Origin: an uncultured Anaeroplasmataceae bacterium | Lineage (GTDB): Bacteria; Bacillota_I; Bacilli_A; Acholeplasmatales; Anaeroplasmataceae | NCBI GenBank assembly: GCA_949840955.1 | Contig: CATKXV010000001.1 | Coordinates: forward strand, 310,001-374,000 | Direction of reading: 5' to 3' | DNA: 64,000 bases | Part shown: positions 1-64,000 of the stretch, piece after piece | How the letters are laid out: each line of letters starts with the position of its first letter | How positions within the stretch are numbered: the first letter of the stretch is position 1 | Program-made: the position numbers and the translations under genes | The notes under the pieces: model-generated | What the model saw: the letters and a program-made list of their open reading frames with translations, nothing else | The model's database searches: none | What the model was told of the DNA's origin: nothing

Positions 1-297
1 CATCTCACTGCTTCGCTCTTCTACCTTTGGCCTTTCTTCATGGATTTCATGAACCATTGGTTTTTCTTCATACAATTCATTTACCTTAGGATAATATTTT
101 TGTACAAAGCTTTCTGTATTCTCTAAAATTTGTTCAATCTCATTATTAATTAAAGGAATTTTTATCTTCATCCCTGTTTGAATGTTATAAAAATCAGTTA
201 TATGAAGATTTACTCCTTTAATTTCATCTAGTTCTAAATGATACATATTTAATATATCATGAATGGACTCTCCGTTTTTTACAATATGCTCAAGCAT
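1..297 (-). CDS. LysM-domain protein, N-terminal part (runs off the left edge)
   Basis: The minus strand encodes 99 residues before the window ends. Residues 1-48 (MLEHIVKNGESIHDI..., ending GMKIKIPLI) look like a LysM peptidoglycan-binding module: the HIVKNGESI opening, a short helix, a conserved Asn before the second helix, and the GMKIKIP closing strand. Residues 50-99 are acidic and low in complexity, with repeated EEKP/EERP-type segments, like a linker. There is no signal peptide before the LysM. LysM at the very N-terminus without a signal is typical of SafA/SpoVID-like spore coat or intracellular morphogenetic proteins, but that role is inference. The ATG at 297 was chosen because GGTGAT lies three bases upstream of it. 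The gene is divergent from the coiled-coil gene at 440. Confidence 0.75.
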   Translation of the reverse strand, partial: MLEHIVKNGESIHDILNMYHLELDEIKGVNLHITDFYNIQTGMKIKIPLINNEIEQILENTESFVQKYYPKVNELYEEKPMVHEIHEERPKVEERSSEM

Positions 298-369
298 GCT
301 ATCACCATTATAATATATGCAGCTGCTAAAAAAAATATTTTTTAAAGAAAGATTTCTACTCCTTTTTCT

Positions 370-398
370 TTGACTATTTTATAAAATAATTATATAAT
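370..398 (+). promoter_or_regulatory. Sigma-A type promoter of the coiled-coil gene
   Basis: TTGACT (370-375) is followed after exactly 17 bases by TATAAT (393-398). The start codon lies 42 bases further on, behind a strong AAGGAAGGT ribosome binding site (422-430). This is a near-consensus housekeeping promoter, so the giant protein should be made in vegetative cells. Confidence 0.75.
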
Positions 399-439
399 AT
401 ATTGCAGATAAAAGTGTAAGAAAGGAAGGTATAAATCAG

Positions 440-3400
440 ATGAGTGTATTTGAAGCTATACAGGATTTTAAAAGCAATTATGATAAAATCATGCAAGACT
501 TTTCTATAATTGATGATGACGATCCATTAACACCTGAAAAGCTTTCCTCCTTAATTCATGCGATAGACAAATGGATAGCCTCCATTGAAGATACCTTTTC
601 AAAAAAGGAGAAACACCTTCTTGAGCATGAAAAGAAAAATCAAACGCTTCTTTCTAAATATCAACAAAAAATAAAGGCCCTAACGGATTCTTTGAATAAA
701 AACATGAAAAATATTACAAAGGATCATATTGATGCTTGCCAAAAATTAAAGCAAAAAATAGAAATTGCAAAAAAGGATACAAACTATCGCATTGAGCAAT
801 TGGATGTTGAGTTAGACTATTTTCTTGCTACCTCTGATCAAAATAAAATCATTTTAACAAATGACTATTATGAAGCTAAAAAACGCTTTGATTATCACAA
901 GGATGAATCTAAGGATTCTTACCTTGAAATTGTTGAAAAAAACAATGAAATATTAAAAAATATTAAGGAAGAGATTACTCTTCAATATGAAAAGGAACGC
1001 TCTGCTTTATTAAAGAATCAGGAAGAGGAGCTAGATCGATTAAGAAAAAATTTAGAGCTCCAGGAGGCAGAGCTTGCTTCTATTACTGGAATACTTGAAT
1101 CAGAAAAAAGCAATATGAAGGAAAAATATCGTCATGAAAGTGCCAACTTAAATGATAATATAAAGCACATTGCTGAAGAAAAAAATAAGCTGATTGATAA
1201 GGCTAGAGGCCAATATAATAAATCCATTAATGATGCAAATATAGAAAAAGAAAATAAAAAGGCTCTGTATCAAAATCAATCTCAGGCTCTATTAAAGGAA
1301 TTTGTTACAAAGATTAATATCATTGATGAAAATACCTCCATTATTAAAAAGGAATTTGATAAAAAAACAAATGATATTAAACGGGATTATTATACAGATA
1401 TTTTTAATAAGACAAAGGACTTTCATCAGCAGTTAGAGCAAATTATAGCGAAGCAAGAGGCATTAGATAAATTCACAAATCGAATGATTAAATATAAAAA
1501 TAAGCAGCATTTGTTTAATATGAATGTCACAAAAAAGGAAAAGGAGCTTATTCTATTAGAATTATCCAAGGATAATACTATAAAAGTTTTAAACAATCGA
1601 TATGATAAAAATTTTTTAGAAATTGATAAGAATTTTGCGATTAAAAAATTAACAGACCAAGAGCAATTTGATAATAAATTCTATCAGGAAAATGATAACA
1701 TTTACGAAAATGATTTCAATTATGCGGTCAAATCTGCAAACTATCGATTTTCTCAGCAGGCTAATATATTGCGATGCCAATCTCAAATTAGAACAAAGCT
1801 ATTGGAGCGTAATTTTGATGGAATTAGTGCCAATTATTATAAAAAAATAGAGGCGATTCAAAGCAAAATATCTGCAAGTAAAATAACCATAGAAATTACA
1901 GAACGCTTAAATAAAAGCCTACTTCATTTTCTTGAGGAAAGCTATAATGCTCATCTTCATTTAGAGGAAACAAGAAGTTTACTTGAAATTGAAAAAAATA
2001 AGCTACTTAAGGGCTTTAATCAAACACAATATGAGCATAATATAAGCAATATTAGCTTAGCAAAGGACTATGGTTTCAAAAAAATTGATTTAGAAAACCA
2101 AAAGGCTACAGAAAATAAGAATTTAAGAATAATTCTAGAAAATATGCTGTTGGATAAAACCTGCGCTTCTACTGCTTTTTCCATTAAAAAGGATGAGCTG
2201 AATGAAAACTTTGCAAAAATTAAAACACAAATCATCAATAATAACGATTTGAAGCTTGCAAAGGAAGCCTATATCACTGGCCTTTTAGAAAATGATACCC
2301 ATTATTTAGAGCAAATCATTGTAGCCTATGCCAAAATTTATGAGGATTTTATAAAATCCTATCATACCATTATTGAGCTTGTGTTAAAGGATATTCGAAT
2401 TGAAGAAAATAACTTTCATTATATGGAATCCTTTTTAAATTCTATTATGAAGCTTTATATAAATCTTTCCTTAAAAATATCAAGTGAGGTAACAGCTTCT
2501 ATTCTTCAAATCCTAGATGATAAGATGAATTATATTTATGAATTTAAATATAAGGCTTCCCTTGATTCGATGGAGGAGCAGCATACCAAAGCTGTTGAGG
2601 ATATCAACGCAAAGAAAAATGTTATATTGGATAAAATTGACAGTTCAGATAAGACCATTGAAAATTTTAGACAAAAAATATTTACCTTGATTAATGATAA
2701 TGAAATGCTTCTTTATAATAATCCAGCACGAAAGAAAAAGATTGATGCCATTGCCTTAACCTCAATTAAGCAAACGGAATTAAAGATTAAGGATTATAAA
2801 GAAAAAATAGAGGATTTTAATCAAATGAATAAAATGCATAGTGATGATTTAATTGATTTGAATAAAAAGCTCTTTAAAATCAATCAGGAATATAAAATTG
2901 AACTCCAAAAAATACACAAAATGATCCATGCGGATGTCCATATTTATGAGACCTATAAAAAAAATTATGACCGATTGAGTAAAGGCATCATGATGTATCT
3001 AGAAAATGATTTAAAGAATCATTTAATTTCTTCTACTTCCTCTAAGGTTTTTGATAAGGCCTTATCTCGTTTTATGAGTTCATTTGATAAAGCCTTAATT
3101 TCATTTAGGATTACTACTCTCAAATGCTTTAATGACTTTGTTAAGGCATCATTAAAGGATACACAAAAGCGTCAGACCATCTGCTCTATAGAATTTAAGG
3201 AGGATGTAAATAGCTTTAACCAAAGGTATAATCGGGCAACGGTAGATTATTTGGCAGAATATCATGAGACTATTGCAACACACGAGAAAAAAATTGAGGA
3301 GCAAAATTCATTATTAGATCAAATGATGGCTCTATATGATCATAAATTGAATATGGCAAATAAGACCTTCCAAAGTGATAGTAATACATTAGAATTCATA

Positions 3401-3886
3401 CAGCATCAGCTAACAAATGAATTTTTTATGTCCTATTATGCTCTAGATGATAATTATCAAAAAATTATATCCTATTACCAAGGGCTAAACGCCTCAAAGC
3501 AAAATCAGTATCAATTGGATAAAAATAATCTAAATAAAGAGCGTAACGATAAAATCAATGATTTGAACATTAAGCTGAAAAGCTTTATAAGACTAAAAAA
3601 TGAAGAAATAGAGCATCTTCCTATAGCCTTTAAATTCAATTCAAAGATATTGAATCGTGAAACAAAAAAGAAAAATATCCAGCTACATGAGGATTTAAAA
3701 GAGGCAAAAAATGAATATGCAAAGCAAACAAAGCATATTGAAAAAAATATTAAAAGTCTTAAGAATCATTTGACACAGGATCAATTTCAAAATGAGATTA
3801 ATCAAAAGCGAAGTATTTTAAAGGAAAAGAAAAGCAATATGTCTAACTTGAGACAATCCTTGAAAAGCATAAAAATTAATTTATAA
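440..3886 (+). CDS. Giant coiled-coil protein, function unknown
   Basis: 1148 residues, rich in Lys, Glu, Asn, Ile and Leu, with almost no Pro or Gly. Long stretches show heptad-like spacing of Leu/Ile (for example around residues 180-290 and 760-850), so most of the protein is predicted coiled coil. There is an acidic patch (DDDDP, residues 25-29). I see no signal peptide, membrane segment, Walker A or SMC ABC motif, so it is not an SMC ATPase. It is probably a cytoplasmic filament- or scaffold-type protein. It has its own consensus promoter and terminator, is one of only two plus-strand genes here, and is convergent with ftsZ. I do not recognise the family. A cytoskeletal or division-linked role is inference from shape and neighbourhood only. 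Confidence 0.7.
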   Translation: MSVFEAIQDFKSNYDKIMQDFSIIDDDDPLTPEKLSSLIHAIDKWIASIEDTFSKKEKHLLEHEKKNQTLLSKYQQKIKALTDSLNKNMKNITKDHIDACQKLKQKIEIAKKDTNYRIEQLDVELDYFLATSDQNKIILTNDYYEAKKRFDYHKDESKDSYLEIVEKNNEILKNIKEEITLQYEKERSALLKNQEEELDRLRKNLELQEAELASITGILESEKSNMKEKYRHESANLNDNIKHIAEEKNKLIDKARGQYNKSINDANIEKENKKALYQNQSQALLKEFVTKINIIDENTSIIKKEFDKKTNDIKRDYYTDIFNKTKDFHQQLEQIIAKQEALDKFTNRMIKYKNKQHLFNMNVTKKEKELILLELSKDNTIKVLNNRYDKNFLEIDKNFAIKKLTDQEQFDNKFYQENDNIYENDFNYAVKSANYRFSQQANILRCQSQIRTKLLERNFDGISANYYKKIEAIQSKISASKITIEITERLNKSLLHFLEESYNAHLHLEETRSLLEIEKNKLLKGFNQTQYEHNISNISLAKDYGFKKIDLENQKATENKNLRIILENMLLDKTCASTAFSIKKDELNENFAKIKTQIINNNDLKLAKEAYITGLLENDTHYLEQIIVAYAKIYEDFIKSYHTIIELVLKDIRIEENNFHYMESFLNSIMKLYINLSLKISSEVTASILQILDDKMNYIYEFKYKASLDSMEEQHTKAVEDINAKKNVILDKIDSSDKTIENFRQKIFTLINDNEMLLYNNPARKKKIDAIALTSIKQTELKIKDYKEKIEDFNQMNKMHSDDLIDLNKKLFKINQEYKIELQKIHKMIHADVHIYETYKKNYDRLSKGIMMYLENDLKNHLISSTSSKVFDKALSRFMSSFDKALISFRITTLKCFNDFVKASLKDTQKRQTICSIEFKEDVNSFNQRYNRATVDYLAEYHETIATHEKKIEEQNSLLDQMMALYDHKLNMANKTFQSDSNTLEFIQHQLTNEFFMSYYALDDNYQKIISYYQGLNASKQNQYQLDKNNLNKERNDKINDLNIKLKSFIRLKNEEIEHLPIAFKFNSKILNRETKKKNIQLHEDLKEAKNEYAKQTKHIEKNIKSLKNHLTQDQFQNEINQKRSILKEKKSNMSNLRQSLKSIKINL

Positions 3887-3912
3887 AGCAGGCTGGAAAG
3901 GCCTGCCTTTTT
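3887..3912 (+). terminator. Rho-independent terminator of the coiled-coil gene
   Basis: GCAGGC (3888-3893) pairs with GCCTGC (3901-3906) across a 7-base loop and is followed by CTTTTTC. It begins directly after the stop codon. Confidence 0.8.
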
Positions 3913-3917
3913 CACAA

Positions 3918-3958
3918 AAAAAGACCAACAAAATTTGTTGGCCTTATTTTTATTTTTT
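3918..3958 (-). terminator. Terminator of ftsZ, probably bidirectional
   Basis: CCAACAA and TTGTTGG (about 3925-3941) form a near-perfect hairpin. It has an A-run on its left, which gives U-run termination on the minus strand, and a T-rich run on its right. It therefore serves ftsZ and can back up the plus-strand terminator. It lies just past the 3' end of ftsZ, between the two convergent genes. Confidence 0.7.
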
Positions 3959-5224
3959 TAACCAAGAAGGAAATTCCTTACGATTTTGAACCTGCTTAAT
4001 TTCATCTGCTGTTCTTTTGTCCTCTTCCTTCTTCTTTTTCTTTTCTTCCTTTAATTTTAATTTTTCTTTTCTTCTAGAGGTTTTAAAATCGAAAATTTCA
4101 CTGGTTTTATTTTTTCCCAATTCTTCCTCTTCTTCTAAGTATTCATCTGCTTCATCAATGGCTTCTGTATGAATATGAGAAACCAATCCTTCATATTCAA
4201 TATTATTTTCAGAAACATTTTTATAAATTTCTGAAGCCAATTCGTCATATCCATTATTTTGTGCCTTTAATTCATATCCTGTTGCAATAACAGTAACAAT
4301 CATCTCATCTCCTAAATCATTATTATAGGCTGTTCCATATATAATATTTAGGTTTTTGTCACAGTTATTCCTTATTTCAGCTAAAGCCACCTCTATTTCC
4401 TTTGCTGCAAGATTCTCTGAGGCAGTAAAATTAACAATTGCGTCAGTAGCACCATCAATTGTTACCTCCAATAAAGAAGAACGGATTGCATTTCTTGCAG
4501 CCTTTAGGGCACGATCTGGTCCTGTTGCAGCACCAATACCCATTAAGGCAGTACCTGAATTGGCCATAACATGGCGCACATCAGCAAAGTCAACATTAAT
4601 CATACCAGGAATAGAAATAATTTCAGATATACCCTGAACACCCTTTCGTAAAACATTATCAGCTTCACGATAAGCTTCCAGCATTGGTGTAGAAGGATCA
4701 ACAATCTGTAATAATCTTTGATTTGGAATTACAATTAAAGTATCAACATATTCTCTTAAGGCAGTTAATCCAGCAACTGCATTATTCATTCGCTCAGGGC
4801 CTTCAAATAAAAATGGCTTTGTACATATACCAATGGTTAAGCAATTATTTTCTCTTGCACATTTTGCAATGACAGGGGCAGCACCTGTTCCAGTACCTCC
4901 CCCCATACCACAAGTAATGAACACCATATCCGCATCGCTAACCATTTCTCTGATTTCATCTTCACTTTCTAAAGCAGCCTCTCTTCCAACATCTGGATTA
5001 GCTCCAGCCCCATGTCCTCGGGTTGTATGTCTACCAATCAATAAACGATTTTTCGCTTTAGAATATTTTAAATCCTGAGCATCTGTATTAACAGCAACGA
5101 ATTCAACTCCATGAACTTCGTTTTCTATCATATGATCTATTGCATTTTTACCAGCACCGCCAACGCCAATAACCATTATTTTTGTTTTTGCGGCTTCTAG
5201 TGAGTCTAATTCATCAAAAATCAT
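3950..5224 (-). CDS. ftsZ: Cell division GTPase FtsZ
   Basis: 424 residues. It is a tubulin-like GTPase that polymerises into the cytokinetic ring. The glycine-rich nucleotide loop VGGAGKNA is at about 21-28, the tubulin signature GGGTGTGA at 108-115, and the T7 synergy loop NVDFADV at 210-216. The C-terminal tail has a long, strongly charged Lys/Glu linker and ends in EFPSWLKK, which resembles the conserved terminal peptide that binds FtsA/SepF/ZapD-type partners. The ATG at 5224 was preferred over the ATG at 5245 because GGAGGG lies 6 bases before it and inside the longer reading. The gene is monocistronic with its own promoter and terminator, away from the usual dcw cluster and ftsA. Confidence 0.97.
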   Translation of the reverse strand: MIFDELDSLEAAKTKIMVIGVGGAGKNAIDHMIENEVHGVEFVAVNTDAQDLKYSKAKNRLLIGRHTTRGHGAGANPDVGREAALESEDEIREMVSDADMVFITCGMGGGTGTGAAPVIAKCARENNCLTIGICTKPFLFEGPERMNNAVAGLTALREYVDTLIVIPNQRLLQIVDPSTPMLEAYREADNVLRKGVQGISEIISIPGMINVDFADVRHVMANSGTALMGIGAATGPDRALKAARNAIRSSLLEVTIDGATDAIVNFTASENLAAKEIEVALAEIRNNCDKNLNIIYGTAYNNDLGDEMIVTVIATGYELKAQNNGYDELASEIYKNVSENNIEYEGLVSHIHTEAIDEADEYLEEEEELGKNKTSEIFDFKTSRRKEKLKLKEEKKKKKEEDKRTADEIKQVQNRKEFPSWLKK

Positions 5225-5266
5225 GCATATCCCTCCATCTTGCAATCTAAAAAAACCTACTAATTT

Positions 5267-5295
5267 ATTTTACATTAAACGGCATTTTTTTTCAA
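5267..5295 (-). promoter_or_regulatory. Promoter of ftsZ
   Basis: On the minus strand TTGAAA (5295-5290), a 17-base spacer, then TAAAAT (5272-5267). The transcript would start about 35-40 bases upstream of the ATG at 5224. Confidence 0.65.
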
Positions 5296-5333
5296 TATCG
5301 GAGTGAAGAAAAAAATAATTTTTTTGTTAGGAG

Positions 5334-5366
5334 TTAAAAGAAAAGGCACAAAAATTTTTTTTGTGC
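5334..5366 (-). terminator. Terminator of the 345-residue membrane protein gene
   Basis: GCACAAAA (5346-5353) pairs with TTTTGTGC (5359-5366). On the minus strand the hairpin is followed by CTTTTCTTTT. It lies 16 bases past the stop codon of the gene at 5382-6419. Confidence 0.7.
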
Positions 5367-5381
5367 ACTTAAGATACCATT

Positions 5382-6419
5382 TTAATAGATTTCATTTTTA
5401 TTTTTTTTACCTTTTTTTTCCAATATTTCTTTAAACAAATGCTTCTCTTTCCTATATAAAATCAAGAAGGATACAATTATCATTAGAAATGAAAAGAGCC
5501 AATTTAGATAGATATATTCAATCCAAGTACTCACTAAAGCATGTGAAGGATACGTATAATGAGACTTAGTGATCATACATGGAAATATAAATCCCAAAGA
5601 ATAGTAATCTCTTCCACTATTGGTTTGGGTCATACTGAGTCCAAACAGTTGTAATGCATTATAAGTCCAAAAGATTACAAAAACCATACTAGTATAATTA
5701 TATAAATATTTACTTTTTTTGCTAAACAAGGAATAAATAAATAGAATTAAAAAGATTACAGAATCAACAACCATCATAATAGTAGCACTATTCATGCTAA
5801 AACTTAACAAAATACATTCTATAAATGAAAGTATGAATGCTAAGGTAGAAACAAAAACCATAAAAAAATATGGAGATGATACAATTGTAGGAGACAAATC
5901 TATTTCTATCTCCTCTTCTACTTCACTTTCTTTTTTATATCGACTCAATAGGATAATTCCACTTCCTATGAGCATTACTATGGATACCATTAAATTAAAA
6001 TAGATTACGGTATATTCACATCTTACCCTTGTTCCTACGGCTTCTGAAATATTATTATACTCATATTGGATGCTTTGCAAAATTCCAGGAAATTTAAATT
6101 CTACAATGGAAATCCTATCCTTAGGACTCGTAAGATATGTATCTCCAACCTTTATCCCATGTAATAAAGAGAAATAAAATAAAGAGGCACTCCAAATCAA
6201 TATCAAAAGTATAATAGAAAGATTTATTTTGGATTGATTTTTTTTAAAAGTAAAAGCATAAATAAATAGTCCAAGGAGTATACCAATACTAATCATCATA
6301 GGTAAATATGAATATGGAGTTGCAAAAAGAATGGTTATATACTCAATTATAGATAAAATCAAGGCTACGATAGAGACTATAACTAAATAAAAATACTTAG
6401 ATGAAATTATTTTTTTCAT
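5382..6419 (-). CDS. Internally duplicated multi-pass membrane protein, copy 1
   Basis: 345 residues with eight predicted transmembrane helices arranged as two four-helix repeats. Repeat 1 opens SSKYFYLVIVSIVALILS near residue 6. Repeat 2 opens SSPYFFMVFVSTLAFILS near residue 181. Each ends in a similar helix (IYFNLMVSIVMLI.. and IYLNWLFSFLMII..) followed by a basic, RYKKE/RKEKH-like tail. An acidic linker (EVEEEIEIDL) separates the halves. The protein at 11746-12603 is a clear paralogue with the same start and the same duplication. I do not recognise a named family, and no catalytic motif is visible. It is monocistronic, with the start supported by an AGAGGT site 8 bases upstream. Transport, sensing or envelope roles are all possible. 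Confidence 0.75.
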   Translation of the reverse strand: MKKIISSKYFYLVIVSIVALILSIIEYITILFATPYSYLPMMISIGILLGLFIYAFTFKKNQSKINLSIILLILIWSASLFYFSLLHGIKVGDTYLTSPKDRISIVEFKFPGILQSIQYEYNNISEAVGTRVRCEYTVIYFNLMVSIVMLIGSGIILLSRYKKESEVEEEIEIDLSPTIVSSPYFFMVFVSTLAFILSFIECILLSFSMNSATIMMVVDSVIFLILFIYSLFSKKSKYLYNYTSMVFVIFWTYNALQLFGLSMTQTNSGRDYYSLGFIFPCMITKSHYTYPSHALVSTWIEYIYLNWLFSFLMIIVSFLILYRKEKHLFKEILEKKGKKNKNEIY

Positions 6420-6448
6420 AATAGTTTACCTCTTATTCTTATAGATTT

Positions 6449-6477
6449 ATTATATAAAAAAATTCTTCTTCTATCAA
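6449..6477 (-). promoter_or_regulatory. Promoter of membrane protein copy 1
   Basis: Minus-strand TTGATA (6477-6472), 17 bases, TATAAT (6454-6449). The surrounding sequence resembles the promoter of copy 2 at 12629-12657, including the bases just after the -10 box. Confidence 0.7.
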
Positions 6478-6501
6478 GTACTTTCATTCGACATACTTTG
6501 A

Positions 6502-6535
6502 CAAAAGAAAATAGAGCATAAAATTTTTTATGCTC
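6502..6535 (-). terminator. Terminator of the murG-murB operon
   Basis: GAGCATAAAA (6514-6523) pairs with the complementary TTTTATGCTC (6526-6535). On the minus strand it is followed by TATTTTCTTTT. It lies about 25 bases past the murB stop. Confidence 0.7.
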
Positions 6536-6559
6536 AACTATAAAATACGTAAAATTATA

Positions 6560-7444
6560 TTATACGATTGTTATTTCATAGGTTAATTGAATACCAAATT
6601 CTAAAGAGGATCTTCTTTGAATTAATTCAATCAATCGTAAAATATCGTTAGATTTAGCTTTACCTGTATTAATGATAAAATTGGCATGCTTAGCACTAAC
6701 AGCGGCATCATCTAAATGGAAGCCTCTCATTCCTAAGGCATCAATAACCTTCCATGCAGGAATCAATGGATTATTCTTAAAGATGGACCCCATACTCTTA
6801 CTTTCAAGAGGCTGAGATAATTTTCTTTGCATAGCACGCTGTTGTAGGATTTCTATTGTTTTTTCCTTTTTCACTGAGAAACGAGCTGATATTATAATTC
6901 CATCAATATAATGAAAAATACTCTTTCTATATCCAAAGGCACAGTCCTTATTGGCTATGGTTATCAGGTTTCCAGCACTATTGATATAGGTGACATCAAT
7001 CAAATGCTTTTTTATATCATCCTTATAGGCTCCGCTATTGTTGTAAATAGCACCACCCAATAATCCTGGTATTCCTCCCAAGAAGGATAAATTTCCCCAT
7101 TCCTCAAAGGCTAAATCATAGGCAAGCTTACTGGTTGGATAAAAGGCACTACAATCTAGAATATCCTTTTCTATTGTATAGCTATATGGCATTTTTCGTA
7201 AATGGATAACAATGCCATCGTAGTCATGATCTAAGGCTAAAACGTTACTTCCATTTCCCAAAGGAAAAAAGGATAACTGATTCTCCTCAATAAAACAAAA
7301 GGCCTGAATTAAGGAAGGTAAATCCTTTGGTGTATAAAGCAATTTAATTTTCCCCCCACAGCCTATGGTTGTTAGTTCAGAAAAGCGATAGCCCTTTTCA
7401 ACAATTCCTAAATCGTTTTTAATGATGTATTCCTCAAAATTCAT
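6560..7444 (-). CDS. murB: UDP-N-acetylenolpyruvoylglucosamine reductase MurB
   Basis: 294 residues. It is the FAD enzyme that reduces UDP-GlcNAc-enolpyruvate to UDP-MurNAc with NADPH in cytoplasmic peptidoglycan precursor synthesis. Visible are the FAD-site GNGSNVL (about 64-70), the GIPGLLGGAIYNNSGAY loop, the YRKSIFH segment (type II MurB lacks the long type I insert), and GSIFKNNP near the catalytic serine region. The C-terminus (YEITIV) holds the expected catalytic-type Glu. The ATG follows the murG stop codon directly, with TAGGGAT as the ribosome binding site, so the two genes are one operon. Confidence 0.95.
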   Translation of the reverse strand: MNFEEYIIKNDLGIVEKGYRFSELTTIGCGGKIKLLYTPKDLPSLIQAFCFIEENQLSFFPLGNGSNVLALDHDYDGIVIHLRKMPYSYTIEKDILDCSAFYPTSKLAYDLAFEEWGNLSFLGGIPGLLGGAIYNNSGAYKDDIKKHLIDVTYINSAGNLITIANKDCAFGYRKSIFHYIDGIIISARFSVKKEKTIEILQQRAMQRKLSQPLESKSMGSIFKNNPLIPAWKVIDALGMRGFHLDDAAVSAKHANFIINTGKAKSNDILRLIELIQRRSSLEFGIQLTYEITIV

Positions 7445-8389
7445 TTATATCCCTAATTCCTTTATCATTTTTTCACAGCTATTTCTTATAATAAGCTTCT
7501 CTTGTGCCTTTAGCATCTCTACCCTATGCTCAGGGTTTTCTAATATATTTGCAATATATTTTATAATATCCTTCTCCATATCCTTCTCCTTCAAAAGCTT
7601 ACAGCAGCCTTTATTTTCAAAGAATAAAGCATTTAAATATTGATGATTTTGGCTTGTGCTCATGCTAGGTACCAATATGCAGGGTCTTCCAATCGAAAAA
7701 ATTTCATAGGTTGTTGAGGCGCCTGCTCTTGAAATAATAAGCTTGGCTTGTAGCATTAGGTTTGGCAAATCACTCACATATGAAAACACACGTATATCTG
7801 GAATATCCTTATATTCCTCATAGTATCTTCCAGCAATTAAACAAACCTTATATTCCTTTTTTAAAGTATGCACCAAATCACATAAGGGCTTAGAGCCTAA
7901 GGATCCACCAATAATTAAAATATCTACATCAACCTCATTATATGCTGTATAGGAAAGATTATGAGTTAGCGTTGGTAATCCTACAACCTGATATTTTTTC
8001 TTCATTTTATCTAGGGGATAGGTTAAAAAAACCTTCTTAGAAAATTTTGCAAAAAAGCGGTTGGTTCTTCCTATAATCACATTTTCCTCTAGTAAATAAA
8101 TGGGGATATGATGAAATATTCCATATAAAAGGACAGGAAAGCTTATATATCCACCTGTAGATAGAATTAATTTTACAGTTGGCAATTTCAAATGAAGCAT
8201 TGCACGAAAAATAGAAATGAGATGATTGTTTTTTAAATCCATTCCAATAAAAGGAATCTGGTGACTTTTACACAATCTTTCCTCTAAGGAATCCTTACTT
8301 CCAACATAACAAACATTATGGATATTTTTGGCAATAGCTAAAAGCGGCATTATATGTCCACCTGTTTTTCCACCCGTTAAAACAATCAT
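7445..8389 (-). CDS. murG: UDP-GlcNAc:undecaprenyl-PP-MurNAc-pentapeptide transferase MurG
   Basis: 314 residues, about 40 shorter than typical MurG. It is the GT-B glycosyltransferase that makes lipid II on the inner membrane face. The N-terminal loop TGGKTGGHIMPLLA matches the family's GGTGGH loop. The donor-site half has IIGGSLGSKP and SRAGASTTYEIFSIGRPCILVP, which bind UDP-GlcNAc, followed by QNHQYLNA. The shortening seems spread over loops rather than a single truncation, and both Rossmann domains are present. It is read together with murB, which starts at the next base. Pairing murG with murB outside a full dcw cluster is known in clostridia and Bacilli. Confidence 0.93.
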   Translation of the reverse strand: MIVLTGGKTGGHIMPLLAIAKNIHNVCYVGSKDSLEERLCKSHQIPFIGMDLKNNHLISIFRAMLHLKLPTVKLILSTGGYISFPVLLYGIFHHIPIYLLEENVIIGRTNRFFAKFSKKVFLTYPLDKMKKKYQVVGLPTLTHNLSYTAYNEVDVDILIIGGSLGSKPLCDLVHTLKKEYKVCLIAGRYYEEYKDIPDIRVFSYVSDLPNLMLQAKLIISRAGASTTYEIFSIGRPCILVPSMSTSQNHQYLNALFFENKGCCKLLKEKDMEKDIIKYIANILENPEHRVEMLKAQEKLIIRNSCEKMIKELGI

Positions 8390-8419
8390 ATCAAATCACC
8401 ATTTAAGCGTATGAAAAAT

Positions 8420-8449
8420 ACAGAAAAAAAATACCCTTCCAAGGGGTAT
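8420..8449 (-). terminator. Terminator of the aldo/keto reductase gene
   Basis: ATACCC (8431-8436) pairs with GGGTAT (8444-8449). On the minus strand the hairpin is followed by eight T. It starts two bases after the reductase stop codon, between that gene and murG. Confidence 0.8.
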
Positions 8450-8451
8450 TT

Positions 8452-9561
8452 TTAGGATTCTAATTCTTTTCCCACCTGAAGTAAAAGCTTGCGTATTGGC
8501 AGCTTTTGTGGACAAACAGCCTCACATTTTACACAGGAAATACAATCCGAAGCCTTCCCATGATTATGCGTATGGATTCCATAATAGTATTTACTATTCC
8601 AATCCTTATATTTCAGCTTTGTATTATAATCAGAAAAAATTAATGGAATGGGAATATCCTTAGGACAGCCTGAAACACAATACGCACAGGAGGTACAGGA
8701 AATCATATTCTGCTTTAAAAGTATTTGTCTTACTTGCTCAACAGCCTTATATTCCTCAGTCTCTAAAGCCTGGAAATCCTTCATATAACTCAAATTATCT
8801 TTCATTTGAGCTAGATCACTCATTCCTGATAGTACCATAAAGATTCCTTCAAAGCTTGCAGCATAGCGTATGGCATAGCTTGCTGGAGAAGAATTACCAA
8901 GAGATGAAAAAACCTCTAAGGCCTCACTAGGCAAATCAACAAGTCTACCTCCCTTGACAGGTTCCATAACAATGATGGGCTTATTATGCCTTCGAGCAAC
9001 CTCATAGCATAATCTACTCTGTACACCTGGGTCCTCATAATCCAAGTAATTCAATTGGATTTGAACAACCTCAATTTCAGGATACGTAGAAAGGATCTTA
9101 TCAAGCACCTTTGCTTGATCATGAAAAGAAATTCCAACATGCTTAATTTTTCCCTCTGCCTTTAGCTGAAATGCTGTTTCATAGGCTTTTGTTGCCTTAT
9201 ATTTTTCAAAATTCCTAGCATTTTGAGCGTGCATTAAATAAAAATCAAAGGATTCAACGCCACATAATTTCAATTGACTTTCAAAAAAAGGACGAATATC
9301 CTCTTCTGTAGTAAAGCAATTATCTGTAAGCTTATTCGTTAAAATATAGCTATCCCTTGGATACCGTTTCACTAAAGCCTCACAAATAGCCAATTCACTT
9401 TTCCCTCCAAGATAGCCATGGGCAGTATCAAAATAATTAAAGCCCTCTTCCATATAAATATCTATCATCTGCTTGAATTGCTCTAAATCTACCTCATTTT
9501 CTTTCATAGGAAGCCTCATGCATCCAAACCCAAAATTTTTCTTTACCTCGTTAAAATACAT
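8452..9561 (-). CDS. Aldo/keto reductase with C-terminal 2x[4Fe-4S] ferredoxin domain
   Basis: 369 residues. The N-terminal TIM barrel shows the AKR catalytic set: Asp and Tyr in FDTAHGYLGG (about 44-53), Lys in LTNKLTD, and His in YLMHAQN. After residue 285 come two cysteine clusters, CTSCAYCVSGCP and CISCVKCEAVCP, which match paired [4Fe-4S] ferredoxin sites. This YgjR/Mocs-type fusion is common in anaerobes, and the substrate is not predictable. It is probably an oxidoreductase linked to ferredoxin or flavodoxin electron carriers (inference). The ATG at 9561 follows AAGGTGG. An in-frame TTG three bases earlier is the only longer alternative. Monocistronic, with its own terminator. Confidence 0.88.
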   Translation of the reverse strand: MYFNEVKKNFGFGCMRLPMKENEVDLEQFKQMIDIYMEEGFNYFDTAHGYLGGKSELAICEALVKRYPRDSYILTNKLTDNCFTTEEDIRPFFESQLKLCGVESFDFYLMHAQNARNFEKYKATKAYETAFQLKAEGKIKHVGISFHDQAKVLDKILSTYPEIEVVQIQLNYLDYEDPGVQSRLCYEVARRHNKPIIVMEPVKGGRLVDLPSEALEVFSSLGNSSPASYAIRYAASFEGIFMVLSGMSDLAQMKDNLSYMKDFQALETEEYKAVEQVRQILLKQNMISCTSCAYCVSGCPKDIPIPLIFSDYNTKLKYKDWNSKYYYGIHTHNHGKASDCISCVKCEAVCPQKLPIRKLLLQVGKELES

Positions 9562-9581
9562 CAACCTACACCACCTTACTT

Positions 9582-9613
9582 TAAAGAAAAGAAATCGGTA
9601 TTGCCGATTTCTT
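9582..9613 (-). terminator. Terminator of the efp-corC operon
   Basis: AAGAAATCGG (9589-9598) pairs with CCGATTTCTT (9604-9613) over a five-base loop. The minus-strand tail is TTCTTT. The stem overlaps the stop codon of the CorC-type gene. Confidence 0.8.
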
Positions 9614-11012
9614 ATTCATCATCTTCCTTTTGATATTGTTCTATTTCTTCTTCCGTTGCATCACGTACTGAAACTTTTATTCTCTGAATTCTTCTTCCAT
9701 CAACTTCAGCTATAGAAATATCTAAAGCCTTAGCATAGTCCTCATAATCATCTGTTTCATCACTGGTCATCGTATAACAAGCTATATAGGTCATCGTAAA
9801 TCCAACCTCAGGAATACTTTCGCATTTTGCAAATAACCAACCTGAAAGCTTTGATGGTACATCCTCTGGAACATCCCCAATGTGTAAACGCTCAAATAAA
9901 TCATCCACATACATATCCGCATCAACTAAATATGTGTTTTCCTCTACTTCAGTAAATAAAATATCATCCTCACCAGCAATATCATGCTCATCATAGATTT
10001 CACCAACAAGCTCCTCTAGTGCATCCTCCATAGTGACCAATCCCTGTACATCTCCATATTCTCCACTGACAATTGCAATCATTGTCTTTGATTTTTGAAG
10101 ATCCATAATTAAATCATCCACCTTCATTTGGCTGGATACAAATCGTACAGGACGTATCAATTTTTTCCAGGATAGTCTTGGATTCTTGACTAACGCAGGG
10201 AAAAAATCTCTAACATATAAAATACCAATAATATGATCCTTATCTGTCTTATAAACTGGAATACGAGAGTAATTCACTTCCATTAGAAATTGCTTTACTT
10301 CATCAAGAGTAGAATTGTAATTGATCGCAATCATATCAATTCTTGGTACCATTAAGTCTGAAACACTACGCTCCTTTAAATCAAGAACATTCTTTATAAT
10401 ACTTGCTTCATCATCCTCAATCGTACCACTTTCTTCCATTTCATTGATAAGAATGTTAAACTCCTCTTCGTCAAAGGTCTTTTTCTCATCATCAGATCCC
10501 TTTTTCGTAACCAATTTTTGAAGGCCTCTAAAACACATAACAAATGGGTAAAAGATAAGCTGCAATGTATAAATGATATATGCAACCTTAACAGCAACTG
10601 CCTCCGGATTGTTTTTTGCAATTGTTTTAGGCAAAATTTCACCAAAAATTAATAGGATAATCGTGATAACTAGAGTTGAAATTAAATTAACCCATTGCTC
10701 AGCAATACCAAGTTTGATGAAAAATCCAACAGCCACCGTAGATAGGGCTGTATTTACGATGTTATTTCCTATTAAAAGTGTTGTTACAGTCTTATCAAAA
10801 TCCTCTGCCATTTGTAAGGCTTTTTTTGCACCACTTTTTCTATCCTCTACCAAGCTTTTCAGTTTAACAACATTTGCACTTGAAAATGCAGTTTCTGACA
10901 TTGAAAAGAAAGCTGATAAAAAGATACATATCAACATAATAATAAAAACTAAAGTATCAAATGAAAAACCATTTGAACTAACTTCACTTAAGAAAACCGA
11001 TTGTATGTCCAA
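9612..11012 (-). CDS. CNNM/CorC (HlyC) family transporter with DUF21 and CBS domains
   Basis: 466 residues. The N-terminal DUF21/CNNM membrane region (about 15-190) has SAFFSMSETAFSSAN, the family's hallmark first helix, and LLIGNNIVNTALSTVAVGF. A CBS pair follows: MVPRIDMIAIN to IGILYVRDF, then FVSSQMKVDDLIMDLQKSKTMIAIV to GLVTMEDALEELVGEI. It ends in a CorC_HlyC domain with an acidic tail. The family exports or regulates Mg2+/Co2+ and related divalent cations at the cytoplasmic membrane. The start is TTG (11012-11010) with AGGAG nine bases upstream. The first internal ATG would delete part of the first helix. Directly downstream of efp. Confidence 0.93.
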   Translation of the reverse strand: MDIQSVFLSEVSSNGFSFDTLVFIIMLICIFLSAFFSMSETAFSSANVVKLKSLVEDRKSGAKKALQMAEDFDKTVTTLLIGNNIVNTALSTVAVGFFIKLGIAEQWVNLISTLVITIILLIFGEILPKTIAKNNPEAVAVKVAYIIYTLQLIFYPFVMCFRGLQKLVTKKGSDDEKKTFDEEEFNILINEMEESGTIEDDEASIIKNVLDLKERSVSDLMVPRIDMIAINYNSTLDEVKQFLMEVNYSRIPVYKTDKDHIIGILYVRDFFPALVKNPRLSWKKLIRPVRFVSSQMKVDDLIMDLQKSKTMIAIVSGEYGDVQGLVTMEDALEELVGEIYDEHDIAGEDDILFTEVEENTYLVDADMYVDDLFERLHIGDVPEDVPSKLSGWLFAKCESIPEVGFTMTYIACYTMTSDETDDYEDYAKALDISIAEVDGRRIQRIKVSVRDATEEEIEQYQKEDDE

Positions 11013-11031
11013 GTCTCTACACTCCTAAAAT

Positions 11032-11589
11032 TTAAGCTCTACTAGAATATTTTCCTGTTTCTGTGGAGATTATAATTTTTTCTCCTTCTTCAATAAACAT
11101 TGGAACCTTTACCAATAATCCTGTTTCAACATATGCATCCTTTAATGCATTTGTCTTTGTATCACCTTTTACAGCAGGATCACATTTTGTAACAAGTAAG
11201 GTTACCTTGTCTGGTAAATTTACACCTAAAATTTCTTCACCAAATTTTTCAATTTCTACATTCATATTTTCTACAAGATATTTTCTTTCTTCCTCAACTA
11301 ATGAATAAGGTATCTCAATTTGCTCATAAGTTTCCATATCCATAAAAACTAAAGAACTACCAGAATCATAAAGATACTGCATTGTTACCTTATCAATAAT
11401 AGCCTTCTCTACCTTTTCAGCAGCATTGAATGTGAAATCAATCACAGCTCCTGTTCTTAAATCTCTTAATTTCGTTTTAACAAAGGCACCACCCTTGCCT
11501 GGTTTTACATGCATAAACCATAAAATCTTATACATATGACCATCATATAAAATGGTCATACCATTTTTAAAATCATTACTAGATACCAT
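11032..11589 (-). CDS. efp: Translation elongation factor P
   Basis: 185 residues, normal length. EF-P binds between the P and E sites and rescues ribosomes stalled on polyproline. The three beta-barrel domains are recognisable. The loop HVKPGKGGAF places a lysine at position 32, the site modified in Bacillus EF-P. The C-terminal domain ends GEKIIISTETGKYSSRA, close to the family consensus. ATG with AAGGAG about eight bases upstream. First gene of a two-gene unit with the CorC-type protein, preceded by a very good promoter. Confidence 0.97.
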   Translation of the reverse strand: MVSSNDFKNGMTILYDGHMYKILWFMHVKPGKGGAFVKTKLRDLRTGAVIDFTFNAAEKVEKAIIDKVTMQYLYDSGSSLVFMDMETYEQIEIPYSLVEEERKYLVENMNVEIEKFGEEILGVNLPDKVTLLVTKCDPAVKGDTKTNALKDAYVETGLLVKVPMFIEEGEKIIISTETGKYSSRA

Positions 11590-11621
11590 AAAATTACTCC
11601 TTAAAATTTTTTCTAGTACAT

Positions 11622-11650
11622 ATTATATCATAATTGTTTTTATTTTTCAA
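11622..11650 (-). promoter_or_regulatory. Promoter of efp
   Basis: Minus-strand TTGAAA (11650-11645), 17-base spacer, TATAAT (11627-11622) with a TG one base before it (extended -10). Confidence 0.75.
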
Positions 11651-11685
11651 ATGATATATACATATAGCTATAATATGAATTTTAT

Positions 11686-11729
11686 ATAATAAAAAATGAG
11701 CATAAAATTAAATGATTAGCTTTATGCTC
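11686..11729 (-). terminator. Terminator of membrane protein copy 2
   Basis: GAGCATAAA (11698-11706) pairs with TTTATGCTC (11721-11729), with the minus-strand tail ATTTTTTATT. The stem sequence is nearly the same as the murB terminator at 6514-6535. Confidence 0.7.
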
Positions 11730-11745
11730 AGGTAAGTAAATATTT

Positions 11746-12603
11746 TTATTTTATTTTAGCTTTATGAAATTTTTCTTTAAAAAATGCTTTTTCTTTTAAA
11801 TATAAGATTAAAGAAGTTGTAATAAGCATAATAAAGGCAAATAACCAATTGATATAGATAGAACAAAATATAGAATCCCCCTTGAATAATAGACAAGGAA
11901 AAATGAATGTCAGCCCTTTACTCCAAGCTATTACAGACGAATAAAAGAGCGCAAAGGCGGAAACAGACCAAATCAGTGCATATAGGAGTAGCAAATAATT
12001 ATATAGTATTCTTCTTTTAGGTTTACATAAAATATAAACAAATACAGCCAAAAATACTACTGCTCCTATACTCATTGGTATTAATCCTCCAAGATTAGTA
12101 AAGCTTAAAACTACTACTTCAATCGTAGCAATAATAAAAGCAAGAATTGTCATTATTACCATTAGAAAATAAGGTGATTGATTTAAAAATTCAGTTTTTT
12201 CAATTCCAATATCTAGCAAATCTTTAGAGTCTTCTTTTTTTCCTTTGAACCATAAAATAAAAAGAGAGACAAAAAGCATAAGGATTGAAAAAATCAAATT
12301 CATATGAAGTAAAGCCCAATGCTTATTTAAATCTAATCCGCGAGTATTATAAGTAAGCCAGAATGCAAACACAGATCCTATCCATTGAAATATAAACAAT
12401 ACAATCAAAAGATTATATTTAGATTTATTTTGAATAGCAGGATATAAGAATAATCCTATTAAAATAAAGCTATCTATTATCATCGGGATGAAGCTATGCT
12501 TTGTGGAAAATACAATTATGATGTACTCTATTAAGGATAAAGCCAAAGCAATAATGGATACAACAACCAAATAAAAATACTTTGTTGATATTAATTTTTT
12601 CAT
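11746..12603 (-). CDS. Internally duplicated multi-pass membrane protein, copy 2
   Basis: 285 residues, eight predicted transmembrane helices in two four-helix repeats. It is a paralogue of the protein at 5382-6419. The N-termini match nearly residue by residue (MKKLISTKYFYLVVVSIIAL against MKKIISSKYFYLVIVSIVAL). The second half restarts at SPYFLMVIMTILAFIIATIE. Each half closes with a [IL]xxNWLF/NLIF-type helix and a basic tail. It is 60 residues shorter than copy 1 because the extracellular loops before helices 4 and 8 are reduced. There are no recognisable catalytic residues. The start is supported by GGGGGT eight bases upstream. Monocistronic, with its own promoter and terminator. Function unknown. 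Confidence 0.75.
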   Translation of the reverse strand: MKKLISTKYFYLVVVSIIALALSLIEYIIIVFSTKHSFIPMIIDSFILIGLFLYPAIQNKSKYNLLIVLFIFQWIGSVFAFWLTYNTRGLDLNKHWALLHMNLIFSILMLFVSLFILWFKGKKEDSKDLLDIGIEKTEFLNQSPYFLMVIMTILAFIIATIEVVVLSFTNLGGLIPMSIGAVVFLAVFVYILCKPKRRILYNYLLLLYALIWSVSAFALFYSSVIAWSKGLTFIFPCLLFKGDSIFCSIYINWLFAFIMLITTSLILYLKEKAFFKEKFHKAKIK

Positions 12604-12628
12604 TATAGTTACCCCCTATTATAATTTT

Positions 12629-12657
12629 ATTATATAGGAAATTTCTTTTTTTTACAA
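12629..12657 (-). promoter_or_regulatory. Promoter of membrane protein copy 2
   Basis: Minus-strand TTGTAA (12657-12652), 17 bases, TATAAT (12634-12629). The layout matches the copy 1 promoter. A perfect 13-base palindrome (TTTGATAATCAAA, 12668-12680) sits just upstream of the -35 and could be a regulator site. Confidence 0.65.
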
Positions 12658-12730
12658 GTTTTTTTATTTGATAATCAAAATACATCAAGCAGGAGCATAA
12701 AAAATATTGCTTACCTTATGTCCAAGTATT

Positions 12731-14089
12731 TTATATAGCCTCTGGAATATATTTTTTAATGGTTCTTTTATATACAAATATGTAGCAGCACATATGGACT
12801 AGGGCAGTAACCACCCAGCTGATTGGATAAGAAATATATAGCGTATCTAGGGTATGGCTTGCTTGAAATGCAGTAAATATCCATATCAATCGAAAAACAC
12901 ATGCTCCCATTATGGACACTGCCATAGGAACTATGGAATACCCAAGTCCTCTTAATCCCCCTACAAATACATCCATGATTCCACAGGTAAAGTATGTGGA
13001 GCAAATTATAAGAAGTCTTTTTTGTCCAACAGCTATTGATTCTGGAGTATTCGTATAAATTTTTAATAGAGACTCATCAAAAAGTAATGCCATTCCTCCA
13101 AAGGCAATCCCTGTGATTGTGACACAAAGTAAAGCATGCAATAAGGCCTTTTTACAATTTGAAATCTTCTTTGCCCCCAGATTTTGACTTGTAAAGGTTA
13201 TACATGCCTGATAAAAGGCATTCATTGCAGCATATACAAATCCTTCAATATTAGATGCAGCAGTATTTCCTGCAACTACACTTGCTGAATCAAAGGAATT
13301 TACAGCGGATTGAATAAATACATTGCTTATAGAAAATAGAGTTCCTTGGATTCCTGCGGGTAAACCAATGAATATCATTTCCTTTAAACACTTTCCATCA
13401 ATTCCTAAGCTTTTGAAGCTAAAATGGATACTGCCTTTTCTTCGTATCAAACAGCCGATGACCAAGACAGCTGATATTCCTTGAGAAACAATTGTACCAA
13501 TAGCAACTCCAGCAACATCCATATGAAAGGCTAAAACCAAAAGATAATTCAGTGCAACATTGGCTAAACCAGCGATTCCTAAAAAATAAAGTGGCTTTCT
13601 TGTTTCTCCTACTGCCCTTAAAATGGCTGCCCCAAAATTATAGACCATATTAAAAATCATACCACCAAAATAAATTTGTAAATAGAGGGTAGCTAAATCT
13701 AGATACTCCTGATTTGTCCCCATAAGCTCTAGCCATATGCTAGCTGTAAAAATACCAAAAATAGATAAAAATATTCCAGAAAAAATAGCAAAAAGGATAG
13801 AGGTGTGAACAAGCCTTTTAATTTTTTGATCATCCTTTTGACCTATAGCACGGGCTACAGCTACATTTGCCCCAATGGATACGCCCATAAATAAGTTAAT
13901 AATCAAATTGGTTAATGAGCCTGTAGAACCAACAGCGGATAGTGATTTATCTCCACAATATTGTCCTAAAACTGCCAAATCCACAGCATTGTATAGGAGC
14001 TGAAGTATACTACTAAATATGATAGGTAATGTAAAGATAATCATCTTTTTCAACAAATTTCCTGACAGCATGTCCATATCTTTTTTCAT
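12731..14089 (-). CDS. MATE family multidrug/cation antiporter
   Basis: 452 residues with twelve predicted transmembrane helices. The opening (LSGNLLKKMIIFTLPIIFSSILQ) and the segments LYNAVDLAVLGQY, GANVAVARAIGQ and GIPAGIQ-like GLPAGIQGTLFSISNV are typical of MatE domains, which occur twice. This family uses Na+ or H+ gradients to export cationic drugs and metabolites. The start is supported by GGAGGG five bases before the ATG. It appears to be a single-gene unit. A weak AGCAATA/TATGCT hairpin (about 12692-12712) may end the transcript. Subfamily and substrate cannot be told from sequence alone. Confidence 0.92.
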   Translation of the reverse strand: MKKDMDMLSGNLLKKMIIFTLPIIFSSILQLLYNAVDLAVLGQYCGDKSLSAVGSTGSLTNLIINLFMGVSIGANVAVARAIGQKDDQKIKRLVHTSILFAIFSGIFLSIFGIFTASIWLELMGTNQEYLDLATLYLQIYFGGMIFNMVYNFGAAILRAVGETRKPLYFLGIAGLANVALNYLLVLAFHMDVAGVAIGTIVSQGISAVLVIGCLIRRKGSIHFSFKSLGIDGKCLKEMIFIGLPAGIQGTLFSISNVFIQSAVNSFDSASVVAGNTAASNIEGFVYAAMNAFYQACITFTSQNLGAKKISNCKKALLHALLCVTITGIAFGGMALLFDESLLKIYTNTPESIAVGQKRLLIICSTYFTCGIMDVFVGGLRGLGYSIVPMAVSIMGACVFRLIWIFTAFQASHTLDTLYISYPISWVVTALVHMCCYIFVYKRTIKKYIPEAI

Positions 14090-14163
14090 AATATCCCTCC
14101 AGTCAACAAAATCATATTATATACCCATCATAAAAGAAATTCAAGAATATTTATTAAAAAGGC

Positions 14164-14208
14164 ACCACACAAAAAGAATTCTGCCTTATTCTAAAATAAG
14201 ACAGAATC
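14164..14208 (-). terminator. Terminator of the mutS-aroQ operon
   Basis: A long interrupted stem: TTCTG and CTTATT (14179-14190) pair with AATAAG and CAGAA (14195-14206), with a minus-strand tail CTTTTTGTG. It lies 93 bases beyond the aroQ stop. The 14210-14300 stretch between them is AT-rich and shows only weak inverted repeats. Confidence 0.6.
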
Positions 14209-14300
14209 CTGCTAAAAAAATATTGGGAATTTGCTGAGAAATATCTCAACATATAATATACGAGTGAAACGACGATTTTTTTCACAAAAAATGCATTTTT

Positions 14301-14723
14301 TTATAATTTTTTTAAAAATCTTAGTGCCTCAAGGTAGCTTTCTTCCTTTTTTCCACTAAAGGTTTTGTCACAAACATCCCGAATATAATTCACTTTTCGA
14401 AAGTCCTCTCGCTCATCTACCTTGGATAAATGAATTTCAAGCTTAATTCCTGTGCACATATCTAAAGCATCTCGGATACCAATGCTAGAATGTGTATAGG
14501 ATGCTGGATTGATAAGGATTCCATAATAATGAATACACTCCTGAAGCTTTGTTATTAAAGCACCCTCACAATTGCTTTGAAAAAAATCAAGTTCAAAAAA
14601 GCCATGATTCTCTTCTCGAATCCGTTCATTCAGCTCCTCTAGTGTCAAAGTTCCATAATGCTCCTTGGGTCTTTTTCCAAGCATATTCATATTTGGACCA
14701 TTGATAATTAATACTTTTTTCAT
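14301..14723 (-). CDS. aroQ: Type II 3-dehydroquinate dehydratase
   Basis: 140 residues, the normal size of the dodecameric type II enzyme. It dehydrates 3-dehydroquinate to 3-dehydroshikimate in the shikimate pathway. Motifs: INGPNMNMLGKRPKEHYG (flexible active-site loop, with the catalytic Tyr in HYG), QSNCEGALI, LINPASYTHSSIGIRDAL, and EIHLSKVDERE, which holds the conserved His. Its start codon overlaps the aroK stop as ATGA, so the two shikimate enzymes are translationally coupled. Confidence 0.96.
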   Translation of the reverse strand: MKKVLIINGPNMNMLGKRPKEHYGTLTLEELNERIREENHGFFELDFFQSNCEGALITKLQECIHYYGILINPASYTHSSIGIRDALDMCTGIKLEIHLSKVDEREDFRKVNYIRDVCDKTFSGKKEESYLEALRFLKKL

Positions 14724-15202
14724 ATCTGTATCCTTTCCATAATTTCAGCAATCGTTTGATCTATACTAGAGTTTTCTATGGTTAGATCTGCAAAGGCTTC
14801 ATAAAGAGATTTTCGCTCAGCATACAAATCCTTCACGGTTTTACTTATAAGAAGTGGACGTTCTATCCTAGATTCATCCAAGCGCAATTGGATTTCCTCT
14901 AGGCTTGCCCTTAAATAGATACATATTCCGGTCATAGCCCTCTTATTCTCTACATTTTTTATAATCCCACCACCACAGGAGACCACAATATTTTCCTCCT
15001 TAGAAACTGAGGCTAGGGCATTTGATTCTAAAGCTCTAAAATATTCTTCTCCATATCGAGCAAATATTTCATCTACAAACATCAGGGCTTCTTCTTCAAT
15101 ATAGTGATCTAGATCAATAAAATGAAAGTCTAGCTGCTTCGCTAATCTTTTTCCTATGGTAGATTTTCCTACACCTGGTAAGCCGATTAAATAAATTCTC
15201 AT
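14720..15202 (-). CDS. aroK: Shikimate kinase
   Basis: 160 residues. It phosphorylates shikimate at the 3-OH. The P-loop GLPGVGKST is at about residues 7-15, the shikimate-binding DLDHYIEE at about 30, the Gly-rich SCGGGI loop in mid-protein and RPLL in the lid region. The ATG at 15202 was chosen because it overlaps the miaA stop as ATGA and has AAGGGTGG at proper spacing. A GTG at 15214 would put that site inside the gene. It lies between miaA and aroQ in the operon. Confidence 0.95.
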   Translation of the reverse strand: MRIYLIGLPGVGKSTIGKRLAKQLDFHFIDLDHYIEEEALMFVDEIFARYGEEYFRALESNALASVSKEENIVVSCGGGIIKNVENKRAMTGICIYLRASLEEIQLRLDESRIERPLLISKTVKDLYAERKSLYEAFADLTIENSSIDQTIAEIMERIQI

Positions 15203-16092
15203 TGTAAAAGCCACCCTTCTATATCCTGTTCAATTTGCTCATAAAGAAACAGACGATTTTCCTCTGTCACCTCATAAATATGGGTATCCATTTGATTTTT
15301 AAACCATGTTTCCTGTCGCTTTGCTAAATGCCTTGTATTTTTTTTGATATCCTCTATGACTTCCTCATAGCTCTTTTCATTTGAAAAATAGGCTTCCCAT
15401 TCCTTATAGCCGATTCCCTTTAAAGGGATATTTTTCTTTTTTAAGGCCTTTACCTCTTCAAAAAGACCCTTTTCTAGCATCTTATCCACTCGAGAATGAA
15501 TCCTTTGATATAATTGCTCTCTTTCCATTGTTAAATATATAATAAAGGAATCATAAAGTGCTTCATTCTTATGATTTATACTATGGATGGATTGCTTAGA
15601 GGACTGATAAATTTCAATTGCTCGAAGAACTCTTTTGCGATTGTTTGGATGAAGCTTTTCCTGATCAATTCCTGGATCGATCCGTAAAAGATATTGATAA
15701 AGCTGCTCATTAGAATACTCCTTAAAGCTTTCTTGAAGCTCAGGATTTCTTTTTTCTGATTGAAATTCATAGTTCTGTAAAACTGCCTGAATGTATAGTC
15801 CCGTACCACCACAAATTATACTTAAAGGATTTGAATCTATAATTTTACGAGCAGAGCGTTGAAAATCAGCAACACTATACTCCTCACAAGCCTCCATCAC
15901 ATCAATCAAATGATGATGAACTAGAGCCTGCTCCTCTAGAGTTGGCTTTGCGGAGCCTATATTATATTCCTTATAAACTGCAATACTATCCCCACTAATA
16001 ATATCCATATTATACTTTTTAGCAATCCTTATGGATAATTCCGTTTTCCCTATAGCTGTAGGTCCTACAATTACAATCACTTTATGCTTCAT
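15199..16092 (-). CDS. miaA: tRNA dimethylallyltransferase MiaA
   Basis: 297 residues. It adds a dimethylallyl group to N6 of A37 in tRNAs that read UNN codons. P-loop GPTAIGKTELS (about 9-19), the catalytic-Asp segment SGDSIAVYKEYNIGSAKPT, HHLIDV, GGTGLYIQAVL, and a C-terminal KRQETWFKNQ motif that contacts tRNA. Its ATG overlaps the mutL stop (ATGA). mutS-mutL-miaA adjacency is common in Gram-positive bacteria and others. Confidence 0.96.
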   Translation of the reverse strand: MKHKVIVIVGPTAIGKTELSIRIAKKYNMDIISGDSIAVYKEYNIGSAKPTLEEQALVHHHLIDVMEACEEYSVADFQRSARKIIDSNPLSIICGGTGLYIQAVLQNYEFQSEKRNPELQESFKEYSNEQLYQYLLRIDPGIDQEKLHPNNRKRVLRAIEIYQSSKQSIHSINHKNEALYDSFIIYLTMEREQLYQRIHSRVDKMLEKGLFEEVKALKKKNIPLKGIGYKEWEAYFSNEKSYEEVIEDIKKNTRHLAKRQETWFKNQMDTHIYEVTEENRLFLYEQIEQDIEGWLLQ

Positions 16093-17840
16093 GAGGTTAC
16101 TCTTTCAAACATGCGCTCTAGCTCATAGGAAGTAAACTGAATTATGGTAGGTCTTCCATGAGGACATGTATAAGGGTTTTTACAGGAATTTAATTGCTCC
16201 ACTAGGGAATCAATTTCCATACGGCTTAAAGCATGATTGGCTTTGATAGAGCCCTTACAGCTAATTTGCTTAGCAATAGCATCTCTAAAGGTGATAACAT
16301 CTATCTTTTTTTCTTCTATAAAGAGCTTTAAGATTTGATATAAAATATCAGAGGCATTCTCTAGCTTTGCCCATAAAGGAACTCTTCGAACTGCAAAATC
16401 TGTATTTCCCATAGCTTCTATCAAAAAGCCTATATTCTCTAATTCCTTTCGATGCTCTTCTATAAAAAGAGCTTCACTTTTGGTAAAGGTAAAGAGTAAA
16501 GGCACCAATAGCTCTGTTGTAGGCTGAGGTGTTCTGCCTAATATTTCATAATATTCTTCATAATGAATTCTTTCAGCAGCGGCATGCTGATCCATTAAAT
16601 ATAGCCCCTTATCATTTTGAAAAATTAAATAGGTACCAAATGCCTGTCCCACATATTCTAAATGAGGTAGCTTAATTGCCTTTTCATTTGAGTTTGACTG
16701 GGGGGTAGCCTTATATTCCGTTGTAGCCTCTTCTAATTTTTCAGGAATATGGATTTCCTCCTTAGGAAGGGATGTCCTTGGTATTTCAAAAATATTTTCC
16801 TGTCGATAGCCCACATTGGTATCTCTATGGGGAGCCACTCTAGTAGGAATGAGAACTGCCTCTTCTAGGCATGCTCTAATAACAATCCCCAATTGCTTAA
16901 TGATTTCCTCCTCATTGGATATTTTAATCTCCATCTTAGAAGGATGAATATTTACATCAATGAGTAAAGGATCAATATCCAAATAGACTACAGCTATCGG
17001 ATATTTTCCAATAGGGATATAGGTTGAAAAGGCCTCGATAATTGCATTGGTTATATTATAATTTTTAACATATCTTCCGTTCACAATCAAGGTGATTTCC
17101 AATTTGTTTGCACGATAGATTTCAGGAGCCACCAATAGAATTTTTCCTTGGACACCATCTACAAGAAAGGTTTTCTCTAAAAGCTTTTTGGCTACCTCTA
17201 GTCCATAGATTTCTCCCATAAGGGATGTAGATTGCAAGGAGCCTGTTGTAGCCAAATAGGTCTTATTATCATTCGTCAGGGTAAAACGAATTTCGGGATG
17301 AGCAAGGGCAATCCGATCCAGTAGAAAGGTTATTGCTGCAAGCTCATTCTTAGCTGGCTTTACATATTTCAAGCGGGCAGGTGTGTTGAAGAAAAGATTT
17401 TCTACAATAACAGTAGTTCCTCGATTCGATGCTATAGGCCCACTCGCTACAATGCTACCAGCCTGATAGGTCACCTGATAGCCTCTTTTCCCATCTTGGC
17501 TGGAAATAATTTGCATTTTACTCACAGCCGCAATAGAGGCAATGGCTTCTCCTCGAAAGCCCAGTGATACAATGCGAGTTAAATCATATTCTGTTTTTAT
17601 TTTAGATGTGGCATGTGGAATAAAGGCTAAACGAACATCCTCTTCATCCATACCTTCTCCATCATCCATAATCTTGATTTCCTTTAAGCCACCCTCTAAT
17701 AGATGAATTCGGATGTGCTTGGCATGGGCATCTATGGCATTTTCTACAAGCTCCTTTACTACACTGCTTGGACGCTCTACAACCTCACCTGCCGCAATCA
17801 AATTGGCAAGCTTCGGTGTCATTTTCGCAATTTTTCCCAT
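16089..17840 (-). CDS. mutL: DNA mismatch repair protein MutL, with endonuclease motif
   Basis: 583 residues. The GHKL ATPase N-domain has E30/N34 in KELVENAID, DDGEGM at 59-64 and GFRGEA at 94-99. The C-terminal dimerisation domain contains DQHA-x2-E-x4-E (residues 417-428), the metal-binding endonuclease motif of MutL proteins from MutH-less bacteria, plus CPHGRPT near the end. So this MutL probably nicks the strand itself. A GGTGAT ribosome binding site overlaps the mutS stop codon, which couples the two. Confidence 0.97.
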   Translation of the reverse strand: MGKIAKMTPKLANLIAAGEVVERPSSVVKELVENAIDAHAKHIRIHLLEGGLKEIKIMDDGEGMDEEDVRLAFIPHATSKIKTEYDLTRIVSLGFRGEAIASIAAVSKMQIISSQDGKRGYQVTYQAGSIVASGPIASNRGTTVIVENLFFNTPARLKYVKPAKNELAAITFLLDRIALAHPEIRFTLTNDNKTYLATTGSLQSTSLMGEIYGLEVAKKLLEKTFLVDGVQGKILLVAPEIYRANKLEITLIVNGRYVKNYNITNAIIEAFSTYIPIGKYPIAVVYLDIDPLLIDVNIHPSKMEIKISNEEEIIKQLGIVIRACLEEAVLIPTRVAPHRDTNVGYRQENIFEIPRTSLPKEEIHIPEKLEEATTEYKATPQSNSNEKAIKLPHLEYVGQAFGTYLIFQNDKGLYLMDQHAAAERIHYEEYYEILGRTPQPTTELLVPLLFTFTKSEALFIEEHRKELENIGFLIEAMGNTDFAVRRVPLWAKLENASDILYQILKLFIEEKKIDVITFRDAIAKQISCKGSIKANHALSRMEIDSLVEQLNSCKNPYTCPHGRPTIIQFTSYELERMFERVTS

Positions 17841-17844
17841 AAAA

Positions 17845-20400
17845 TCACCTGCTATCCTTTAATTCATACAAAAGCTTTAACGCATCTAGTGGCGTCATTG
17901 TATTCAAATCAATTTCATCCATGCGCTTCATCATTTGTTCAGCACGTGTTTCCTTTTGGACCTCCGCCTTTGAATCGTATTCTAAAAAATTAAAAAGATC
18001 CAAGGAAACACCCTTTTTAGTGGTAGATTCTTCCTCTAATTTATCTAATATCATTTTACTGCGGGCAATTAAGGATTTAGGAAGCCCTGCTAAGGAGGCT
18101 ACATTAATTCCATAGCTCTTATCTGTTGGCCCATCCAATACCTTATGCAAAAAGGCCACCCCATGCTCTGTTTCCTTTGCCTCAACATGAACATTTTTTA
18201 AATGCTTTAATTTTTTTTCTAACGCCGTTAATTCATGATAATGCGTTGAAAATAGAGTGACACAACCAATTCTTTCGTGAACATACTCCAATATAGCTTG
18301 AGCTAATGCCATTCCATCAAAAGTTGCGGTTCCTCTTCCAATCTCATCAAATAAAATGAGACTATCCTTTGTAGCATTTGATATCGCATAATTGGCTTCC
18401 ATCATTTCTACCATAAAGGTGGATTGCCCAGAAACAAGGTCATCTGAGGCTCCTATACGGGTGTAGATTGCATCAAATATAGATAAATCCGCCTTGGCTG
18501 CTGGAACAAAGGAGCCCATTTGAGCTAAAATAACAATAGAGGCAAGCATACGCATATAGGTAGATTTTCCACTCATATTAGGACCTGTTATCAGCATCAT
18601 ATTACAGGTATGATTTAAATCCACATCATTTACGATATATCCAGCCTTAGCAATGGTTTCTAATACAGGATGTCTACCATCTACGATTTGGACACAGCCC
18701 TTTTCATTAAAGGTTGGTCGAACATAGTTATGCTTCATAGCAACATCACTTAAGGATATAAAGCAATCAATGGTTGCTAGAAGGTCTGCAAGAATTTGTA
18801 AGGATTCAATATAGGTAGAGGCTGTTTGTCTTAATTTTGCAAAGATTTCATATTCTATGGAAACAATTTGATCGTTGGAATGAAGCACAATTTCTTCATA
18901 TTCCTTTAATTCCTTTGAAATAAAACGCTCTGCATTAGCTAGGGTTGCTCTACGCTCATAGGCAATATCAGCTGGTAAATTGGCAATAGCCCCCTTGGAT
19001 ATTTCAATATAATAGCCTGTAACTCTATTATATCCTACCTTTAGCGTCTTTATCCCAGTAAGCTCCTTTTGTGATTTTTCATAATTTAAAATCCATTCCT
19101 TACTATGGCTTAAAATAGATTTAATCTCATCAAGCTTAGAATCAAAGCCCTCCTTAATCATTCCCCCTTCTTTTATAGCCAAAGGAGGATTATCCACTAA
19201 AGCCTGTTCTAATAGGGCATAAAGCTCGTGATGATCATCCATTTTATCAGCAAATTCCTGAGCTAAGGATAAATCCAGACAGGCTACTATAGACTTGATT
19301 TGAGGAATATTTTGCAAGGATTTTCTTAGCCAAACCAAATCCTTTGCATTGGCATTACCAGAGGCAATTCTACCAATAATCCGCTCTAAATCATAGACAG
19401 ACTTAAAATACTGCTTTATCTCTTCTTTTTCTAAATAATGACGATTAAAGCATTCTATAAAATCTAGCCTCTGTTCTATTCTTACTCGATCAAGTAAAGG
19501 CTTATCCAGCCATTGATGAAGCATTCTTGAGCCCATTGCTGTTTCACAGGAATCCAAATGCCATAATAAGGATCCAGATTTTTGATTATAGCGTAGGGTT
19601 TCACAAAGCTCTAAATTCTTTTTTGTAAAAGCATCCAAATGTAAATAGGATTCATGAATAAAGCTTTTAATTTTCTTTAAATGCAGTGGCATCTGCTTTT
19701 TCGTTTCTATAAAGTAATGAAGAATAACACCAACTGCACCCTGATACTCCTCCTCAATATCTTCAACAATATACCTCAAGGAAGGTGAAATAAGGGAATC
19801 CTTAACCCTGGATAAAACAATTTGATTTTGATGAACAAAGCTAGAAAGCTTAGCATTCTGATAGGCTACATCAATCACAATTTCCTTAATATGTAGGGAT
19901 AATAGCTCATTGGCAAGTACCTCAAATGAAGGAAGCTTTGTCAAATAGCCTTCTCCAGTAGATAAATCACAGTAGCATAGGATATAGTCTCTTTTGGATT
20001 GAATTAAGCCTGCAATATAATTGTTTTCCTTATCATTGAGTCCTGAATCAAGGGTTCCTGGGGTAATGATTTTTACAACTCCACGCTTAACGATTCCCTT
20101 CGCTGCCTTGGGATCCTCCACCTGTTCTACAATCGCTACCTTATAGCCTTTAGAAATGAGACGCTCTGCATAAGGCTCATAAGCATGAAAAGGGACACCA
20201 CACATAGGAACACGCTCTTCCACTCCGGCATCCTTACCAGTTAATGCAAGCTCGAGCTCTTTAGCTCCTGTATGGGCATCCTCAAAAAACATTTCATAGA
20301 AGTCTCCAACTCTATAAAATAAAATGGTATCTGGATAATCTTTTTTAATTTCTAAATATTGCTCCATCATCGGAGTGTATTTTACTTCCTTTTGTTTCAT
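17845..20400 (-). CDS. mutS: DNA mismatch repair protein MutS
   Basis: 851 residues. The mismatch-reading Phe-x-Glu motif is in GDFYEMF (residues 27-33), followed by the connector, lever and clamp domains. The ABC-type ATPase has the Walker A loop TGPNMSGKST near 610, the signature/Walker B region ILFDEIGRGTATFDG, and STHYHEL. It ends in a short helix-turn-helix dimerisation tail. It follows the SAP-like gene by eight bases and leads mutL by four, forming one operon. Confidence 0.98.
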   Translation of the reverse strand: MKQKEVKYTPMMEQYLEIKKDYPDTILFYRVGDFYEMFFEDAHTGAKELELALTGKDAGVEERVPMCGVPFHAYEPYAERLISKGYKVAIVEQVEDPKAAKGIVKRGVVKIITPGTLDSGLNDKENNYIAGLIQSKRDYILCYCDLSTGEGYLTKLPSFEVLANELLSLHIKEIVIDVAYQNAKLSSFVHQNQIVLSRVKDSLISPSLRYIVEDIEEEYQGAVGVILHYFIETKKQMPLHLKKIKSFIHESYLHLDAFTKKNLELCETLRYNQKSGSLLWHLDSCETAMGSRMLHQWLDKPLLDRVRIEQRLDFIECFNRHYLEKEEIKQYFKSVYDLERIIGRIASGNANAKDLVWLRKSLQNIPQIKSIVACLDLSLAQEFADKMDDHHELYALLEQALVDNPPLAIKEGGMIKEGFDSKLDEIKSILSHSKEWILNYEKSQKELTGIKTLKVGYNRVTGYYIEISKGAIANLPADIAYERRATLANAERFISKELKEYEEIVLHSNDQIVSIEYEIFAKLRQTASTYIESLQILADLLATIDCFISLSDVAMKHNYVRPTFNEKGCVQIVDGRHPVLETIAKAGYIVNDVDLNHTCNMMLITGPNMSGKSTYMRMLASIVILAQMGSFVPAAKADLSIFDAIYTRIGASDDLVSGQSTFMVEMMEANYAISNATKDSLILFDEIGRGTATFDGMALAQAILEYVHERIGCVTLFSTHYHELTALEKKLKHLKNVHVEAKETEHGVAFLHKVLDGPTDKSYGINVASLAGLPKSLIARSKMILDKLEEESTTKKGVSLDLFNFLEYDSKAEVQKETRAEQMMKRMDEIDLNTMTPLDALKLLYELKDSR

Positions 20401-20408
20401 AATCCCTC

Positions 20409-22331
20409 TTATTTAAAGGCATGTATAACAGCCATAATAGAAATGAAGGCGATGAAGATAACTGCAATTGTTGAAATCGAAACGATTACCGGCTTCCACT
20501 TAAAATTCATCTTTTTATTCTCAAAATATGGATTCTCCATTGGAACAAAATCTGATTCCATAGACTCCTTTGGTTCAGTCAAATCAACAAGAGGTCCTAC
20601 TGGAATAGGGGCTAGAAATTCCTTTGGATTCTGTAGTTCTTCTTCTACAGGAATAAGTCCCTCCTCCTTTAAAAACTGTTCATCATAGCTTTCATTGAGA
20701 GGCTCTTCCTCTTGAAGATTCTCCACAGAGGAAAAAGCAGGCTCGATATCCTCTTCTGGATGGGAATCAATTTCAACCTCAATCACCTCATCAGGCTCAC
20801 TAGATAGGGAGGCAGGCTCAACATAATCTATGTCTAAAGGAGGCTCCTCTACTGGAATGCTTTGAGCTGGAATTTCCTTATTTTGTGGTCTAAGCTCCTT
20901 TAATACCTCCTCTAAGCTTTTTTGAGCAGGTGTTATAGGATTTCTTACATCATCCTCTGGTTCAAAATCTAAATGATCATATTCCTCATTATCATCAAAT
21001 ATAGCAATAAGCTCTTCAATATCCTCTTCACGCTTTTTACGTGCTTCAGCAATTTTTTCCTTTTCTTCTTCTAGCTTATCCTTTTCTCTAAGCTTTCTAA
21101 CCTTACGAATGATTTCATCTAAAATTTCATCGTTATACTTTGATTTTTCTTCTTGCTTCTTTGGAGCAGCTTTTTTAGAAGTCACCTTAATCTCTTGAAC
21201 TGTTTTTTGTGCAACAGTAGTGGTCTTTCTTTTAGGCTCCTTGACCTCAGGCATTGCGATGCCTTGATGAATAGCAAGCTTTGCTGTCTCTTCATCCACA
21301 TTCATATAAGGCAAAAGCTTCTTTAGAATTTCAAAAATCAAATCATCATTGGAATTGGTTTTTACTACAGCTTCCTCTACATATTCATCTAGCTGATGGA
21401 ATGCCTTAATTTCATCCTCATCTAGATAAATAACCTTTTTGGGTAGTCCTCTTTTAAAATTATCTACCGCATCTAAATCAATGCGAAATTTTAATGGCTC
21501 AGAAAAATGAGAACCATGAATTTGCTTTGTATCAATGGTAGTGAAGCCTGCCTGCTTTACTAAAAATGAAAGCAAGGTAATCATTTCATCCTTTTTCAAA
21601 TTAGAGGATATGCCTAAGCCCTGAAGTACACAAAATTCATTTAATTGTGCAAGGGTCATATTATTTAGCTCACGGCCTAACGCAAGGGTTAGCTTTCTTT
21701 TTGACTTCATCATCGCCTTGACATGGCCTAAAAGCTCATCCTTTTTTAACCGTGTTGGAATAGAAAAATTATATTTATCTGCAAGCTGACGAATTTCTTC
21801 TAATGAAAAAGTCAATTTCAAGCGATCCTCTAAAACATTCAATGGACAGGCATCAAATTCCTTTTGTGAATCTAGCGTCACAACAAAGATAGCCTTAGTA
21901 TAATTTTGAAAACTATCGATTTTTGATTTTCTTAAATTGATTAAACGAACCAATTCTCCATCCTGTAATTTGATACCAATATGATTTTTTATTAAAAGCT
22001 TCCATAGATTTTTTCGATAAAGGAAAAAATCCTCTGCTGTTCCTATTTTGTCAAAAAGGTTTTGAAGCTGGAATTCTGTGAAGGTAGCATAGTTTTCTAA
22101 TTTAATAAATCCATCCCGTGTTAAAGAATGAGAATCCAAGGTCTTTATTCTCTCATTTAAAGCACTCGTTAATGCCATTGCATTAATTCGTCTAGGAATC
22201 TTAATTTCACGTCCTAAAAAGAAGGTTCTTGTTTGGTCACCACTTAATAAAGCTAGCTTAGATGCAAGTGTATCTAATCCAATATGTTTATCAAAGATAA
22301 AAACCAAATCCTTATTCTCAATATATTCCAT
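20409..22331 (-). CDS. SAP-like, tail-anchored acidic protein of unknown function
   Basis: 640 residues from the ATG at 22331 (a TTG 21 bases earlier is less likely). I do not recognise a family. The N-terminal third contains repeated helix-loop-helix units that look like SAP or Rho-N motifs: FSLEEIRQLADKYNFSIPTRLKKDEL (about 175-200) and MTLAQLNEFCVLQGLGISSNLKKDEM (about 225-250), with a possible third around 44-62. The middle is basic then strongly acidic and proline-rich (EEPPLDIDYVEP type). The last 25-30 residues form one transmembrane helix (VIVSISTIAVIFIAFISIMAV), so the protein is probably tail-anchored, with the SAP-like part in the cytoplasm. First gene of the mutS-mutL-miaA-aroK-aroQ transcript. 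Confidence 0.7.
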   Translation of the reverse strand: MEYIENKDLVFIFDKHIGLDTLASKLALLSGDQTRTFFLGREIKIPRRINAMALTSALNERIKTLDSHSLTRDGFIKLENYATFTEFQLQNLFDKIGTAEDFFLYRKNLWKLLIKNHIGIKLQDGELVRLINLRKSKIDSFQNYTKAIFVVTLDSQKEFDACPLNVLEDRLKLTFSLEEIRQLADKYNFSIPTRLKKDELLGHVKAMMKSKRKLTLALGRELNNMTLAQLNEFCVLQGLGISSNLKKDEMITLLSFLVKQAGFTTIDTKQIHGSHFSEPLKFRIDLDAVDNFKRGLPKKVIYLDEDEIKAFHQLDEYVEEAVVKTNSNDDLIFEILKKLLPYMNVDEETAKLAIHQGIAMPEVKEPKRKTTTVAQKTVQEIKVTSKKAAPKKQEEKSKYNDEILDEIIRKVRKLREKDKLEEEKEKIAEARKKREEDIEELIAIFDDNEEYDHLDFEPEDDVRNPITPAQKSLEEVLKELRPQNKEIPAQSIPVEEPPLDIDYVEPASLSSEPDEVIEVEIDSHPEEDIEPAFSSVENLQEEEPLNESYDEQFLKEEGLIPVEEELQNPKEFLAPIPVGPLVDLTEPKESMESDFVPMENPYFENKKMNFKWKPVIVSISTIAVIFIAFISIMAVIHAFK

Positions 22332-22361
22332 AAAATCACAACCTTTTATCAAAAAATACTT

Positions 22362-22390
22362 CTTATATTATAATATAACAAAATGGTCAA
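22362..22390 (-). promoter_or_regulatory. Promoter of the mutS-aroQ operon
   Basis: Minus-strand TTGACC (22390-22385), 17 bases, TATAAG (22367-22362), about 30 bases before the ATG of the SAP-like gene. Overlapping TATAAT-like boxes make the exact start uncertain. The stretch between it and the terminator at 22556 shows nothing else. Confidence 0.55.
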
Positions 22391-22517
22391 AAATTCAAGT
22401 AAGCAAGAGGTTTCTTTTTGGATTCAAGGCTCCTTTTTTTATATAGATTCCTTTTTTATTGCTGCTAAGGTGCTTTGTAGAAAGGAATAGGAGAAAATTA
22501 AGATAAGGTTTGGTATA

Positions 22518-22556
22518 TATATAATAAAAAAACCTACGAAAGCATTCGAAGGTTTT
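22518..22556 (-). terminator. Terminator of the 237-residue membrane protein gene
   Basis: AAACCT..CGAA (about 22530-22540) pairs with TTCG..AGGTTT (22545-22555). The minus strand continues into a run of T. It lies just past the stop codon at 22568. Confidence 0.7.
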
Positions 22557-22567
22557 CTTAGGACGAT

Positions 22568-23281
22568 TCATTTATATTTCTTAAGAATAAAAACTGTAAT
22601 AAAAAAATGGATACCAAAAATGAAGGCACAAATGGTGGTTGGGATAAATAAGCATAAAACTCCTATGATCAAATATAAGCTATCCTCTACTAGAATGGTT
22701 GCTACAATACCAGCTAGTAGGAGCACAGCACCAATCCACCCAATGTATTGCCAAAGAATGATAAAATGTCGTCTAAATTTGGATGGCTCTATCCCATAAA
22801 CAGTTAAATTTTCATATATTTCATCAGGAATTTTCTCTGTGATGAGTACCTTATTATCCTTAATTTTGCATTGTATTTCTTCTAAGCTTGAAAGGTAGCG
22901 ATATTCTACTCCTAAATAATCATAGCCTGTTTTATACGTCTTCTGCTGATGATTTTCATAATACTTTAAAATCAAGGCAAAGCGTATATTCCATTTCTTA
23001 TTTTTGATTACCGTTTTGTAATCTACAATTTGACAGGTTCCAGCTCGACCATATTGCATTATATTTTTGAATTTAACATAGGCTATGCAAATCCGAATGC
23101 TCCTAACAATCCATGCTAAGAAAATAGGCATAAGTAAAGCCATGGCAGCTAAGAGTGCTACAGCATACTTTCCTTTAAGGATACCCTTAGATAAAATAAA
23201 AATAAAGGTAAAGAAAATTCCTAAGCATACTATAATAATTATTCCATTTTTTTTAGGAAATTTTTCACTAAAGTGGTTCAT
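22568..23281 (-). CDS. Membrane protein with a central soluble domain, DUF3592-like layout
   Basis: 237 residues. Two N-terminal helices (about 12-32 and 40-65), a soluble middle part (about 75-170) with strand-rich sequence (RFALILKYYENHQQKTYKTGYDY ... KDNKVLITEKIPDEIYENL), then two C-terminal helices. This layout recalls DUF3592-type proteins of Gram-positives, but the match is by shape only. The start at the second ATG is supported by GGAGGAG five bases upstream. Monocistronic. No catalytic residues stand out. Confidence 0.65.
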   Translation of the reverse strand: MNHFSEKFPKKNGIIIIVCLGIFFTFIFILSKGILKGKYAVALLAAMALLMPIFLAWIVRSIRICIAYVKFKNIMQYGRAGTCQIVDYKTVIKNKKWNIRFALILKYYENHQQKTYKTGYDYLGVEYRYLSSLEEIQCKIKDNKVLITEKIPDEIYENLTVYGIEPSKFRRHFIILWQYIGWIGAVLLLAGIVATILVEDSLYLIIGVLCLFIPTTICAFIFGIHFFITVFILKKYK

Positions 23282-23363
23282 ACTTTCTCCTCCATTTTGA
23301 TAATTATTATACAATATTTTTATTTTTTTTTAAAGAATTTATACAAAAAAATCTTGGAATTGG

Positions 23364-23392
23364 TTAGAAAAAAGCCTGAAAAAATCAGGCTT
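23364..23392 (-). terminator. Terminator of the pfl operon
   Basis: AAGCCTGA (23372-23379) pairs perfectly with TCAGGCTT (23385-23392). The minus-strand tail is TTTTTTC. It is seven bases past the stop of the glycyl-radical domain gene. Confidence 0.85.
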
Positions 23393-23398
23393 AATGGC

Positions 23399-23629
23399 TT
23401 ACATTTGTTCATGAATGGTTCGAGCAATTACATCATCTTGTTGTTCCTTAGATAGCTTTATAAAGTTAACAGCATAGCCGGAAACTCGAATGGTAAGCTG
23501 GGGATACTTTTCTGGATGCTTTTGAGCATCAAGCAAGGTTTCTCTATTAAAGACATTCACATTTAAATGATAGCCTCCATTTTCCATATATGCATCAAGC
23601 ATCTTGACAAGATTCTCTTTCCTAGACAT
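23399..23629 (-). CDS. Stand-alone glycyl-radical domain of pyruvate formate-lyase (GrcA-like)
   Basis: 76 residues that match the C-terminal end of full-length [34 protein letters not shown], then the terminal helix. Gly51 in RVSGYAV is the residue that carries the radical after activation by PflA. In ordinary PFL this part is fused to the catalytic barrel. Here it starts at TAATG, one base overlapping the pflB stop, and has its own AAAGGA ribosome binding site nine bases upstream, inside pflB. The free E. coli protein GrcA (YfiD) shows that such a domain can complement a PFL lacking its own, but GrcA there is a spare next to an intact enzyme. Here it seems to be the obligatory second subunit. 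Confidence 0.88.
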
Positions 23630-25659
23630 TAGAGTTCATCCTTTCCTAGAGATTCTGGGGTAATAGAGAAGGTGTTCGATATTCCATCTCTTGAATATCC
23701 ATAGGGTAATTTGGCAACAGATTCTAAGGATGCTAAAGCACCATGGGAATCTCTACCATGCATAGGATTGGCTCCAGGAGCTAAAGGCTCTCCTGCTCTT
23801 CTTCCATCTGGAGTGTTTCCTGTGTTTTTACCATAAACTACATTGGAGGTTATGGTAAGAATGGAGGTGGTTGGAATGGAAGCTCTATAGGTTTGATGTC
23901 TTTCTATTTTTTGCATAAAGGTCTTTAATAGCCAAATCGCTAGCTCATCTACTCGATCATCATTATTTCCATATTTTGGAAATTCTCCCTCGATTCTAAA
24001 ATCTGAAATAATTCCATACTCATTTCTTATTGGATAAACCTTAGCATATTTGATTGCAGATAAGGAATCAGCTGCACAGGATAAGCCTGCAATCCCTGTA
24101 GCAAAAAATCTTCGTACCTTAGTGTCATGTAATGCCATTTCTAAGGATTCATAGGAATATTTATCATGCATATAGTGAATTAAATTTAAGGCATTCACAT
24201 AGACTCCAGATAGCCATTCCATCATTTGCTCATATTTAGGAAGAACCTCCTGAATATCCAAGGGTCCATCTCCTTTTATCCCTTCAAATATAGGAGATAC
24301 CTGAAAGGGCTGATTCGTTTTCGGATCCAAGAGGAGCTCATCCTTTCCTCCATTTAGAGCATATAAAAGGCATTTTGCAAGATTCGCTCGAGCACCAAAA
24401 AATTGCATATCCTTACCAACCCTCATTGGGGATACACAGCAGGCAATACAATAATCATCTCCAAGCTCAACTCGCATTAAATCATCGGATTCATATTGTA
24501 TAGATGAGGTTTTTATGGAGATTTCTGCACAAAACTGCTTAAAGTTTTCTGGTAAGCTTTTGCTCCATAGGACAGTTAAATTGGGCTCTGGTGCTGGTCC
24601 CAAATTGATTAAGGTATGTAAAATTCGAAAGGATGTCTTTGTAACCAAGGGTCTACCATCAATTCCCATACCACCAATGGATTCCGTAACCCAGGTTGGA
24701 TCTCCTGAAAAGAGATCATTATAGGATTGAACTCGCATAAATTTAATAATTCTAAGCTTCATGATAAACTGATCAATAAGCTCCTGTGCCTCTTCTTCGG
24801 TTATCAGCTTTTTTCTTATATCTCGTTCTATATAAATATCTAAAAAGGTGGAATTTCTTCCAATGGACATAGCTGCACCATTTTGTTCCTTTGTCGCTGC
24901 TAAATAGGCTATATATAAGGCTTGAATGGCCTCCTTGGCTGTCCTTGCAGGAGCAGAGATGTCAAAGCCATACATATTTGCTAGAGCCTTCAGGCTTTCT
25001 AAGGCCTTGATTTGCTCTGCAATTTCTTCTCTATCACGAATTTTATCCTCTGACATAACTCCATCAAGCTTCGCCTTATCCTTTTTCTTTTGGGCAATGA
25101 GATAGTCTACACCATAAAGGGGTACCCTTCTATAATCTCCTACAATTCTGCCTCTTCCATAGGAATCTGGAAGACCTGTTAAAATATGAGCCTTACGAGC
25201 CCTTCTCATTTCATCTGTATATACATCATAAACACCATCATTATGTGTTTTACGATATTTTGTAAAGATTTCCTTTACTCTTTCACTGACCTGATATCCA
25301 TACATTCTACAAGCCTCCACCGACATTTTAATACCACCATATGGCTGTAAGGCACGCTTAAAGGGCATATCGGTTTGTAGCCCAACAATTTTTTCCAGGT
25401 TCTTATCAATATAGCCTGGTGCATGGCTGGTGATGCTAGATATGATATCAGTATCTGCGAGTAATACTCCTCCTGCTTCTCTTTCCTTTTTAGAAAGCTC
25501 TAGAATTTCCTCCCATAACTTTGTTGTTGCAAAGGTGGGACCCTGTAAAAAGCTTCCATCTCCAAAATAGGGTGTATAGTTTCTTTGAATAAAATCTCGA
25601 ACATCCACCTCATCATTATTCCATTTTCCAGGATTAAAATTTTCCCAAGCCTCGATCAT
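23629..25659 (-). CDS. pflB: Pyruvate formate-lyase catalytic subunit lacking the glycyl-radical end
   Basis: 676 residues against about 750-760 for usual PFL. It cleaves pyruvate with CoA to acetyl-CoA and formate in anaerobic fermentation. The thiyl cysteines are C407/C408 in [30 protein letters not shown] and GANPMHGRD are PFL-specific, so this is true PFL rather than a diol dehydratase or choline lyase. The protein stops at SLGKDEL, just where the linker to the radical domain begins in E. coli PFL. The missing end is encoded by the next gene. Start ATG overlaps the pflA stop (ATGA). A ten-base direct repeat (TCTAGGAAAG at 23641-23650 and 23617-23626) flanks the break. Confidence 0.95.
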
Positions 25660-26405
25660 TTCTTTTCCTCTTTTCTTTCTTTAATTTCAAGTAGCCCTTT
25701 TGCATATTCAACCTCTTCCCTTGTTGGTGGCTGAATCCCTTCTAAGGGATATTTCAGTCCCATTTTTTTGTATTTCATTGTGCCTAAGGTATGATAGGGC
25801 AAAACCTCTACCCTTTCAACCGTATCCAATTCCTGAATAAATTCTCTTAATCCAATAAGGGCAGCCTCATCTAAGGTAATATGAGGAATAAGCACATGCC
25901 GAATCCATATTTTTTTATGATGCTTAGATAAAAAACGAGCAAAGGCCAAAATGTTTTTATTTTCTACCCCTGTAAGCCTCTGGTGTGCTTCATTATCTAT
26001 ATGCTTAATATCTAGTAAAAAAAGATCCGTAACCTCGGCTAGTTTTTCGTGAAGCCTTATGCTTTCTACACTATTGGGCTGAAAAGTAATTCCTGAGGTA
26101 TCTACAGCGGTATGGATATTGAATTTTTTTAATCTTTCAAATAAAGCAATAATAAATTCAATTTGCAATAAGGGCTCTCCTCCAGAGGCTGTAACTCCGC
26201 CGTCTGGTACAATATAACTCTTATATTTCATAATTTCTTCAAATAGCTCATCTATGGTAAATAGATGATGCTCTGCTCTATCCCATGTATCTGGATTATG
26301 ACAATATTGGCATCTTAATGGACAGCCCTTGAAAAAAATAACAAAACGTATTCCTGGACCATCCACTGTACCAAAGGATTCAAAAGAATGAATGTTTGCC
26401 TTCAT
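25656..26405 (-). CDS. pflA: Pyruvate formate-lyase activating enzyme (radical SAM)
   Basis: 249 residues. It uses S-adenosylmethionine and a [4Fe-4S] cluster to abstract H from the glycine of PFL. The cluster cysteines are in [12 protein letters not shown] (CxxxCxxC, about residues 27-34). [13 protein letters not shown] follows as the SAM-binding GGE motif, and DTSG and LLDIKHID are typical of PflA. The start at 26405 was chosen because AAAGGAG precedes it. The longer reading would add 34 hydrophobic residues not found in the family. pflA leads the operon, upstream of pflB, unlike the usual pflB-pflA order. Confidence 0.94.
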
Positions 26406-26463
26406 AGCTACTCCTTTCATATTTAGTATGTACGAAAATAGAGGAAAGTATAAATCAATAGAG

Positions 26464-26510
26464 GAAATAAAAAAGAGAATGACAAAAGTTAGAATCTTTC
26501 TAGTCATTCT
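26464..26510 (-). terminator. Terminator of the TetR cassette
   Basis: GAATGAC (26477-26483) pairs with GTCATTC (26503-26509), with a further inner TAGAA/TTCTA stem. The minus-strand tail is TCTTTTTTATTT. It separates the cassette from pflA. Confidence 0.7.
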
Positions 26511-26539
26511 TCTAAGACCTTTTTTTATTTTATTTAATT

Positions 26540-27208
26540 TTATGACCTGTGTTCTTTTGCTTTAAGCAACTTTCTGTTTTTCCAAAATGATAAAATCGAA
26601 AATACTACAATTAACCCAATAAAAGCAATACTTGTTACCAAAGACAATATTCGCATACTCTCATCCATCCCACCATTAACCATAATCAAGGTATGCTGTA
26701 ATATTAAAATTGAAACAATTGCTTCTATAATATTTATCTGTCTTAGTAAAATAATTGTAGGGTTTTGCGATTTCTTTGATCTCTTGTAATTTATTATAGC
26801 AAATATGATTTTATAAACTGAATATGCTGCCATCACTATTGCAGGAGTTATTCCAAAGCCCACTTCCTTAGGCTGTACGACCATCAATATTATTGGTGCG
26901 ATTAAACAAAAATCAATAACGAAAATAAAAATTGAAGAAATTTTATAATTCTTTATTCTTATATTTGTTTTAACTTCATCATCTTTTTGAGTTATTTTCT
27001 TTTCTACTACAAGCGTAGCGAATTTTATCCAAATAAGAAATGTATAATAAATGGAAATGCCTATTGCAAAAGCATCAGCATATTTTATTCCTAAATACGC
27101 ATTATAAACTGCAAAAACAAATGTTACTATGAGTGAAAAAAATGAAGCACAAAGTGTTTTATACAAAAAGTTATTTCTGATTGTTTTGATTATTTCTTTT
27201 ATCTTCAT
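26540..27208 (-). CDS. Multi-pass membrane protein of the TetR cassette
   Basis: 222 residues from the ATG at 27208, with about six hydrophobic helices: FFSLIVTFVFAVYNAYLGI, AIGISIYYTFLIWIKFATL, IFIFVIDFCLIAPIILMVV, PAIVMAAYSVYKIIFAII, IIEAIVSILILQHTLI and LVTSIAFIGLIVVFSILSF. There are charged loops between them and a basic C-terminus. No transporter signature is visible. It overlaps the 3' end of the tetR gene by 38 bases and shares its transcript, so it is a plausible regulated or effector partner of the regulator (inference). The ribosome binding site is weak (GAGAAAG). An in-frame ATG 24 bases earlier is possible. Confidence 0.6.
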   Translation of the reverse strand: MKIKEIIKTIRNNFLYKTLCASFFSLIVTFVFAVYNAYLGIKYADAFAIGISIYYTFLIWIKFATLVVEKKITQKDDEVKTNIRIKNYKISSIFIFVIDFCLIAPIILMVVQPKEVGFGITPAIVMAAYSVYKIIFAIINYKRSKKSQNPTIILLRQINIIEAIVSILILQHTLIMVNGGMDESMRILSLVTSIAFIGLIVVFSILSFWKNRKLLKAKEHRS

Positions 27209-27791
27209 ATTCTTTCTCAAAAGGTCGAACACATTTAATTATTGTATCAACAATTAAACTTATATCGTCTTTGCAACCATCTTTTATCCACTCGTCAATT
27301 ATTGCATAAACACCATGTATATAATAAGCAGAAAAATATTTTCTAAGATTTTCTTGAATATTAAATCTACTAAAAATTGGATATAAAATATTTTCTTGCA
27401 ATAAATTATATTTTTTTATTGACTGCATCATAATTGGATGTTTGGCAGAAACCTGATAAACAACCTTATTGTCTTTTATATAATTCAAATATGGCAATAA
27501 ATATTCTGGTGTAATTAAAATCAAATCATCTTTTTCATTGCTTTTTATTTTGTAAGATATATCCTTTTCAGTAAAATACGATAAAAACTTTTTGTTGGTG
27601 TTTTCTATTGTTTCACTAAGCAAGTCATCAATATTGTCATAATGCAAATAAAAGGTCGAGCGATTTACACCCGCCTTTTTGCAAATTTCTTTGATTGTGA
27701 TAAACTCATAATCTTTTTTGTTTAATAATTCGATCAGTGCTTGATTCATTAAGAGTGCAGTGTTGTAATATTTACTTTCCGATTTGTTCAT
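27171..27791 (-). CDS. TetR/AcrR family transcriptional regulator
   Basis: 206 residues. The N-terminal helix-turn-helix is clear: LLNKKDYEFITIKEICKKAGVNRSTFYLHYDNIDDLL (about 22-58), with the canonical FYxHY recognition helix. The C-terminal ligand domain (about 75-200) is not diagnostic and resembles the TetR_C regions found in many clostridial regulators. ATG with AAGGAGAGG ahead. It lies between a small membrane protein and a multi-pass membrane protein, and probably represses this local unit. No clear palindromic operator was identified upstream of 28680. Confidence 0.85.
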   Translation of the reverse strand: MNKSESKYYNTALLMNQALIELLNKKDYEFITIKEICKKAGVNRSTFYLHYDNIDDLLSETIENTNKKFLSYFTEKDISYKIKSNEKDDLILITPEYLLPYLNYIKDNKVVYQVSAKHPIMMQSIKKYNLLQENILYPIFSRFNIQENLRKYFSAYYIHGVYAIIDEWIKDGCKDDISLIVDTIIKCVRPFEKEYEDKRNNQNNQK

Positions 27792-27808
27792 AGCACCTCT
27801 CCTTTTGT

Positions 27809-28162
27809 TTATTCTTCTTCGCTTATTTCTTTTGCAAGTTTCATAATGTCAGAGCCATATTTGGCTTTGCCCTTTGCAAGCATCTTTTTATATATTGGAT
27901 AGTTAACGCCACATCCAATAATTCCAACAACACCTACAATTACACCTGCTACTATTACACCGATTCCTGATGCTAAAACTTCCATAGCAAGGCACATTCC
28001 CGTTCCAAGAATTAGTGTGCAAATAATACCAAATGTATAAGCAAAAATGTTTGCTGGATTTTTTGCCTTGGCATCTAATTTTTTAAGTTGTTTAACTTTT
28101 GTTGTATTTTTTGGAGCATACTCATTTGCGATTTGCTCTGCATAAATTTTATCTGTATTCAT
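27809..28162 (-). CDS. Small two-helix membrane protein of unknown function
   Basis: 117 residues. A polar N-terminus (IYAEQIANEYAPKNTTKVKQLKKLDAKAK) is followed by two hydrophobic helices, FAYTFGIICTLILGTGMCLAM and IGVIVAGVIVGVVGIIGCG, and an amphipathic basic/acidic tail ending ISEEE. I recall similar short proteins in clostridial genomes carrying a 'dihydropteridine reductase' label, but nothing in the sequence supports an enzyme. It sits eight bases after the SnoaL-like gene and 17 bases before tetR in the same direction. Confidence 0.65.
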   Translation of the reverse strand: MNTDKIYAEQIANEYAPKNTTKVKQLKKLDAKAKNPANIFAYTFGIICTLILGTGMCLAMEVLASGIGVIVAGVIVGVVGIIGCGVNYPIYKKMLAKGKAKYGSDIMKLAKEISEEE

Positions 28163-28170
28163 TCTATTCT

Positions 28171-28680
28171 TTATAAACCAGGTGTTGTTGATGTAAGCAA
28201 TAAATTAACAACCATTGGCTCTTTATCTTCGCCGTTCACATAAGCGAATTTGTTGAACTCTGTTACCTTAATTTTGTAGGTTGTGCCTGCTTTTAATGGC
28301 CCCATATCTGCTTTTGCTGTCAAATACATGTTGTAAGATATAGCAACCGTATCACCTTCAACAAGGCAGTTGTCGATAGGCCCCATATCCATTGTGAATG
28401 TATCACGCTGATGTTTCATAGCAGCCCTATAATCTTTGTAAATTTGTGGAGTATCTCCAATGGCATCAATAACACACTCTGGAGCATAAAGCCAATCTGC
28501 AATTTTCAACCAACCTTCATAATCTGGAACCCAACTTGCCCACCAATGATAAAGTTTTTCCTTGATCACATTTTCAAAAGCGGTGTGATTGTTCTTGTTT
28601 TCCTTAATTTCAGCAAGAACTCTCTCATAGCCTTCGCGTCTTTGCTTTCCGTATATTGTTTCTGTTTTATTTGTGTTCAT
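28171..28680 (-). CDS. SnoaL/NTF2-like cone-fold protein
   Basis: 169 residues. Features of the SnoaL-like (NTF2 superfamily) fold: an N-terminal helix pair, WASWVPDYEGWLKIADWLYAPECVI, a central region and a terminal set of strands (VEGDTVAISYNMYLTAKADM ... TYKIKVTEFNKFAYVNG). Members include polyketide cyclases, small-molecule isomerases and many binding proteins, so the substrate cannot be stated. The ATG at 28680 follows AAGGAGG by eight bases. The ORF could be read 16 codons longer without support. First gene of the cassette. A -10-like TATAAT lies about 40 bases upstream, with only a weak -35. Confidence 0.7.
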   Translation of the reverse strand: MNTNKTETIYGKQRREGYERVLAEIKENKNNHTAFENVIKEKLYHWWASWVPDYEGWLKIADWLYAPECVIDAIGDTPQIYKDYRAAMKHQRDTFTMDMGPIDNCLVEGDTVAISYNMYLTAKADMGPLKAGTTYKIKVTEFNKFAYVNGEDKEPMVVNLLLTSTTPGL

Positions 28681-28881
28681 AATTTTTACCTCCTTAATTT
28701 GAACTACACTCACATTATAAGGTATCAAAATTAAAAACTAAACAACACTATGCCTTAATTATGTTGATTTAAGCAAAGATTTATTTTTCTTGTTTGACTT
28801 CATTATATCATAATTCTTTGCAATCTATATCGGTTTTGATTCTAAATTTTGATTTTTTCAGTAATCTATATGTGCTTTTAT

Positions 28882-28916
28882 CAATAAAAAAAGAACTACC
28901 CTTGTGTAGTAGTTCT
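28882..28916 (-). terminator. Terminator of the DHH phosphoesterase gene
   Basis: AGAACTAC (28892-28899) pairs perfectly with GTAGTTCT (28909-28916), with the minus-strand tail TTTTTTTATTG. The stretch from here to 28680 is AT-rich and contains only the presumed promoter of the SnoaL-like gene. Confidence 0.85.
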
Positions 28917-28931
28917 AAAATCGCATAAAAT

Positions 28932-29867
28932 TTATAGCTGTAGCCGCGTATTAAAATCCTCAATAACCTTGTCAACATCCTCCCACGAATACAACGTTGC
29001 CCCACAGGCAAGGTCATGACCTCCACCACCATATTTCTTGGCTATATCGACAATGGACACCTCTCTAGAGCGAAATTCTCCTAAAATGACATCATTTTCT
29101 ATATCATAGGTAAAGTTACACCAGATTTTGATTTCCTCTATCCCAGCCATTACACTAACCATACCTCGAGATATATTAAATACATCTACTGGATATTTTT
29201 CAAAAATGTCCTTATCATTTTTCAAATAAGCAACACCATAGGCTGTAGTTTTAAATTGGGTTCCAAACCAATTTTTCATTTGACGATCCAAAAGGCTTTC
29301 CGTATAGATATTTTTATATATAAATTCCTTATCCGCTCCAAGATCTAAAAGCTTACCTGCTGTTCTTAAGGTATCCCCTGTGGTTTCCCCATATTGAAAT
29401 CTTCCGCTATCGGTTATAATTCCACCAAAGAGGGATGTTGCAGCATAAGGTGGGATTTCAAACCCTTGGTCTAATAGCAATTCTGTGATGAGCTCACAAA
29501 CTGCAACCTTATTTGGATTACAAATTACATTTTCTGTAATGTCAGAGGGATTTTTATGATGATCAATAATAAATATCTCTTTAGCAAGCGTATAGCGATC
29601 ATCACTTACCATATGTCCTACAGATACATCCGTTATAATAACCAACGCATTTGCGTAGATAAAATCCTCTATTGTATCCATATCCCCTAAAAAGTGATAG
29701 CGGGAGCTCATATCTCCTACCATATAGATTTGTTTTTGTGGATAGCATTGCTTCAAGGTCAAGGCAAGGCCTCTTTGGCTCCCTAAGGCATCCAAATCTG
29801 GTCGAGAATGCCTATGAAGGATAATAGTATCATATTCTTTAATTTTTTGAAATAGTTTTTTTATCAT
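28932..29867 (-). CDS. DHH/DHHA1 phosphoesterase, NrnA-like
   Basis: 311 residues. The DHH domain contains HRHSRPDLDALGS (first metal ligands), IITDVS and IDHHKNP (the name motif, about residue 105). The DHHA1 domain ends with GGGHDLACGATL. The family includes NrnA, which degrades nano-RNA, pApA or pAp. Length and motifs fit NrnA-type enzymes, but a broader bifunctional oligoribonuclease role is inferred from the family. The ATG at 29867 follows AAGGGTGA. It has its own promoter and terminator and is downstream of phoH. Confidence 0.9.
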   Translation of the reverse strand: MIKKLFQKIKEYDTIILHRHSRPDLDALGSQRGLALTLKQCYPQKQIYMVGDMSSRYHFLGDMDTIEDFIYANALVIITDVSVGHMVSDDRYTLAKEIFIIDHHKNPSDITENVICNPNKVAVCELITELLLDQGFEIPPYAATSLFGGIITDSGRFQYGETTGDTLRTAGKLLDLGADKEFIYKNIYTESLLDRQMKNWFGTQFKTTAYGVAYLKNDKDIFEKYPVDVFNISRGMVSVMAGIEEIKIWCNFTYDIENDVILGEFRSREVSIVDIAKKYGGGGHDLACGATLYSWEDVDKVIEDFNTRLQL

Positions 29868-29886
29868 ATAATTCACCCTTTTGGCT

Positions 29887-29895
29887 ATTATACCA
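29887..29895 (-). promoter_or_regulatory. Extended -10 promoter of the DHH gene
   Basis: Minus-strand TGGTATAAT (29895-29887), an extended -10 box without a convincing -35, about 20 bases before the ATG and downstream of the phoH terminator. Confidence 0.5.
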
Positions 29896-29909
29896 TAAAA
29901 GATTTTCAA

Positions 29910-29944
29910 ACAAAAGAAAAAAAGAAGGAATCCTTCTTTTTTCT
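29910..29944 (-). terminator. Terminator of the yqfC-yqfD-phoH operon
   Basis: An AAAAGAAGGA/TCCTTCTTTT hairpin (about 29920-29941) with a minus-strand tail of T, just past the phoH stop. Confidence 0.75.
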
Positions 29945-29956
29945 AGTAAAATGATA

Positions 29957-30913
29957 CTAATTTGCAAATTCAGCAAATTTTTCAATGATTTTTCCAACTA
30001 AAGGATGACGGACCACATCAAAGGTTTCAAATTCTAATACAGCTACTTCCTTCAAATCCTTTAGCATTTCTGAAGCTATTTTTAATCCAGAGCGCTTAGA
30101 TAAAGGTAGGTCAACCTGTGAACAATCTCCTGTTACAATCATCTTTGAATGGAAGCCTAGACGTGTTAAAAACATTTTCAACTGATCTACAGTTGCATTT
30201 TGAGCCTCATCGAGGATGATGATGGCATTTTCTAAGGTTCTTCCCCTCATATAGGCTAAGGGAGCAATTTCTAAAATTTGCTTTTCAATTAAAGCATTGG
30301 TTCCCTCCACCCCAAGCATATCATATAAGGCATCATATAAGGGTCTAAGATAGGGATCTACCTTTTCCTTTAAGTCTCCTGGTAAAAAGCCTAGGGATTC
30401 TCCTGCTTCAACAGCTGGTCTTGTTAAAATGATTTTTTGGATGGCTCCTTTTTTTAATTGCGTCACTGCATAAACAACAGCAAGATAAGTTTTTCCACTT
30501 CCAGCAGAGCCAATTGAAAAAATTAAATCCTTTTGATCTAAAAATTTCAAATACTGTGCCTGTTTCAAGGTCTTAGGATATACAGGCTTATTCCATTGGG
30601 TGTACCCTACAGGCTTTCTATTTTTCAAAAAGGATAGATACTCATTGGTTTTAGAGGCTTCAATAATTTTTTTCAAATAGATAATATCACGTGTTGTAAT
30701 ATGAACTCCCATAACAGACATTTGGATCAAAGCCTGCATATAGACCTCTAATTCCTTTAAAAGCGCTTCGTCCTCTAAGTTGGTTAAAACATTTTCACCA
30801 TGGATGTCAATCACACAACCAAAAAGCTCCTCAATCGCCTTCAAATTATCATTTTGTGTACCACAGATATTCTTTGCATCACTTGCATTTTCTATTCTGC
30901 ATTCTAATTTCAA
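29957..30913 (-). CDS. phoH: PhoH family ATPase
   Basis: 318 residues. An N-terminal KH-like part (about 1-100) precedes the P-loop domain: GSAGSGKTYLAV (Walker A, about 136-147), ILTRPAVEAGESLGFLPGD, the PhoH signature, and IILDEAQNA (Walker B) with VTGDCSQVDLP. It is thought to act in RNA metabolism together with YbeY and other ribosome-associated factors. The start is TTG at 30913 with GGGGTGAT upstream. No ATG is available nearby. It follows yqfD by four bases, the same order as in Bacillus. Confidence 0.93.
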   Translation of the reverse strand: MKLECRIENASDAKNICGTQNDNLKAIEELFGCVIDIHGENVLTNLEDEALLKELEVYMQALIQMSVMGVHITTRDIIYLKKIIEASKTNEYLSFLKNRKPVGYTQWNKPVYPKTLKQAQYLKFLDQKDLIFSIGSAGSGKTYLAVVYAVTQLKKGAIQKIILTRPAVEAGESLGFLPGDLKEKVDPYLRPLYDALYDMLGVEGTNALIEKQILEIAPLAYMRGRTLENAIIILDEAQNATVDQLKMFLTRLGFHSKMIVTGDCSQVDLPLSKRSGLKIASEMLKDLKEVAVLEFETFDVVRHPLVGKIIEKFAEFAN

Positions 30914-30917
30914 AGTA

Positions 30918-31991
30918 TCACCCCTTTAAGCTAAAGGCTCCTATAGATTCATATTTCTTTACAATAAAGGTGAAGCTATAAGCATCCTCAGTTTCTTCTG
31001 TTTTCGTATTGGTTATAGCCAGAATTTCTTCTAAGGAATTGGATTGATGCTGAATAAAATCATCCTTAATTTTTTGCTGTGCCATAAGCTTAGCCTCTTC
31101 CCTGCTATATGTATTTATTATAGCATTTTTTTTCGTTTCTTCAATTTTTTTTATTGCAAAAAAATCAAAAACATTAAAAACAAGGCTTTCCTTAGTATGG
31201 AAAAGCTCAAAGCTTGTCTTTTTACCAAGAGAAAAGTTTAGATTAAACAAAGATAAAGTATAATACCTTGAGGTTTCAGCTGTAGTTTCCTCGATTCTTT
31301 CACTTTTAGGAATGCTGAGCTCCATTTTATCATAGGTGGTCGCTAGTACCATACCTCGTACATTCGTATTCCCTTCGATTAGAATATCTCCCTTTCGAAC
31401 AAATTTATTTTTAGAAACCATGCTTTTCCCACTATAAACATAAAAACTATCTATGACACCATCCTTTTTTGCAGTAATGTTTCCCTCTAGAGGAGTATCT
31501 ATGGTGTAATTAGCCTCATCTATATTGGCAATATAAACCTGTATTGTATTATTTTTGCTGGTTACATTGATATAAGGATATTCAAAATACATTTTTTGCA
31601 TATCCTTAGAAAATTCATCGTAGTTTAGGCTACAAAAATCAAAGCACAGCAAGCGCTTAAAGCTTGATTTTAACCGATATTCTATCTCCTTGTTGATTGG
31701 AGTATCACGGTTAAATTGAATGGAGCTTACTCGATATATATTCATATATAAAATGGAAACTAAAAATAAAATTCCTGTAATGAGTAGGCCATATCTTGAA
31801 AAAAAACGGAATATTTTCGATTTTAAGCTTTCTATTACCTTAAATTCATAGTTTGTCCTTTTTAAAATATTATAGGATCCACCCTCAATTTCAAAGGTAA
31901 CCTCCTCATCGTTAATGCTTAAATTACTTGAAATAATTTTGTTACTGATTTTAAAATAATCGTCCTTATTCATTTTTATTTTATAAATCAT
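30918..31991 (-). CDS. yqfD: Sporulation protein YqfD homologue
   Basis: 357 residues. One transmembrane helix (GLLITGILFLVSILYMNIY, about 70-90) follows a small N-terminal domain. The C-terminal, extracytoplasmic part contains a FtsQ/POTRA-like portion and an RGD-type beta segment (FVRKGDILIEG). The pattern and the genes on both sides (yqfC before, phoH after) match YqfD, a SigmaE-controlled sporulation protein of Bacillus. Sequence identity to the family appears low, so the assignment leans partly on synteny. The start overlaps yqfC by 11 bases. Confidence 0.82.
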   Translation of the reverse strand: MIYKIKMNKDDYFKISNKIISSNLSINDEEVTFEIEGGSYNILKRTNYEFKVIESLKSKIFRFFSRYGLLITGILFLVSILYMNIYRVSSIQFNRDTPINKEIEYRLKSSFKRLLCFDFCSLNYDEFSKDMQKMYFEYPYINVTSKNNTIQVYIANIDEANYTIDTPLEGNITAKKDGVIDSFYVYSGKSMVSKNKFVRKGDILIEGNTNVRGMVLATTYDKMELSIPKSERIEETTAETSRYYTLSLFNLNFSLGKKTSFELFHTKESLVFNVFDFFAIKKIEETKKNAIINTYSREEAKLMAQQKIKDDFIQHQSNSLEEILAITNTKTEETEDAYSFTFIVKKYESIGAFSLKG

Positions 31992-32184
31992 GTCGCTGTT
32001 CTTCTCCCATTTCTAATTTCTCTATATAGCCCTCTAGGATGATGGAGTCCTTATCTAATCTGAGTACCTTTAAATCCTTGCCATATACCCTAATTTCTCT
32101 AAGTGCTATTAAATCACTATCGATATGCTGAATTTGCCGAAAATTCTTAATGCATAAAATATTTTTATAATATTCAAATTCCAC
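31981..32184 (-). CDS. yqfC: YabP/YqfC family sporulation protein
   Basis: 67 residues. A short all-beta protein with repeating strands: KNILCIKNFRQI, ALREIRVYGKDLKVLRLDKDSIILEGYIEKLEM. This is the YabP/YqfC pattern, and it sits directly before yqfD as in Bacillus. It is shorter at the N-terminus than Bacillus YqfC (about 90). The GTG at 32184 is preferred because GGTGAT lies four bases ahead. The ATG at 32190 lies too close to that site. In the family it is expressed under SigmaE in the mother cell and is of unknown molecular role. Confidence 0.75.
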   Translation of the reverse strand: MEFEYYKNILCIKNFRQIQHIDSDLIALREIRVYGKDLKVLRLDKDSIILEGYIEKLEMGEEQRHDL

Positions 32185-32205
32185 ATGCATCACCTATAGT
32201 TAACA

Positions 32206-32234
32206 TATGAAAAAAGGTGGTTCATACCACCTAC
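32206..32234 (-). terminator. Terminator of the LysR-rluA operon
   Basis: AGGTGG (32215-32220) pairs with CCACCT (32227-32232) and the minus strand continues TTTTTTC. The stem overlaps the stop codon of the pseudouridine synthase gene. Confidence 0.75.
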
Positions 32235-32872
32235 AAATGTAACGTATTATATTCAAATTGCAATTTTTCATTCGTGATTGGATGGAAAAATTCTACTTTA
32301 TAGGCCTCTAATGGAAACTCTAGGGGATCTATTTTATGCTTACTCCCATACTTCATATCTCCATAAAGCGGATGTCCAATGCTTGAAAACTGAACTCGAA
32401 TCTGATGAAATCTTCCTGTTTCAAGTTCGATTTGAACAAGCGTTACCATTTGGTTTTGGATTGTTTTATGTCCTATAGCCTCATAATAAAGGGAGGCATA
32501 CTGACCTTTTGGAGAGGGATGGGATTTCTTTTCCCTTTCGTTTTTCAAGAAATAGCCCTCTAGTCTCTTTTCTCCTTCTATATATCCTTCAACGATAGCT
32601 TTATAATATTTTTTAAAGGTATGCTCCTGAATTTGCTTAGAAAGCCTAGCGGCTGCCTTTGAGGTCTTTGCAAAAACCATAACCCCACTCGTATTCCTGT
32701 CCAATCGATGAACAAGTCCAAGATACACATTACCAGGCTTATGATACTTCTCCTTTACATATTCCTTTAATAGGGTAAGCATATCCTCTTTTTCACTCCC
32801 ATCCGCCTGGGATAATACCCCTCTTGGCTTTAAAACAACAAGGATATGGTTATCCTCATATAAAATATGCAT
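32231..32872 (-). CDS. RluA-family RNA pseudouridine synthase without S4 domain
   Basis: 213 residues. The catalytic motif is HRLDRNTSGVMVFAK (Asp in HRLD, about residue 64). It begins MHILYEDNHILVVLKPRGVLSQ, the usual first motif, and ends in the FHPI/FEYNT region. There is no N-terminal S4 domain, unlike the RluD-type protein at 58508. It isomerises U to pseudouridine in rRNA or tRNA, target unknown. The ATG at 32872 overlaps the LysR stop as TAATG, so translation is coupled. Confidence 0.9.
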   Translation of the reverse strand: MHILYEDNHILVVLKPRGVLSQADGSEKEDMLTLLKEYVKEKYHKPGNVYLGLVHRLDRNTSGVMVFAKTSKAAARLSKQIQEHTFKKYYKAIVEGYIEGEKRLEGYFLKNEREKKSHPSPKGQYASLYYEAIGHKTIQNQMVTLVQIELETGRFHQIRVQFSSIGHPLYGDMKYGSKHKIDPLEFPLEAYKVEFFHPITNEKLQFEYNTLHL

Positions 32873-33753
32873 TAGGGGCGTTCCTTCCATTTCTTTAAAA
32901 TTTTTACCATAGCCTTAAGGGTTTGCTTATCAAAGCTGTTTTGGCTATAGATCAAATAGATTCCTTGAGAACATTTAAAATTTAAAAGATCCATTTTCTT
33001 TACTCCTGTTAGCTTATCTAGTAGGCTAGAATACATAAAGCCAATCCCGTCCTTACTTTTAATAAGCTCTCCCATAAGATAAAAGGAATTGGAATGAAAG
33101 GTTGGAATATGTGAAATGTTGATATTAGAGGCCTTCAGGCTAGCTAAAGAGGCTTCTGCCATACCGTTTTCAGTAGCTCCTAAAATTAAAGGATTGTTTT
33201 TTAGCATCTCTCTTGTTACCCTTTTGATTTCCTTAAACTTGCCATCTATAGAACAGACAGGAACAATTTGAAAGGAATCTAAAAGGATTCCATCAAACGC
33301 ATCATCATCATAATGCGTGTCAATAATGGCAAAATCCATTTTTCCCTGCTTTAGAGAAGAAAAAATTTCTTGGGCGGATTGACAAAGGATATCTGCATTG
33401 GAATTATAAACCTCAAAAAGCCTCGAGAGCAAATTATTTTTACCACAGAGGGCGATTGCCTCATAGGTTACACCTAAGGTCAAGGTCTTTTTTAATTGTA
33501 AGGAATCTGAAATAGCCTCTGTTAATTCTCTAGATTGATTTAACATACGAATTGCATATTCCACTAATATCTGTCCCTGCTTCGTTAGCTCAAAGCCCTT
33601 TTTATCAGAAAAAATTAAAATATCAAATTCATTTTCTAAGGATTTTATATGATGTGTGACAGCAGGCTGGGTTATAAATAGACGCTGTGCAGTCTTGGTA
33701 TAATTCTTCATCTGAACTAGGGTTAATAGGGTTAAAAATCTTGGATCTGTCAT
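32872..33753 (-). CDS. LysR-type transcriptional regulator
   Basis: 293 residues. Winged helix-turn-helix at the N-terminus: NYTKTAQRLFITQPAVTHHIKSLENEFDILIF (about 17-50), the LysR core motif. The C-terminal periplasmic-binding-like effector domain (about 90-290) follows. It is read in one unit with a pseudouridine synthase, which is unusual since LysR regulators are more often divergent from their target. The ATG has TGGAGT upstream. A near-perfect consensus promoter suggests sustained expression. The regulon is not predictable. Confidence 0.9.
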   Translation of the reverse strand: MTDPRFLTLLTLVQMKNYTKTAQRLFITQPAVTHHIKSLENEFDILIFSDKKGFELTKQGQILVEYAIRMLNQSRELTEAISDSLQLKKTLTLGVTYEAIALCGKNNLLSRLFEVYNSNADILCQSAQEIFSSLKQGKMDFAIIDTHYDDDAFDGILLDSFQIVPVCSIDGKFKEIKRVTREMLKNNPLILGATENGMAEASLASLKASNINISHIPTFHSNSFYLMGELIKSKDGIGFMYSSLLDKLTGVKKMDLLNFKCSQGIYLIYSQNSFDKQTLKAMVKILKKWKERP

Positions 33754-33790
33754 ACTTGTACTCCATAAAAATAATTTATAAACTATAGAA

Positions 33791-33819
33791 ATTATATAAA
33801 TTTAATTTTAGTTTGTCAA
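33791..33819 (-). promoter_or_regulatory. Consensus promoter of the LysR-rluA operon
   Basis: Minus-strand TTGACA (33819-33814), exactly 17 bases, TATAAT (33796-33791): a full-consensus sigma-A promoter, ending four bases from the mraY stop codon. Confidence 0.85.
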
Positions 33820-33822
33820 TAC

Positions 33823-34752
33823 TTAAATGAGCATTAATCCAAGAACGACAAAGGCAATTTGAAAAAGATAAAACAATAGATCGATTTGAATTTCCTTTAA
33901 GCCACAGGCTTCCAAATGATGATGAAAGGGTGCCATCTTGAAAAGACGCTTGCCTTTTGTTTTTTTAAAGTATACTACCTGCATTATAACAGACAGGGTT
34001 TCAAATATAAATAAGGAGGCCATCAAAATAAAGGCTAGGATAGAATCTAAATAAATGCTTGTTATCGCATAAAAGGCTCCCAAGCCTAAGGAGCCTACAT
34101 CTCCCATGAATAAAAAAGCCTTAGGTAAATTAAAGCACCAAAAGATAAAAAGGGTAATATGAAAGGCAAGCAGTAAATAAAAAATATCCTGCTTTCCCTC
34201 TTTTAAAGCGATTGCTGCAAGACCTATGCCAAAAATAATACTACATCCAGAGCAGAGTCCATCAACCCCATCCATCAAATTCCATGCATTGGAGCTTGAT
34301 ACCAATAGCCATAGAATAATCAGTCCAAAGAACCATTTCAGATTGATGGATCTTCCAAACAAGTCTATGGTTGTACTTTGGCTATCCTTTAAATAAAAGA
34401 AAAATACAATTCCCGCAATTAGAATCTCAACCACCAGCTTTAAGGAAGCAGGCAGACCATCGTTTTTCTTAAGGATAACAATGAGCAAATCATCTAGTAT
34501 CCCTAATATACCAAATCCTAAGGTCGCAAAGATAATCATGCGGACCTCCTTTGTATATGGGATAAAAAAAAGAGGCAGTACTAAGAAAATAATACCACCC
34601 ATTGTAATTGTTCCATTCTTCTTTTTGTGAGATTCTAGTCCCAAAGAGCGTTCTGTTTGAGAAAGCCTTCTAAAGCATTTCACATACAGGCTATAGCAAA
34701 AGCAGGATACTAAGGATAAAATTAAAAGCTTAATGCAACTGAATCCAATCAT
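33823..34752 (-). CDS. mraY: Phospho-MurNAc-pentapeptide transferase MraY
   Basis: 309 residues, ten predicted transmembrane helices. It transfers phospho-MurNAc-pentapeptide to undecaprenyl phosphate, making lipid I. Diagnostic motifs: GILDD (first Asp pair), NLMDGVDGL, FMGDVGSLGLG and MAPFHHHLE. The N-terminus is typical, with GGIIFL in the first helix pair. GGAGGT lies five bases before the ATG. It overlaps the murE end by 23 bases. Confidence 0.96.
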   Translation of the reverse strand: MIGFSCIKLLILSLVSCFCYSLYVKCFRRLSQTERSLGLESHKKKNGTITMGGIIFLVLPLFFIPYTKEVRMIIFATLGFGILGILDDLLIVILKKNDGLPASLKLVVEILIAGIVFFFYLKDSQSTTIDLFGRSINLKWFFGLIILWLLVSSSNAWNLMDGVDGLCSGCSIIFGIGLAAIALKEGKQDIFYLLLAFHITLFIFWCFNLPKAFLFMGDVGSLGLGAFYAITSIYLDSILAFILMASLFIFETLSVIMQVVYFKKTKGKRLFKMAPFHHHLEACGLKEIQIDLLFYLFQIAFVVLGLMLI

Positions 34753-36154
34753 GTATGACCTCCATATCAGAATATGGATATTTCACACCTCTTATATCCA
34801 TATAATTTTCACAGCCCTTACCTAAAACAAGTAAATAATCATTGGTAGATAAATTCTTTAAGGCCACTTCTATGGCTTTCCTTCGATCTGGTATGACCAA
34901 AACCTCTTTCGTAAGATTGGCTTGGATATCCTGCAAAATTGCATTGGGATCCTCAAATCTTGGGTTATCGGTGGTTAAAATGATTTGAGCCGAAATCTCA
35001 TTTAGCAGGCTTCCAATCATAAACCTTTTTTCCTTTTCTCTGTTTCCTCCACAGCCTAAGACGATATGAAGTTTTCCCTTACATAGCTTAAGCCCTTCCT
35101 CTATTACTCTTTTTGTAGCCTGATAGGTATGGGCATAGTCAATGATAATATGCTTATTTTGGAAGGAAATGTGATTCATTCGTCCAGAAACACTTTCAAA
35201 GTGGGATAAAAATTCCTTAAAGCTTTCTACTGGTATTTTAAATATGTCACATAAGGATAAAATCGCTAAAGCATTGTAAACATTAAACTCTCCAAGAAGC
35301 TTAGATTGAAACAGGATATCTCTAGCATAAAAGGAAATCCCTTGCTCTGTTATGGTATTTAAGGTTGCCAAAAAATCCCCCTTGTTTACGCATCCATAGG
35401 TTACAATTTTAGCATCACAATACTTTGAAATGGTCTTATAGGCCTTATCATCCATATTCAATACAGCGTATGCATTCCTCTTTAGTTTTATGAAAGGAAT
35501 CAATTTACAATATAAATACTTTTCCATTGTCTTATGGTAATCCAAATGATCCTGACTAAAATTTGTAAAAATCAAGGTATGGAAGGTTAAGCCATAAACA
35601 CGGTATTGATCCACAGCTATACTGGATATTTCCATGAAAACATAGGAAATATGCTTTCTTTTTGCCAAGGATAAATATTGATAAATGGTAAGAATATCTG
35701 GAGTTGTATTATAGATTCTAGCCTCATAGCCTGTAAAAAATACACCATTTGAGCCGATGAGCATACTTCTACGCTGGATGGAATTGAAAAAGGAATATCC
35801 TATGCTTGAGGTGGTTGTTTTCCCATTTGTTCCAATGACACCAATTAAGCAGATTTTTTTTGATACATCCTTATAGAAGATCTTCGCAAGAAGGGAAAGT
35901 ACTTTGCGAGTATCCTCAACCATAATATAATTAATTCCCTCCTGCTTTTCCTCATAGGAATCAACAATTATCGTTTTAGCTCCATTATGGATGGCATCCT
36001 GTATGAAAATTTTTGCGTTGACATGATTTCCATCAATCGCAACAAAAACAGAATTCTCTATGCACTGTCTGCTATCCTGACATAGCTTATAAACATCATG
36101 ATTGATTTTCCCTTTTGGAAGCCCAGCATTTTGAAGTAAAGTATTTACCTTCAT
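34730..36154 (-). CDS. murE: UDP-MurNAc-tripeptide synthetase MurE, meso-DAP type
   Basis: 474 residues. A Mur ligase with an N-terminal UDP-binding domain, central ATPase (GTNGKTTT at 108-115, the carbamoylated-Lys region further on) and C-terminal domain (GCGGNREKEKRFMI). The amino-acid specificity loop reads TTDNPRFEDP. DNPR is the meso-diaminopimelate form, and Lys ligases lack its Arg. The peptidoglycan is therefore probably of the DAP type. The ATG at 36154 was chosen because GGTGAT precedes it by four bases. Upstream ATGs lack a site. It forms one unit with mraY. Confidence 0.94.
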   Translation of the reverse strand: MKVNTLLQNAGLPKGKINHDVYKLCQDSRQCIENSVFVAIDGNHVNAKIFIQDAIHNGAKTIIVDSYEEKQEGINYIMVEDTRKVLSLLAKIFYKDVSKKICLIGVIGTNGKTTTSSIGYSFFNSIQRRSMLIGSNGVFFTGYEARIYNTTPDILTIYQYLSLAKRKHISYVFMEISSIAVDQYRVYGLTFHTLIFTNFSQDHLDYHKTMEKYLYCKLIPFIKLKRNAYAVLNMDDKAYKTISKYCDAKIVTYGCVNKGDFLATLNTITEQGISFYARDILFQSKLLGEFNVYNALAILSLCDIFKIPVESFKEFLSHFESVSGRMNHISFQNKHIIIDYAHTYQATKRVIEEGLKLCKGKLHIVLGCGGNREKEKRFMIGSLLNEISAQIILTTDNPRFEDPNAILQDIQANLTKEVLVIPDRRKAIEVALKNLSTNDYLLVLGKGCENYMDIRGVKYPYSDMEVIHDWIQLH

Positions 36155-36228
36155 CGATATCACCATTATCATTTTATGTAATATTTTAAAAAATAATCAT
36201 ACTTTTTCATCTTTTTTAGGAGCATCTT

Positions 36229-37269
36229 CTATAGATTCTGTTTGATTTTGTAGATTTCCTTTAGGAGCTCCTCCTTACGATTTTCAACCTCCTTTCTTAG
36301 AACCCTCTGATATAGCTCCTTTAGAATAGAATCTATATCCTTTGGAGAAATATCATATTCGGCAAAATCTGCCTCCGTTAGATCTAATATTTGTTTCTTC
36401 CGTTTCCTTTGGATATAGCTTTCCTGTATTCTATCTATTTCTTTGAGTAAGAGAAAGTCTTTATGATATAAGGCAAGTGCACGTTTATAAGGAAACCAAA
36501 GCTCTAAATCCTGCTGTTTTAGGATAGATTCATCACAAGGAAGCTGAAGGAGCACTAAGGCTTGAAGAAGTGTATCCCTTTGGTCCTTTTGAATTTCAAG
36601 GATAGAAAGCCATTTTTCCTTATCCTGCTGGAAAGATAAAAAGGCTAAAATTCTTAACGGAAGGCTTTGTTTTAAAAAATCAAGCATTCTTAAAGTATCA
36701 CCACATAAAAAATACTGAGAAAAAAAGGCAGTATGCTTTAAAAAAATTTGACCTGGCTGATCGAGAGCTAGGAGGATTTTTAAATATTTTGCTAAAATAT
36801 TTGGATGAAGCGTGGGCTTTAAAAATTGCTCCTTCTTCACTTGAAAATATAGGCTAAAGCCCAAGCCATAATGATAGCATAAGGCTTTTAAATAGATTTC
36901 CTCTGTTACTGGAGCCAGTAATCGAATTCTTCGCTTTTCTACATCCTCTAGGGCGGTCTTTCCTCCAAGGATTCCATGCCTTGGATGATAGGATAAAGCT
37001 TCTATGGTAAAGGAGCACTGCTTCTGATAGGAATCAAAATCTGTTTTAAAGTGAATGGTTACTGGCTTTTGAAACAGTTTGATTCTGATTCTGTTTTGAT
37101 CTTGAATTCCATCAAAGATAAAAAATAGAGGAGCTGATGTAATGATATCATACTCCTCTATTGGTTTTTCTATTATATTGAGTAAAACAGAACGTCCAAC
37201 CAGAAAGGCTTCATAGCCCTTCTCCTCTATTTTTTTTATAATTTCTAAAACATATCCTTCAAAATTCAT
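36229..37269 (-). CDS. Degenerate class II CCA-adding-enzyme/poly(A)-polymerase homologue
   Basis: 346 residues. The overall layout recalls a tRNA nucleotidyltransferase: an N-terminal segment GYEAFLVGRSVLLN... (about 18-31), FTIEALSYHPRHGILGGKTALEDVEKRRIRLL (the FTINALAYxxxxGLxDPFGGxxDL block) and a helical C-terminal part. But the hallmark GGxVRD is replaced by GRSVLL (residues 25-30) and the DxD metal pair by EYD (39-41). No other catalytic aspartates are evident nearby, so the protein is probably inactive as a nucleotidyltransferase or acts on something else. It follows map without a gap, at the end of the T-box valS operon. An RNA-binding role is inference. Confidence 0.7.
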   Translation of the reverse strand: MNFEGYVLEIIKKIEEKGYEAFLVGRSVLLNIIEKPIEEYDIITSAPLFFIFDGIQDQNRIRIKLFQKPVTIHFKTDFDSYQKQCSFTIEALSYHPRHGILGGKTALEDVEKRRIRLLAPVTEEIYLKALCYHYGLGFSLYFQVKKEQFLKPTLHPNILAKYLKILLALDQPGQIFLKHTAFFSQYFLCGDTLRMLDFLKQSLPLRILAFLSFQQDKEKWLSILEIQKDQRDTLLQALVLLQLPCDESILKQQDLELWFPYKRALALYHKDFLLLKEIDRIQESYIQRKRKKQILDLTEADFAEYDISPKDIDSILKELYQRVLRKEVENRKEELLKEIYKIKQNL

Positions 37270-38076
37270 TTAGTGTGCTAGTATGGATATACCCTCTTCT
37301 GTTATCGCAATGGTATATTCAAATTGACTAGACCAGCCTCCATCATCTGTATATATTGTCCAGTTGTTGGATGCATCTAGGAAAACCTTTCTTGTTCCCT
37401 CATTGATCATAGGTTCTATAGTAAATACCATTCCAGGGAATAATACCATACCTGTATTTTTCTTGCCATAATGGTAGATGAACGGTTCCTCATGAAAATC
37501 TAATCCTACACCATGACCACCGATTTCATGAACTACACTGAATCCATTTCTTTTCGCATGCTGTTCTATGATATAGCCTATATCTCTTACTCTAGAGAAG
37601 GGCTTTAGATTTTTCACTGCCAAATCTAAGCACTCCTTTGAAACCTCTACAAGTCGTTTTACAATGGGGTCTACCTTTCCTATCATAAAGGTTCTTGATG
37701 CATCAGCATAGTAGCCCTTATATATAGTTGTGCAATCCACATTAATAATATCCCCATTTTTTAAAATTGTATACGGATCTGGTATTCCATGACACACAGC
37801 ATCATTTAGGCTTGTACAAACACTTTTGGGAAAGCCTTCATAATGAAGTGGAGCACAAATTCCGCCAAGCTCCTGAGTTTTTTTGGCAACCATTTGATCA
37901 ATTTGCTCTGTACTCATACCTGCATGAATATGGGCCTCAACGTAGTCTAATACCTTTGTATTGATGATTCCTGCTTCCCGAATTCCTTCAATTTGCTCCT
38001 TCGTTTTAATCATCTCTTTGGTTGGGCAGGGTACACCCAAAGCCTCATATTTTTCCTTTAATTCCTCATAGCTCAT
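37270..38076 (-). CDS. map: Methionine aminopeptidase
   Basis: 268 residues. It removes N-terminal Met from nascent proteins. The five metal ligands can be placed: Asp in NVDCT, Asp in YYADASRTF, His in IGGHGVGLDFHE, Glu in TIEPM and Glu in SQFEYT. An N-terminal extension of about 25-30 residues (KYEALGVPCPTKEMIKTKEQIEGI) precedes the catalytic domain. AGGAGAA lies about seven bases before the ATG. It overlaps folC by 11 bases. Confidence 0.96.
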   Translation of the reverse strand: MSYEELKEKYEALGVPCPTKEMIKTKEQIEGIREAGIINTKVLDYVEAHIHAGMSTEQIDQMVAKKTQELGGICAPLHYEGFPKSVCTSLNDAVCHGIPDPYTILKNGDIINVDCTTIYKGYYADASRTFMIGKVDPIVKRLVEVSKECLDLAVKNLKPFSRVRDIGYIIEQHAKRNGFSVVHEIGGHGVGLDFHEEPFIYHYGKKNTGMVLFPGMVFTIEPMINEGTRKVFLDASNNWTIYTDDGGWSSQFEYTIAITEEGISILAH

Positions 38077-39319
38077 TGGATTCTTCTCCTAACAAAAGTC
38101 TTCTTGCCTCACTCATAAAATGTAAAGAGCCTGTAATAACTAAAATTTCATTGGAATGTAATTCCTGAACTGCTGTTTTTATAGCAAGAGCATAGTCCTC
38201 ATAAAACACAAAGGGCTTTGTGGTATAAAAATCCTTAAGCTCACTAGCTCTTGCATCTAAAATGGTGGTGAAATAATAAAAGCTACTTACTCTATCTAAG
38301 GATAAAAGCATTTCATGAATGGCCTTATCTCGTAACGCAGTAAATACAAATTTTATCCTTTTTTCCTTATATTTCATCTGAAGGCTCTTCACTAATGCCT
38401 CAATTCCAGGCAAATTATGCGCTCCATCTAATATAACATTGGAGCGAACATATTCAAAGCGGGCAGGCCAAAGGGTCAAAGCTAGAGCTTGATCGATGCT
38501 TTGCTTTGGATAGCTTGGAAGAAGATATAATATGGCTTCTATGGCTAAGCTGGCATTATAGGCCTGGTAATAGCCCTCAAGATGTGCTTTATACCTTTCA
38601 TTTTTATAGGTAAAGCCCGTTCCATTGGGTAGCATTTGAATGTCACTTACATCCTCATAGATAAGCTTCATAGGAACCTGATGTTCTTGAGCATAGGAAA
38701 TAAAATAGGACTTCAATTTAGGATCTACCGTTGTAAAGCAGGGAATCCCTGGACGAGTTATCCCTAGCTTTTGAAATGCAATTTCCTCTACGGTTGAGCC
38801 TAAAGTAGCCATATGATCTAATCCAATATTGGTAATAAGAGCTACATCCTTATCTAGCCCATTGGTGGCATCCAAAAGCCCTCCTATTCCACATTCTAAT
38901 ATGAGGATATCAATCGGATTTTTTTCAAAATGGAGTAAGGCCATAAGGAGAGTCAATTCAAAAAAGGGAATGGTATCCTGATACACTTTTTGATATTGGC
39001 TCTGCAAGTCCTTCACTACCAAAAGGTATTCTAGGATTTCTTCATCCTGAATATAGGTACCATTGATTTGAATTCGCTCATTAAAGCAAATAACATAGGG
39101 AGAAACAAATAGACCTACCTTTTTTCCTGCTAGCATCAGCATTTGATTTAAATAGCTGGCTGTAGATCCCTTACCATTGGTACCAGCAATATGGATAATT
39201 TGGTAGGGTGTATGAAGATGCAGTAGCTGGATACAGGTCTTAATTCTATCCAAATTTTCTCTTTTTTTTGCTTTTTTTTGCTGATAAAGCCAATCCAAGG
39301 CCTCTTGTATTCTATTCAT
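38066..39319 (-). CDS. folC: Folylpolyglutamate synthase / dihydrofolate synthase
   Basis: 417 residues. It adds glutamates to folates (or to dihydropteroate). Mur-ligase-like fold with P-loop HIAGTNGKGSTASYL (about 40-54), DILILECGIGGLLDATN, LDHMATLGSTVEEIA and ILDGAHNLPGIEAL. It starts at TAATG on the valS stop. A folC directly after valS is the common Gram-positive order. Confidence 0.95.
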   Translation of the reverse strand: MNRIQEALDWLYQQKKAKKRENLDRIKTCIQLLHLHTPYQIIHIAGTNGKGSTASYLNQMLMLAGKKVGLFVSPYVICFNERIQINGTYIQDEEILEYLLVVKDLQSQYQKVYQDTIPFFELTLLMALLHFEKNPIDILILECGIGGLLDATNGLDKDVALITNIGLDHMATLGSTVEEIAFQKLGITRPGIPCFTTVDPKLKSYFISYAQEHQVPMKLIYEDVSDIQMLPNGTGFTYKNERYKAHLEGYYQAYNASLAIEAILYLLPSYPKQSIDQALALTLWPARFEYVRSNVILDGAHNLPGIEALVKSLQMKYKEKRIKFVFTALRDKAIHEMLLSLDRVSSFYYFTTILDARASELKDFYTTKPFVFYEDYALAIKTAVQELHSNEILVITGSLHFMSEARRLLLGEESNEL

Positions 39320-41916
39320 TATATTTCACTGATGGCTTGTAAAACAGAGGCATATTGAGCTTCATAATCTGCAAGCTTCTCCTGCTCTACTTTGATTTTT
39401 TGTTCTGGAGCTTTACTTAAAAAATTAGGATTGGAAAGCATTGCTCTAGAGCGCTTCAGCTCTCCTTCTAGCCGTGCTTTAGCCTGGTATAGCTTTTCTC
39501 TTGCTGCTTCCTTATCTACCAAATCACTAGAAGGAATATATAAGGTTGCACAGGATAAAACAAGGACTACCTTATCCTCTACGCTTTGCTCCTCTGTGGT
39601 AAGGATAAGCTCCTTAGGGTTGGTAAAGCGTAAAAGATATTTTCTTGTGGCCTCTAGTTTTTCTAGGGTAGCCTCATCCTTGCAGCAAATCCATAGACTG
39701 ATTGGAACAGATGGTGCCTTACCAGCCTTTGCACGCTCATTTCGTATGGAGGTTATGATTTCAATCAAATCATCAATGGCCTCAAGCTCTTCCTTAAATT
39801 CATATTCCTTTTCTACGGTAGGCCAGCTTGAAACCATAATAGAGGCTTCATCATGGGGTAAGGCCTGATAAAGCTCCTCTGTAATAAATGGACAGATTGG
39901 ATGAAGTAGCTTTAAAATAGCCTTTAGCACATAAACCAATACATTCTTCGTCATTTGCTGATTTTGTTGATTTTGATCGGCTAAATCTACTTTAGAAATT
40001 TCAACATACCATGAAGCAAAATCATCCCATACAAAGCCGTAAAGCTCCTTAGCTGCTTCTCCTAGCTCATATTTATCGAAATTATAGTCTACCATATGAA
40101 TGGTACGATTCAAACGAGCAAGAATGGATTTGGATGCAATATTTAAGGAGGAAATATCGATAGGGGTTGGCTTATAATCCTCACCTAAATTCATTAGAAC
40201 ATATCGTGTAATGTTCCAGATTTTATTTAAATAATTCCATGCGGCCTCTATTTTTGTTTCATCAAATCGTAAATCTAGGCCTAAGGCACCTCCTGTGGTT
40301 AAAAAGTAACGCAAGGCATCACATCCATATTGAGCAATTACATCAAAGGGATCAACACCATTTCCTAAGGACTTTGACATTTTTCTTCCATCCTTTGCTC
40401 GGATTAATCCATGAATGACAATATCCTTAAATGGCGCCTGATGGGTAAATTCAATCCCCTCAAATAGCATTCTAGATACCCAAAAGAAAATAATATCATA
40501 TCCTGTAACAAGACAGCTTGTAGGGTAATATCTTTTAAAATCCTCCGTTTCCTCTGGCCATCCTAGGGTAGAAAAAGGCCATAGGGCTGAGGAAAACCAT
40601 GTATCTAATACATCCTCATCCTGATGCCAATCTGCACCAGGAGATTCTACCTGTACCTTAACCTCATCATCCTTATACCATGCAGGAATTCTATGTCCCC
40701 ACCAAAGCTGTCTAGAGATACACCAATCCTGAATATTGGTTAGCCAATGATGGAGGGTTTGCGTAAATCTTTCAGGAACAAAGCGATATTCCTTATTTTC
40801 AAGCACCTGCTTCGCAAGAATATCCATTTTCACAAACCACTGCTTTGATAGCCTTGGTTCAACGATAACTCCTGTTCTTTCACTATGACCTACAGAATGG
40901 ATTATCGTTTCCTTTTTGATAAACAATCCTTCCTTTGTCAAATCCTTGAGTAAGGCCTCTCTACAATCAAAGCGATCCAAGCCCTCATATTTTCCTGCCA
41001 TTGCATTCATTGTTCCATCATCATTCATACATAGGGGCATCGCTAGGCTATGACGAATACCAACCTCATAATCATTAGGATCATGTGCTGGAGTTACCTT
41101 AACACAGCCTGTTCCAAATTCCATATCTACATAGCGATCTGCAATTACTGGAATTTGAATTTCTGTTCCAGGAATATAAACTGCTTTCCCAATGATAGAC
41201 TTATATCGCTCATCCTCAGGATGAACCATAACTGCCTGGTCTGCAAACATGGTTTCGGGTCTTGTTGTTGCAATCTCAACTGCTCCTGTACCATCTACAA
41301 AGGGATATTTGAAATAATAAAATGCTCCCTCAACATCCTTATGCTCAACTTCTATATTGGATAAAGCGGTACGAGCCTCAGGATCCCAATTGATGATTCG
41401 TTTTCCCTGATAAATGTATCCCTTCTTATAAAGCGTAACAAAGACATGATTGACAGCCTTATTTAATTGCTCATCTAAGGTAAAGCGTTCCTTTGTATAA
41501 TCTAGACTCAAGCCTAAGGCAGCCCATTGCTTACGGATGGTTTCGGCATACTCCTTTTTCCACTGCCAAGCAATCTTTAAAAACTCCTCTCGACCAATAT
41601 CATATCGAGATATCCCCTGCTGCTTTAATTTTTCATCTACCTTAGCCTGAGTTGCTATTCCAGCATGATCCATTCCTGGTAGCCAAAGCGTATCAAAGCC
41701 CTGCATTCTTTTTCTTCGAACAATGACATCCTGAATGGAAGTATCACAGGCATGTCCTAAATGAAGCTTTCCTGTTACATTAGGTGGTGGAATTACAATG
41801 GTAAAGGGCTCCTTGGATTTATCTCCTGAGGTAAAAAAGCCCCCCTTTAGCCAAAAGTCATATTTTCCCTCTTCTACTTTTTTAAAATTATATTTTGTTT
41901 CTAGTTCCTTACTCAT
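39319..41916 (-). CDS. valS: Valyl-tRNA synthetase
   Basis: 865 residues, class I. HIGH motif in PNVTGKLHLGHA (about 46-57), KMSKS in GRKMSKSLGNGVDP (about 520), the editing domain in TTRPETMFADQAV, and a coiled-coil C-terminal arm (KARLEGELKRSRAML). It charges tRNA-Val. It overlaps the GNAT gene by eight bases and lies under a T-box whose specifier reads GUA (Val). Confidence 0.98.
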   Translation of the reverse strand: MSKELETKYNFKKVEEGKYDFWLKGGFFTSGDKSKEPFTIVIPPPNVTGKLHLGHACDTSIQDVIVRRKRMQGFDTLWLPGMDHAGIATQAKVDEKLKQQGISRYDIGREEFLKIAWQWKKEYAETIRKQWAALGLSLDYTKERFTLDEQLNKAVNHVFVTLYKKGYIYQGKRIINWDPEARTALSNIEVEHKDVEGAFYYFKYPFVDGTGAVEIATTRPETMFADQAVMVHPEDERYKSIIGKAVYIPGTEIQIPVIADRYVDMEFGTGCVKVTPAHDPNDYEVGIRHSLAMPLCMNDDGTMNAMAGKYEGLDRFDCREALLKDLTKEGLFIKKETIIHSVGHSERTGVIVEPRLSKQWFVKMDILAKQVLENKEYRFVPERFTQTLHHWLTNIQDWCISRQLWWGHRIPAWYKDDEVKVQVESPGADWHQDEDVLDTWFSSALWPFSTLGWPEETEDFKRYYPTSCLVTGYDIIFFWVSRMLFEGIEFTHQAPFKDIVIHGLIRAKDGRKMSKSLGNGVDPFDVIAQYGCDALRYFLTTGGALGLDLRFDETKIEAAWNYLNKIWNITRYVLMNLGEDYKPTPIDISSLNIASKSILARLNRTIHMVDYNFDKYELGEAAKELYGFVWDDFASWYVEISKVDLADQNQQNQQMTKNVLVYVLKAILKLLHPICPFITEELYQALPHDEASIMVSSWPTVEKEYEFKEELEAIDDLIEIITSIRNERAKAGKAPSVPISLWICCKDEATLEKLEATRKYLLRFTNPKELILTTEEQSVEDKVVLVLSCATLYIPSSDLVDKEAAREKLYQAKARLEGELKRSRAMLSNPNFLSKAPEQKIKVEQEKLADYEAQYASVLQAISEI

Positions 41917-42451
41917 ATTTTTTCATCCTTTCATATTCTTCCTTTGTCATAGAATAAAAACAAGCATCCACAATACTTCCATCATAAAGCTTTTTATAGG
42001 AGCATAGAGTCCCATCGTAATTGAAGCCACATTTTTCTGCAACTCGCTTACAGCGATAATTATCCCTATGATGTCCCACCTCAAGCACCAAGCAATCTGT
42101 ATGCTCAAAGGCGTACTGAATCATAAGCCGTACAGCCTCTGTCATTATCCCTTGATTCCAGTATGCACTACTTAAGGAAAAGCCTAGGGACATCGCCCGA
42201 TTATATTTTCGAAGTGCCGTATGATACAAGGATATACTTCCAATAAGCATATCTGTTTCCTTTATTGCAATCGCATAGGTTTCCTTGCTCATAATTTGTC
42301 CATGTAAGACTCGACTTGCAATGTCCTTCGATGGAAAAGGCTTCCAGCCAGCAAAAGGACCAACACTTGGATCCTTTCCATATTCATAATAGTCATCTAA
42401 ATCACTAAATCTTAAATCACGAATACAAATTTTGTTTCCAATTAGCTTCAC
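41909..42451 (-). CDS. GNAT acetyltransferase (RimJ/RimL type) in the Val T-box operon
   Basis: 180 residues. N-terminal strand and loop RFSDLDDYYEY, GSISLYHTALRKYNRAMSLGFSLSSAYWNQGIMTEAV (acceptor region plus the QGIMTEA acetyl-CoA loop), and VGHHRDNYRCKRVAEKCGFNYDG, the usual RimJ/RimL end. These transferases acetylate N-termini of ribosomal proteins or small amines. The GTG at 42451 follows GGAGGTG by nine bases. The ORF could be extended through the T-box but that sequence is untranslated leader. First cistron behind the Val T-box, so its expression follows valine-tRNA supply. Confidence 0.85.
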   Translation of the reverse strand: MKLIGNKICIRDLRFSDLDDYYEYGKDPSVGPFAGWKPFPSKDIASRVLHGQIMSKETYAIAIKETDMLIGSISLYHTALRKYNRAMSLGFSLSSAYWNQGIMTEAVRLMIQYAFEHTDCLVLEVGHHRDNYRCKRVAEKCGFNYDGTLCSYKKLYDGSIVDACFYSMTKEEYERMKKYE

Positions 42452-42469
42452 CTTTAGCAACACCTCCAA

Positions 42470-42700
42470 ATAAAAAAAATCCTTAGATTTCTCTAAGGAC
42501 GAAATGACTCGTGGTACCACCCTAGTTCTATATTTCTATAGCACTCATTATTGGTTAACGCCCAACCTACGAAATAAACTACTTAAGCTTTCATCTATTT
42601 GGCTTCCTAGCTACCTTCAGTATCCTTGTCATAAAATCCTTTCACCCTTTGGATTTCTCTCTAAATGAAATCAATACCTACTCCTCTAGTTCATCGCCTA
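42470..42700 (-). promoter_or_regulatory. T-box riboswitch, Val specifier, controlling GNAT-valS-folC
   Basis: Read on the minus strand from about 42700: stem I elements GATGAACTAGAGGAGTAG and AGAGAGAAATCC...GGGTGAAAGG, then GAAGGTAGC with the probable specifier GTA at 42614-42612 (Val, followed by G), and the T-box AGGGTGGTACCACG (about 42511-42524). Stem AGTCATTTCGTCC follows, then the terminator CCTTAGA/TCTAAGG (42481-42495) with eight T. Uncharged tRNA-Val should favour the antiterminator and read-through into the valS operon. Confidence 0.92.
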
Positions 42701-42707
42701 TGCTAAA

Positions 42708-42736
42708 ATTTTACAGCAGGTGAGTCCTTTTGTCAA
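42708..42736 (-). promoter_or_regulatory. Promoter of the Val T-box leader
   Basis: Minus-strand TTGACA (42736-42731), 17 bases, TAAAAT (42713-42708), right before the stem I sequence. It lies just downstream of recO, so the valS unit is transcribed separately. Confidence 0.8.
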
Positions 42737-42764
42737 GCATAAAAATCGCCTCAGAAGCCTACTT

Positions 42765-43430
42765 TTATAAATGATACTCCTTTAATTTTATATTCGCATG
42801 AACAAGATAATAGCTATATATCGCATCTAAAAGCTCCTTATAAGATATAGGAAGCTCCTGTTCTTCTAGCTCATTGGTAAAATATAAGGATCGAAAGGCC
42901 TGATAAAGCGCATAATTTTTGTCATGAAAGCTGGCACAGGAATCACATAGTGCTCCCCCTTCAAGAATGGAAAAATGAACAATTCTCGTTCCTCCACATA
43001 ACACGCATCCCTTTAATTCAGGTCTCACTCCATACACTGCAAGCATTTTAACTAAAAACAAGGATAGAATGTAATACGGATCCTTTGTATCCCTTAAGGC
43101 CACCATAATTCGCTGAAAAAAGGAAAAGATCCGCTTGTGGTTTACATGGTCCTCTAAATGCAATAGGAGATCAAGCATAGGAGATAAAACGCCTACCTTA
43201 CTTAAATCAGAATATAAAGAATAGAAGCTCTCCTTTAAACTATATTCTATGACCGTAGGAAGCTTCGAATCAGTAGCCTCAAACTCTACCCAGTTCAAGG
43301 TTGTAACAAAGCCAAGCTTTGTTTTTGCTGCATCTAAAGCCTTTACGCCTTTCATACCGAAAGGGGTATAAAGATAGACCAGCTTAGATTTTTCCTTATA
43401 CTCTATTGATTTTATAACAATGCCTTCCAT
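42765..43430 (-). CDS. recO: DNA repair protein RecO
   Basis: 221 residues. OB-fold N-domain (GIVIKSIEYKEKSKLVYLYTPFGMK) and helical part with a four-cysteine zinc site CVLC...CDSC (about 150-175). RecO loads RecA on SSB-coated DNA together with RecR. It starts with TAGGAGT eight bases ahead and follows era by eight bases. Era-recO order is typical of Gram-positives. Confidence 0.94.
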   Translation of the reverse strand: MEGIVIKSIEYKEKSKLVYLYTPFGMKGVKALDAAKTKLGFVTTLNWVEFEATDSKLPTVIEYSLKESFYSLYSDLSKVGVLSPMLDLLLHLEDHVNHKRIFSFFQRIMVALRDTKDPYYILSLFLVKMLAVYGVRPELKGCVLCGGTRIVHFSILEGGALCDSCASFHDKNYALYQAFRSLYFTNELEEQELPISYKELLDAIYSYYLVHANIKLKEYHL

Positions 43431-43438
43431 ATAGACTC

Positions 43439-44353
43439 CTATACATTATCTATCGTATATCCTAAATTACTTAAATCATTTGGTCGGTCCTTCCAGTCCT
43501 TTTTGACCTTAACCCATAATTCCAAATGAACCTTACTACCCAATATTTTTTTTATATCCCCAATACTTTTTTCTTTAATCTCCTTTATCATAGCACCATT
43601 TTTACCAATAATAATCTTTTTTTGACTATCCCGTTCAACATAGATTGTAGCATATACATCCTGATAGGAGGAATTGTCTATACACACCTTGATATCATCT
43701 ACAACACAAGCAATGCTATGGGGAATTTCCTCATGGGTCAAATTCAATATTTTTTCTCTAATTGCCTCGCCAATCAAAAACCGATTGGAATGATCTGATG
43801 TCATTTCATCTGGATAATACTTTGGACCAAAGGGTAAAACTGTAAGAATATCCTCATATAAATGCTCTAAATTTTTCTTTTCTAAAACAGATATCGGATA
43901 TACTCCAGCAAAGGGATAAAGACTTGTATATTTTGCGATAGTTAAATCAATATCATTCCATCTTTTCAATTGATCTACCTTATTGATTACAAGAAAAACA
44001 GGGAGCTTCGTTTTCTTTAAATTTTCTAATATGATTTCATCTCCTCGGAGAACCTCCTTAACAGGAGTTGTCATAAATAGAATACAATCCACTCCATTGG
44101 TAGCCTCATAGGAGGCATGCACCATTCTTCTCCCAAGCTCTGTAGATGCCTTATGAATTCCTGGAGTATCTGTAAAAGCAATTTGAGCTCTATCCGTAGT
44201 ATGAATACCTAAAATACGATTTCGAGTGGTTTGAGGCTTATTCGATATAATGGCTACCTTTTTTCCAACCATATGATTGACAAAGGTTGATTTACCCACA
44301 TTAGGTCTTCCAATGACAGCAACAAAGCCTGATTTATAGGTATCAATCTGCAT
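43439..44353 (-). CDS. era: GTPase Era
   Basis: 304 residues. G1 GRPNVGKST (about 14-22), G3 DTPG, G4 NKVD, and a C-terminal KH domain with IIGKNGAMIKEIKEKS. It binds the 3' end of 16S rRNA during 30S assembly. The ATG at 44353 was preferred over a TTG at 44368, since GAGGAAA lies ahead of it. Overlaps cdd by 11 bases. Confidence 0.97.
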   Translation of the reverse strand: MQIDTYKSGFVAVIGRPNVGKSTFVNHMVGKKVAIISNKPQTTRNRILGIHTTDRAQIAFTDTPGIHKASTELGRRMVHASYEATNGVDCILFMTTPVKEVLRGDEIILENLKKTKLPVFLVINKVDQLKRWNDIDLTIAKYTSLYPFAGVYPISVLEKKNLEHLYEDILTVLPFGPKYYPDEMTSDHSNRFLIGEAIREKILNLTHEEIPHSIACVVDDIKVCIDNSSYQDVYATIYVERDSQKKIIIGKNGAMIKEIKEKSIGDIKKILGSKVHLELWVKVKKDWKDRPNDLSNLGYTIDNV

Positions 44354-44747
44354 TTTCAATTTCCTCAAAGCTATAGGGTAAGAGCTCTTCTACAGTTGTC
44401 ATTTTATACTCTCTAGCCATATTTCCTAAAAGAATTGGAGTTTTTTTATCTAAAAGCTCTGCCATAACCTGTCTACAGGCTCCACATGGACTACAGGGTA
44501 AGGTTGTATCAGCAACAACGGCCATAGCAAGAACATCCTCTTTTTTATAGCCCTCACTAATCATTTTAAATAATGCCGTACGCTCTGCACAATTACATAA
44601 TCCATAGCTTACATTTTCTACATTGCAGCCTCGAATATAGGCTCCATTTTTTAATAAAATCGCTGCCCCAACCTTAAATTTTGAATAGGGGGTATAGGCT
44701 TGTTCTCTTCCTAAAATTGCTTCTTCTAATAATTTTTTTTCATCCAT
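44343..44747 (-). CDS. cdd: Cytidine deaminase
   Basis: 134 residues, homotetramer type. Catalytic zinc residues are in CAERTA (Cys, with Glu nearby) and PCGACRQVMAE. NVENVSYGLCNCAERTAL is the pyrimidine-binding block. It converts cytidine/deoxycytidine to uridine/deoxyuridine in salvage. AAGAGGT lies seven bases before the ATG. Confidence 0.95.
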   Translation of the reverse strand: MDEKKLLEEAILGREQAYTPYSKFKVGAAILLKNGAYIRGCNVENVSYGLCNCAERTALFKMISEGYKKEDVLAMAVVADTTLPCSPCGACRQVMAELLDKKTPILLGNMAREYKMTTVEELLPYSFEEIENAD

Positions 44748-44759
44748 AATTTTAACCTC

Positions 44760-45185
44760 TTATCTTGTTACTCCTGCCTTACTAAGGATTTCTTCCTGTT
44801 TTTGACACATGATTTGCTCCTCTTCCTTTGTCATATGATCGTATCCACACAGATGAAGATAGCCATGAACTGCTAAAAAGGCTACCTCTCTTTCTGGAGT
44901 ATGTCCATATAAGGAGGCCTGTCGCAAGGCTTGCTCCACATCGATAAAGATATCCCCTAGCTCATCGGTAGGCACATAGCTTGGATCATCACATAGGGCA
45001 AAGGATATCACATCCGTTACACGATCTATTTTACGATAATCTCGATTGATTTCTTGTATTTTTGTATCATCAACAAATATAATACTGAATTCCTTATCCT
45101 GATCTAGCCCCTCAAATACACGAGTAATGAGCTCCTCATATGGCTTTGAATCTAGGCTTCCCTCATTAAAAAAATTAATTATCAT
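44760..45185 (-). CDS. ybeY: Endoribonuclease YbeY (rRNA maturation)
   Basis: 141 residues. The zinc motif H-x3-H-x5-H is present in HGYLHLCGYDH (about 112-122). DVISFAL and ELGDIFID are family signatures. It acts in 16S 3' end maturation and ribosome quality control. It overlaps the HAD gene upstream by 11 bases and is separated from cdd by 12 bases. Confidence 0.95.
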   Translation of the reverse strand: MIINFFNEGSLDSKPYEELITRVFEGLDQDKEFSIIFVDDTKIQEINRDYRKIDRVTDVISFALCDDPSYVPTDELGDIFIDVEQALRQASLYGHTPEREVAFLAVHGYLHLCGYDHMTKEEEQIMCQKQEEILSKAGVTR

Positions 45186-46047
45186 TCTTTTCTCCTAATA
45201 GCTTTGTAAAGTTTTGAAGCTGACGCTCTTCCTTATTCTTAAGCGTTTCTATCATAGCCATATTCTCTATCATAAGCTTAACAATCTTTTCTAGATTGGA
45301 ATTGGTAGAATAATCTGCTGCACAAACATAATTCACTCTACCATCATCGACCAAAGGCAACACCTTGTCAATATACTGTGGCTGGTATAATGCAATGGAT
45401 TTTCCTCCCTTGTCCTTTAAAAGCTGCATACAAGGAATATCCGTTAATCCATCTCCAATATAAATCATATTCCGGTATTGAATGGCTCTACGCTCATCCT
45501 TAATTTCCATATTGAGCTTTTCCTCATCCACCTCATCTAAGGCACCCTTACTAATTCTAAAAATATATTGTGTCTTTTGGGTATAATTGATAGCCATAGC
45601 TGGCCAAATAGCCTCTTTTGTTACTGTGTCATAGATAAACTTGCATCCATATATTTTTTTGAAATATTTTGCAATAGAGGAGCCTTCAATAATTTCCTTA
45701 GTTCCAGAGGAAATGATATAATGCTCAACGGTAACGCCTAGAGTTTCTGCAAAGCTATTGATACGATCAAACCAGGTTTGAACACCACGGTAATAGGTAA
45801 TATTTCCCCCAAGAGAATTTAAATATTCCTCGGTAAGAGGAATCCCTTTTTTCTTACACTCACGAATCATAACATACATATAGGATAGAATTTTATCCAT
45901 AGAATTCTTTTTTGTATTGACGGAAGCCATTGCCCAAAACTCCTCTGGCTCCATTCCCAAACGCTTAATAAAATCATAATTTTGCATATCCGTTGTACAA
46001 AGCGTCTTATCAAAATCATACATAATTCCTATTGTGGTTTTTGCCAT
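45175..46047 (-). CDS. HAD-superfamily phosphatase, substrate unknown
   Basis: 290 residues. Motif I DFDKTLCT (residues 11-18, first Asp nucleophile), motif II ISSGT (Ser), motif III Lys region, motif IV GDGLTDIP. A cap insert of about 100 residues lies between motifs I and II, suggesting a C1-type cap. The family includes phosphoserine- and sugar-phosphate phosphatases, and I cannot assign the substrate. First gene of the ybeY-cdd-era-recO unit, replacing the pgpH and dgkA genes that lie at this place in Bacillus. Confidence 0.85.
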   Translation of the reverse strand: MAKTTIGIMYDFDKTLCTTDMQNYDFIKRLGMEPEEFWAMASVNTKKNSMDKILSYMYVMIRECKKKGIPLTEEYLNSLGGNITYYRGVQTWFDRINSFAETLGVTVEHYIISSGTKEIIEGSSIAKYFKKIYGCKFIYDTVTKEAIWPAMAINYTQKTQYIFRISKGALDEVDEEKLNMEIKDERRAIQYRNMIYIGDGLTDIPCMQLLKDKGGKSIALYQPQYIDKVLPLVDDGRVNYVCAADYSTNSNLEKIVKLMIENMAMIETLKNKEERQLQNFTKLLGEKNDN

Positions 46048-46072
46048 ATATTACACCTACTTTTCTACTTAA

Positions 46073-46101
46073 ATTATATCATAAAATCTCTAAAATTACA
46101 A
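46073..46101 (-). promoter_or_regulatory. Promoter of the HAD-ybeY-cdd-era-recO operon
   Basis: Minus-strand TTGTAA (46101-46096), 17 bases, TATAAT (46078-46073) with TG before it. The -35 box coincides with the stop codon of the SGNH gene. Confidence 0.7.
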
Positions 46102-47238
46102 ACCGTCTACTAGAGTCCTTGCAGCAAGGCTTCCCATCCTTTTATAGCCCTCCTTAGAGGGATGCAAATGATCTCCAGAGTCACAATCCTCCAGAAATTG
46201 TATATACCCATTTCTAGCAATCCCGATTTCCTTTTCAAAATCAATACAAGCCTGCTTTCTAATCCATTCATTGACCTCATTTTTTAAGCCTTCACGAAAC
46301 TCCTGATAGGTTCTCCATCCATAGATAGGTAAAAGAGTTCCATAGAACACCTTTAAATGATACTTCTTACAAAGACGATTATAAAATTTGAGTCCCTCAA
46401 TTAATTCCTCAGAGGTAGGTAAATCTGTCATAGGACGAAACGGATTAACCTCTACACCTACTGGATGAATAATGTCATTGATTCCATGCTGAATAAGTAT
46501 TGTTTTAGCTCCAGCTACAGACGATATTTCATGCTCAAAGCGATGATACCCACTATAGCCATAGGACTGATAGGTAATACACGTATATTCTCTTAAAATT
46601 CTTGTTCCAGAGATGGCCTTACGGACAACACTTCTGTTTCTTATCCCTGCTTTTCTCAAGGCAAGAAGCAGATAATCCGGCCAATCCTGACTGGTTATAG
46701 AATCTCCATAGCAAATGATGGCCTCATTTGTATCCTCTGTGTATAAATCGATATTAGCTAAAAAATAGACCCAGGAGGTGGATTTTGAGGTATTTATATC
46801 TAGTCTGCGCTTGAGCACTTGATTTCCATAGGCATAATAGCCCTTGGAAAGGGGACCCACAATATCAACACCAGAGGTTAGCTTGGTAAATTCCTTCAAA
46901 TAAAAGGAAATTATCAAATATGTACCCTCCTTTAGATCAATATCTATTGGATCAGAGGTGAAGCTTTCTCCTTTAGGGATGATAAAGGATGAGCTTCCAT
47001 TCTTTGTAAGTAAAATAGGTTCTCCAATGGTTTCATCTGTTAGATCTCTACCTAAAGATAGATAGGCACCCTCTATTCTTACATCCTCATCACAACAAAA
47101 ATTATCAAAGGTAATTCTAATTCTTTTTCCACTAAAGGGGATAAAAATAGGATACCGTAAGGTTATATCCTTTGCATAGACTGCTGGTGAGGGTACTACG
47201 GTTGATTGAGCATTGCCCCACATAGTTACCCAGTGCAT
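46096..47238 (-). CDS. SGNH/GDSL-type esterase
   Basis: 380 residues. The catalytic Ser block CYGDSIT is at about 178-184, GIND supplies the Asn, and DHLHPS near the C-terminus carries the Asp-x-x-His pair. The N-terminal 160 residues are beta-rich (ITLRYPIFIPFSGKRIRITFDN...), like the galactose-binding-type domain of acetylxylan and related esterases. No signal peptide, so it is cytoplasmic. It may deacetylate carbohydrates or rhamnogalacturonan-derived products (inference). The start is weakly supported (GGAAAG). Single gene. Confidence 0.85.
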   Translation of the reverse strand: MHWVTMWGNAQSTVVPSPAVYAKDITLRYPIFIPFSGKRIRITFDNFCCDEDVRIEGAYLSLGRDLTDETIGEPILLTKNGSSSFIIPKGESFTSDPIDIDLKEGTYLIISFYLKEFTKLTSGVDIVGPLSKGYYAYGNQVLKRRLDINTSKSTSWVYFLANIDLYTEDTNEAIICYGDSITSQDWPDYLLLALRKAGIRNRSVVRKAISGTRILREYTCITYQSYGYSGYHRFEHEISSVAGAKTILIQHGINDIIHPVGVEVNPFRPMTDLPTSEELIEGLKFYNRLCKKYHLKVFYGTLLPIYGWRTYQEFREGLKNEVNEWIRKQACIDFEKEIGIARNGYIQFLEDCDSGDHLHPSKEGYKRMGSLAARTLVDGL

Positions 47239-47275
47239 ATTATCAACTTCTTTCCAATTTTATAAGGTAAGATAT

Positions 47276-47284
47276 ATTATACCA
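47276..47284 (-). promoter_or_regulatory. Extended -10 promoter of the SGNH gene
   Basis: Minus-strand TGGTATAAT (47284-47276) without a convincing -35 box, about 40 bases before the ATG. Confidence 0.45.
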
Positions 47285-47325
47285 CAAAATAAATAAGAAA
47301 AAAAGATTCTTTTGCTTATCATTCT

Positions 47326-47383
47326 ACCTAGTAAAAAACCCAATGCTTCTTTCTTGATTTCTCAAGTCCAAATCATTGGGTTT
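47326..47383 (-). terminator. Terminator of the MarR-ABC exporter operon
   Basis: AAACCCAATG (47336-47345) pairs with CATTGGGTTT (47374-47383) with a second inner hairpin (TTGA/TCAA). The minus-strand tail is TTTTTTAC. It lies 18 bases past the ABC gene stop. Confidence 0.8.
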
Positions 47384-47400
47384 CCTACTTGTATTTTAGC

Positions 47401-49185
47401 TTATTCTGCAAAGGAAGTAGAAAATTGGCTATTATATAAATCGGCATAGAAGCCCTTTTTCTTTAATAAAGCCTCATGATTTCCTTGCTCAATAATGTTT
47501 CCATCCTTTAATACTAAAATGATATCTGCATTTTTTATAGTTGATAATCGATGAGCAATGACAAAGGAGGTTCTTCCTGAGGTCAGTTTATCCATTGCCT
47601 TTTGAATTAATTCCTCTGTTCTTGTATCTACACTAGAGGTAGCCTCATCTAATATCAGCATAGGAGAATTTTCAACCATCGCTCGAGCAATCGTTAGAAG
47701 CTGTTTTTGTCCTGCGGAAATATTAGCAGTTTCATCAAAAACATAATCTAGGCCACCAGGTAAAGAATTCACAAAATGATCCATATGACAAGCCTTTAGG
47801 CACTGCATGATTTCTTCATCCGTTGCATCAAGTCTTCCATACCTTAGATTATCTCTTAACGTTCCTTCAAATAGCCATGTATCCTGCAATACCATACCAA
47901 ATAGAGAGGAAACATTATTTCTAGAGATATCCTTTGTTGAAACAGAATCAATGGTAATGCTTCCTGAATTTACTTCATAAAAGCGCATTAATAGGTTTAC
48001 TAATGTCGTCTTCCCAGCACCTGTTGGTCCAACAATGGCTACCTTCATTCCTGCCTTTACATCACAATTGAAATCAAATATGATTTGCTTATCTGGATAG
48101 TAGCCAAAATTCACATTTTTAAAGCAAACATTCCCTAATACCTCATCCTTAGACAAAACAGCCTTGACTTCATCTAGGGTCAATTCTTCCTCTTCTAGGA
48201 ATTCAAAGACACGCTCACTTGCTGCTGCACAGGATTGTAAAACATTAGCAATTTGACCGATCGTCTGTAATGGCTGATTTGCCATACGTGAATACTGAAT
48301 AAACATTTGGATAAACTCAACTCCGGCTAAGCCACTTACAACAAGAAGTCCACCTAAGAAACAAATGGTAATATAGGAGGCATTGCCAATAAAGCCCATA
48401 ATAGGCATCATTAGTCCAGAAGCAAATTGACTTTTCCATGCACTATTTTTGAGGTTCGCATTACATTCCTCAAAGGCCTGATATACATTCTCCTCTTGAT
48501 GATAGGCTATAATAACTTGATGCCCAGAGTAGGCCTCCTCAATATGTGCATTCAAATCTCCTAAGGAGCGTTGCTGAGATCGAAAGAATTTTTGAGAATT
48601 CTTAACAATTAAAATTAAAGAAATTAAGGAAAGTGGAATAGAAACAACACAAATCAATGCCATTTGCCATGATATAGTAAACATCATAACAAAGACTCCT
48701 ACTAATAAAATAACAGAGGAAAAGGTATTCACAAGGCTCTGATTTAAATTCTGACTGATACTATCCACATCGTTTGTTACCCTAGATAATAAATCTCCAT
48801 AGGAGGTTCTGTCAAAATATTTTAATGGCACTCGATTCATTTTTTCTGAAATATCTTTTCTAAGCTGGTAAGAAATCTTTTGAGTAACTCCAGTTAAGAA
48901 AAAGGACGCAATATAATTTCCAAAGGCAGAAAATACATAAATACATATTAAAGCAATTCCAATTTGAGATATATAGTCAAAACGAATTGGCAAATCAGCT
49001 ACCTTATTTTGACATTCCTTCGTGATTTCTCCTAAAAGCTTAGGTCCAAATAAGGAACCCAATGCGCCAATAATGGATAAAAGTATTGCAAGGAGAATAT
49101 AACCCAAATAGGGCTTGATATAAGGGATGAGCTTGCCCAGTCCCTTTTTTAAGCTCTTCGGCTTTCTATACATTTGCTTAGGCAC
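47401..49185 (-). CDS. ABC exporter half-transporter, canonical partner
   Basis: 594 residues. Six transmembrane helices (type IV exporter fold), then the nucleotide-binding domain: GPTGAGKTTL (Walker A), ISAGQKQLLTIAR (signature), LILDEATSSVD (Walker B with catalytic Glu) and IAHRLST (H-loop). The start is GTG at 49185 with GGAGGAG seven bases ahead, overlapping the upstream ABC gene by eight bases. It forms a heterodimer with the product of 49178-50968, as in LmrCD/BmrCD-type multidrug exporters. Substrate unknown. Confidence 0.92.
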   Translation of the reverse strand: MPKQMYRKPKSLKKGLGKLIPYIKPYLGYILLAILLSIIGALGSLFGPKLLGEITKECQNKVADLPIRFDYISQIGIALICIYVFSAFGNYIASFFLTGVTQKISYQLRKDISEKMNRVPLKYFDRTSYGDLLSRVTNDVDSISQNLNQSLVNTFSSVILLVGVFVMMFTISWQMALICVVSIPLSLISLILIVKNSQKFFRSQQRSLGDLNAHIEEAYSGHQVIIAYHQEENVYQAFEECNANLKNSAWKSQFASGLMMPIMGFIGNASYITICFLGGLLVVSGLAGVEFIQMFIQYSRMANQPLQTIGQIANVLQSCAAASERVFEFLEEEELTLDEVKAVLSKDEVLGNVCFKNVNFGYYPDKQIIFDFNCDVKAGMKVAIVGPTGAGKTTLVNLLMRFYEVNSGSITIDSVSTKDISRNNVSSLFGMVLQDTWLFEGTLRDNLRYGRLDATDEEIMQCLKACHMDHFVNSLPGGLDYVFDETANISAGQKQLLTIARAMVENSPMLILDEATSSVDTRTEELIQKAMDKLTSGRTSFVIAHRLSTIKNADIILVLKDGNIIEQGNHEALLKKKGFYADLYNSQFSTSFAE

Positions 49186-50968
49186 GATCCATCTCCTCCT
49201 TTGATATCTGGGAATAGGCTATTTCTTGGTAAACCTCACAAGTTTTAATAAGCTCCTCATGCTTTCCTGCTCCCACAATTTTTCCTTTTTCTAGTACCAA
49301 AATTAGATCTGCATCTAATATTGTTCCTATACGCTGAGCAACAATAATCTTTGTTGGGGTATAATCTAGCTTCTTTAGATTATCTCTTAGGGTCTTATCA
49401 GTCTTGAAATCCAAGGCTGAAAAGGAATCATCAAAAACAAGTATTTCTGGTTTTTTAATTAAAGCACGAGCTATCGAAAGTCTTTGCTTTTGTCCACCAG
49501 AGAAATTAGAGCCTCCCTGGGCTACCTTTTGATCTAAGCCCTCAGAATGCTTTAGAATAAAATCATCCGCCATAGCAAGTTGTAAGGCTCCTATCATTTC
49601 AGCCTCTGTAGCATTCTCTTTTCCATAGGCTAAATTGGATCGAACTGTCCCCTTAAATAGCAAAGCCTTTTGAGCAATAAAGCCAATCTTTTCTCTTAAC
49701 AGCTTTAAATCATAATCCCGTACATCCACACCATCTACTAGAACCTGACCACTTGTAGCATCAAAGAAACGCGGTAAAAGATTGATTAAGGAAGTCTTTC
49801 CACTACCTGTAGATCCAATGATGGCAATCGTATCTCCCTGACTGGCTTTAAAGGAAATTCGATCCAAAACATTTTCACTTGAATTTGGATAAGAAAAGCT
49901 TACATCCTTATATTCTATTTCTCCCTTTACCTCTTCCCTAGGTGTAAGTGGTACCTCCTTGTTGGATAGACTAGGCTCAACCACTAAAATTTCCTTAACA
50001 CGTCTTGCTGAAACAAGCCCTCTTGGAACCATAATAAAAATCATAATGAGCTGCATAAATGCCATAACAATCATCATTGTTATTTGCTGAAAACCAAAAA
50101 CACTACCTAAGAATAAAGGATTTTCATCAATGATATATGCTCCTACCCATAGGATGGCTAGGCTTGTTCCATTCATGATAATTGTCATTCCTGGCATCAT
50201 GATATTCAAAACACGATTTACAAAAATTTGTGTTTTTGCAACATTTTGATTTACATGATCAAATTTACTTTCCTGGTATTCCTGAGCCGAATTGGCACGA
50301 ACAACACGAATCCCTGTAAGATTTTCTCTAGTAACAAGGTTTAATTTATCAGTCAATTCCTGAATTTTCTTAAATTTAGGTAAAACAATTAGGAAAATAC
50401 TGATAACCAAGATACATAGGGTAATTACAGCAATGATAACAATCAAGCTCAAGCTATTACTTGCCTCAATTTTTCCTGCTTTAATTATACCCAAAATCGC
50501 CATAGTAGGAGCCGCTATTGCCATACGTAGCGTCATAATAACAACCATTTGAACCTGAGTTATATCATTGGTTGTTCTTGTAATTAAAGATGCTGTAGAA
50601 AACTTATCTATCTCACTAATAGAAAATTTCTGAATATGTGTATAGACTTCCTTTCTTACATTATAGGAAAATTTCGCAGCAATTCTACTGGCTAAAAAGC
50701 ACACCAATATTGAGCTAACCAAGGATATTCCAGCAAAGCCAAACATTTCTAAGCCATTTTGCATAATTCCATCTGTACAGGTCTTTTTTAGCTCCTCTGT
50801 AAGAATCCCATTTTTACTAGCTGCCTCAGCAATACTAGCGTGAGTTAAAATATTGGTTAATCTTGTCGGAAGCTCCAAATCACAATATACCTGAAGTATG
50901 ACAAGACCAATAACAAAGATAATAAGTAGATATGCCCACTTATCAAAGCATTTTAATAAACGAATCAT
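49178..50968 (-). CDS. ABC exporter half-transporter with a degenerate catalytic site
   Basis: 596 residues. The six-helix membrane part carries an N-terminal extracytoplasmic loop longer than in its partner (about 30-65). In the nucleotide-binding domain the Walker A (GSTGSGKTSL) and signature (FSGGQKQRLSIAR) are intact. The Walker B glutamate is Asp (LVFDDS) and the H-loop His is Gln (VAQRIGT). Two key catalytic residues are thus lost, the usual mark of the regulatory half of an asymmetric exporter. The ATG overlaps the marR stop as ATGA. Confidence 0.92.
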   Translation of the reverse strand: MIRLLKCFDKWAYLLIIFVIGLVILQVYCDLELPTRLTNILTHASIAEAASKNGILTEELKKTCTDGIMQNGLEMFGFAGISLVSSILVCFLASRIAAKFSYNVRKEVYTHIQKFSISEIDKFSTASLITRTTNDITQVQMVVIMTLRMAIAAPTMAILGIIKAGKIEASNSLSLIVIIAVITLCILVISIFLIVLPKFKKIQELTDKLNLVTRENLTGIRVVRANSAQEYQESKFDHVNQNVAKTQIFVNRVLNIMMPGMTIIMNGTSLAILWVGAYIIDENPLFLGSVFGFQQITMMIVMAFMQLIMIFIMVPRGLVSARRVKEILVVEPSLSNKEVPLTPREEVKGEIEYKDVSFSYPNSSENVLDRISFKASQGDTIAIIGSTGSGKTSLINLLPRFFDATSGQVLVDGVDVRDYDLKLLREKIGFIAQKALLFKGTVRSNLAYGKENATEAEMIGALQLAMADDFILKHSEGLDQKVAQGGSNFSGGQKQRLSIARALIKKPEILVFDDSFSALDFKTDKTLRDNLKKLDYTPTKIIVAQRIGTILDADLILVLEKGKIVGAGKHEELIKTCEVYQEIAYSQISKEEMDRA

Positions 50969-51399
50969 TCTTCATCCTCCAAAAATTGTAGGGTAATATC
51001 TAATATATGCATCAGATGAACCCTCTCCTCACCCAATGCCTCTAAATATCGTTCCATTCTTTTTTCTTGTCGCGCAAATAACTCTTCATACTTTATTCTA
51101 GTCTCTTCTGTAAGCCTGTAATATTTAATTCTTTTATCCTTAGTAGCCTGAAGCCTTTCAATCAGCCCCTTAGCCTCAAGAGATTCTAGCTTATGCATCA
51201 CAGCAGGAATAGAAACCTCAAAGCACTTAGCTAAAGAAGAGGCCATAACCTCTTCTTCTTTTTTGTTCGCTATATAAATAAAATTTAATATTTCAAACTC
51301 CATACGAGTAAGTCCCGATTCTAAAAGAATCTGATGGGTTGCTTGAATAAACTTATTTTTGATGAATCGTACTTTTTGATTGATTTCTTGATTGAACAT
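50965..51399 (-). CDS. MarR family regulator of the ABC exporter
   Basis: 144 residues. Winged helix: MTRMEFEILNFIYIANKKEEEVMASSLAKCFEVSIPAVMHKLESLEAKGLIERLQATKDKRIKYYRLTEE holds the recognition helix and the wing. It is likely a repressor that responds to the exporter's substrates. First gene of the MarR-ABC-ABC unit. A palindromic operator lies between its promoter and start. Confidence 0.92.
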   Translation of the reverse strand: MFNQEINQKVRFIKNKFIQATHQILLESGLTRMEFEILNFIYIANKKEEEVMASSLAKCFEVSIPAVMHKLESLEAKGLIERLQATKDKRIKYYRLTEETRIKYEELFARQEKRMERYLEALGEERVHLMHILDITLQFLEDEE

Positions 51400-51415
51400 A
51401 CTTTCACTCCTAAAA

Positions 51416-51449
51416 TACTTTATCTAGTAAAGTTTATCTAATAAAGTAT
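51416..51449 (-). promoter_or_regulatory. Tandem operator for the exporter MarR
   Basis: ACTTTA-tctag-TAAAGT (51417-51433) is a 17-base inverted repeat, and GTTTA...TAAAGT (51432-51447) is a second, overlapping imperfect one. They cover the bases between the -10 box and the MarR ribosome binding site, where a bound repressor would block initiation. The link to MarR is by position and symmetry. Confidence 0.6.
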
Positions 51450-51476
51450 TATAATTCATTTTCTGTTGTTTGACAA
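51448..51476 (-). promoter_or_regulatory. Promoter of the MarR-ABC operon
   Basis: Minus-strand TTGTCA (51476-51471), 17 bases, TATAAT (51453-51448). Almost the whole promoter lies inside the 3' end of the flippase-like gene. Confidence 0.65.
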
Positions 51477-52552
51477 GTAGTATTCTCTAGTTTTTCTTTA
51501 TCTTTGTTCTTTTTTTCTCGACAAGCAACAACTCTTTCAAATATTAAATAAACAATAAAGCTCACAAGCATTAAAAAATAATAGGTAATCAATCTCCATA
51601 GGAGTAACCCTGAGGTTGCTAAGGAATCACTTAAGGCTGGTATAATGGTTATAAAGAGCGTCCGAAAAGCAAACTCTATTCCTCCAGTGGCTCCTGGTGT
51701 AGGGATATAGCAGGTCATAGCTACTGAAAAAGCTGTCATTGCAGTGATTAAAGCAAGCTGGTCCACACCCACCTCTATCCCTAAGGCATGCAATATAAAA
51801 AAGGGAATCATATAATAGCAAATAAGACCAATAACCTTAACAGCAATGGATAATAAAAATTTTAGCTTTTGGCTGAGGAGAGCCTTGAAGGTCTCCTGTG
51901 CACCCCTACAATACTCATTAAAGGAATCCTCAAATTTCAATAATTTTCCTTTAAATACTTTACGATGGATAATCCATCCAATACATCTTGTCAAAAGCGT
52001 CCTAATGGTTTTTGATAAACCAACCGAACAAAACAAAGCCAAGATTACAATATTGATTATAAGACCAATAACAATCATGATCTGTAAATATAATACTCCA
52101 TTGGTCAGCTCATGAAAGAAAAATAAGGAACACAAACAAAGAAATACAATTGCAGTCTGAGTGATAACAAAATTCATAAGTACAATTCCTGAGGATCGCT
52201 TCAATTCTACCCCAATTTTACGATATGCATAGATTTGAAAGGGTTGTCCTCCTGAGGAAAATGGAGTGATTCCGTTAAAAAAATACTCCATTGTACCAAT
52301 CATTGCAGAATCAAAAAAGCCGATACTCTTCTCTTCCTTAGAACGCCCAAGAAAATAAAGGGGTAAAGGATAAAAAATCATATATAGAAGTAAGAACAGA
52401 AATGCAAATAAAAGCCATGCTCCATTTACATTTTTTAGGACCTTTCCAATTTCAGTAATATCATTTAAAGAAAAAATAACGATAATAACAACTATAGTTA
52501 AAACCAAAAATAAAATTAACTTAGGTAAAATTTTTTTTAAATTATGATTCAT
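51449..52552 (-). CDS. Flippase-like membrane protein (UPF0104 / MprF-type N-domain)
   Basis: 367 residues with about eight transmembrane helices. Signature stretches are GITPFSSGGQPFQIYAYRK (about 95-113) and CYIPTPGATGGIEFAF (about 285-300). They belong to the lysyl-phosphatidylglycerol-synthase membrane region family, whose members flip or modify lipids, but this protein has no aminoacyl-transferase domain. Its substrate is unknown. AAGGGG lies eight bases ahead of the ATG. It follows degV and its end carries the promoter of the next operon. Confidence 0.85.
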   Translation of the reverse strand: MNHNLKKILPKLILFLVLTIVVIIVIFSLNDITEIGKVLKNVNGAWLLFAFLFLLLYMIFYPLPLYFLGRSKEEKSIGFFDSAMIGTMEYFFNGITPFSSGGQPFQIYAYRKIGVELKRSSGIVLMNFVITQTAIVFLCLCSLFFFHELTNGVLYLQIMIVIGLIINIVILALFCSVGLSKTIRTLLTRCIGWIIHRKVFKGKLLKFEDSFNEYCRGAQETFKALLSQKLKFLLSIAVKVIGLICYYMIPFFILHALGIEVGVDQLALITAMTAFSVAMTCYIPTPGATGGIEFAFRTLFITIIPALSDSLATSGLLLWRLITYYFLMLVSFIVYLIFERVVACREKKNKDKEKLENTTCQTTENEL

Positions 52553-52562
52553 ACCACTTACC

Positions 52563-52592
52563 CCTTAAAAAGAAAGGCTTCCAAAGAAGCCT
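52563..52592 (-). terminator. Terminator of the first degV gene
   Basis: AGGCTTC (52575-52581) and GAAGCCT (52586-52592) pair across four bases. The minus-strand tail is TTCTTTTT. It overlaps the stop codon of the DegV gene. The flippase gene may be reached by read-through. Confidence 0.7.
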
Positions 52593-53478
52593 ATTTTGCA
52601 TCATATTTACGTATAAAAGCAATACCAATTGGATATGGTCCTGTATGTACAGCAATCGTGGCACCAATTTGATCAAAAAGCTCTATTTTTCTTTTGAAGA
52701 TTTCTTCAAAGCGTTGAGCAAGCTCTTCTCCTTCTTCTAAAGAATATCCATAGCCAACCTCAATCAAATAATCATCTAAATTCAAATTATGCTTATGAAG
52801 TGTATTCTTTAGCTTGTCAAAAATCTTCATAATTGCTCTTTTTCTAGATAATGCTATTCCACCAGACTGTATTTCTCCATCCTTAGCAATAATTAAAGGA
52901 AGCACTTTAAAAATATTCCCTACAATTGCTGTCAGCTTACCAATTCTTCCACCATGCTGAAGATAGGATAATCCATTAATTGTAAAATAACAGCGCCCTG
53001 TATTTTTAATTCGCTCTATATGCTGTATTGCCTCATCTAGGGCTACTCCATCTTCCTTCATTCTAGCAATTTCCCGGATCAATAATCCTTGAGAACAGGA
53101 AAGCATAGTAGAATCTATAACCTCAACTCGAGCATCAGGATGCTCATCTAAAAACATATCCTTAGCCATAAGGGCTGAATTGAGGGATCCACTAAATTTT
53201 TTAGAAATGGTAACACATAAAATATCCTTTTCTAATTCATAGGCTCTCTCAAATTCTTTCATATAATCTTCTGCCGTAGGCATAGATGTTTTTGGAAAAA
53301 CATCTGGATGGTCGATTAATTTTTGATAAAAATCCTGCACATTAAAATCCACCTTTTCCTTAAGGTAGGTTTCTTCATCATAAGCAACATAAAAAGGTAT
53401 AACTCGAATCCCTAGTCTTGATACTGCCTCATCTGCCAAATCGCAAGCACCATCTGAGATAATCTCAAAATCCTTCAT
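52591..53478 (-). CDS. DegV family fatty-acid-binding protein (copy 1)
   Basis: 295 residues. Opening IISDGACDLADEAVSRLGIRVIPFYV and FPKTSMPTAEDYMKEFE (the TSxP motif), CVTISKKFSGSLNSALMA, DSTMLSCSQGLLI, LSYLQHGGRIGK and the C-terminal IGATIAVHTGPYPIGIAF, where the lipid head group is held. DegV proteins bind a fatty acid in a central pocket. In Firmicutes the related FakB hands fatty acids to FakA kinase, and this protein could be a FakB (inference). AGGAGGA before the ATG. Confidence 0.9.
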   Translation of the reverse strand: MKDFEIISDGACDLADEAVSRLGIRVIPFYVAYDEETYLKEKVDFNVQDFYQKLIDHPDVFPKTSMPTAEDYMKEFERAYELEKDILCVTISKKFSGSLNSALMAKDMFLDEHPDARVEVIDSTMLSCSQGLLIREIARMKEDGVALDEAIQHIERIKNTGRCYFTINGLSYLQHGGRIGKLTAIVGNIFKVLPLIIAKDGEIQSGGIALSRKRAIMKIFDKLKNTLHKHNLNLDDYLIEVGYGYSLEEGEELAQRFEEIFKRKIELFDQIGATIAVHTGPYPIGIAFIRKYDAK

Positions 53479-53502
53479 TCTATCTTCCTCCTAGGTAAAT
53501 TT

Positions 53503-53511
53503 ATTATAGCA
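53503..53511 (-). promoter_or_regulatory. Extended -10 promoter of the first degV gene
   Basis: Minus-strand TGCTATAAT (53511-53503), an extended -10 box about 25 bases before the ATG. The -35 is weak. Confidence 0.5.
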
Positions 53512-53547
53512 TATCGTTCTCGTTTTTAAAAGAGAAAACTATGGGTT

Positions 53548-54195
53548 TCATGGAAAAACTACACCTTTTAATGACTTTAAATAGGCATTACTTTGAAGTT
53601 TTTCAGATAATACGATTATTTTTTTTAGATTTGGGCAAGAATCAAACGCATACTCTCCAACCAAGGTACAAGAGGCTGGTATGGTTATTTCTTGCAAATC
53701 TGTCTTATAAAAGGCATAGCTTCCTATCGTGCTCGTGCTAGTTAAGGATACTCTACTTAAGCTGGTACAGCCAATAAAGCTTCCTCCAGATATGTCATGA
53801 GCTGTTAGGTCAATTTCCTTTAGGCTTATACAATTTTCAAAGGCATTTCTTCCAATGAACTCAATTCTCGTTAAATCAATAGCCTCTAGTTTTTTACAAT
53901 CCAAAAAGGCAAGCCGCTCAATGATGGATATATTTTTTCCCATATGAAGGGTAACGAGATTGGTCTGATTCATAAATGCTCTGGATTGAATTTTTGTTAC
54001 AGGCTTATTATCAATCGTATCAAGTATGGTGTATTCCTTCGCATTCCCATACACCTTATCCACATAATAGGTATCGGTTTGATTATCATAGCCATAGGTT
54101 ATCCTTGGAATTGTAAAAAAGCATAGGATGAAGATGGCTATAGCTAATCCTATGCTTGATAGGATAGCTATTATGATACTATACTTTTTTTTCAA
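53548..54195 (-). CDS. BspA-like leucine-rich repeat membrane-anchored protein
   Basis: 215 residues. An N-terminal hydrophobic anchor (YSIIIAILSSIGLAIAIFILCFF) is followed by an extracytoplasmic stretch and about five BspA/LRR_5-type repeats: IQSRAFMNQTNLVTLHMGKNI, IERLAFLDCKKLEAIDLT, IGRNAFENCISLKEIDL, IGSYAFYKTDLQEITIP, VGEYAFDSCPNLKKI. The LxxIGxxAFxxCxxLxxIxL rule is clear. Such proteins often mediate surface adhesion. The start TTG at 54195 fits AGGAG nine bases ahead. The ATG at 54204 lies too close to that site. Last gene of the queH operon. Confidence 0.8.
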   Translation of the reverse strand: MKKKYSIIIAILSSIGLAIAIFILCFFTIPRITYGYDNQTDTYYVDKVYGNAKEYTILDTIDNKPVTKIQSRAFMNQTNLVTLHMGKNISIIERLAFLDCKKLEAIDLTRIEFIGRNAFENCISLKEIDLTAHDISGGSFIGCTSLSRVSLTSTSTIGSYAFYKTDLQEITIPASCTLVGEYAFDSCPNLKKIIVLSEKLQSNAYLKSLKGVVFP

Positions 54196-54213
54196 ACAAA
54201 CCATCTCCTGTCT

Positions 54214-56004
54214 TTAAGAATCCATATGCTTATATTGTAACTCATAAAGGTTATAATATAAACCCTTTTTTGCTAAAAGCTCCTGATGATTTCCCATTTC
54301 CATAATTTTTCCCTTATGAAGGACAATAATATTATTGGCATGCTGTACCGTGGATAAACGGTGTGCAACAATGAGCATTGTTCCTATATTCATCATTTTT
54401 TCTAAGGAATCCTGAATTAATACCTCGGTTTCAGTATCAATATTAGCTGTAGCTTCATCTAATATCATAATATTAGGCTTATGGAGAATGGTTCGTGCAA
54501 AGGATAAAAGCTGACGCTCCCCAGAAGAGAAATTATTTCCTCGCTCTAATACCTCATATTCATAGGCTTTATCTAGCTTTTCAATAAAATGGGATGCATT
54601 GACATACCTACAAGCCTCTATAACCTCCTCATTGGTAAAACGCTCATCACGCATAGTCAAATTGGATTTGATTGTTCCACTAAACAAGAAAACATCCTGA
54701 AGCATCTGACCAATATGGGTTCTAAGGCTCTCTAGCTTGATTTTTCGAACATCAATTCCATCAATACGAATGCTTCCCTTTTGAATTTCATAATTTCGAA
54801 CAATTAATGCAAGGATTGTAGTTTTTCCAGCTCCTGTTGCTCCTACAAAGGCTACAGTTTGATTAGGGTATATTGTAAAGGTTACATCCTTTAAAATCCA
54901 GTTTCCCTCATTATAGGCAAACCATACATGATCAAATTCGATTTTTCCTTCGATATGATCAAGCTCTATGGCATCTTCCTCATCAAGAATTTGAGCTTTC
55001 ATATCTAAAATTTCAAAGATACGCTCTGAGGAGGCAAAGGCAGATTGCAGCTGATTAAATTGATCAGCCAATTGCTGGATTGGATTAAAGAATTGACCAT
55101 TATATTGATAAAACTTAACCAAATCCTTAGCTAGAAGCCTTTCATCTAGAACCATATAAAATCCATTATATAGGATAATAATATGACAAAGAATAAATAA
55201 AACATAGATTGCTGGTCTAAAAACACCAAAAATTAAAATTTCACGTATACTATTTTTTCTTAAATCTGCATTTTTTATACTGAATTCCTTGGTCTTTTTT
55301 TGCTCCTGATTAAAGATCTGAGTAATCTTCATTCCACTTAAATTTTCAGATAAAAAAGCATTCATATTCGATACACAGCCCCGCACCTTACGATATTGTC
55401 TTCTTGACATTTTATTGAATACAATGGTCATAAGAATTAGGAAAGGAATAACACAAAGAATGTATAAAGTTAGCATAGGTGAAATAATGAGCATCATAAC
55501 TAAAACAAAAAGAATGGTTAAAATATACCGGATTAAATTGACAATAACATTGGTATAAAGCTCATTCACCATATTGACATCTGAAGTAACTCGAGTCACT
55601 AATTTTCCTACAGGAGTAGCATAAATTTGAGCAATGGCTAAACCTTCTATTTTAACAAAAACCTCTCGTCTAATTTCTAATACAATTTTTTGGCCAGCCT
55701 TTTGCAAGAGCATCGAATTGAAATAGTTTAAAAAGGCACTACCAATAATAATAATTACATATATGGATAAAAGTATCGCAATATATTTTATTTTATAGCT
55801 ATTGGTATAATCCCCACTACCTAAGATACCAACCAGCTCTCCTTCTAAATAGGCTGGCATTAGGTCAACGACAACAAGCATTGCTGTAAAAAGGAAGGAT
55901 AGAATGAAGGCCCATTTCACACGGCCTGCATAATGCAATAGCCTAGATAAAACAGCCTTATCCTTATATGTTCGAATATTTTTATTATCATCAAACCGCT
56001 GCAT
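54214..56004 (-). CDS. ABC exporter half-transporter, canonical partner (second pair)
   Basis: 596 residues. Six-helix exporter domain and an ABC domain with GATGAGKTTI (Walker A), FSSGERQLLSFAR (signature), IMILDEATANID (Walker B with Glu) and VAHRLST. It pairs with 56004-57788 as a heterodimeric exporter. It starts at TAATG on its partner's stop and lies last but one in the queH operon. Substrate not predictable. Proximity to an acyl-ACP thioesterase hints at lipid-like cargo (inference). Confidence 0.92.
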   Translation of the reverse strand: MQRFDDNKNIRTYKDKAVLSRLLHYAGRVKWAFILSFLFTAMLVVVDLMPAYLEGELVGILGSGDYTNSYKIKYIAILLSIYVIIIIGSAFLNYFNSMLLQKAGQKIVLEIRREVFVKIEGLAIAQIYATPVGKLVTRVTSDVNMVNELYTNVIVNLIRYILTILFVLVMMLIISPMLTLYILCVIPFLILMTIVFNKMSRRQYRKVRGCVSNMNAFLSENLSGMKITQIFNQEQKKTKEFSIKNADLRKNSIREILIFGVFRPAIYVLFILCHIIILYNGFYMVLDERLLAKDLVKFYQYNGQFFNPIQQLADQFNQLQSAFASSERIFEILDMKAQILDEEDAIELDHIEGKIEFDHVWFAYNEGNWILKDVTFTIYPNQTVAFVGATGAGKTTILALIVRNYEIQKGSIRIDGIDVRKIKLESLRTHIGQMLQDVFLFSGTIKSNLTMRDERFTNEEVIEACRYVNASHFIEKLDKAYEYEVLERGNNFSSGERQLLSFARTILHKPNIMILDEATANIDTETEVLIQDSLEKMMNIGTMLIVAHRLSTVQHANNIIVLHKGKIMEMGNHQELLAKKGLYYNLYELQYKHMDS

Positions 56005-57788
56005 TAGATTTCACCTCCATTGATTTCTTTTTCTAAAGATTGAAGATGAACCATTTCTTGATATAAAGGACAACCTTTGAGGAGCTCCTCATGCTTTCCA
56101 ACTCCAACAATTTTTCCCTCATCCATAACAACAATCATATCTAAGGTTTCAACCGTAGAAATGCGGTGAGCAATCATGAGGGTAGTTTTTCCTTCTCTTA
56201 GCTTTTTTAGATTCCTTAGAATTGTTTCTTCTGTTTTTGTATCTACTGCTGATACGGAATCATCAAAAATTAGGATAGCAGGATCCTTTATAATTGCTCT
56301 TGCAATCGATACCCTTTGCTTCTGACCACCCGATAAAGTTACTCCACGTTCTCCTAAAATCGTATTATATTTTTCTTGGAATTCCTCTATGTTGCTGTGA
56401 ACGTCCGCAAATTTCGCAGCCATAACAATGCTTTCCTCATCTGAACTTTCATAAGCAAAGGCTATATTGTTGGCAATCGTATCACTAAATAAAAAATTAT
56501 CCTGAGGAACATATCCAATATTTTCTCTTACCCTTTTATATGGAATATGCATAATATCCTTTCCATCAATAAAGATTTGCTTCTCCTCTATATTATAGGT
56601 TCTAAGTAATAAATCAACAATAGTTGTTTTCCCACAGCCTGTTTTTCCAATAATACCTACCATGGTTCCCTCTGGGATAGCTAAGGTAATATCAGATAAA
56701 ACGGTATTTGATCCATCGGGATAAGTAAAATTCAAATGCCTAAATTCAATACTCCCATTGATATGATCTACATCAATCACATCCCTATCCACAATATCAA
56801 TAGGTTCTGCCAAATACTCATCAACACGCTTTAAGGAGGCATTGGCTTGGGCACGCATATTGATCAATTGAGCAACTGCCATAAATGGCCAAACCACAGC
56901 ATCAAAATATCCGACAAATTCCCACATTTGGCCAACTCTAAAGGGTTTCCCCATAAATCCATGAATGACAAAATAGGAGCCTCCAGCAAAAAGAAGGGCA
57001 AAAATAGAGGATATAATTAAGGTTAGTAATACGTTCAGTAGGGTAGCATATTTGACATAATCTATATTTTTTAAACGATTTTCCTCATTAATTTTATCAA
57101 AATGTCTTATTTCATGAACTTCTTTTACAAATGCCTTCACCACAGCAAGCCCACTAAAATTCTCCTGGGCAAAATCAGATAAGGTCTCATAGGCCTCCTG
57201 ACGAATTCTAAACTTTTCCTTCAATACACGTCCTACCAAAACAGATATGACCGCAATTAAAATCATAGGAATAATACTAAAGCAGGATAAAATCCAGTTG
57301 GTACTAAACATCTTGTATAAGGCAAAGCTTCCTAAAAATATAGCATCAATTGCCATGACTGTCCCACTACCAAAGGCCTGTCGAATCACCTGTAAATCAT
57401 TGGTAAAAAGCGCCATTAAAGCCCCTGTTTTATGATGCTTATAGTAAGCATTAGATAGCTTGAGGGAATGGGCAAACATATCTGAACGAATATCCGCCTC
57501 TATTCTAGCAGCTACACCAAAGATACAATATCTCCATGTAAATCTTCCAATAAACATAATCAGAGCAATACCAGCAAGCTCCAGCATAAGTATTTTTATT
57601 CCCTCTGGATGATGAAATAAAGAATCTGGATTTAAAACAGCATCGTCCCCAATCCCATCTAAAATTTCTCCACAGATTCTTGGAATTTCAAGTTGAAACC
57701 AGTTTACTGCCAATAAGGCCAATAATCCAAAAAGGAAAAAGAAAAAATATTTGTAATAGTAGCGATTCACATTTTTTCCAAAAATCAT
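56004..57788 (-). CDS. ABC exporter half-transporter with Asp in place of the Walker B Glu
   Basis: 594 residues. Membrane helices with a large first loop, Walker A GKTGCGKTTI, intact signature LSGGQKQRVSIAR, Walker B ILIFDDSVSAVD with Asp instead of the catalytic Glu, but a normal H-loop His (IAHRIST). It is therefore the weakly or non-hydrolysing half of an asymmetric heterodimer, less degenerate than the one at 49178. ATG overlaps the thioesterase stop (ATGA). Confidence 0.92.
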   Translation of the reverse strand: MIFGKNVNRYYYKYFFFFLFGLLALLAVNWFQLEIPRICGEILDGIGDDAVLNPDSLFHHPEGIKILMLELAGIALIMFIGRFTWRYCIFGVAARIEADIRSDMFAHSLKLSNAYYKHHKTGALMALFTNDLQVIRQAFGSGTVMAIDAIFLGSFALYKMFSTNWILSCFSIIPMILIAVISVLVGRVLKEKFRIRQEAYETLSDFAQENFSGLAVVKAFVKEVHEIRHFDKINEENRLKNIDYVKYATLLNVLLTLIISSIFALLFAGGSYFVIHGFMGKPFRVGQMWEFVGYFDAVVWPFMAVAQLINMRAQANASLKRVDEYLAEPIDIVDRDVIDVDHINGSIEFRHLNFTYPDGSNTVLSDITLAIPEGTMVGIIGKTGCGKTTIVDLLLRTYNIEEKQIFIDGKDIMHIPYKRVRENIGYVPQDNFLFSDTIANNIAFAYESSDEESIVMAAKFADVHSNIEEFQEKYNTILGERGVTLSGGQKQRVSIARAIIKDPAILIFDDSVSAVDTKTEETILRNLKKLREGKTTLMIAHRISTVETLDMIVVMDEGKIVGVGKHEELLKGCPLYQEMVHLQSLEKEINGGEI

Positions 57789-58501
57789 TTTTCTTCCTCC
57801 ATTCTCATTTCAACTATAGGCAAATCCGTTTGCAAGCTAAAACAATATTGCTGTTCCTGCTTTGTTCTAAATATATGCAGCTCATCCTGCTCATAGCTTT
57901 CCTTCAAATAATGAATTTCTAAGGTTTTTATAGAAATCTGCTCTATTTCCTTTAGACTAAAGCTATCCATCAAAATTCTTACATATTCCGCATTATTGAC
58001 ATGTCTAGAATAATCTAAATAGCTTGCTGTAACCTTCAGCTGATAGACCTCCTCATAGTCTTCTATCCTCTCCCATTTTGAAAAGCCAATAAACCCTGTT
58101 TTCTCTTCTGCAATTGTAAAATCAATAGCGGATAATCGTAATAGCTTTCTAGTGGCGATGCTAGCTGCTGTACATTCCACCCAGGCATGAATCCCTTCGG
58201 CTTGATCCTTAGGATGGATATAAATCTCAATAACTGCAACTAGCTTCGAATCAAAGGAAGCACGACAGGCCTCCACATGAACCTCCTCATTCCATAAAGG
58301 AAGCCGTTCAACTTCATATTTTGTTTTGGTAAATAGCCATAGGGCTTGATATTCTTTCTTGATTGTTAAATTGTCCTTAGAATAAACGGCAAAAAAACTT
58401 GCAACTGCGGCTTCTATAATTTTTAAAATCTCTACAGGCTTGATGCAAGCATTTGTGTCACACATTCCATATTCAATTTTCTTATCATATAGCTTTATCA
58501 T
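57785..58501 (-). CDS. Acyl-ACP thioesterase
   Basis: 238 residues, a double hot-dog fold. YSRHVNNAEYVRILMDSF (about 163-180) is the RHVNN block with the catalytic Asn/His-type residues. WLFTKTKYEVERLPLWNEEVHVEA and SWVECTAASIATRKLLRL-like WVECTAASIATRK are typical of bacterial FatA/B-like enzymes. It releases free fatty acids from ACP. AAAGGAG lies nine bases before the ATG. Its coupling with the ABC pair suggests acyl products that are exported or signalled (inference). Confidence 0.88.
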   Translation of the reverse strand: MIKLYDKKIEYGMCDTNACIKPVEILKIIEAAVASFFAVYSKDNLTIKKEYQALWLFTKTKYEVERLPLWNEEVHVEACRASFDSKLVAVIEIYIHPKDQAEGIHAWVECTAASIATRKLLRLSAIDFTIAEEKTGFIGFSKWERIEDYEEVYQLKVTASYLDYSRHVNNAEYVRILMDSFSLKEIEQISIKTLEIHYLKESYEQDELHIFRTKQEQQYCFSLQTDLPIVEMRMEEEK

Positions 58502-58507
58502 TTCGCT

Positions 58508-59377
58508 TCACTCCTTTATCCATTTTTTCATATCAAAGGGTGGATTCTTTTTGATTATCAATCTTTCATGTGTCACAGGATGAACAAATTCAGCCTCATA
58601 GGAATGAAGCATAACTCTTGCAAATCGTGGATCTGATTTACCATAAAGCGTATCCCCTAAAAGAGGATGTCCTATATGGGCCATATGTACCCGAATTTGA
58701 TGTGTTCTACCTGTCTTTAAATTGACACGTAAAAGACTATAGCCCTTATATTCCTTTAGAACCTCATAATAGGTAATAGCCTGCTTTCCTGTTTTGGATA
58801 TTCTTTTTCTTTGTTGATGATGCCGATCTTCTCCAATAGGAGCATCAATACACCCCGTTTTATTTTTTAATTTCCCTAGTACCAAGCATAAATAGCTTCT
58901 TTTAAGCTCATGAGTAGAAATTAAGAAATCTAATTTGGCAAGAGTAAGACTATCCTTTGCAAAAAGTAATACTCCTGTTGTATCTGTATCTAGTCTATGT
59001 GCATAGCGTATTGGATATGTCCAGCCTCTATTTTGATAATAAAATGCAACAATATTGACCATAGTCCCTCGCTTTAATTTATCATCTGGATGAACCAGAA
59101 TATGCGAAGGCTTATTTACCGCAAGAATATAATCATCCTCATAAATTATATCCAATTTTTTTGCATCGGGAATAAAATCTATAGCTTCTTCCTCTTCTAT
59201 TGTCAAAATATCCTTGGCCTTGAGAATCCTATTTTCACTTACTGGGGTTCCATTTAAAAATATTTTATTTTGCTGAAAAAGAGATTTGATTTTTCTACTT
59301 CCCAAATGATACTCCTCTAAATATGCTTGAAGTGTTTGATTTTCAGAGTGTTGAGTAATTTTATATAGATTCATCAT
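58508..59377 (-). CDS. RluD-type ribosomal pseudouridine synthase with S4 domain
   Basis: 289 residues from the ATG at 59377. An S4 RNA-binding domain (about 25-75, RKIKSLFQQNKIFLNGTPV) precedes the synthase domain with the catalytic HRLDTDTTGVLLFAK (about 125-139) and the C-terminal GHPLLGDTLYG block. It forms pseudouridine in 23S rRNA or another RNA, target unknown. No good ribosome binding site is visible, so translation is probably coupled to the metallophosphoesterase gene it overlaps. An adjacent second ATG is possible. Confidence 0.88.
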   Translation of the reverse strand: MMNLYKITQHSENQTLQAYLEEYHLGSRKIKSLFQQNKIFLNGTPVSENRILKAKDILTIEEEEAIDFIPDAKKLDIIYEDDYILAVNKPSHILVHPDDKLKRGTMVNIVAFYYQNRGWTYPIRYAHRLDTDTTGVLLFAKDSLTLAKLDFLISTHELKRSYLCLVLGKLKNKTGCIDAPIGEDRHHQQRKRISKTGKQAITYYEVLKEYKGYSLLRVNLKTGRTHQIRVHMAHIGHPLLGDTLYGKSDPRFARVMLHSYEAEFVHPVTHERLIIKKNPPFDMKKWIKE

Positions 59378-60482
59378 ATAAATACTTTGATTCAATTAGA
59401 CCTAGGATTCCCTTATGCTTAACAAGACTATAAGGCTGGGCTTTTTTAATAATTGAAATCTGATCTCCTTTTTTCAAATTTAAAAAGGCATTAGACCCTT
59501 CATAGCAATAGGCTTTTCCCTCGCTAAAAATCATGAATTCCTCATGTACCCATAATTCATCTAGACTTCCCTTAGGCTTTACTAAATAAAAATCCAAATC
59601 CTTAGCAAGTACATCAACCTCATTTTTACCAAAGCGCATTGAAAACAAATTTTGTGGCTCCTCATAGCAGATATCATCCTTTATGATATATTTCGGATAG
59701 TGATCTAACGCAAAAAAACTAAATTTTTTATTTTTTAAGCTATCTAGGATTACCACATTTAGCTGACCACCCTTAACTACATTATTTCCACCATCAAGGC
59801 AAATCACATTTTTCTTATAATCAAAAATAGGATTTACACTGGCAACATCTGTTCGATAATTTCTTGTAGGATTATGTCCAACCAGCATCGGAATTGGCTG
59901 GGTAGGACATACCTCTAAAAAACGATCGAATTTCAATACATCTATTGCAGAGGAGGGAATGCTATGAATATCCTGAATACCTCCATGAACTAAAACCAAT
60001 TCCTCATTGATGAAAATAACATCCGGAAGAGAATCGATAAAGGAAAAATAAGCTTTATATGTTCTCGTTACTTTAGAAACAAAGGCATCAATATCCATAT
60101 CCTCAGATAATGGAAAATCCATATCCTTTGCCAAATCATTTAAAATGGATTTTTTTAATTCTAAGGCATAATATAAAAATTTTTTCTTATCTAAAGGAGG
60201 TAGAATAAAGCGAAAGATTTCATCACAATTTCCTGCCATAAAAAAAACCTTTTCGTTTTGATTCAGCTCTATGATAAAATCAAGCATTTTTTTATTATCC
60301 CATTCATCTGCCTTTTCTATCATATCTCCAATGACAAAAAGGTAATCCTTCTCTGAAAAATGAGCCTGTTCTAATGCCTCTTTAAAAAGCTGAATATCCC
60401 CATGGATATCACTCATAAATAGCATTCTTGAATCGGAAGGAAGCTCTAAATGTAGAATCTTAGTTTTCTTGTTCTTTTCCAT
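59361..60482 (-). CDS. Metallophosphoesterase with a C-terminal SH3-like tail
   Basis: 373 residues. The phosphoesterase motifs are ordered SDIHGD (about 24-29), GDMIEKADE, GNCDE, VGHNP and ICLDGG, all typical of the calcineurin-like/PPP fold. The last 60-80 residues (LKKGDQISIIKKAQPYSLVKHKGILGLIESKYL) look like a small SH3-type beta-barrel. The substrate is unknown: protein phosphatase or nucleotide hydrolase are both possible. The ATG at 60482 follows AAGGAGG by six bases. The longer reading of 24 residues is not supported. Confidence 0.8.
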   Translation of the reverse strand: MEKNKKTKILHLELPSDSRMLFMSDIHGDIQLFKEALEQAHFSEKDYLFVIGDMIEKADEWDNKKMLDFIIELNQNEKVFFMAGNCDEIFRFILPPLDKKKFLYYALELKKSILNDLAKDMDFPLSEDMDIDAFVSKVTRTYKAYFSFIDSLPDVIFINEELVLVHGGIQDIHSIPSSAIDVLKFDRFLEVCPTQPIPMLVGHNPTRNYRTDVASVNPIFDYKKNVICLDGGNNVVKGGQLNVVILDSLKNKKFSFFALDHYPKYIIKDDICYEEPQNLFSMRFGKNEVDVLAKDLDFYLVKPKGSLDELWVHEEFMIFSEGKAYCYEGSNAFLNLKKGDQISIIKKAQPYSLVKHKGILGLIESKYLYDESI

Positions 60483-61074
60483 TTCGTTCCTCCTTAGAAT
60501 ATTTACATCCACAATAATCCTGTCTATATAATCCATATTGCTTCGATAATTCAATAGAATGCTTATAGCCTTCCTCCTTTTTGAAATCCGAATAAAGATA
60601 GGAAATGGAATACTTTTTTTCCAAACGCTCTCCTATTTCATTTATCCATGAAGAAACCTTATAGGGAGAAATGGATAAGGTGGTTGAAAAATAATCAAAA
60701 CCAAGTAAGGAGGCCTTTTTTGCCGTTTTTTCTAGACGAAGCTCATAGCATTTATAGCATCGCTCTGATCTTTCCTTCTTATGCTCTAGCCCCAAAATGG
60801 CTTGGTTATAATCCTCCTCCTGATATGGATCATAAAGAACCTTTATGGCCTCATCTATTTTATTGCAAAAGCAAATTTCTTCCTGTAATCTTTTTTCATA
60901 TTCTTCCAGAGGATAAATATTATCATTGGAATAGTAGATTGTTAAATCAAAATAGTCCTTTAAAAGGAGGATAACATGGGAGGAGCATGGTGCACAGCAG
61001 CTATGCAAAAGCAGGGTAGGTCGACCTTTTAAATTTTCTAAAAAGCTTTTCAATTCCTTATAGCTCTTTACCAT
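60460..61074 (-). CDS. queH: Epoxyqueuosine reductase QueH
   Basis: 204 residues. The non-cobalamin QueH makes queuosine from epoxyqueuosine at wobble position 34 of tRNAs with GUN anticodons. The cysteines in HSCCAPCS (about 25-32), RCYKCYELR and YCGCKYS are the [4Fe-4S] and active-site residues of the family. AAGGAGG eight bases before the ATG. First gene of the operon, overlapping the metallophosphoesterase gene by 23 bases. Confidence 0.92.
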   Translation of the reverse strand: MVKSYKELKSFLENLKGRPTLLLHSCCAPCSSHVILLLKDYFDLTIYYSNDNIYPLEEYEKRLQEEICFCNKIDEAIKVLYDPYQEEDYNQAILGLEHKKERSERCYKCYELRLEKTAKKASLLGFDYFSTTLSISPYKVSSWINEIGERLEKKYSISYLYSDFKKEEGYKHSIELSKQYGLYRQDYCGCKYSKEERNGKEQEN

Positions 61075-61109
61075 AATATTTCCCTCCTTCAAAATTAAAA
61101 TCTTTTTAT

Positions 61110-61138
61110 ATTATAATATAAAAAACTAGGATTAACAA
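61110..61138 (-). promoter_or_regulatory. Promoter of the queH operon
   Basis: Minus-strand TTGTTA (61138-61133), 17 bases, TATAAT (61115-61110). The transcript would start about 25-30 bases before the queH ATG. Confidence 0.7.
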
Positions 61139-61187
61139 GAAAATAAGACAAAAAACAAAAAAACTTTCTCCATAAAAGAAGAAAAAC

Positions 61188-61223
61188 TGGCAAGAAAAAA
61201 GGAATCCCTCTAGGAAGGATTCC
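61188..61223 (-). terminator. Terminator of the MarR-degV operon
   Basis: GGAATCC (61201-61207) pairs with GGATTCC (61217-61223) and the minus strand continues TTTTTTC. It lies just after the stop codon of the second degV gene. Confidence 0.8.
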
Positions 61224-61233
61224 CAAGCCATAT

Positions 61234-62085
61234 CTATTTTCCTTTAGAAAAGAAAGCAACAGCAATTCCACCAGGTCCAATATGAGTACCAATTGTACTT
61301 CCAATTTGATAGATTGGAACCTCACTTGTGCTTTCTTGCCAAAGATAGCTACTGTCCGATAAATATTTTTTTAGCAAATCAGAGGATAAACCTGAATAAG
61401 CCGTTGCATAAGGAAAGCTAAAATCAATGCCACCACAATTCATAATTTTTTCTGCAAGTAAATTATTTCCTTTCTTTGAGCCTCGAGCCTTACCAACCAT
61501 CTTTACCTGTCCATGTACAATTGAAATTACAGGCTTGATGGATAGCATTTCGCCAGTAAAAGCAACCACAGAGGAGATTCTTCCTCCCTTTTTTAAATAT
61601 TTTAACGTTCCAACTACAGCCAGCAATTCAATCTTATGCTTCTGCTCCTCTAGCCTAGCTACAATTTCTTTGATAGGTGTGTCTTCCTGAATCAGCCTTA
61701 ACGCATAATCACACAAAATGCGTTCTCCTATACATGCATTCAAGCTATCAATAACAAATACCTGATTTGGAAATTCCTTTGCTGCTGCTACAGCATTTTG
61801 ATAGGTATTGGATAGCTTTGAGGATATCGTAATACAAATTAAGGATGAGCCATCCTTTGTCAATTCCTCAAATTTTTCTTTAAAGCGAAATGGATTAATT
61901 TGACTTGTTTTAGGTAAATCATCACTTTCAATCAATTTGTTAAAAAATTCACTATGGCTTAAATTCACTCCATCATAATATATGTCTTCTCCAAAGCTGA
62001 CCTCCATAGGAAGCATATAAATTCCTTTTTCCTTTGCCTCTAGCTCATCTATATCTGAAGCAGAATCAATTAATATTTTTATCAT
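61234..62085 (-). CDS. DegV family fatty-acid-binding protein (copy 2)
   Basis: 283 residues. Same fold as the protein at 52591 but only moderately similar: ILIDSASDIDELEAKEKGIYMLPMEV, LPKTSQINPFRFKEKFE (TS loop), CITISSKLSNTYQNAVAA, LKYLKKGGRISS, and IGSTIGTHIGPGGIAVAFF at the end, which matches FakB-type fatty-acid pockets. ATG at 62085 with GGAGG five bases ahead. The in-frame TTG at 62097 lies inside the site. It overlaps the marR gene by 20 bases and is expressed with it. Confidence 0.9.
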   Translation of the reverse strand: MIKILIDSASDIDELEAKEKGIYMLPMEVSFGEDIYYDGVNLSHSEFFNKLIESDDLPKTSQINPFRFKEKFEELTKDGSSLICITISSKLSNTYQNAVAAAKEFPNQVFVIDSLNACIGERILCDYALRLIQEDTPIKEIVARLEEQKHKIELLAVVGTLKYLKKGGRISSVVAFTGEMLSIKPVISIVHGQVKMVGKARGSKKGNNLLAEKIMNCGGIDFSFPYATAYSGLSSDLLKKYLSDSSYLWQESTSEVPIYQIGSTIGTHIGPGGIAVAFFSKGK

Positions 62086-62533
62086 TTTGTCCTCCAAATC
62101 TTCGTGTTATTCCTTCTAAATTTCTACAGATTAATTCTAAAGCATCATACATTTCTTCTCTAGATTTTTCTTCTAAGCCCTGAGTGGCTTCTTCTAAGAG
62201 TGTATCAATTTTTTCTTCAATATATTTTCCTATCCTTATCCCCTCCTTTGTTAACTGGATGGGTGCCCGATACCGCTTCGTTTTTTCATTTAATACACAT
62301 AGCCCCTTCCTATCTAATTCCACCAAGGAGCGTGAAATTAAGGCCTTATCCTCATTGCACATATCACATAGATGCTTGGAGGTTAAAATCCCATTGGATT
62401 TGTATAAATAATAAAGACAGGATACATGACTGCTTTTCAGTCCGAATTTTTTCATTTCTTCTGTTTTAATTTTATGTATACTCCTTGTAATTTGATTGAT
62501 TAAAATCGTAAATATCTGAAATCGATTTTCCAT
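62066..62533 (-). CDS. MarR family regulator of the degV gene
   Basis: 155 residues. A winged helix with LKSSHVSCLYYLYKSNGILTSKHLCDMCNEDKALISRSLVELDRKGLCVLNEKTKRYRAPIQLTKEG (about 33-98), where the recognition helix is DKALISRSLVEL. Long C-terminal helices for dimerisation. It probably represses its own operon from the two operators just upstream of the gene. AAGAGGTGA before the ATG. Effector unknown. The DegV neighbour suggests fatty acids (inference). Confidence 0.9.
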   Translation of the reverse strand: MENRFQIFTILINQITRSIHKIKTEEMKKFGLKSSHVSCLYYLYKSNGILTSKHLCDMCNEDKALISRSLVELDRKGLCVLNEKTKRYRAPIQLTKEGIRIGKYIEEKIDTLLEEATQGLEEKSREEMYDALELICRNLEGITRRFGGQNDKNIN

Positions 62534-62546
62534 AGTTCACCTCTTG

Positions 62547-62575
62547 TTGACAAATCAACAATAATACTATACACT
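62547..62575 (+). promoter_or_regulatory. Possible upstream plus-strand promoter of the radical SAM gene
   Basis: TTGACA (62547-62552), 17 bases, TACACT (62570-62575). It mirrors the minus-strand promoter and uses the first operator as its -35 region. The -10 match is only fair. Confidence 0.4.
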
Positions 62576-62594
62576 TATTTTGTTGATTTGTCAA
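62566..62594 (-). promoter_or_regulatory. Promoter of the marR-degV operon
   Basis: Minus-strand TTGACA (62594-62589), 17 bases, TATAGT (62571-62566). The -35 is inside one operator and the start site falls at the other. Confidence 0.75.
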
Positions 62595-62629
62595 CAAGAA
62601 ATATACAGATTTTAAATTATGGCAAAGTA

Positions 62630-62638
62630 TGATATAAT
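62630..62638 (+). promoter_or_regulatory. Extended -10 promoter of the radical SAM gene
   Basis: TGATATAAT (62630-62638) is an extended -10 box 20 bases before the ATG, outside the operators, so at least basal expression may escape MarR control. Confidence 0.5.
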
Positions 62639-62658
62639 ACGAATAAGGATGTGGTAAA

Positions 62659-63537
62659 ATGCATTATAAGAAGGTTTCTAATATAATCAGTCCTAACAAT
62701 GGTATGAATCTATATAGAGGCTGTACCCATGGCTGTATCTATTGTGATTCAAGAAGCAAATGCTATAATATGGACCATGAGTTTGAAGATATTGAGGTTA
62801 AGGAAAATGCCTTAGAGCTTTTAGAGGAGGAGCTGAAGAAAAAAAGGAAAAAGGGTATCCTTTCTACTGGATCTATGAGTGATCCCTATATGCCTATAGA
62901 ACAACAGCTGAACTATACAAGAGGAATGCTAAAGTTAGCCTACAAATATGGCTTTGGTGTTCATCTTCAAACCAAATCTGAGCTTATTCTACGTGATTTA
63001 GATTTGTTAAAAAAAATCAATAAGCAAACTAAGGTTAGAATTTCCATTACCTTAACCACTGTAGATGAGGAGCTTTGTAAAATCCTTGAGCCAAAGGTAG
63101 CAACTACAAAAGCTCGATTTGAGGTTCTAAAAAAATTGCATGAGGCTGGGATAGAGACCTATGTTTGGCTCTCTCCCATTCTTCCGTATATTAATGATAC
63201 CCTAGATAATCTAAGAGGAATTCTTCAGATGTGTAAGGAGGCTAGGGTCAAAGGAATTATCTGCTTTGGCTTTGGAGTAACCCTAAGAGAGGGAAATAGA
63301 GAATACTTCTACCAAAAGCTTGATGAAGCCTTTCCAAAGCTGAAAAAGCAATATATAAAGGAATTTAAAAATAGCTATATTTGTAATTCGAAATACCATA
63401 AATATCTTTATGATTTCTTCTTAAAATTTTGTAAAAGCAATAACATTTTATGTGATACTGAGGAAATATTTCACATTCTTCATACATTGTATGAGGAGAC
63501 CTCCTTTGAGCAACTTTCCTTATTTGATTCAGAGTAG
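62659..63537 (+). CDS. SPL-family radical SAM protein
   Basis: 292 residues. The cluster motif CTHGCIYC (residues 22-29, CxxxCxxC form) and STGSMSDPYMPIEQQ are typical of the spore-photoproduct-lyase-like (Rv2578c-type) radical SAM group. It lacks the specific features needed to claim true SplB, and substrates of most members are unknown. Aromatic-rich C-terminal part (KYHKYLYDFFLKFC). AAGGA lies before the ATG at close spacing. One of two plus-strand genes here, divergent from the MarR-degV unit and sharing its operator region. Confidence 0.85.
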   Translation: MHYKKVSNIISPNNGMNLYRGCTHGCIYCDSRSKCYNMDHEFEDIEVKENALELLEEELKKKRKKGILSTGSMSDPYMPIEQQLNYTRGMLKLAYKYGFGVHLQTKSELILRDLDLLKKINKQTKVRISITLTTVDEELCKILEPKVATTKARFEVLKKLHEAGIETYVWLSPILPYINDTLDNLRGILQMCKEARVKGIICFGFGVTLREGNREYFYQKLDEAFPKLKKQYIKEFKNSYICNSKYHKYLYDFFLKFCKSNNILCDTEEIFHILHTLYEETSFEQLSLFDSE

Positions 63538-63542
63538 GAGTA

Positions 63543-63572
63543 TAAAAAGAAGCTAAGAAATAAATTCTTAGC
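63543..63572 (-). terminator. Terminator of the rightmost ABC gene
   Basis: GCTAAGAA (63552-63559) pairs with TTCTTAGC (63565-63572). The minus-strand tail is TTCTTTTT. It sits between two convergent genes. Confidence 0.65.
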
Positions 63573-63581
63573 CTCATAAAT

Positions 63582-63614
63582 GACCATTTCATCATTGAAG
63601 GTGGTCTTTTTTTT
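63582..63614 (+). terminator. Terminator of the radical SAM gene
   Basis: GACCA (63582-63586) pairs with TGGTC (63602-63606), with an inner TCA/TGA step, and is followed on the plus strand by eight T. Confidence 0.65.
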
Positions 63615-64000
63615 ATTCTAATTCAAAGGCTCCAGTATAGAGCTGATAATAGGTTCCCTTTTCCTTTAGCAAATCGGCATGGCTCCCTCGTTCAATGATT
63701 CGTCCATGATCTAAAACCATAATACAATCTGAATTTCGGACCGTAGATAGACGATGTGCAATAACAAATACAGTTCTGCCTTCCATCAGCTGATCTGTAC
63801 CCCTTTGTACAAGACTTTCTGTTCGAGTATCAATAGAGGAGGTAGCCTCATCAAGTATCATAACAGGAGCATCCGCACAGGCTGCTCTTGCGATACTTAA
63901 TAGCTGACGCTGTCCTTGACTCAAATTAGAGCCATCTCCCTTAAGCATCGTTTGAAAGCCCTCAGGTAATCGAGTAATAAAATCATAGGCATTTGCTATT
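63613..64000 (-). CDS. ABC exporter, C-terminal end of the ATPase domain (runs off the right edge)
   Basis: About 128 residues up to the window border. The frame stays open to base 64000, reading ANAYDFITRLPEGFQT before the Met at 63948, so that Met is internal. Visible are the signature LSQGQRQLLSIAR, Walker B MILDEATSSID with the catalytic Glu, and the H-loop IAHRLSTV. It is the canonical half of an exporter like those at 47401 and 54214. Membrane part and Walker A lie outside. Confidence 0.9.
   Translation of the reverse strand, partial: IANAYDFITRLPEGFQTMLKGDGSNLSQGQRQLLSIARAACADAPVMILDEATSSIDTRTESLVQRGTDQLMEGRTVFVIAHRLSTVRNSDCIMVLDHGRIIERGSHADLLKEKGTYYQLYTGAFELE

Follow-up and report, generated by a model that had tools for sequence, protein, structure and literature searches.

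What can keep a gene in place once the enzyme it encodes has lost its catalytic motifs? The question is raised by an open reading frame, here termed X, in a stretch of 64,000 nucleotides from an uncultured Anaeroplasmataceae bacterium (the window). The original prediction, made from the letters of the window, had placed X at 36229-37269, and this position is exact. The strand, absent from that prediction, is minus; the plus-strand reading contains 33 stops. On the basis of the open reading frame, a profile match, motifs and a predicted fold, the 346-residue product is assigned as a catalytically dead homologue of class II tRNA nucleotidyltransferases. It is a clear example of catalytic motifs being lost from one member of an enzyme family that is universal and essential, while the gene itself is retained.

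As had been claimed, X directly follows map (37270..38076, minus), a type I methionyl aminopeptidase gene identified by reading frame and family match. The stop codon of map is fused to the start codon of X (TAA|ATG, 37267..37272, minus), and the same stop|ATG junction is found in the nine genus genomes that show it. Further upstream in the run lie folC (38066-39319, minus; TIGR01499) and valS (39319-41916, minus; named from its sequence), preceded by a T-box leader (42492..42703, minus) with a promoter-like site at 42736-42708. A T-box thus heads the run as predicted; its label “Val” is based on the presence of valS downstream. On the other side of X are murE (34730..36172, minus) and mraY (33823..34752, minus), both assigned by reading frame and family match, the start of mraY overlapping the end of murE. 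A perfect TTGACA-17-TATAAT promoter-like site (33791-33819, minus) before a LysR-type gene suggests that a new transcription unit may begin after mraY. Neither promoter-like sites (35 versus 40.1 in shuffles) nor terminator-like sites (8 versus 8.2 expected from shuffles) were enriched in generic scans.

Fold, catalytic motifs and origin of X

All of the motifs quoted in the original prediction are present in X, namely GRSVLL at the GGxVRD site (the usual name of this motif), EYD at DxD, FTIEALSY and ILGGKTALEDVEKRRIRLL. The proposed descent from class II nucleotidyltransferases is beyond chance by the match to the NCBIfam CCA model NF009814 (E 4.8e-10, although its 39 bits fall short of the cut-off of 290) and is settled by the predicted fold. 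Pfam gave no match to X up to E 10, the gathering cut-off of PF01743 (PolyA_pol head) not being reached; the separate cca of the same genome scores 117.7 bits for this model (cut-off 23). A PDB sequence search with X returned a single match, 1miv, at E 0.14. The AlphaFold2 model, calculated with seven genus sequences as input, reached a pLDDT of 85.8 and a pTM of 0.74. Foldseek comparison of this model with the PDB provided 46 matches at E <= 0.001, headed by 1miv (E 5.1e-10) and titled CCA-adding enzyme, tRNA nucleotidyltransferase, tRNA-processing enzyme or “bacterial protein” (3aqk/3aql/3aqm, which we take to be E. coli PcnB). In VIA-align, the model was superposed on 1miv with Z 21.7 over 342 residues (6.1 Å, 16% identity) and on 3wfp_B with Z 21.9 over 327 residues (4.7 Å). 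X is thus predicted to adopt the full class II fold, and the different fold that would have contradicted the original prediction was ruled out by both structural comparisons. The likeness to 1miv-type CCA-adding enzymes extends across the full length of the model; conversely, X lacks their GG..RD, intact DxD, third carboxylate, RRD and EDxxR.

Class II enzymes rely on three carboxylates, and DxD supplies two of them (PMC3925840). We compared six X sequences with 22 HD-type and ten cca rows. As the HD-type and cca rows were chosen by the pattern GG..R[DN], this motif provides no independent count, and the map-linked protein of G067 was left out of the table and of the tree (see below) because GG was required; it has GD and keeps VRD, DxD, RD and HD. 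In all six genus members with head and body, the second Gly and the Arg of GGxVRD are altered, RRD has become xC[S/C/A/H] and EDxxR is absent. The DxD site reads E-Y-D in four, E-Y-R in one and E-Y-E in one of the six. DxD and the RD of RRD are retained throughout the HD-type (22/22) and cca (10/10) rows. The column of the third carboxylate, Glu in 11/11 HD-type rows, holds T/H/R/H/K/L in X, or R/H/H/H/gap/A in another alignment. The seventh head sequence, from G002, shows the same motif loss, with EYD. Of the catalytic and HD positions that do not vary among the 11 map-linked HD-type rows, only two persist in some X sequences, namely the second Asp of DxD (4/6) and the HD Asp (1/6); the second Gly, the Arg, the first Asp, the Glu, the Arg-Asp, the Asn and the HD His are all lost. 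Structural positions such as G25, A46, F183 and R206 are retained.

The loss of catalysis in X is accordingly well supported at the level of motifs. An intact cca, which the original prediction had suggested looking for, is present elsewhere in the genome, which rules out that cca is lacking there; across the genus a motif-bearing cca was found in 10 of the 11 genomes (not in G002, which is 72% complete). CCA addition probably depends on this separate gene. Close relatives share the loss rather than showing a normal GGxVRD/DxD pattern. As it is common to the window and five other species, with dN/dS below 1 in the closer pairs (see below), neither a sequencing error nor a recent pseudogene can account for it. 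Searches of the open-access PMC library listed no paper that names an inactive bacterial class II tRNA nucleotidyltransferase.

A motif-bearing relative still occupies the same place in the gene order of a sister genus, g6. The same map lies directly upstream in 12 of the 23 HD-type loci examined there, and all 12 genomes with a map-linked HD-type gene contain a second nucleotidyltransferase; G021, G031, G033 and G035 have no HD-type gene after map within the sequence stretch inspected. In the tree, which also omitted G002 (split over two contigs) and the partial G001, X and 11 map-linked HD-type proteins fall on one side of a branch with 100/100 support, X having a long stem of 1.45. Grouping X with the non-HD cca proteins is 9.5 log units worse and not rejected by the AU test (p 0.217); the HD-type origin is preferred on account of the gene order and of a match between the C-terminus of X and the region that follows HD in the HD-type enzymes. 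The distance from the third carboxylate to RRD is 15 residues in 11/11 map-linked rows and 30 in 10/10 cca rows, and the map-linked enzymes are described as CC-adding-like because of this deletion of the flexible loop. In X the distance is 16 or 22 residues, with a column that is not surely aligned.

The map-linked HD-type enzymes (e.g. L009 and L052) thus share with X the place after map, the side of the branch and the C-terminus, whereas they keep the catalytic motifs and the HD residues. Their junctions differ as well: map and start codon are separated by 10-16 nt with a purine-rich stretch (eight loci), in contrast to the stop|ATG of X, and their genes have no hairpin in common with X (see below). 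We infer that X is a genus-specific orthologue of a map-linked, HD-type, loop-deleted class II enzyme, presumably with a CC-adding-like ancestor, and that the catalytic motifs and HD residues were probably lost before the sampled species diverged.

A hairpin and U-rich tract in the coding sequence

The most conserved stretch of X comprises codons 37-50, EEYDIITSAPLF. Pairwise identity of these residues is 0.80 in X, whereas the corresponding residues of the HD-type rows reach 0.49, and most other segments of X are no more conserved than their HD-type counterparts. In the codons ATA GAG GAG TAT ... GCT CCT CTA TTT, GAGGAG pairs with CTCCTC and is followed by T-rich codons. Alignment and RNA folding define a conserved hairpin at nt 108-146 of the reading frame (37124..37162, minus), with 13 pairs in the tested structure and a U-rich tract at its end (37114..37125, minus). 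All seven genomes that have the segment form a stem of 7-11 contiguous pairs in the same columns, and at the stem end of each of the six genomes scanned, 7-8 T are found in the best stretch of 8 nt. The sequence feature of an intrinsic terminator, a stable hairpin followed by a U-run, is therefore found in X.

Codon choice follows the stem. Its Glu codons are GAG in 13/13 cases at a GAG usage of 0.21-0.48; by contrast, GAA serves for 9/11 Glu codons at residues 15-16. Within codons 37-50, 49 of 233 same-residue codon pairs differ (median over codon windows 0.39). Synonymous recoding of the X set (n = 300) gave a best shared stem of 4 pairs compared to the observed 7, a null model that breaks shared ancestry and hence overstates significance. 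RNAalifold assigns -11.4 kcal/mol to the hairpin, and two pairs have changed on both sides, from A-U to G-C in G005 and from G-C to A-U in G002. This covariation is modest, its score being reached by 21 of 500 shuffles. Single-sequence folding gave z-scores of -4.38, -3.03, -4.34, -2.01, -3.69, -1.67 and -5.00; for two of the genomes, a fold as good as that of the hairpin was reached by 6 and 13 of 200 shuffles. The pair probability of the stem in longer context is 0.78-1.0. A covariance model, scored on the best 150 of 859 to 2190 candidates per genome, matches X in its seven source genomes (E <= 5e-14), and the next best among these candidates has E 0.007. The generic terminator scan did not list the X hairpin because the loop exceeds its limit.

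Codons 37-50 are thus constrained as RNA. While the original prediction holds with respect to the loss of nucleotide transfer, it had missed this element. Its further suggestions for the protein, retained RNA binding or a role as regulator or chaperone of tRNA, stay candidates that the data neither favour nor contradict. Most of the conservation of the segment is accounted for by pairing, which points to a possible role in cis. The 0.80 identity had also raised the idea of a new protein active site at EEYDIITSAP; this was rejected, since pairing of the RNA and the choice of codons account for most of the conservation. Still, Ile43 is kept with varying third bases, so that some protein constraint remains. 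More generally, what looks like strong conservation of a pseudoenzyme at the protein level can reflect a signal in the RNA. Three further candidates were discarded. Of ten matches to Rfam elements up to E 5, none reached its gathering score; another GAGGAG further upstream, considered as an antiterminator, is confined to the window species; and an internal Shine-Dalgarno sequence would need a start codon behind it, but none is conserved at a suitable spacing. The hairpin and U-run resemble an intrinsic terminator located 108 nt into a reading frame whose ATG abuts the map stop codon, and a terminator function may be proposed on these grounds.

For comparison, nine genes of the region were scanned for a shared stem of at least 6 pairs with at least 6 T of 8 in every genome. 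Only X and mraY contain such an element. The second conserved hairpin with T-run lies early in mraY (codon 54-55; 34563..34600, minus) and has 11 pairs in the window. It is present in 5/5 genus genomes scanned, with stems of 11, 11, 11, 11 and 7 pairs, and was also listed by the generic terminator scan; its single-sequence fold z is only -1.38. Among the four start-coupled junctions upstream of murE, an element of this kind was found only after map-X. In both genes the lowest synonymous divergence overlaps the element (windows starting at codons 37-49 in X and 46-54 in mraY). Similar minima occur in genes that contain no such hairpin (map 0.09, GNAT 0.15, valS 0.16, lysR 0.17), and thus low synonymous divergence alone proves nothing. 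The minimum of map, 0.09 compared to a median of 0.43, starts from about codon 237 (about 37326-37368), shortly before the map-X junction.

A terminator-like site near the start was absent from 7 of 9 sister-genus loci. Two related HD-type genes, L080 and L081 (from G061 and G029), show a different 14-pair stem with T-run over the GGxVRD region.

Selection on X and its distribution in the genus

Selection was quantified as dN/dS by NG86, most pairs being saturated at synonymous sites. For X in the G003-G009 pair, dN is 0.257 and dS 0.999, corresponding to a dN/dS of 0.257 (bootstrap 0.18-0.34); the neighbours folC and map give 0.134 and 0.044. Differences at the three codon positions of X amount to 0.28, 0.16 and 0.40, and the wrong frames yield dN/dS values of 0.43 to 1.68. 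Five sub-segments of X in the same pair have point estimates of 0.17-0.34, all below 1, with upper bounds up to 0.74. Across eight closer pairs, dN/dS is 0.20-0.39 with bootstrap upper bounds of 0.34-0.54; it rises up to 0.83 in distant, synonymously saturated pairs. X encodes a folded protein under moderate purifying selection, about twice as loose as that on folC.

Seven of the 11 genus genomes (G000, G002, G003, G005, G006, G009, G010) contain an X with both head and body or, in the case of G002, an X divided between two contigs. The five other head-and-body members show 27-36% identity to the X of the window, compared to 81-88% for map, and the frame is open over at least 305 codons in 6/6. 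The proteins of G006 and G010 are shorter at the end by about 60 residues; a decayed tail remnant past the G006 stop was seen by eye, gave no tblastn match and is not claimed. In G001, only the C-terminal part is present, starting from the same ATG directly after map and running off the contig. The whole catalytic head is absent, and the region behind the head is therefore the only part common to every sufficiently sequenced member. The X hairpin is likewise absent from G001; the early part of its X (L049 454-2) contains AGGATC...GATCCT followed by T's, too weak to claim. In G007 a contig end leaves only the first nine codons, and both X and this map are missing from G004 and G008. A contig search with the window protein alone returned no X loci. 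The same search with the alignment returned six (Anaeroplasma bactoclasticum, Anaeroplasmataceae, uncultured Mollicutes), which were treated as the same sequences as G003, G009, G006, G005, G002 and G010 and not as extra evidence.

A proposed attenuator and its alternatives

Work in E. coli (PMC4824070) indicates that a terminator within the first 100 bp of a coding region can be efficient and that termination increases with distance from the upstream gene; silenced translation altered an early-ORF terminator by only about 10%. Rho was not found at cut-off in G000 (97% complete), where the best match reached 40 of 509 bits; 8 of 14 control genomes exceed the cut-off with the same model. Weak matches at C4:111385-112125 of G000 are probably related ATPases. 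Based on the stop|ATG junction, the hairpin 108 nt into the frame, the E. coli data and the missing Rho match, we propose a partial terminator between valS-folC-map and murE-mraY that is probably translation-sensitive. X would then be a non-catalytic protein whose gene start doubles as an attenuator for murE-mraY, a reading to which we assign a probability of about 0.5.

Two reasons for the persistence of X would be combined in this way. A folded protein is still encoded, its role most simply being RNA or protein binding, and the hairpin with U-run in the first 150 nt could act as a partial intrinsic terminator. As there is no spacing between map and X, translation of X would probably rely on re-initiation by ribosomes leaving map. 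With poor re-initiation the hairpin could form and part of transcription would end there, lowering murE-mraY relative to valS-folC-map; with a ribosome close behind RNA polymerase, transcription would continue. Gating by the ribosome is the weakest link, because the hairpin starts at nt 108, past the tested 100 bp, and because the reported effect of translation is about 10%. Species with runaway transcription, in which RNA polymerase outpaces ribosomes (PMC13323073), count against the proposal as well. So do the modest covariation, the occurrence of such an element after only one of the four start-coupled junctions upstream of murE, the lack of the hairpin in G001 and the lack of a terminator-like site near the start in most sister-genus loci. 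The arrangement resembles the intrinsic terminators inside coding regions of PMC4824070, insofar as a hairpin and U-run shortly follow an upstream stop and a start codon; it differs in that the element of X is evolutionarily conserved, lies inside the reading frame of a dead enzyme and is a putative terminator. If correct, the hairpin would explain concretely how the gene of a dead enzyme could persist, namely as a regulatory ORF, and would give operon polarity in the absence of Rho a model that can be tested.

Several other explanations have to be weighed against this. X could owe its retention to the protein alone, as a pseudoenzyme that binds tRNA or associates with the active Cca, with the hairpin being minor or incidental. 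The dN/dS point estimates of the five sub-segments, all below 1 in G003-G009, and the confident full-length model agree with this notion, and human OASL offers a precedent: an inactive nucleotidyltransferase fold kept for a non-catalytic role, the binding of dsRNA (PMC4446440). OASL belongs to another family and another domain of life, however, and RNA binding, known for OASL in that source, is no more than a candidate function in the case of X, the net charge of which is unremarkable and gives no sign of enhanced RNA binding. Moreover, the most conserved segment is largely attributable to pairing and codon choice, G001 has no head domain, and G006 and G010 end early. A purely protein-based role is therefore somewhat unlikely, albeit worth keeping in view. 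Conversely, the hairpin could be real and serve a different purpose, as an mRNA processing, stabilising or protein-binding site, e.g. an RNase target between map and murE. The letters of the loop and inner stem are conserved too (ACATC in 7/7), and 6 of the 13 pairs never vary; with so little variation, pairing and sequence conservation are not fully separable. Against such a site stand the U-rich tract at the stem end in the 6/6 genomes scanned, as in intrinsic terminators, and the second element of this kind early in mraY; we regard it as unlikely.

Fast evolution (27-36% identity, in contrast to 81-88% for map), the loss of head or tail in single lineages, the joint absence of X and this map in G004 and G008, and dN/dS up to 0.83 in distant saturated pairs would all be expected of a functionless, decaying relic, retained since its disruption would be polar on murE-mraY. 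This is decidedly unlikely given the dN/dS of the eight closer pairs, the open frames in 6/6 and the specific conservation of the hairpin. Residual nucleotide transfer, or new chemistry in the old pocket around the invariant Glu39, Cys85 and His95, is highly improbable: Cys85, Tyr94 and His95 are invariant in all seven head sequences and lie outside the hairpin, but the catalytic carboxylate positions, RRD and EDxxR are altered, and G001 has no head at all.

The attenuator reading can be extended, as a speculation that we ourselves consider doubtful. Without a recognisable Rho, early intrinsic terminators in translation-coupled reading frames, i.e. those of X and mraY, might act as checkpoints that are passed only if a ribosome re-initiates. 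The dead CCA-enzyme gene would then be a cis-regulatory ORF that turns the rate of re-initiation after the T-box-led valS-folC-map into a dose of cell-wall enzymes. With regard to such enzymes, G000 contains six Mur-ligase-domain genes over cut-off, including folC and murE (contigs C1, C14, C5, C8 and C15), and three transpeptidases over cut-off (contigs C11, C6 and C9), in a relative of the wall-less genus Anaeroplasma.
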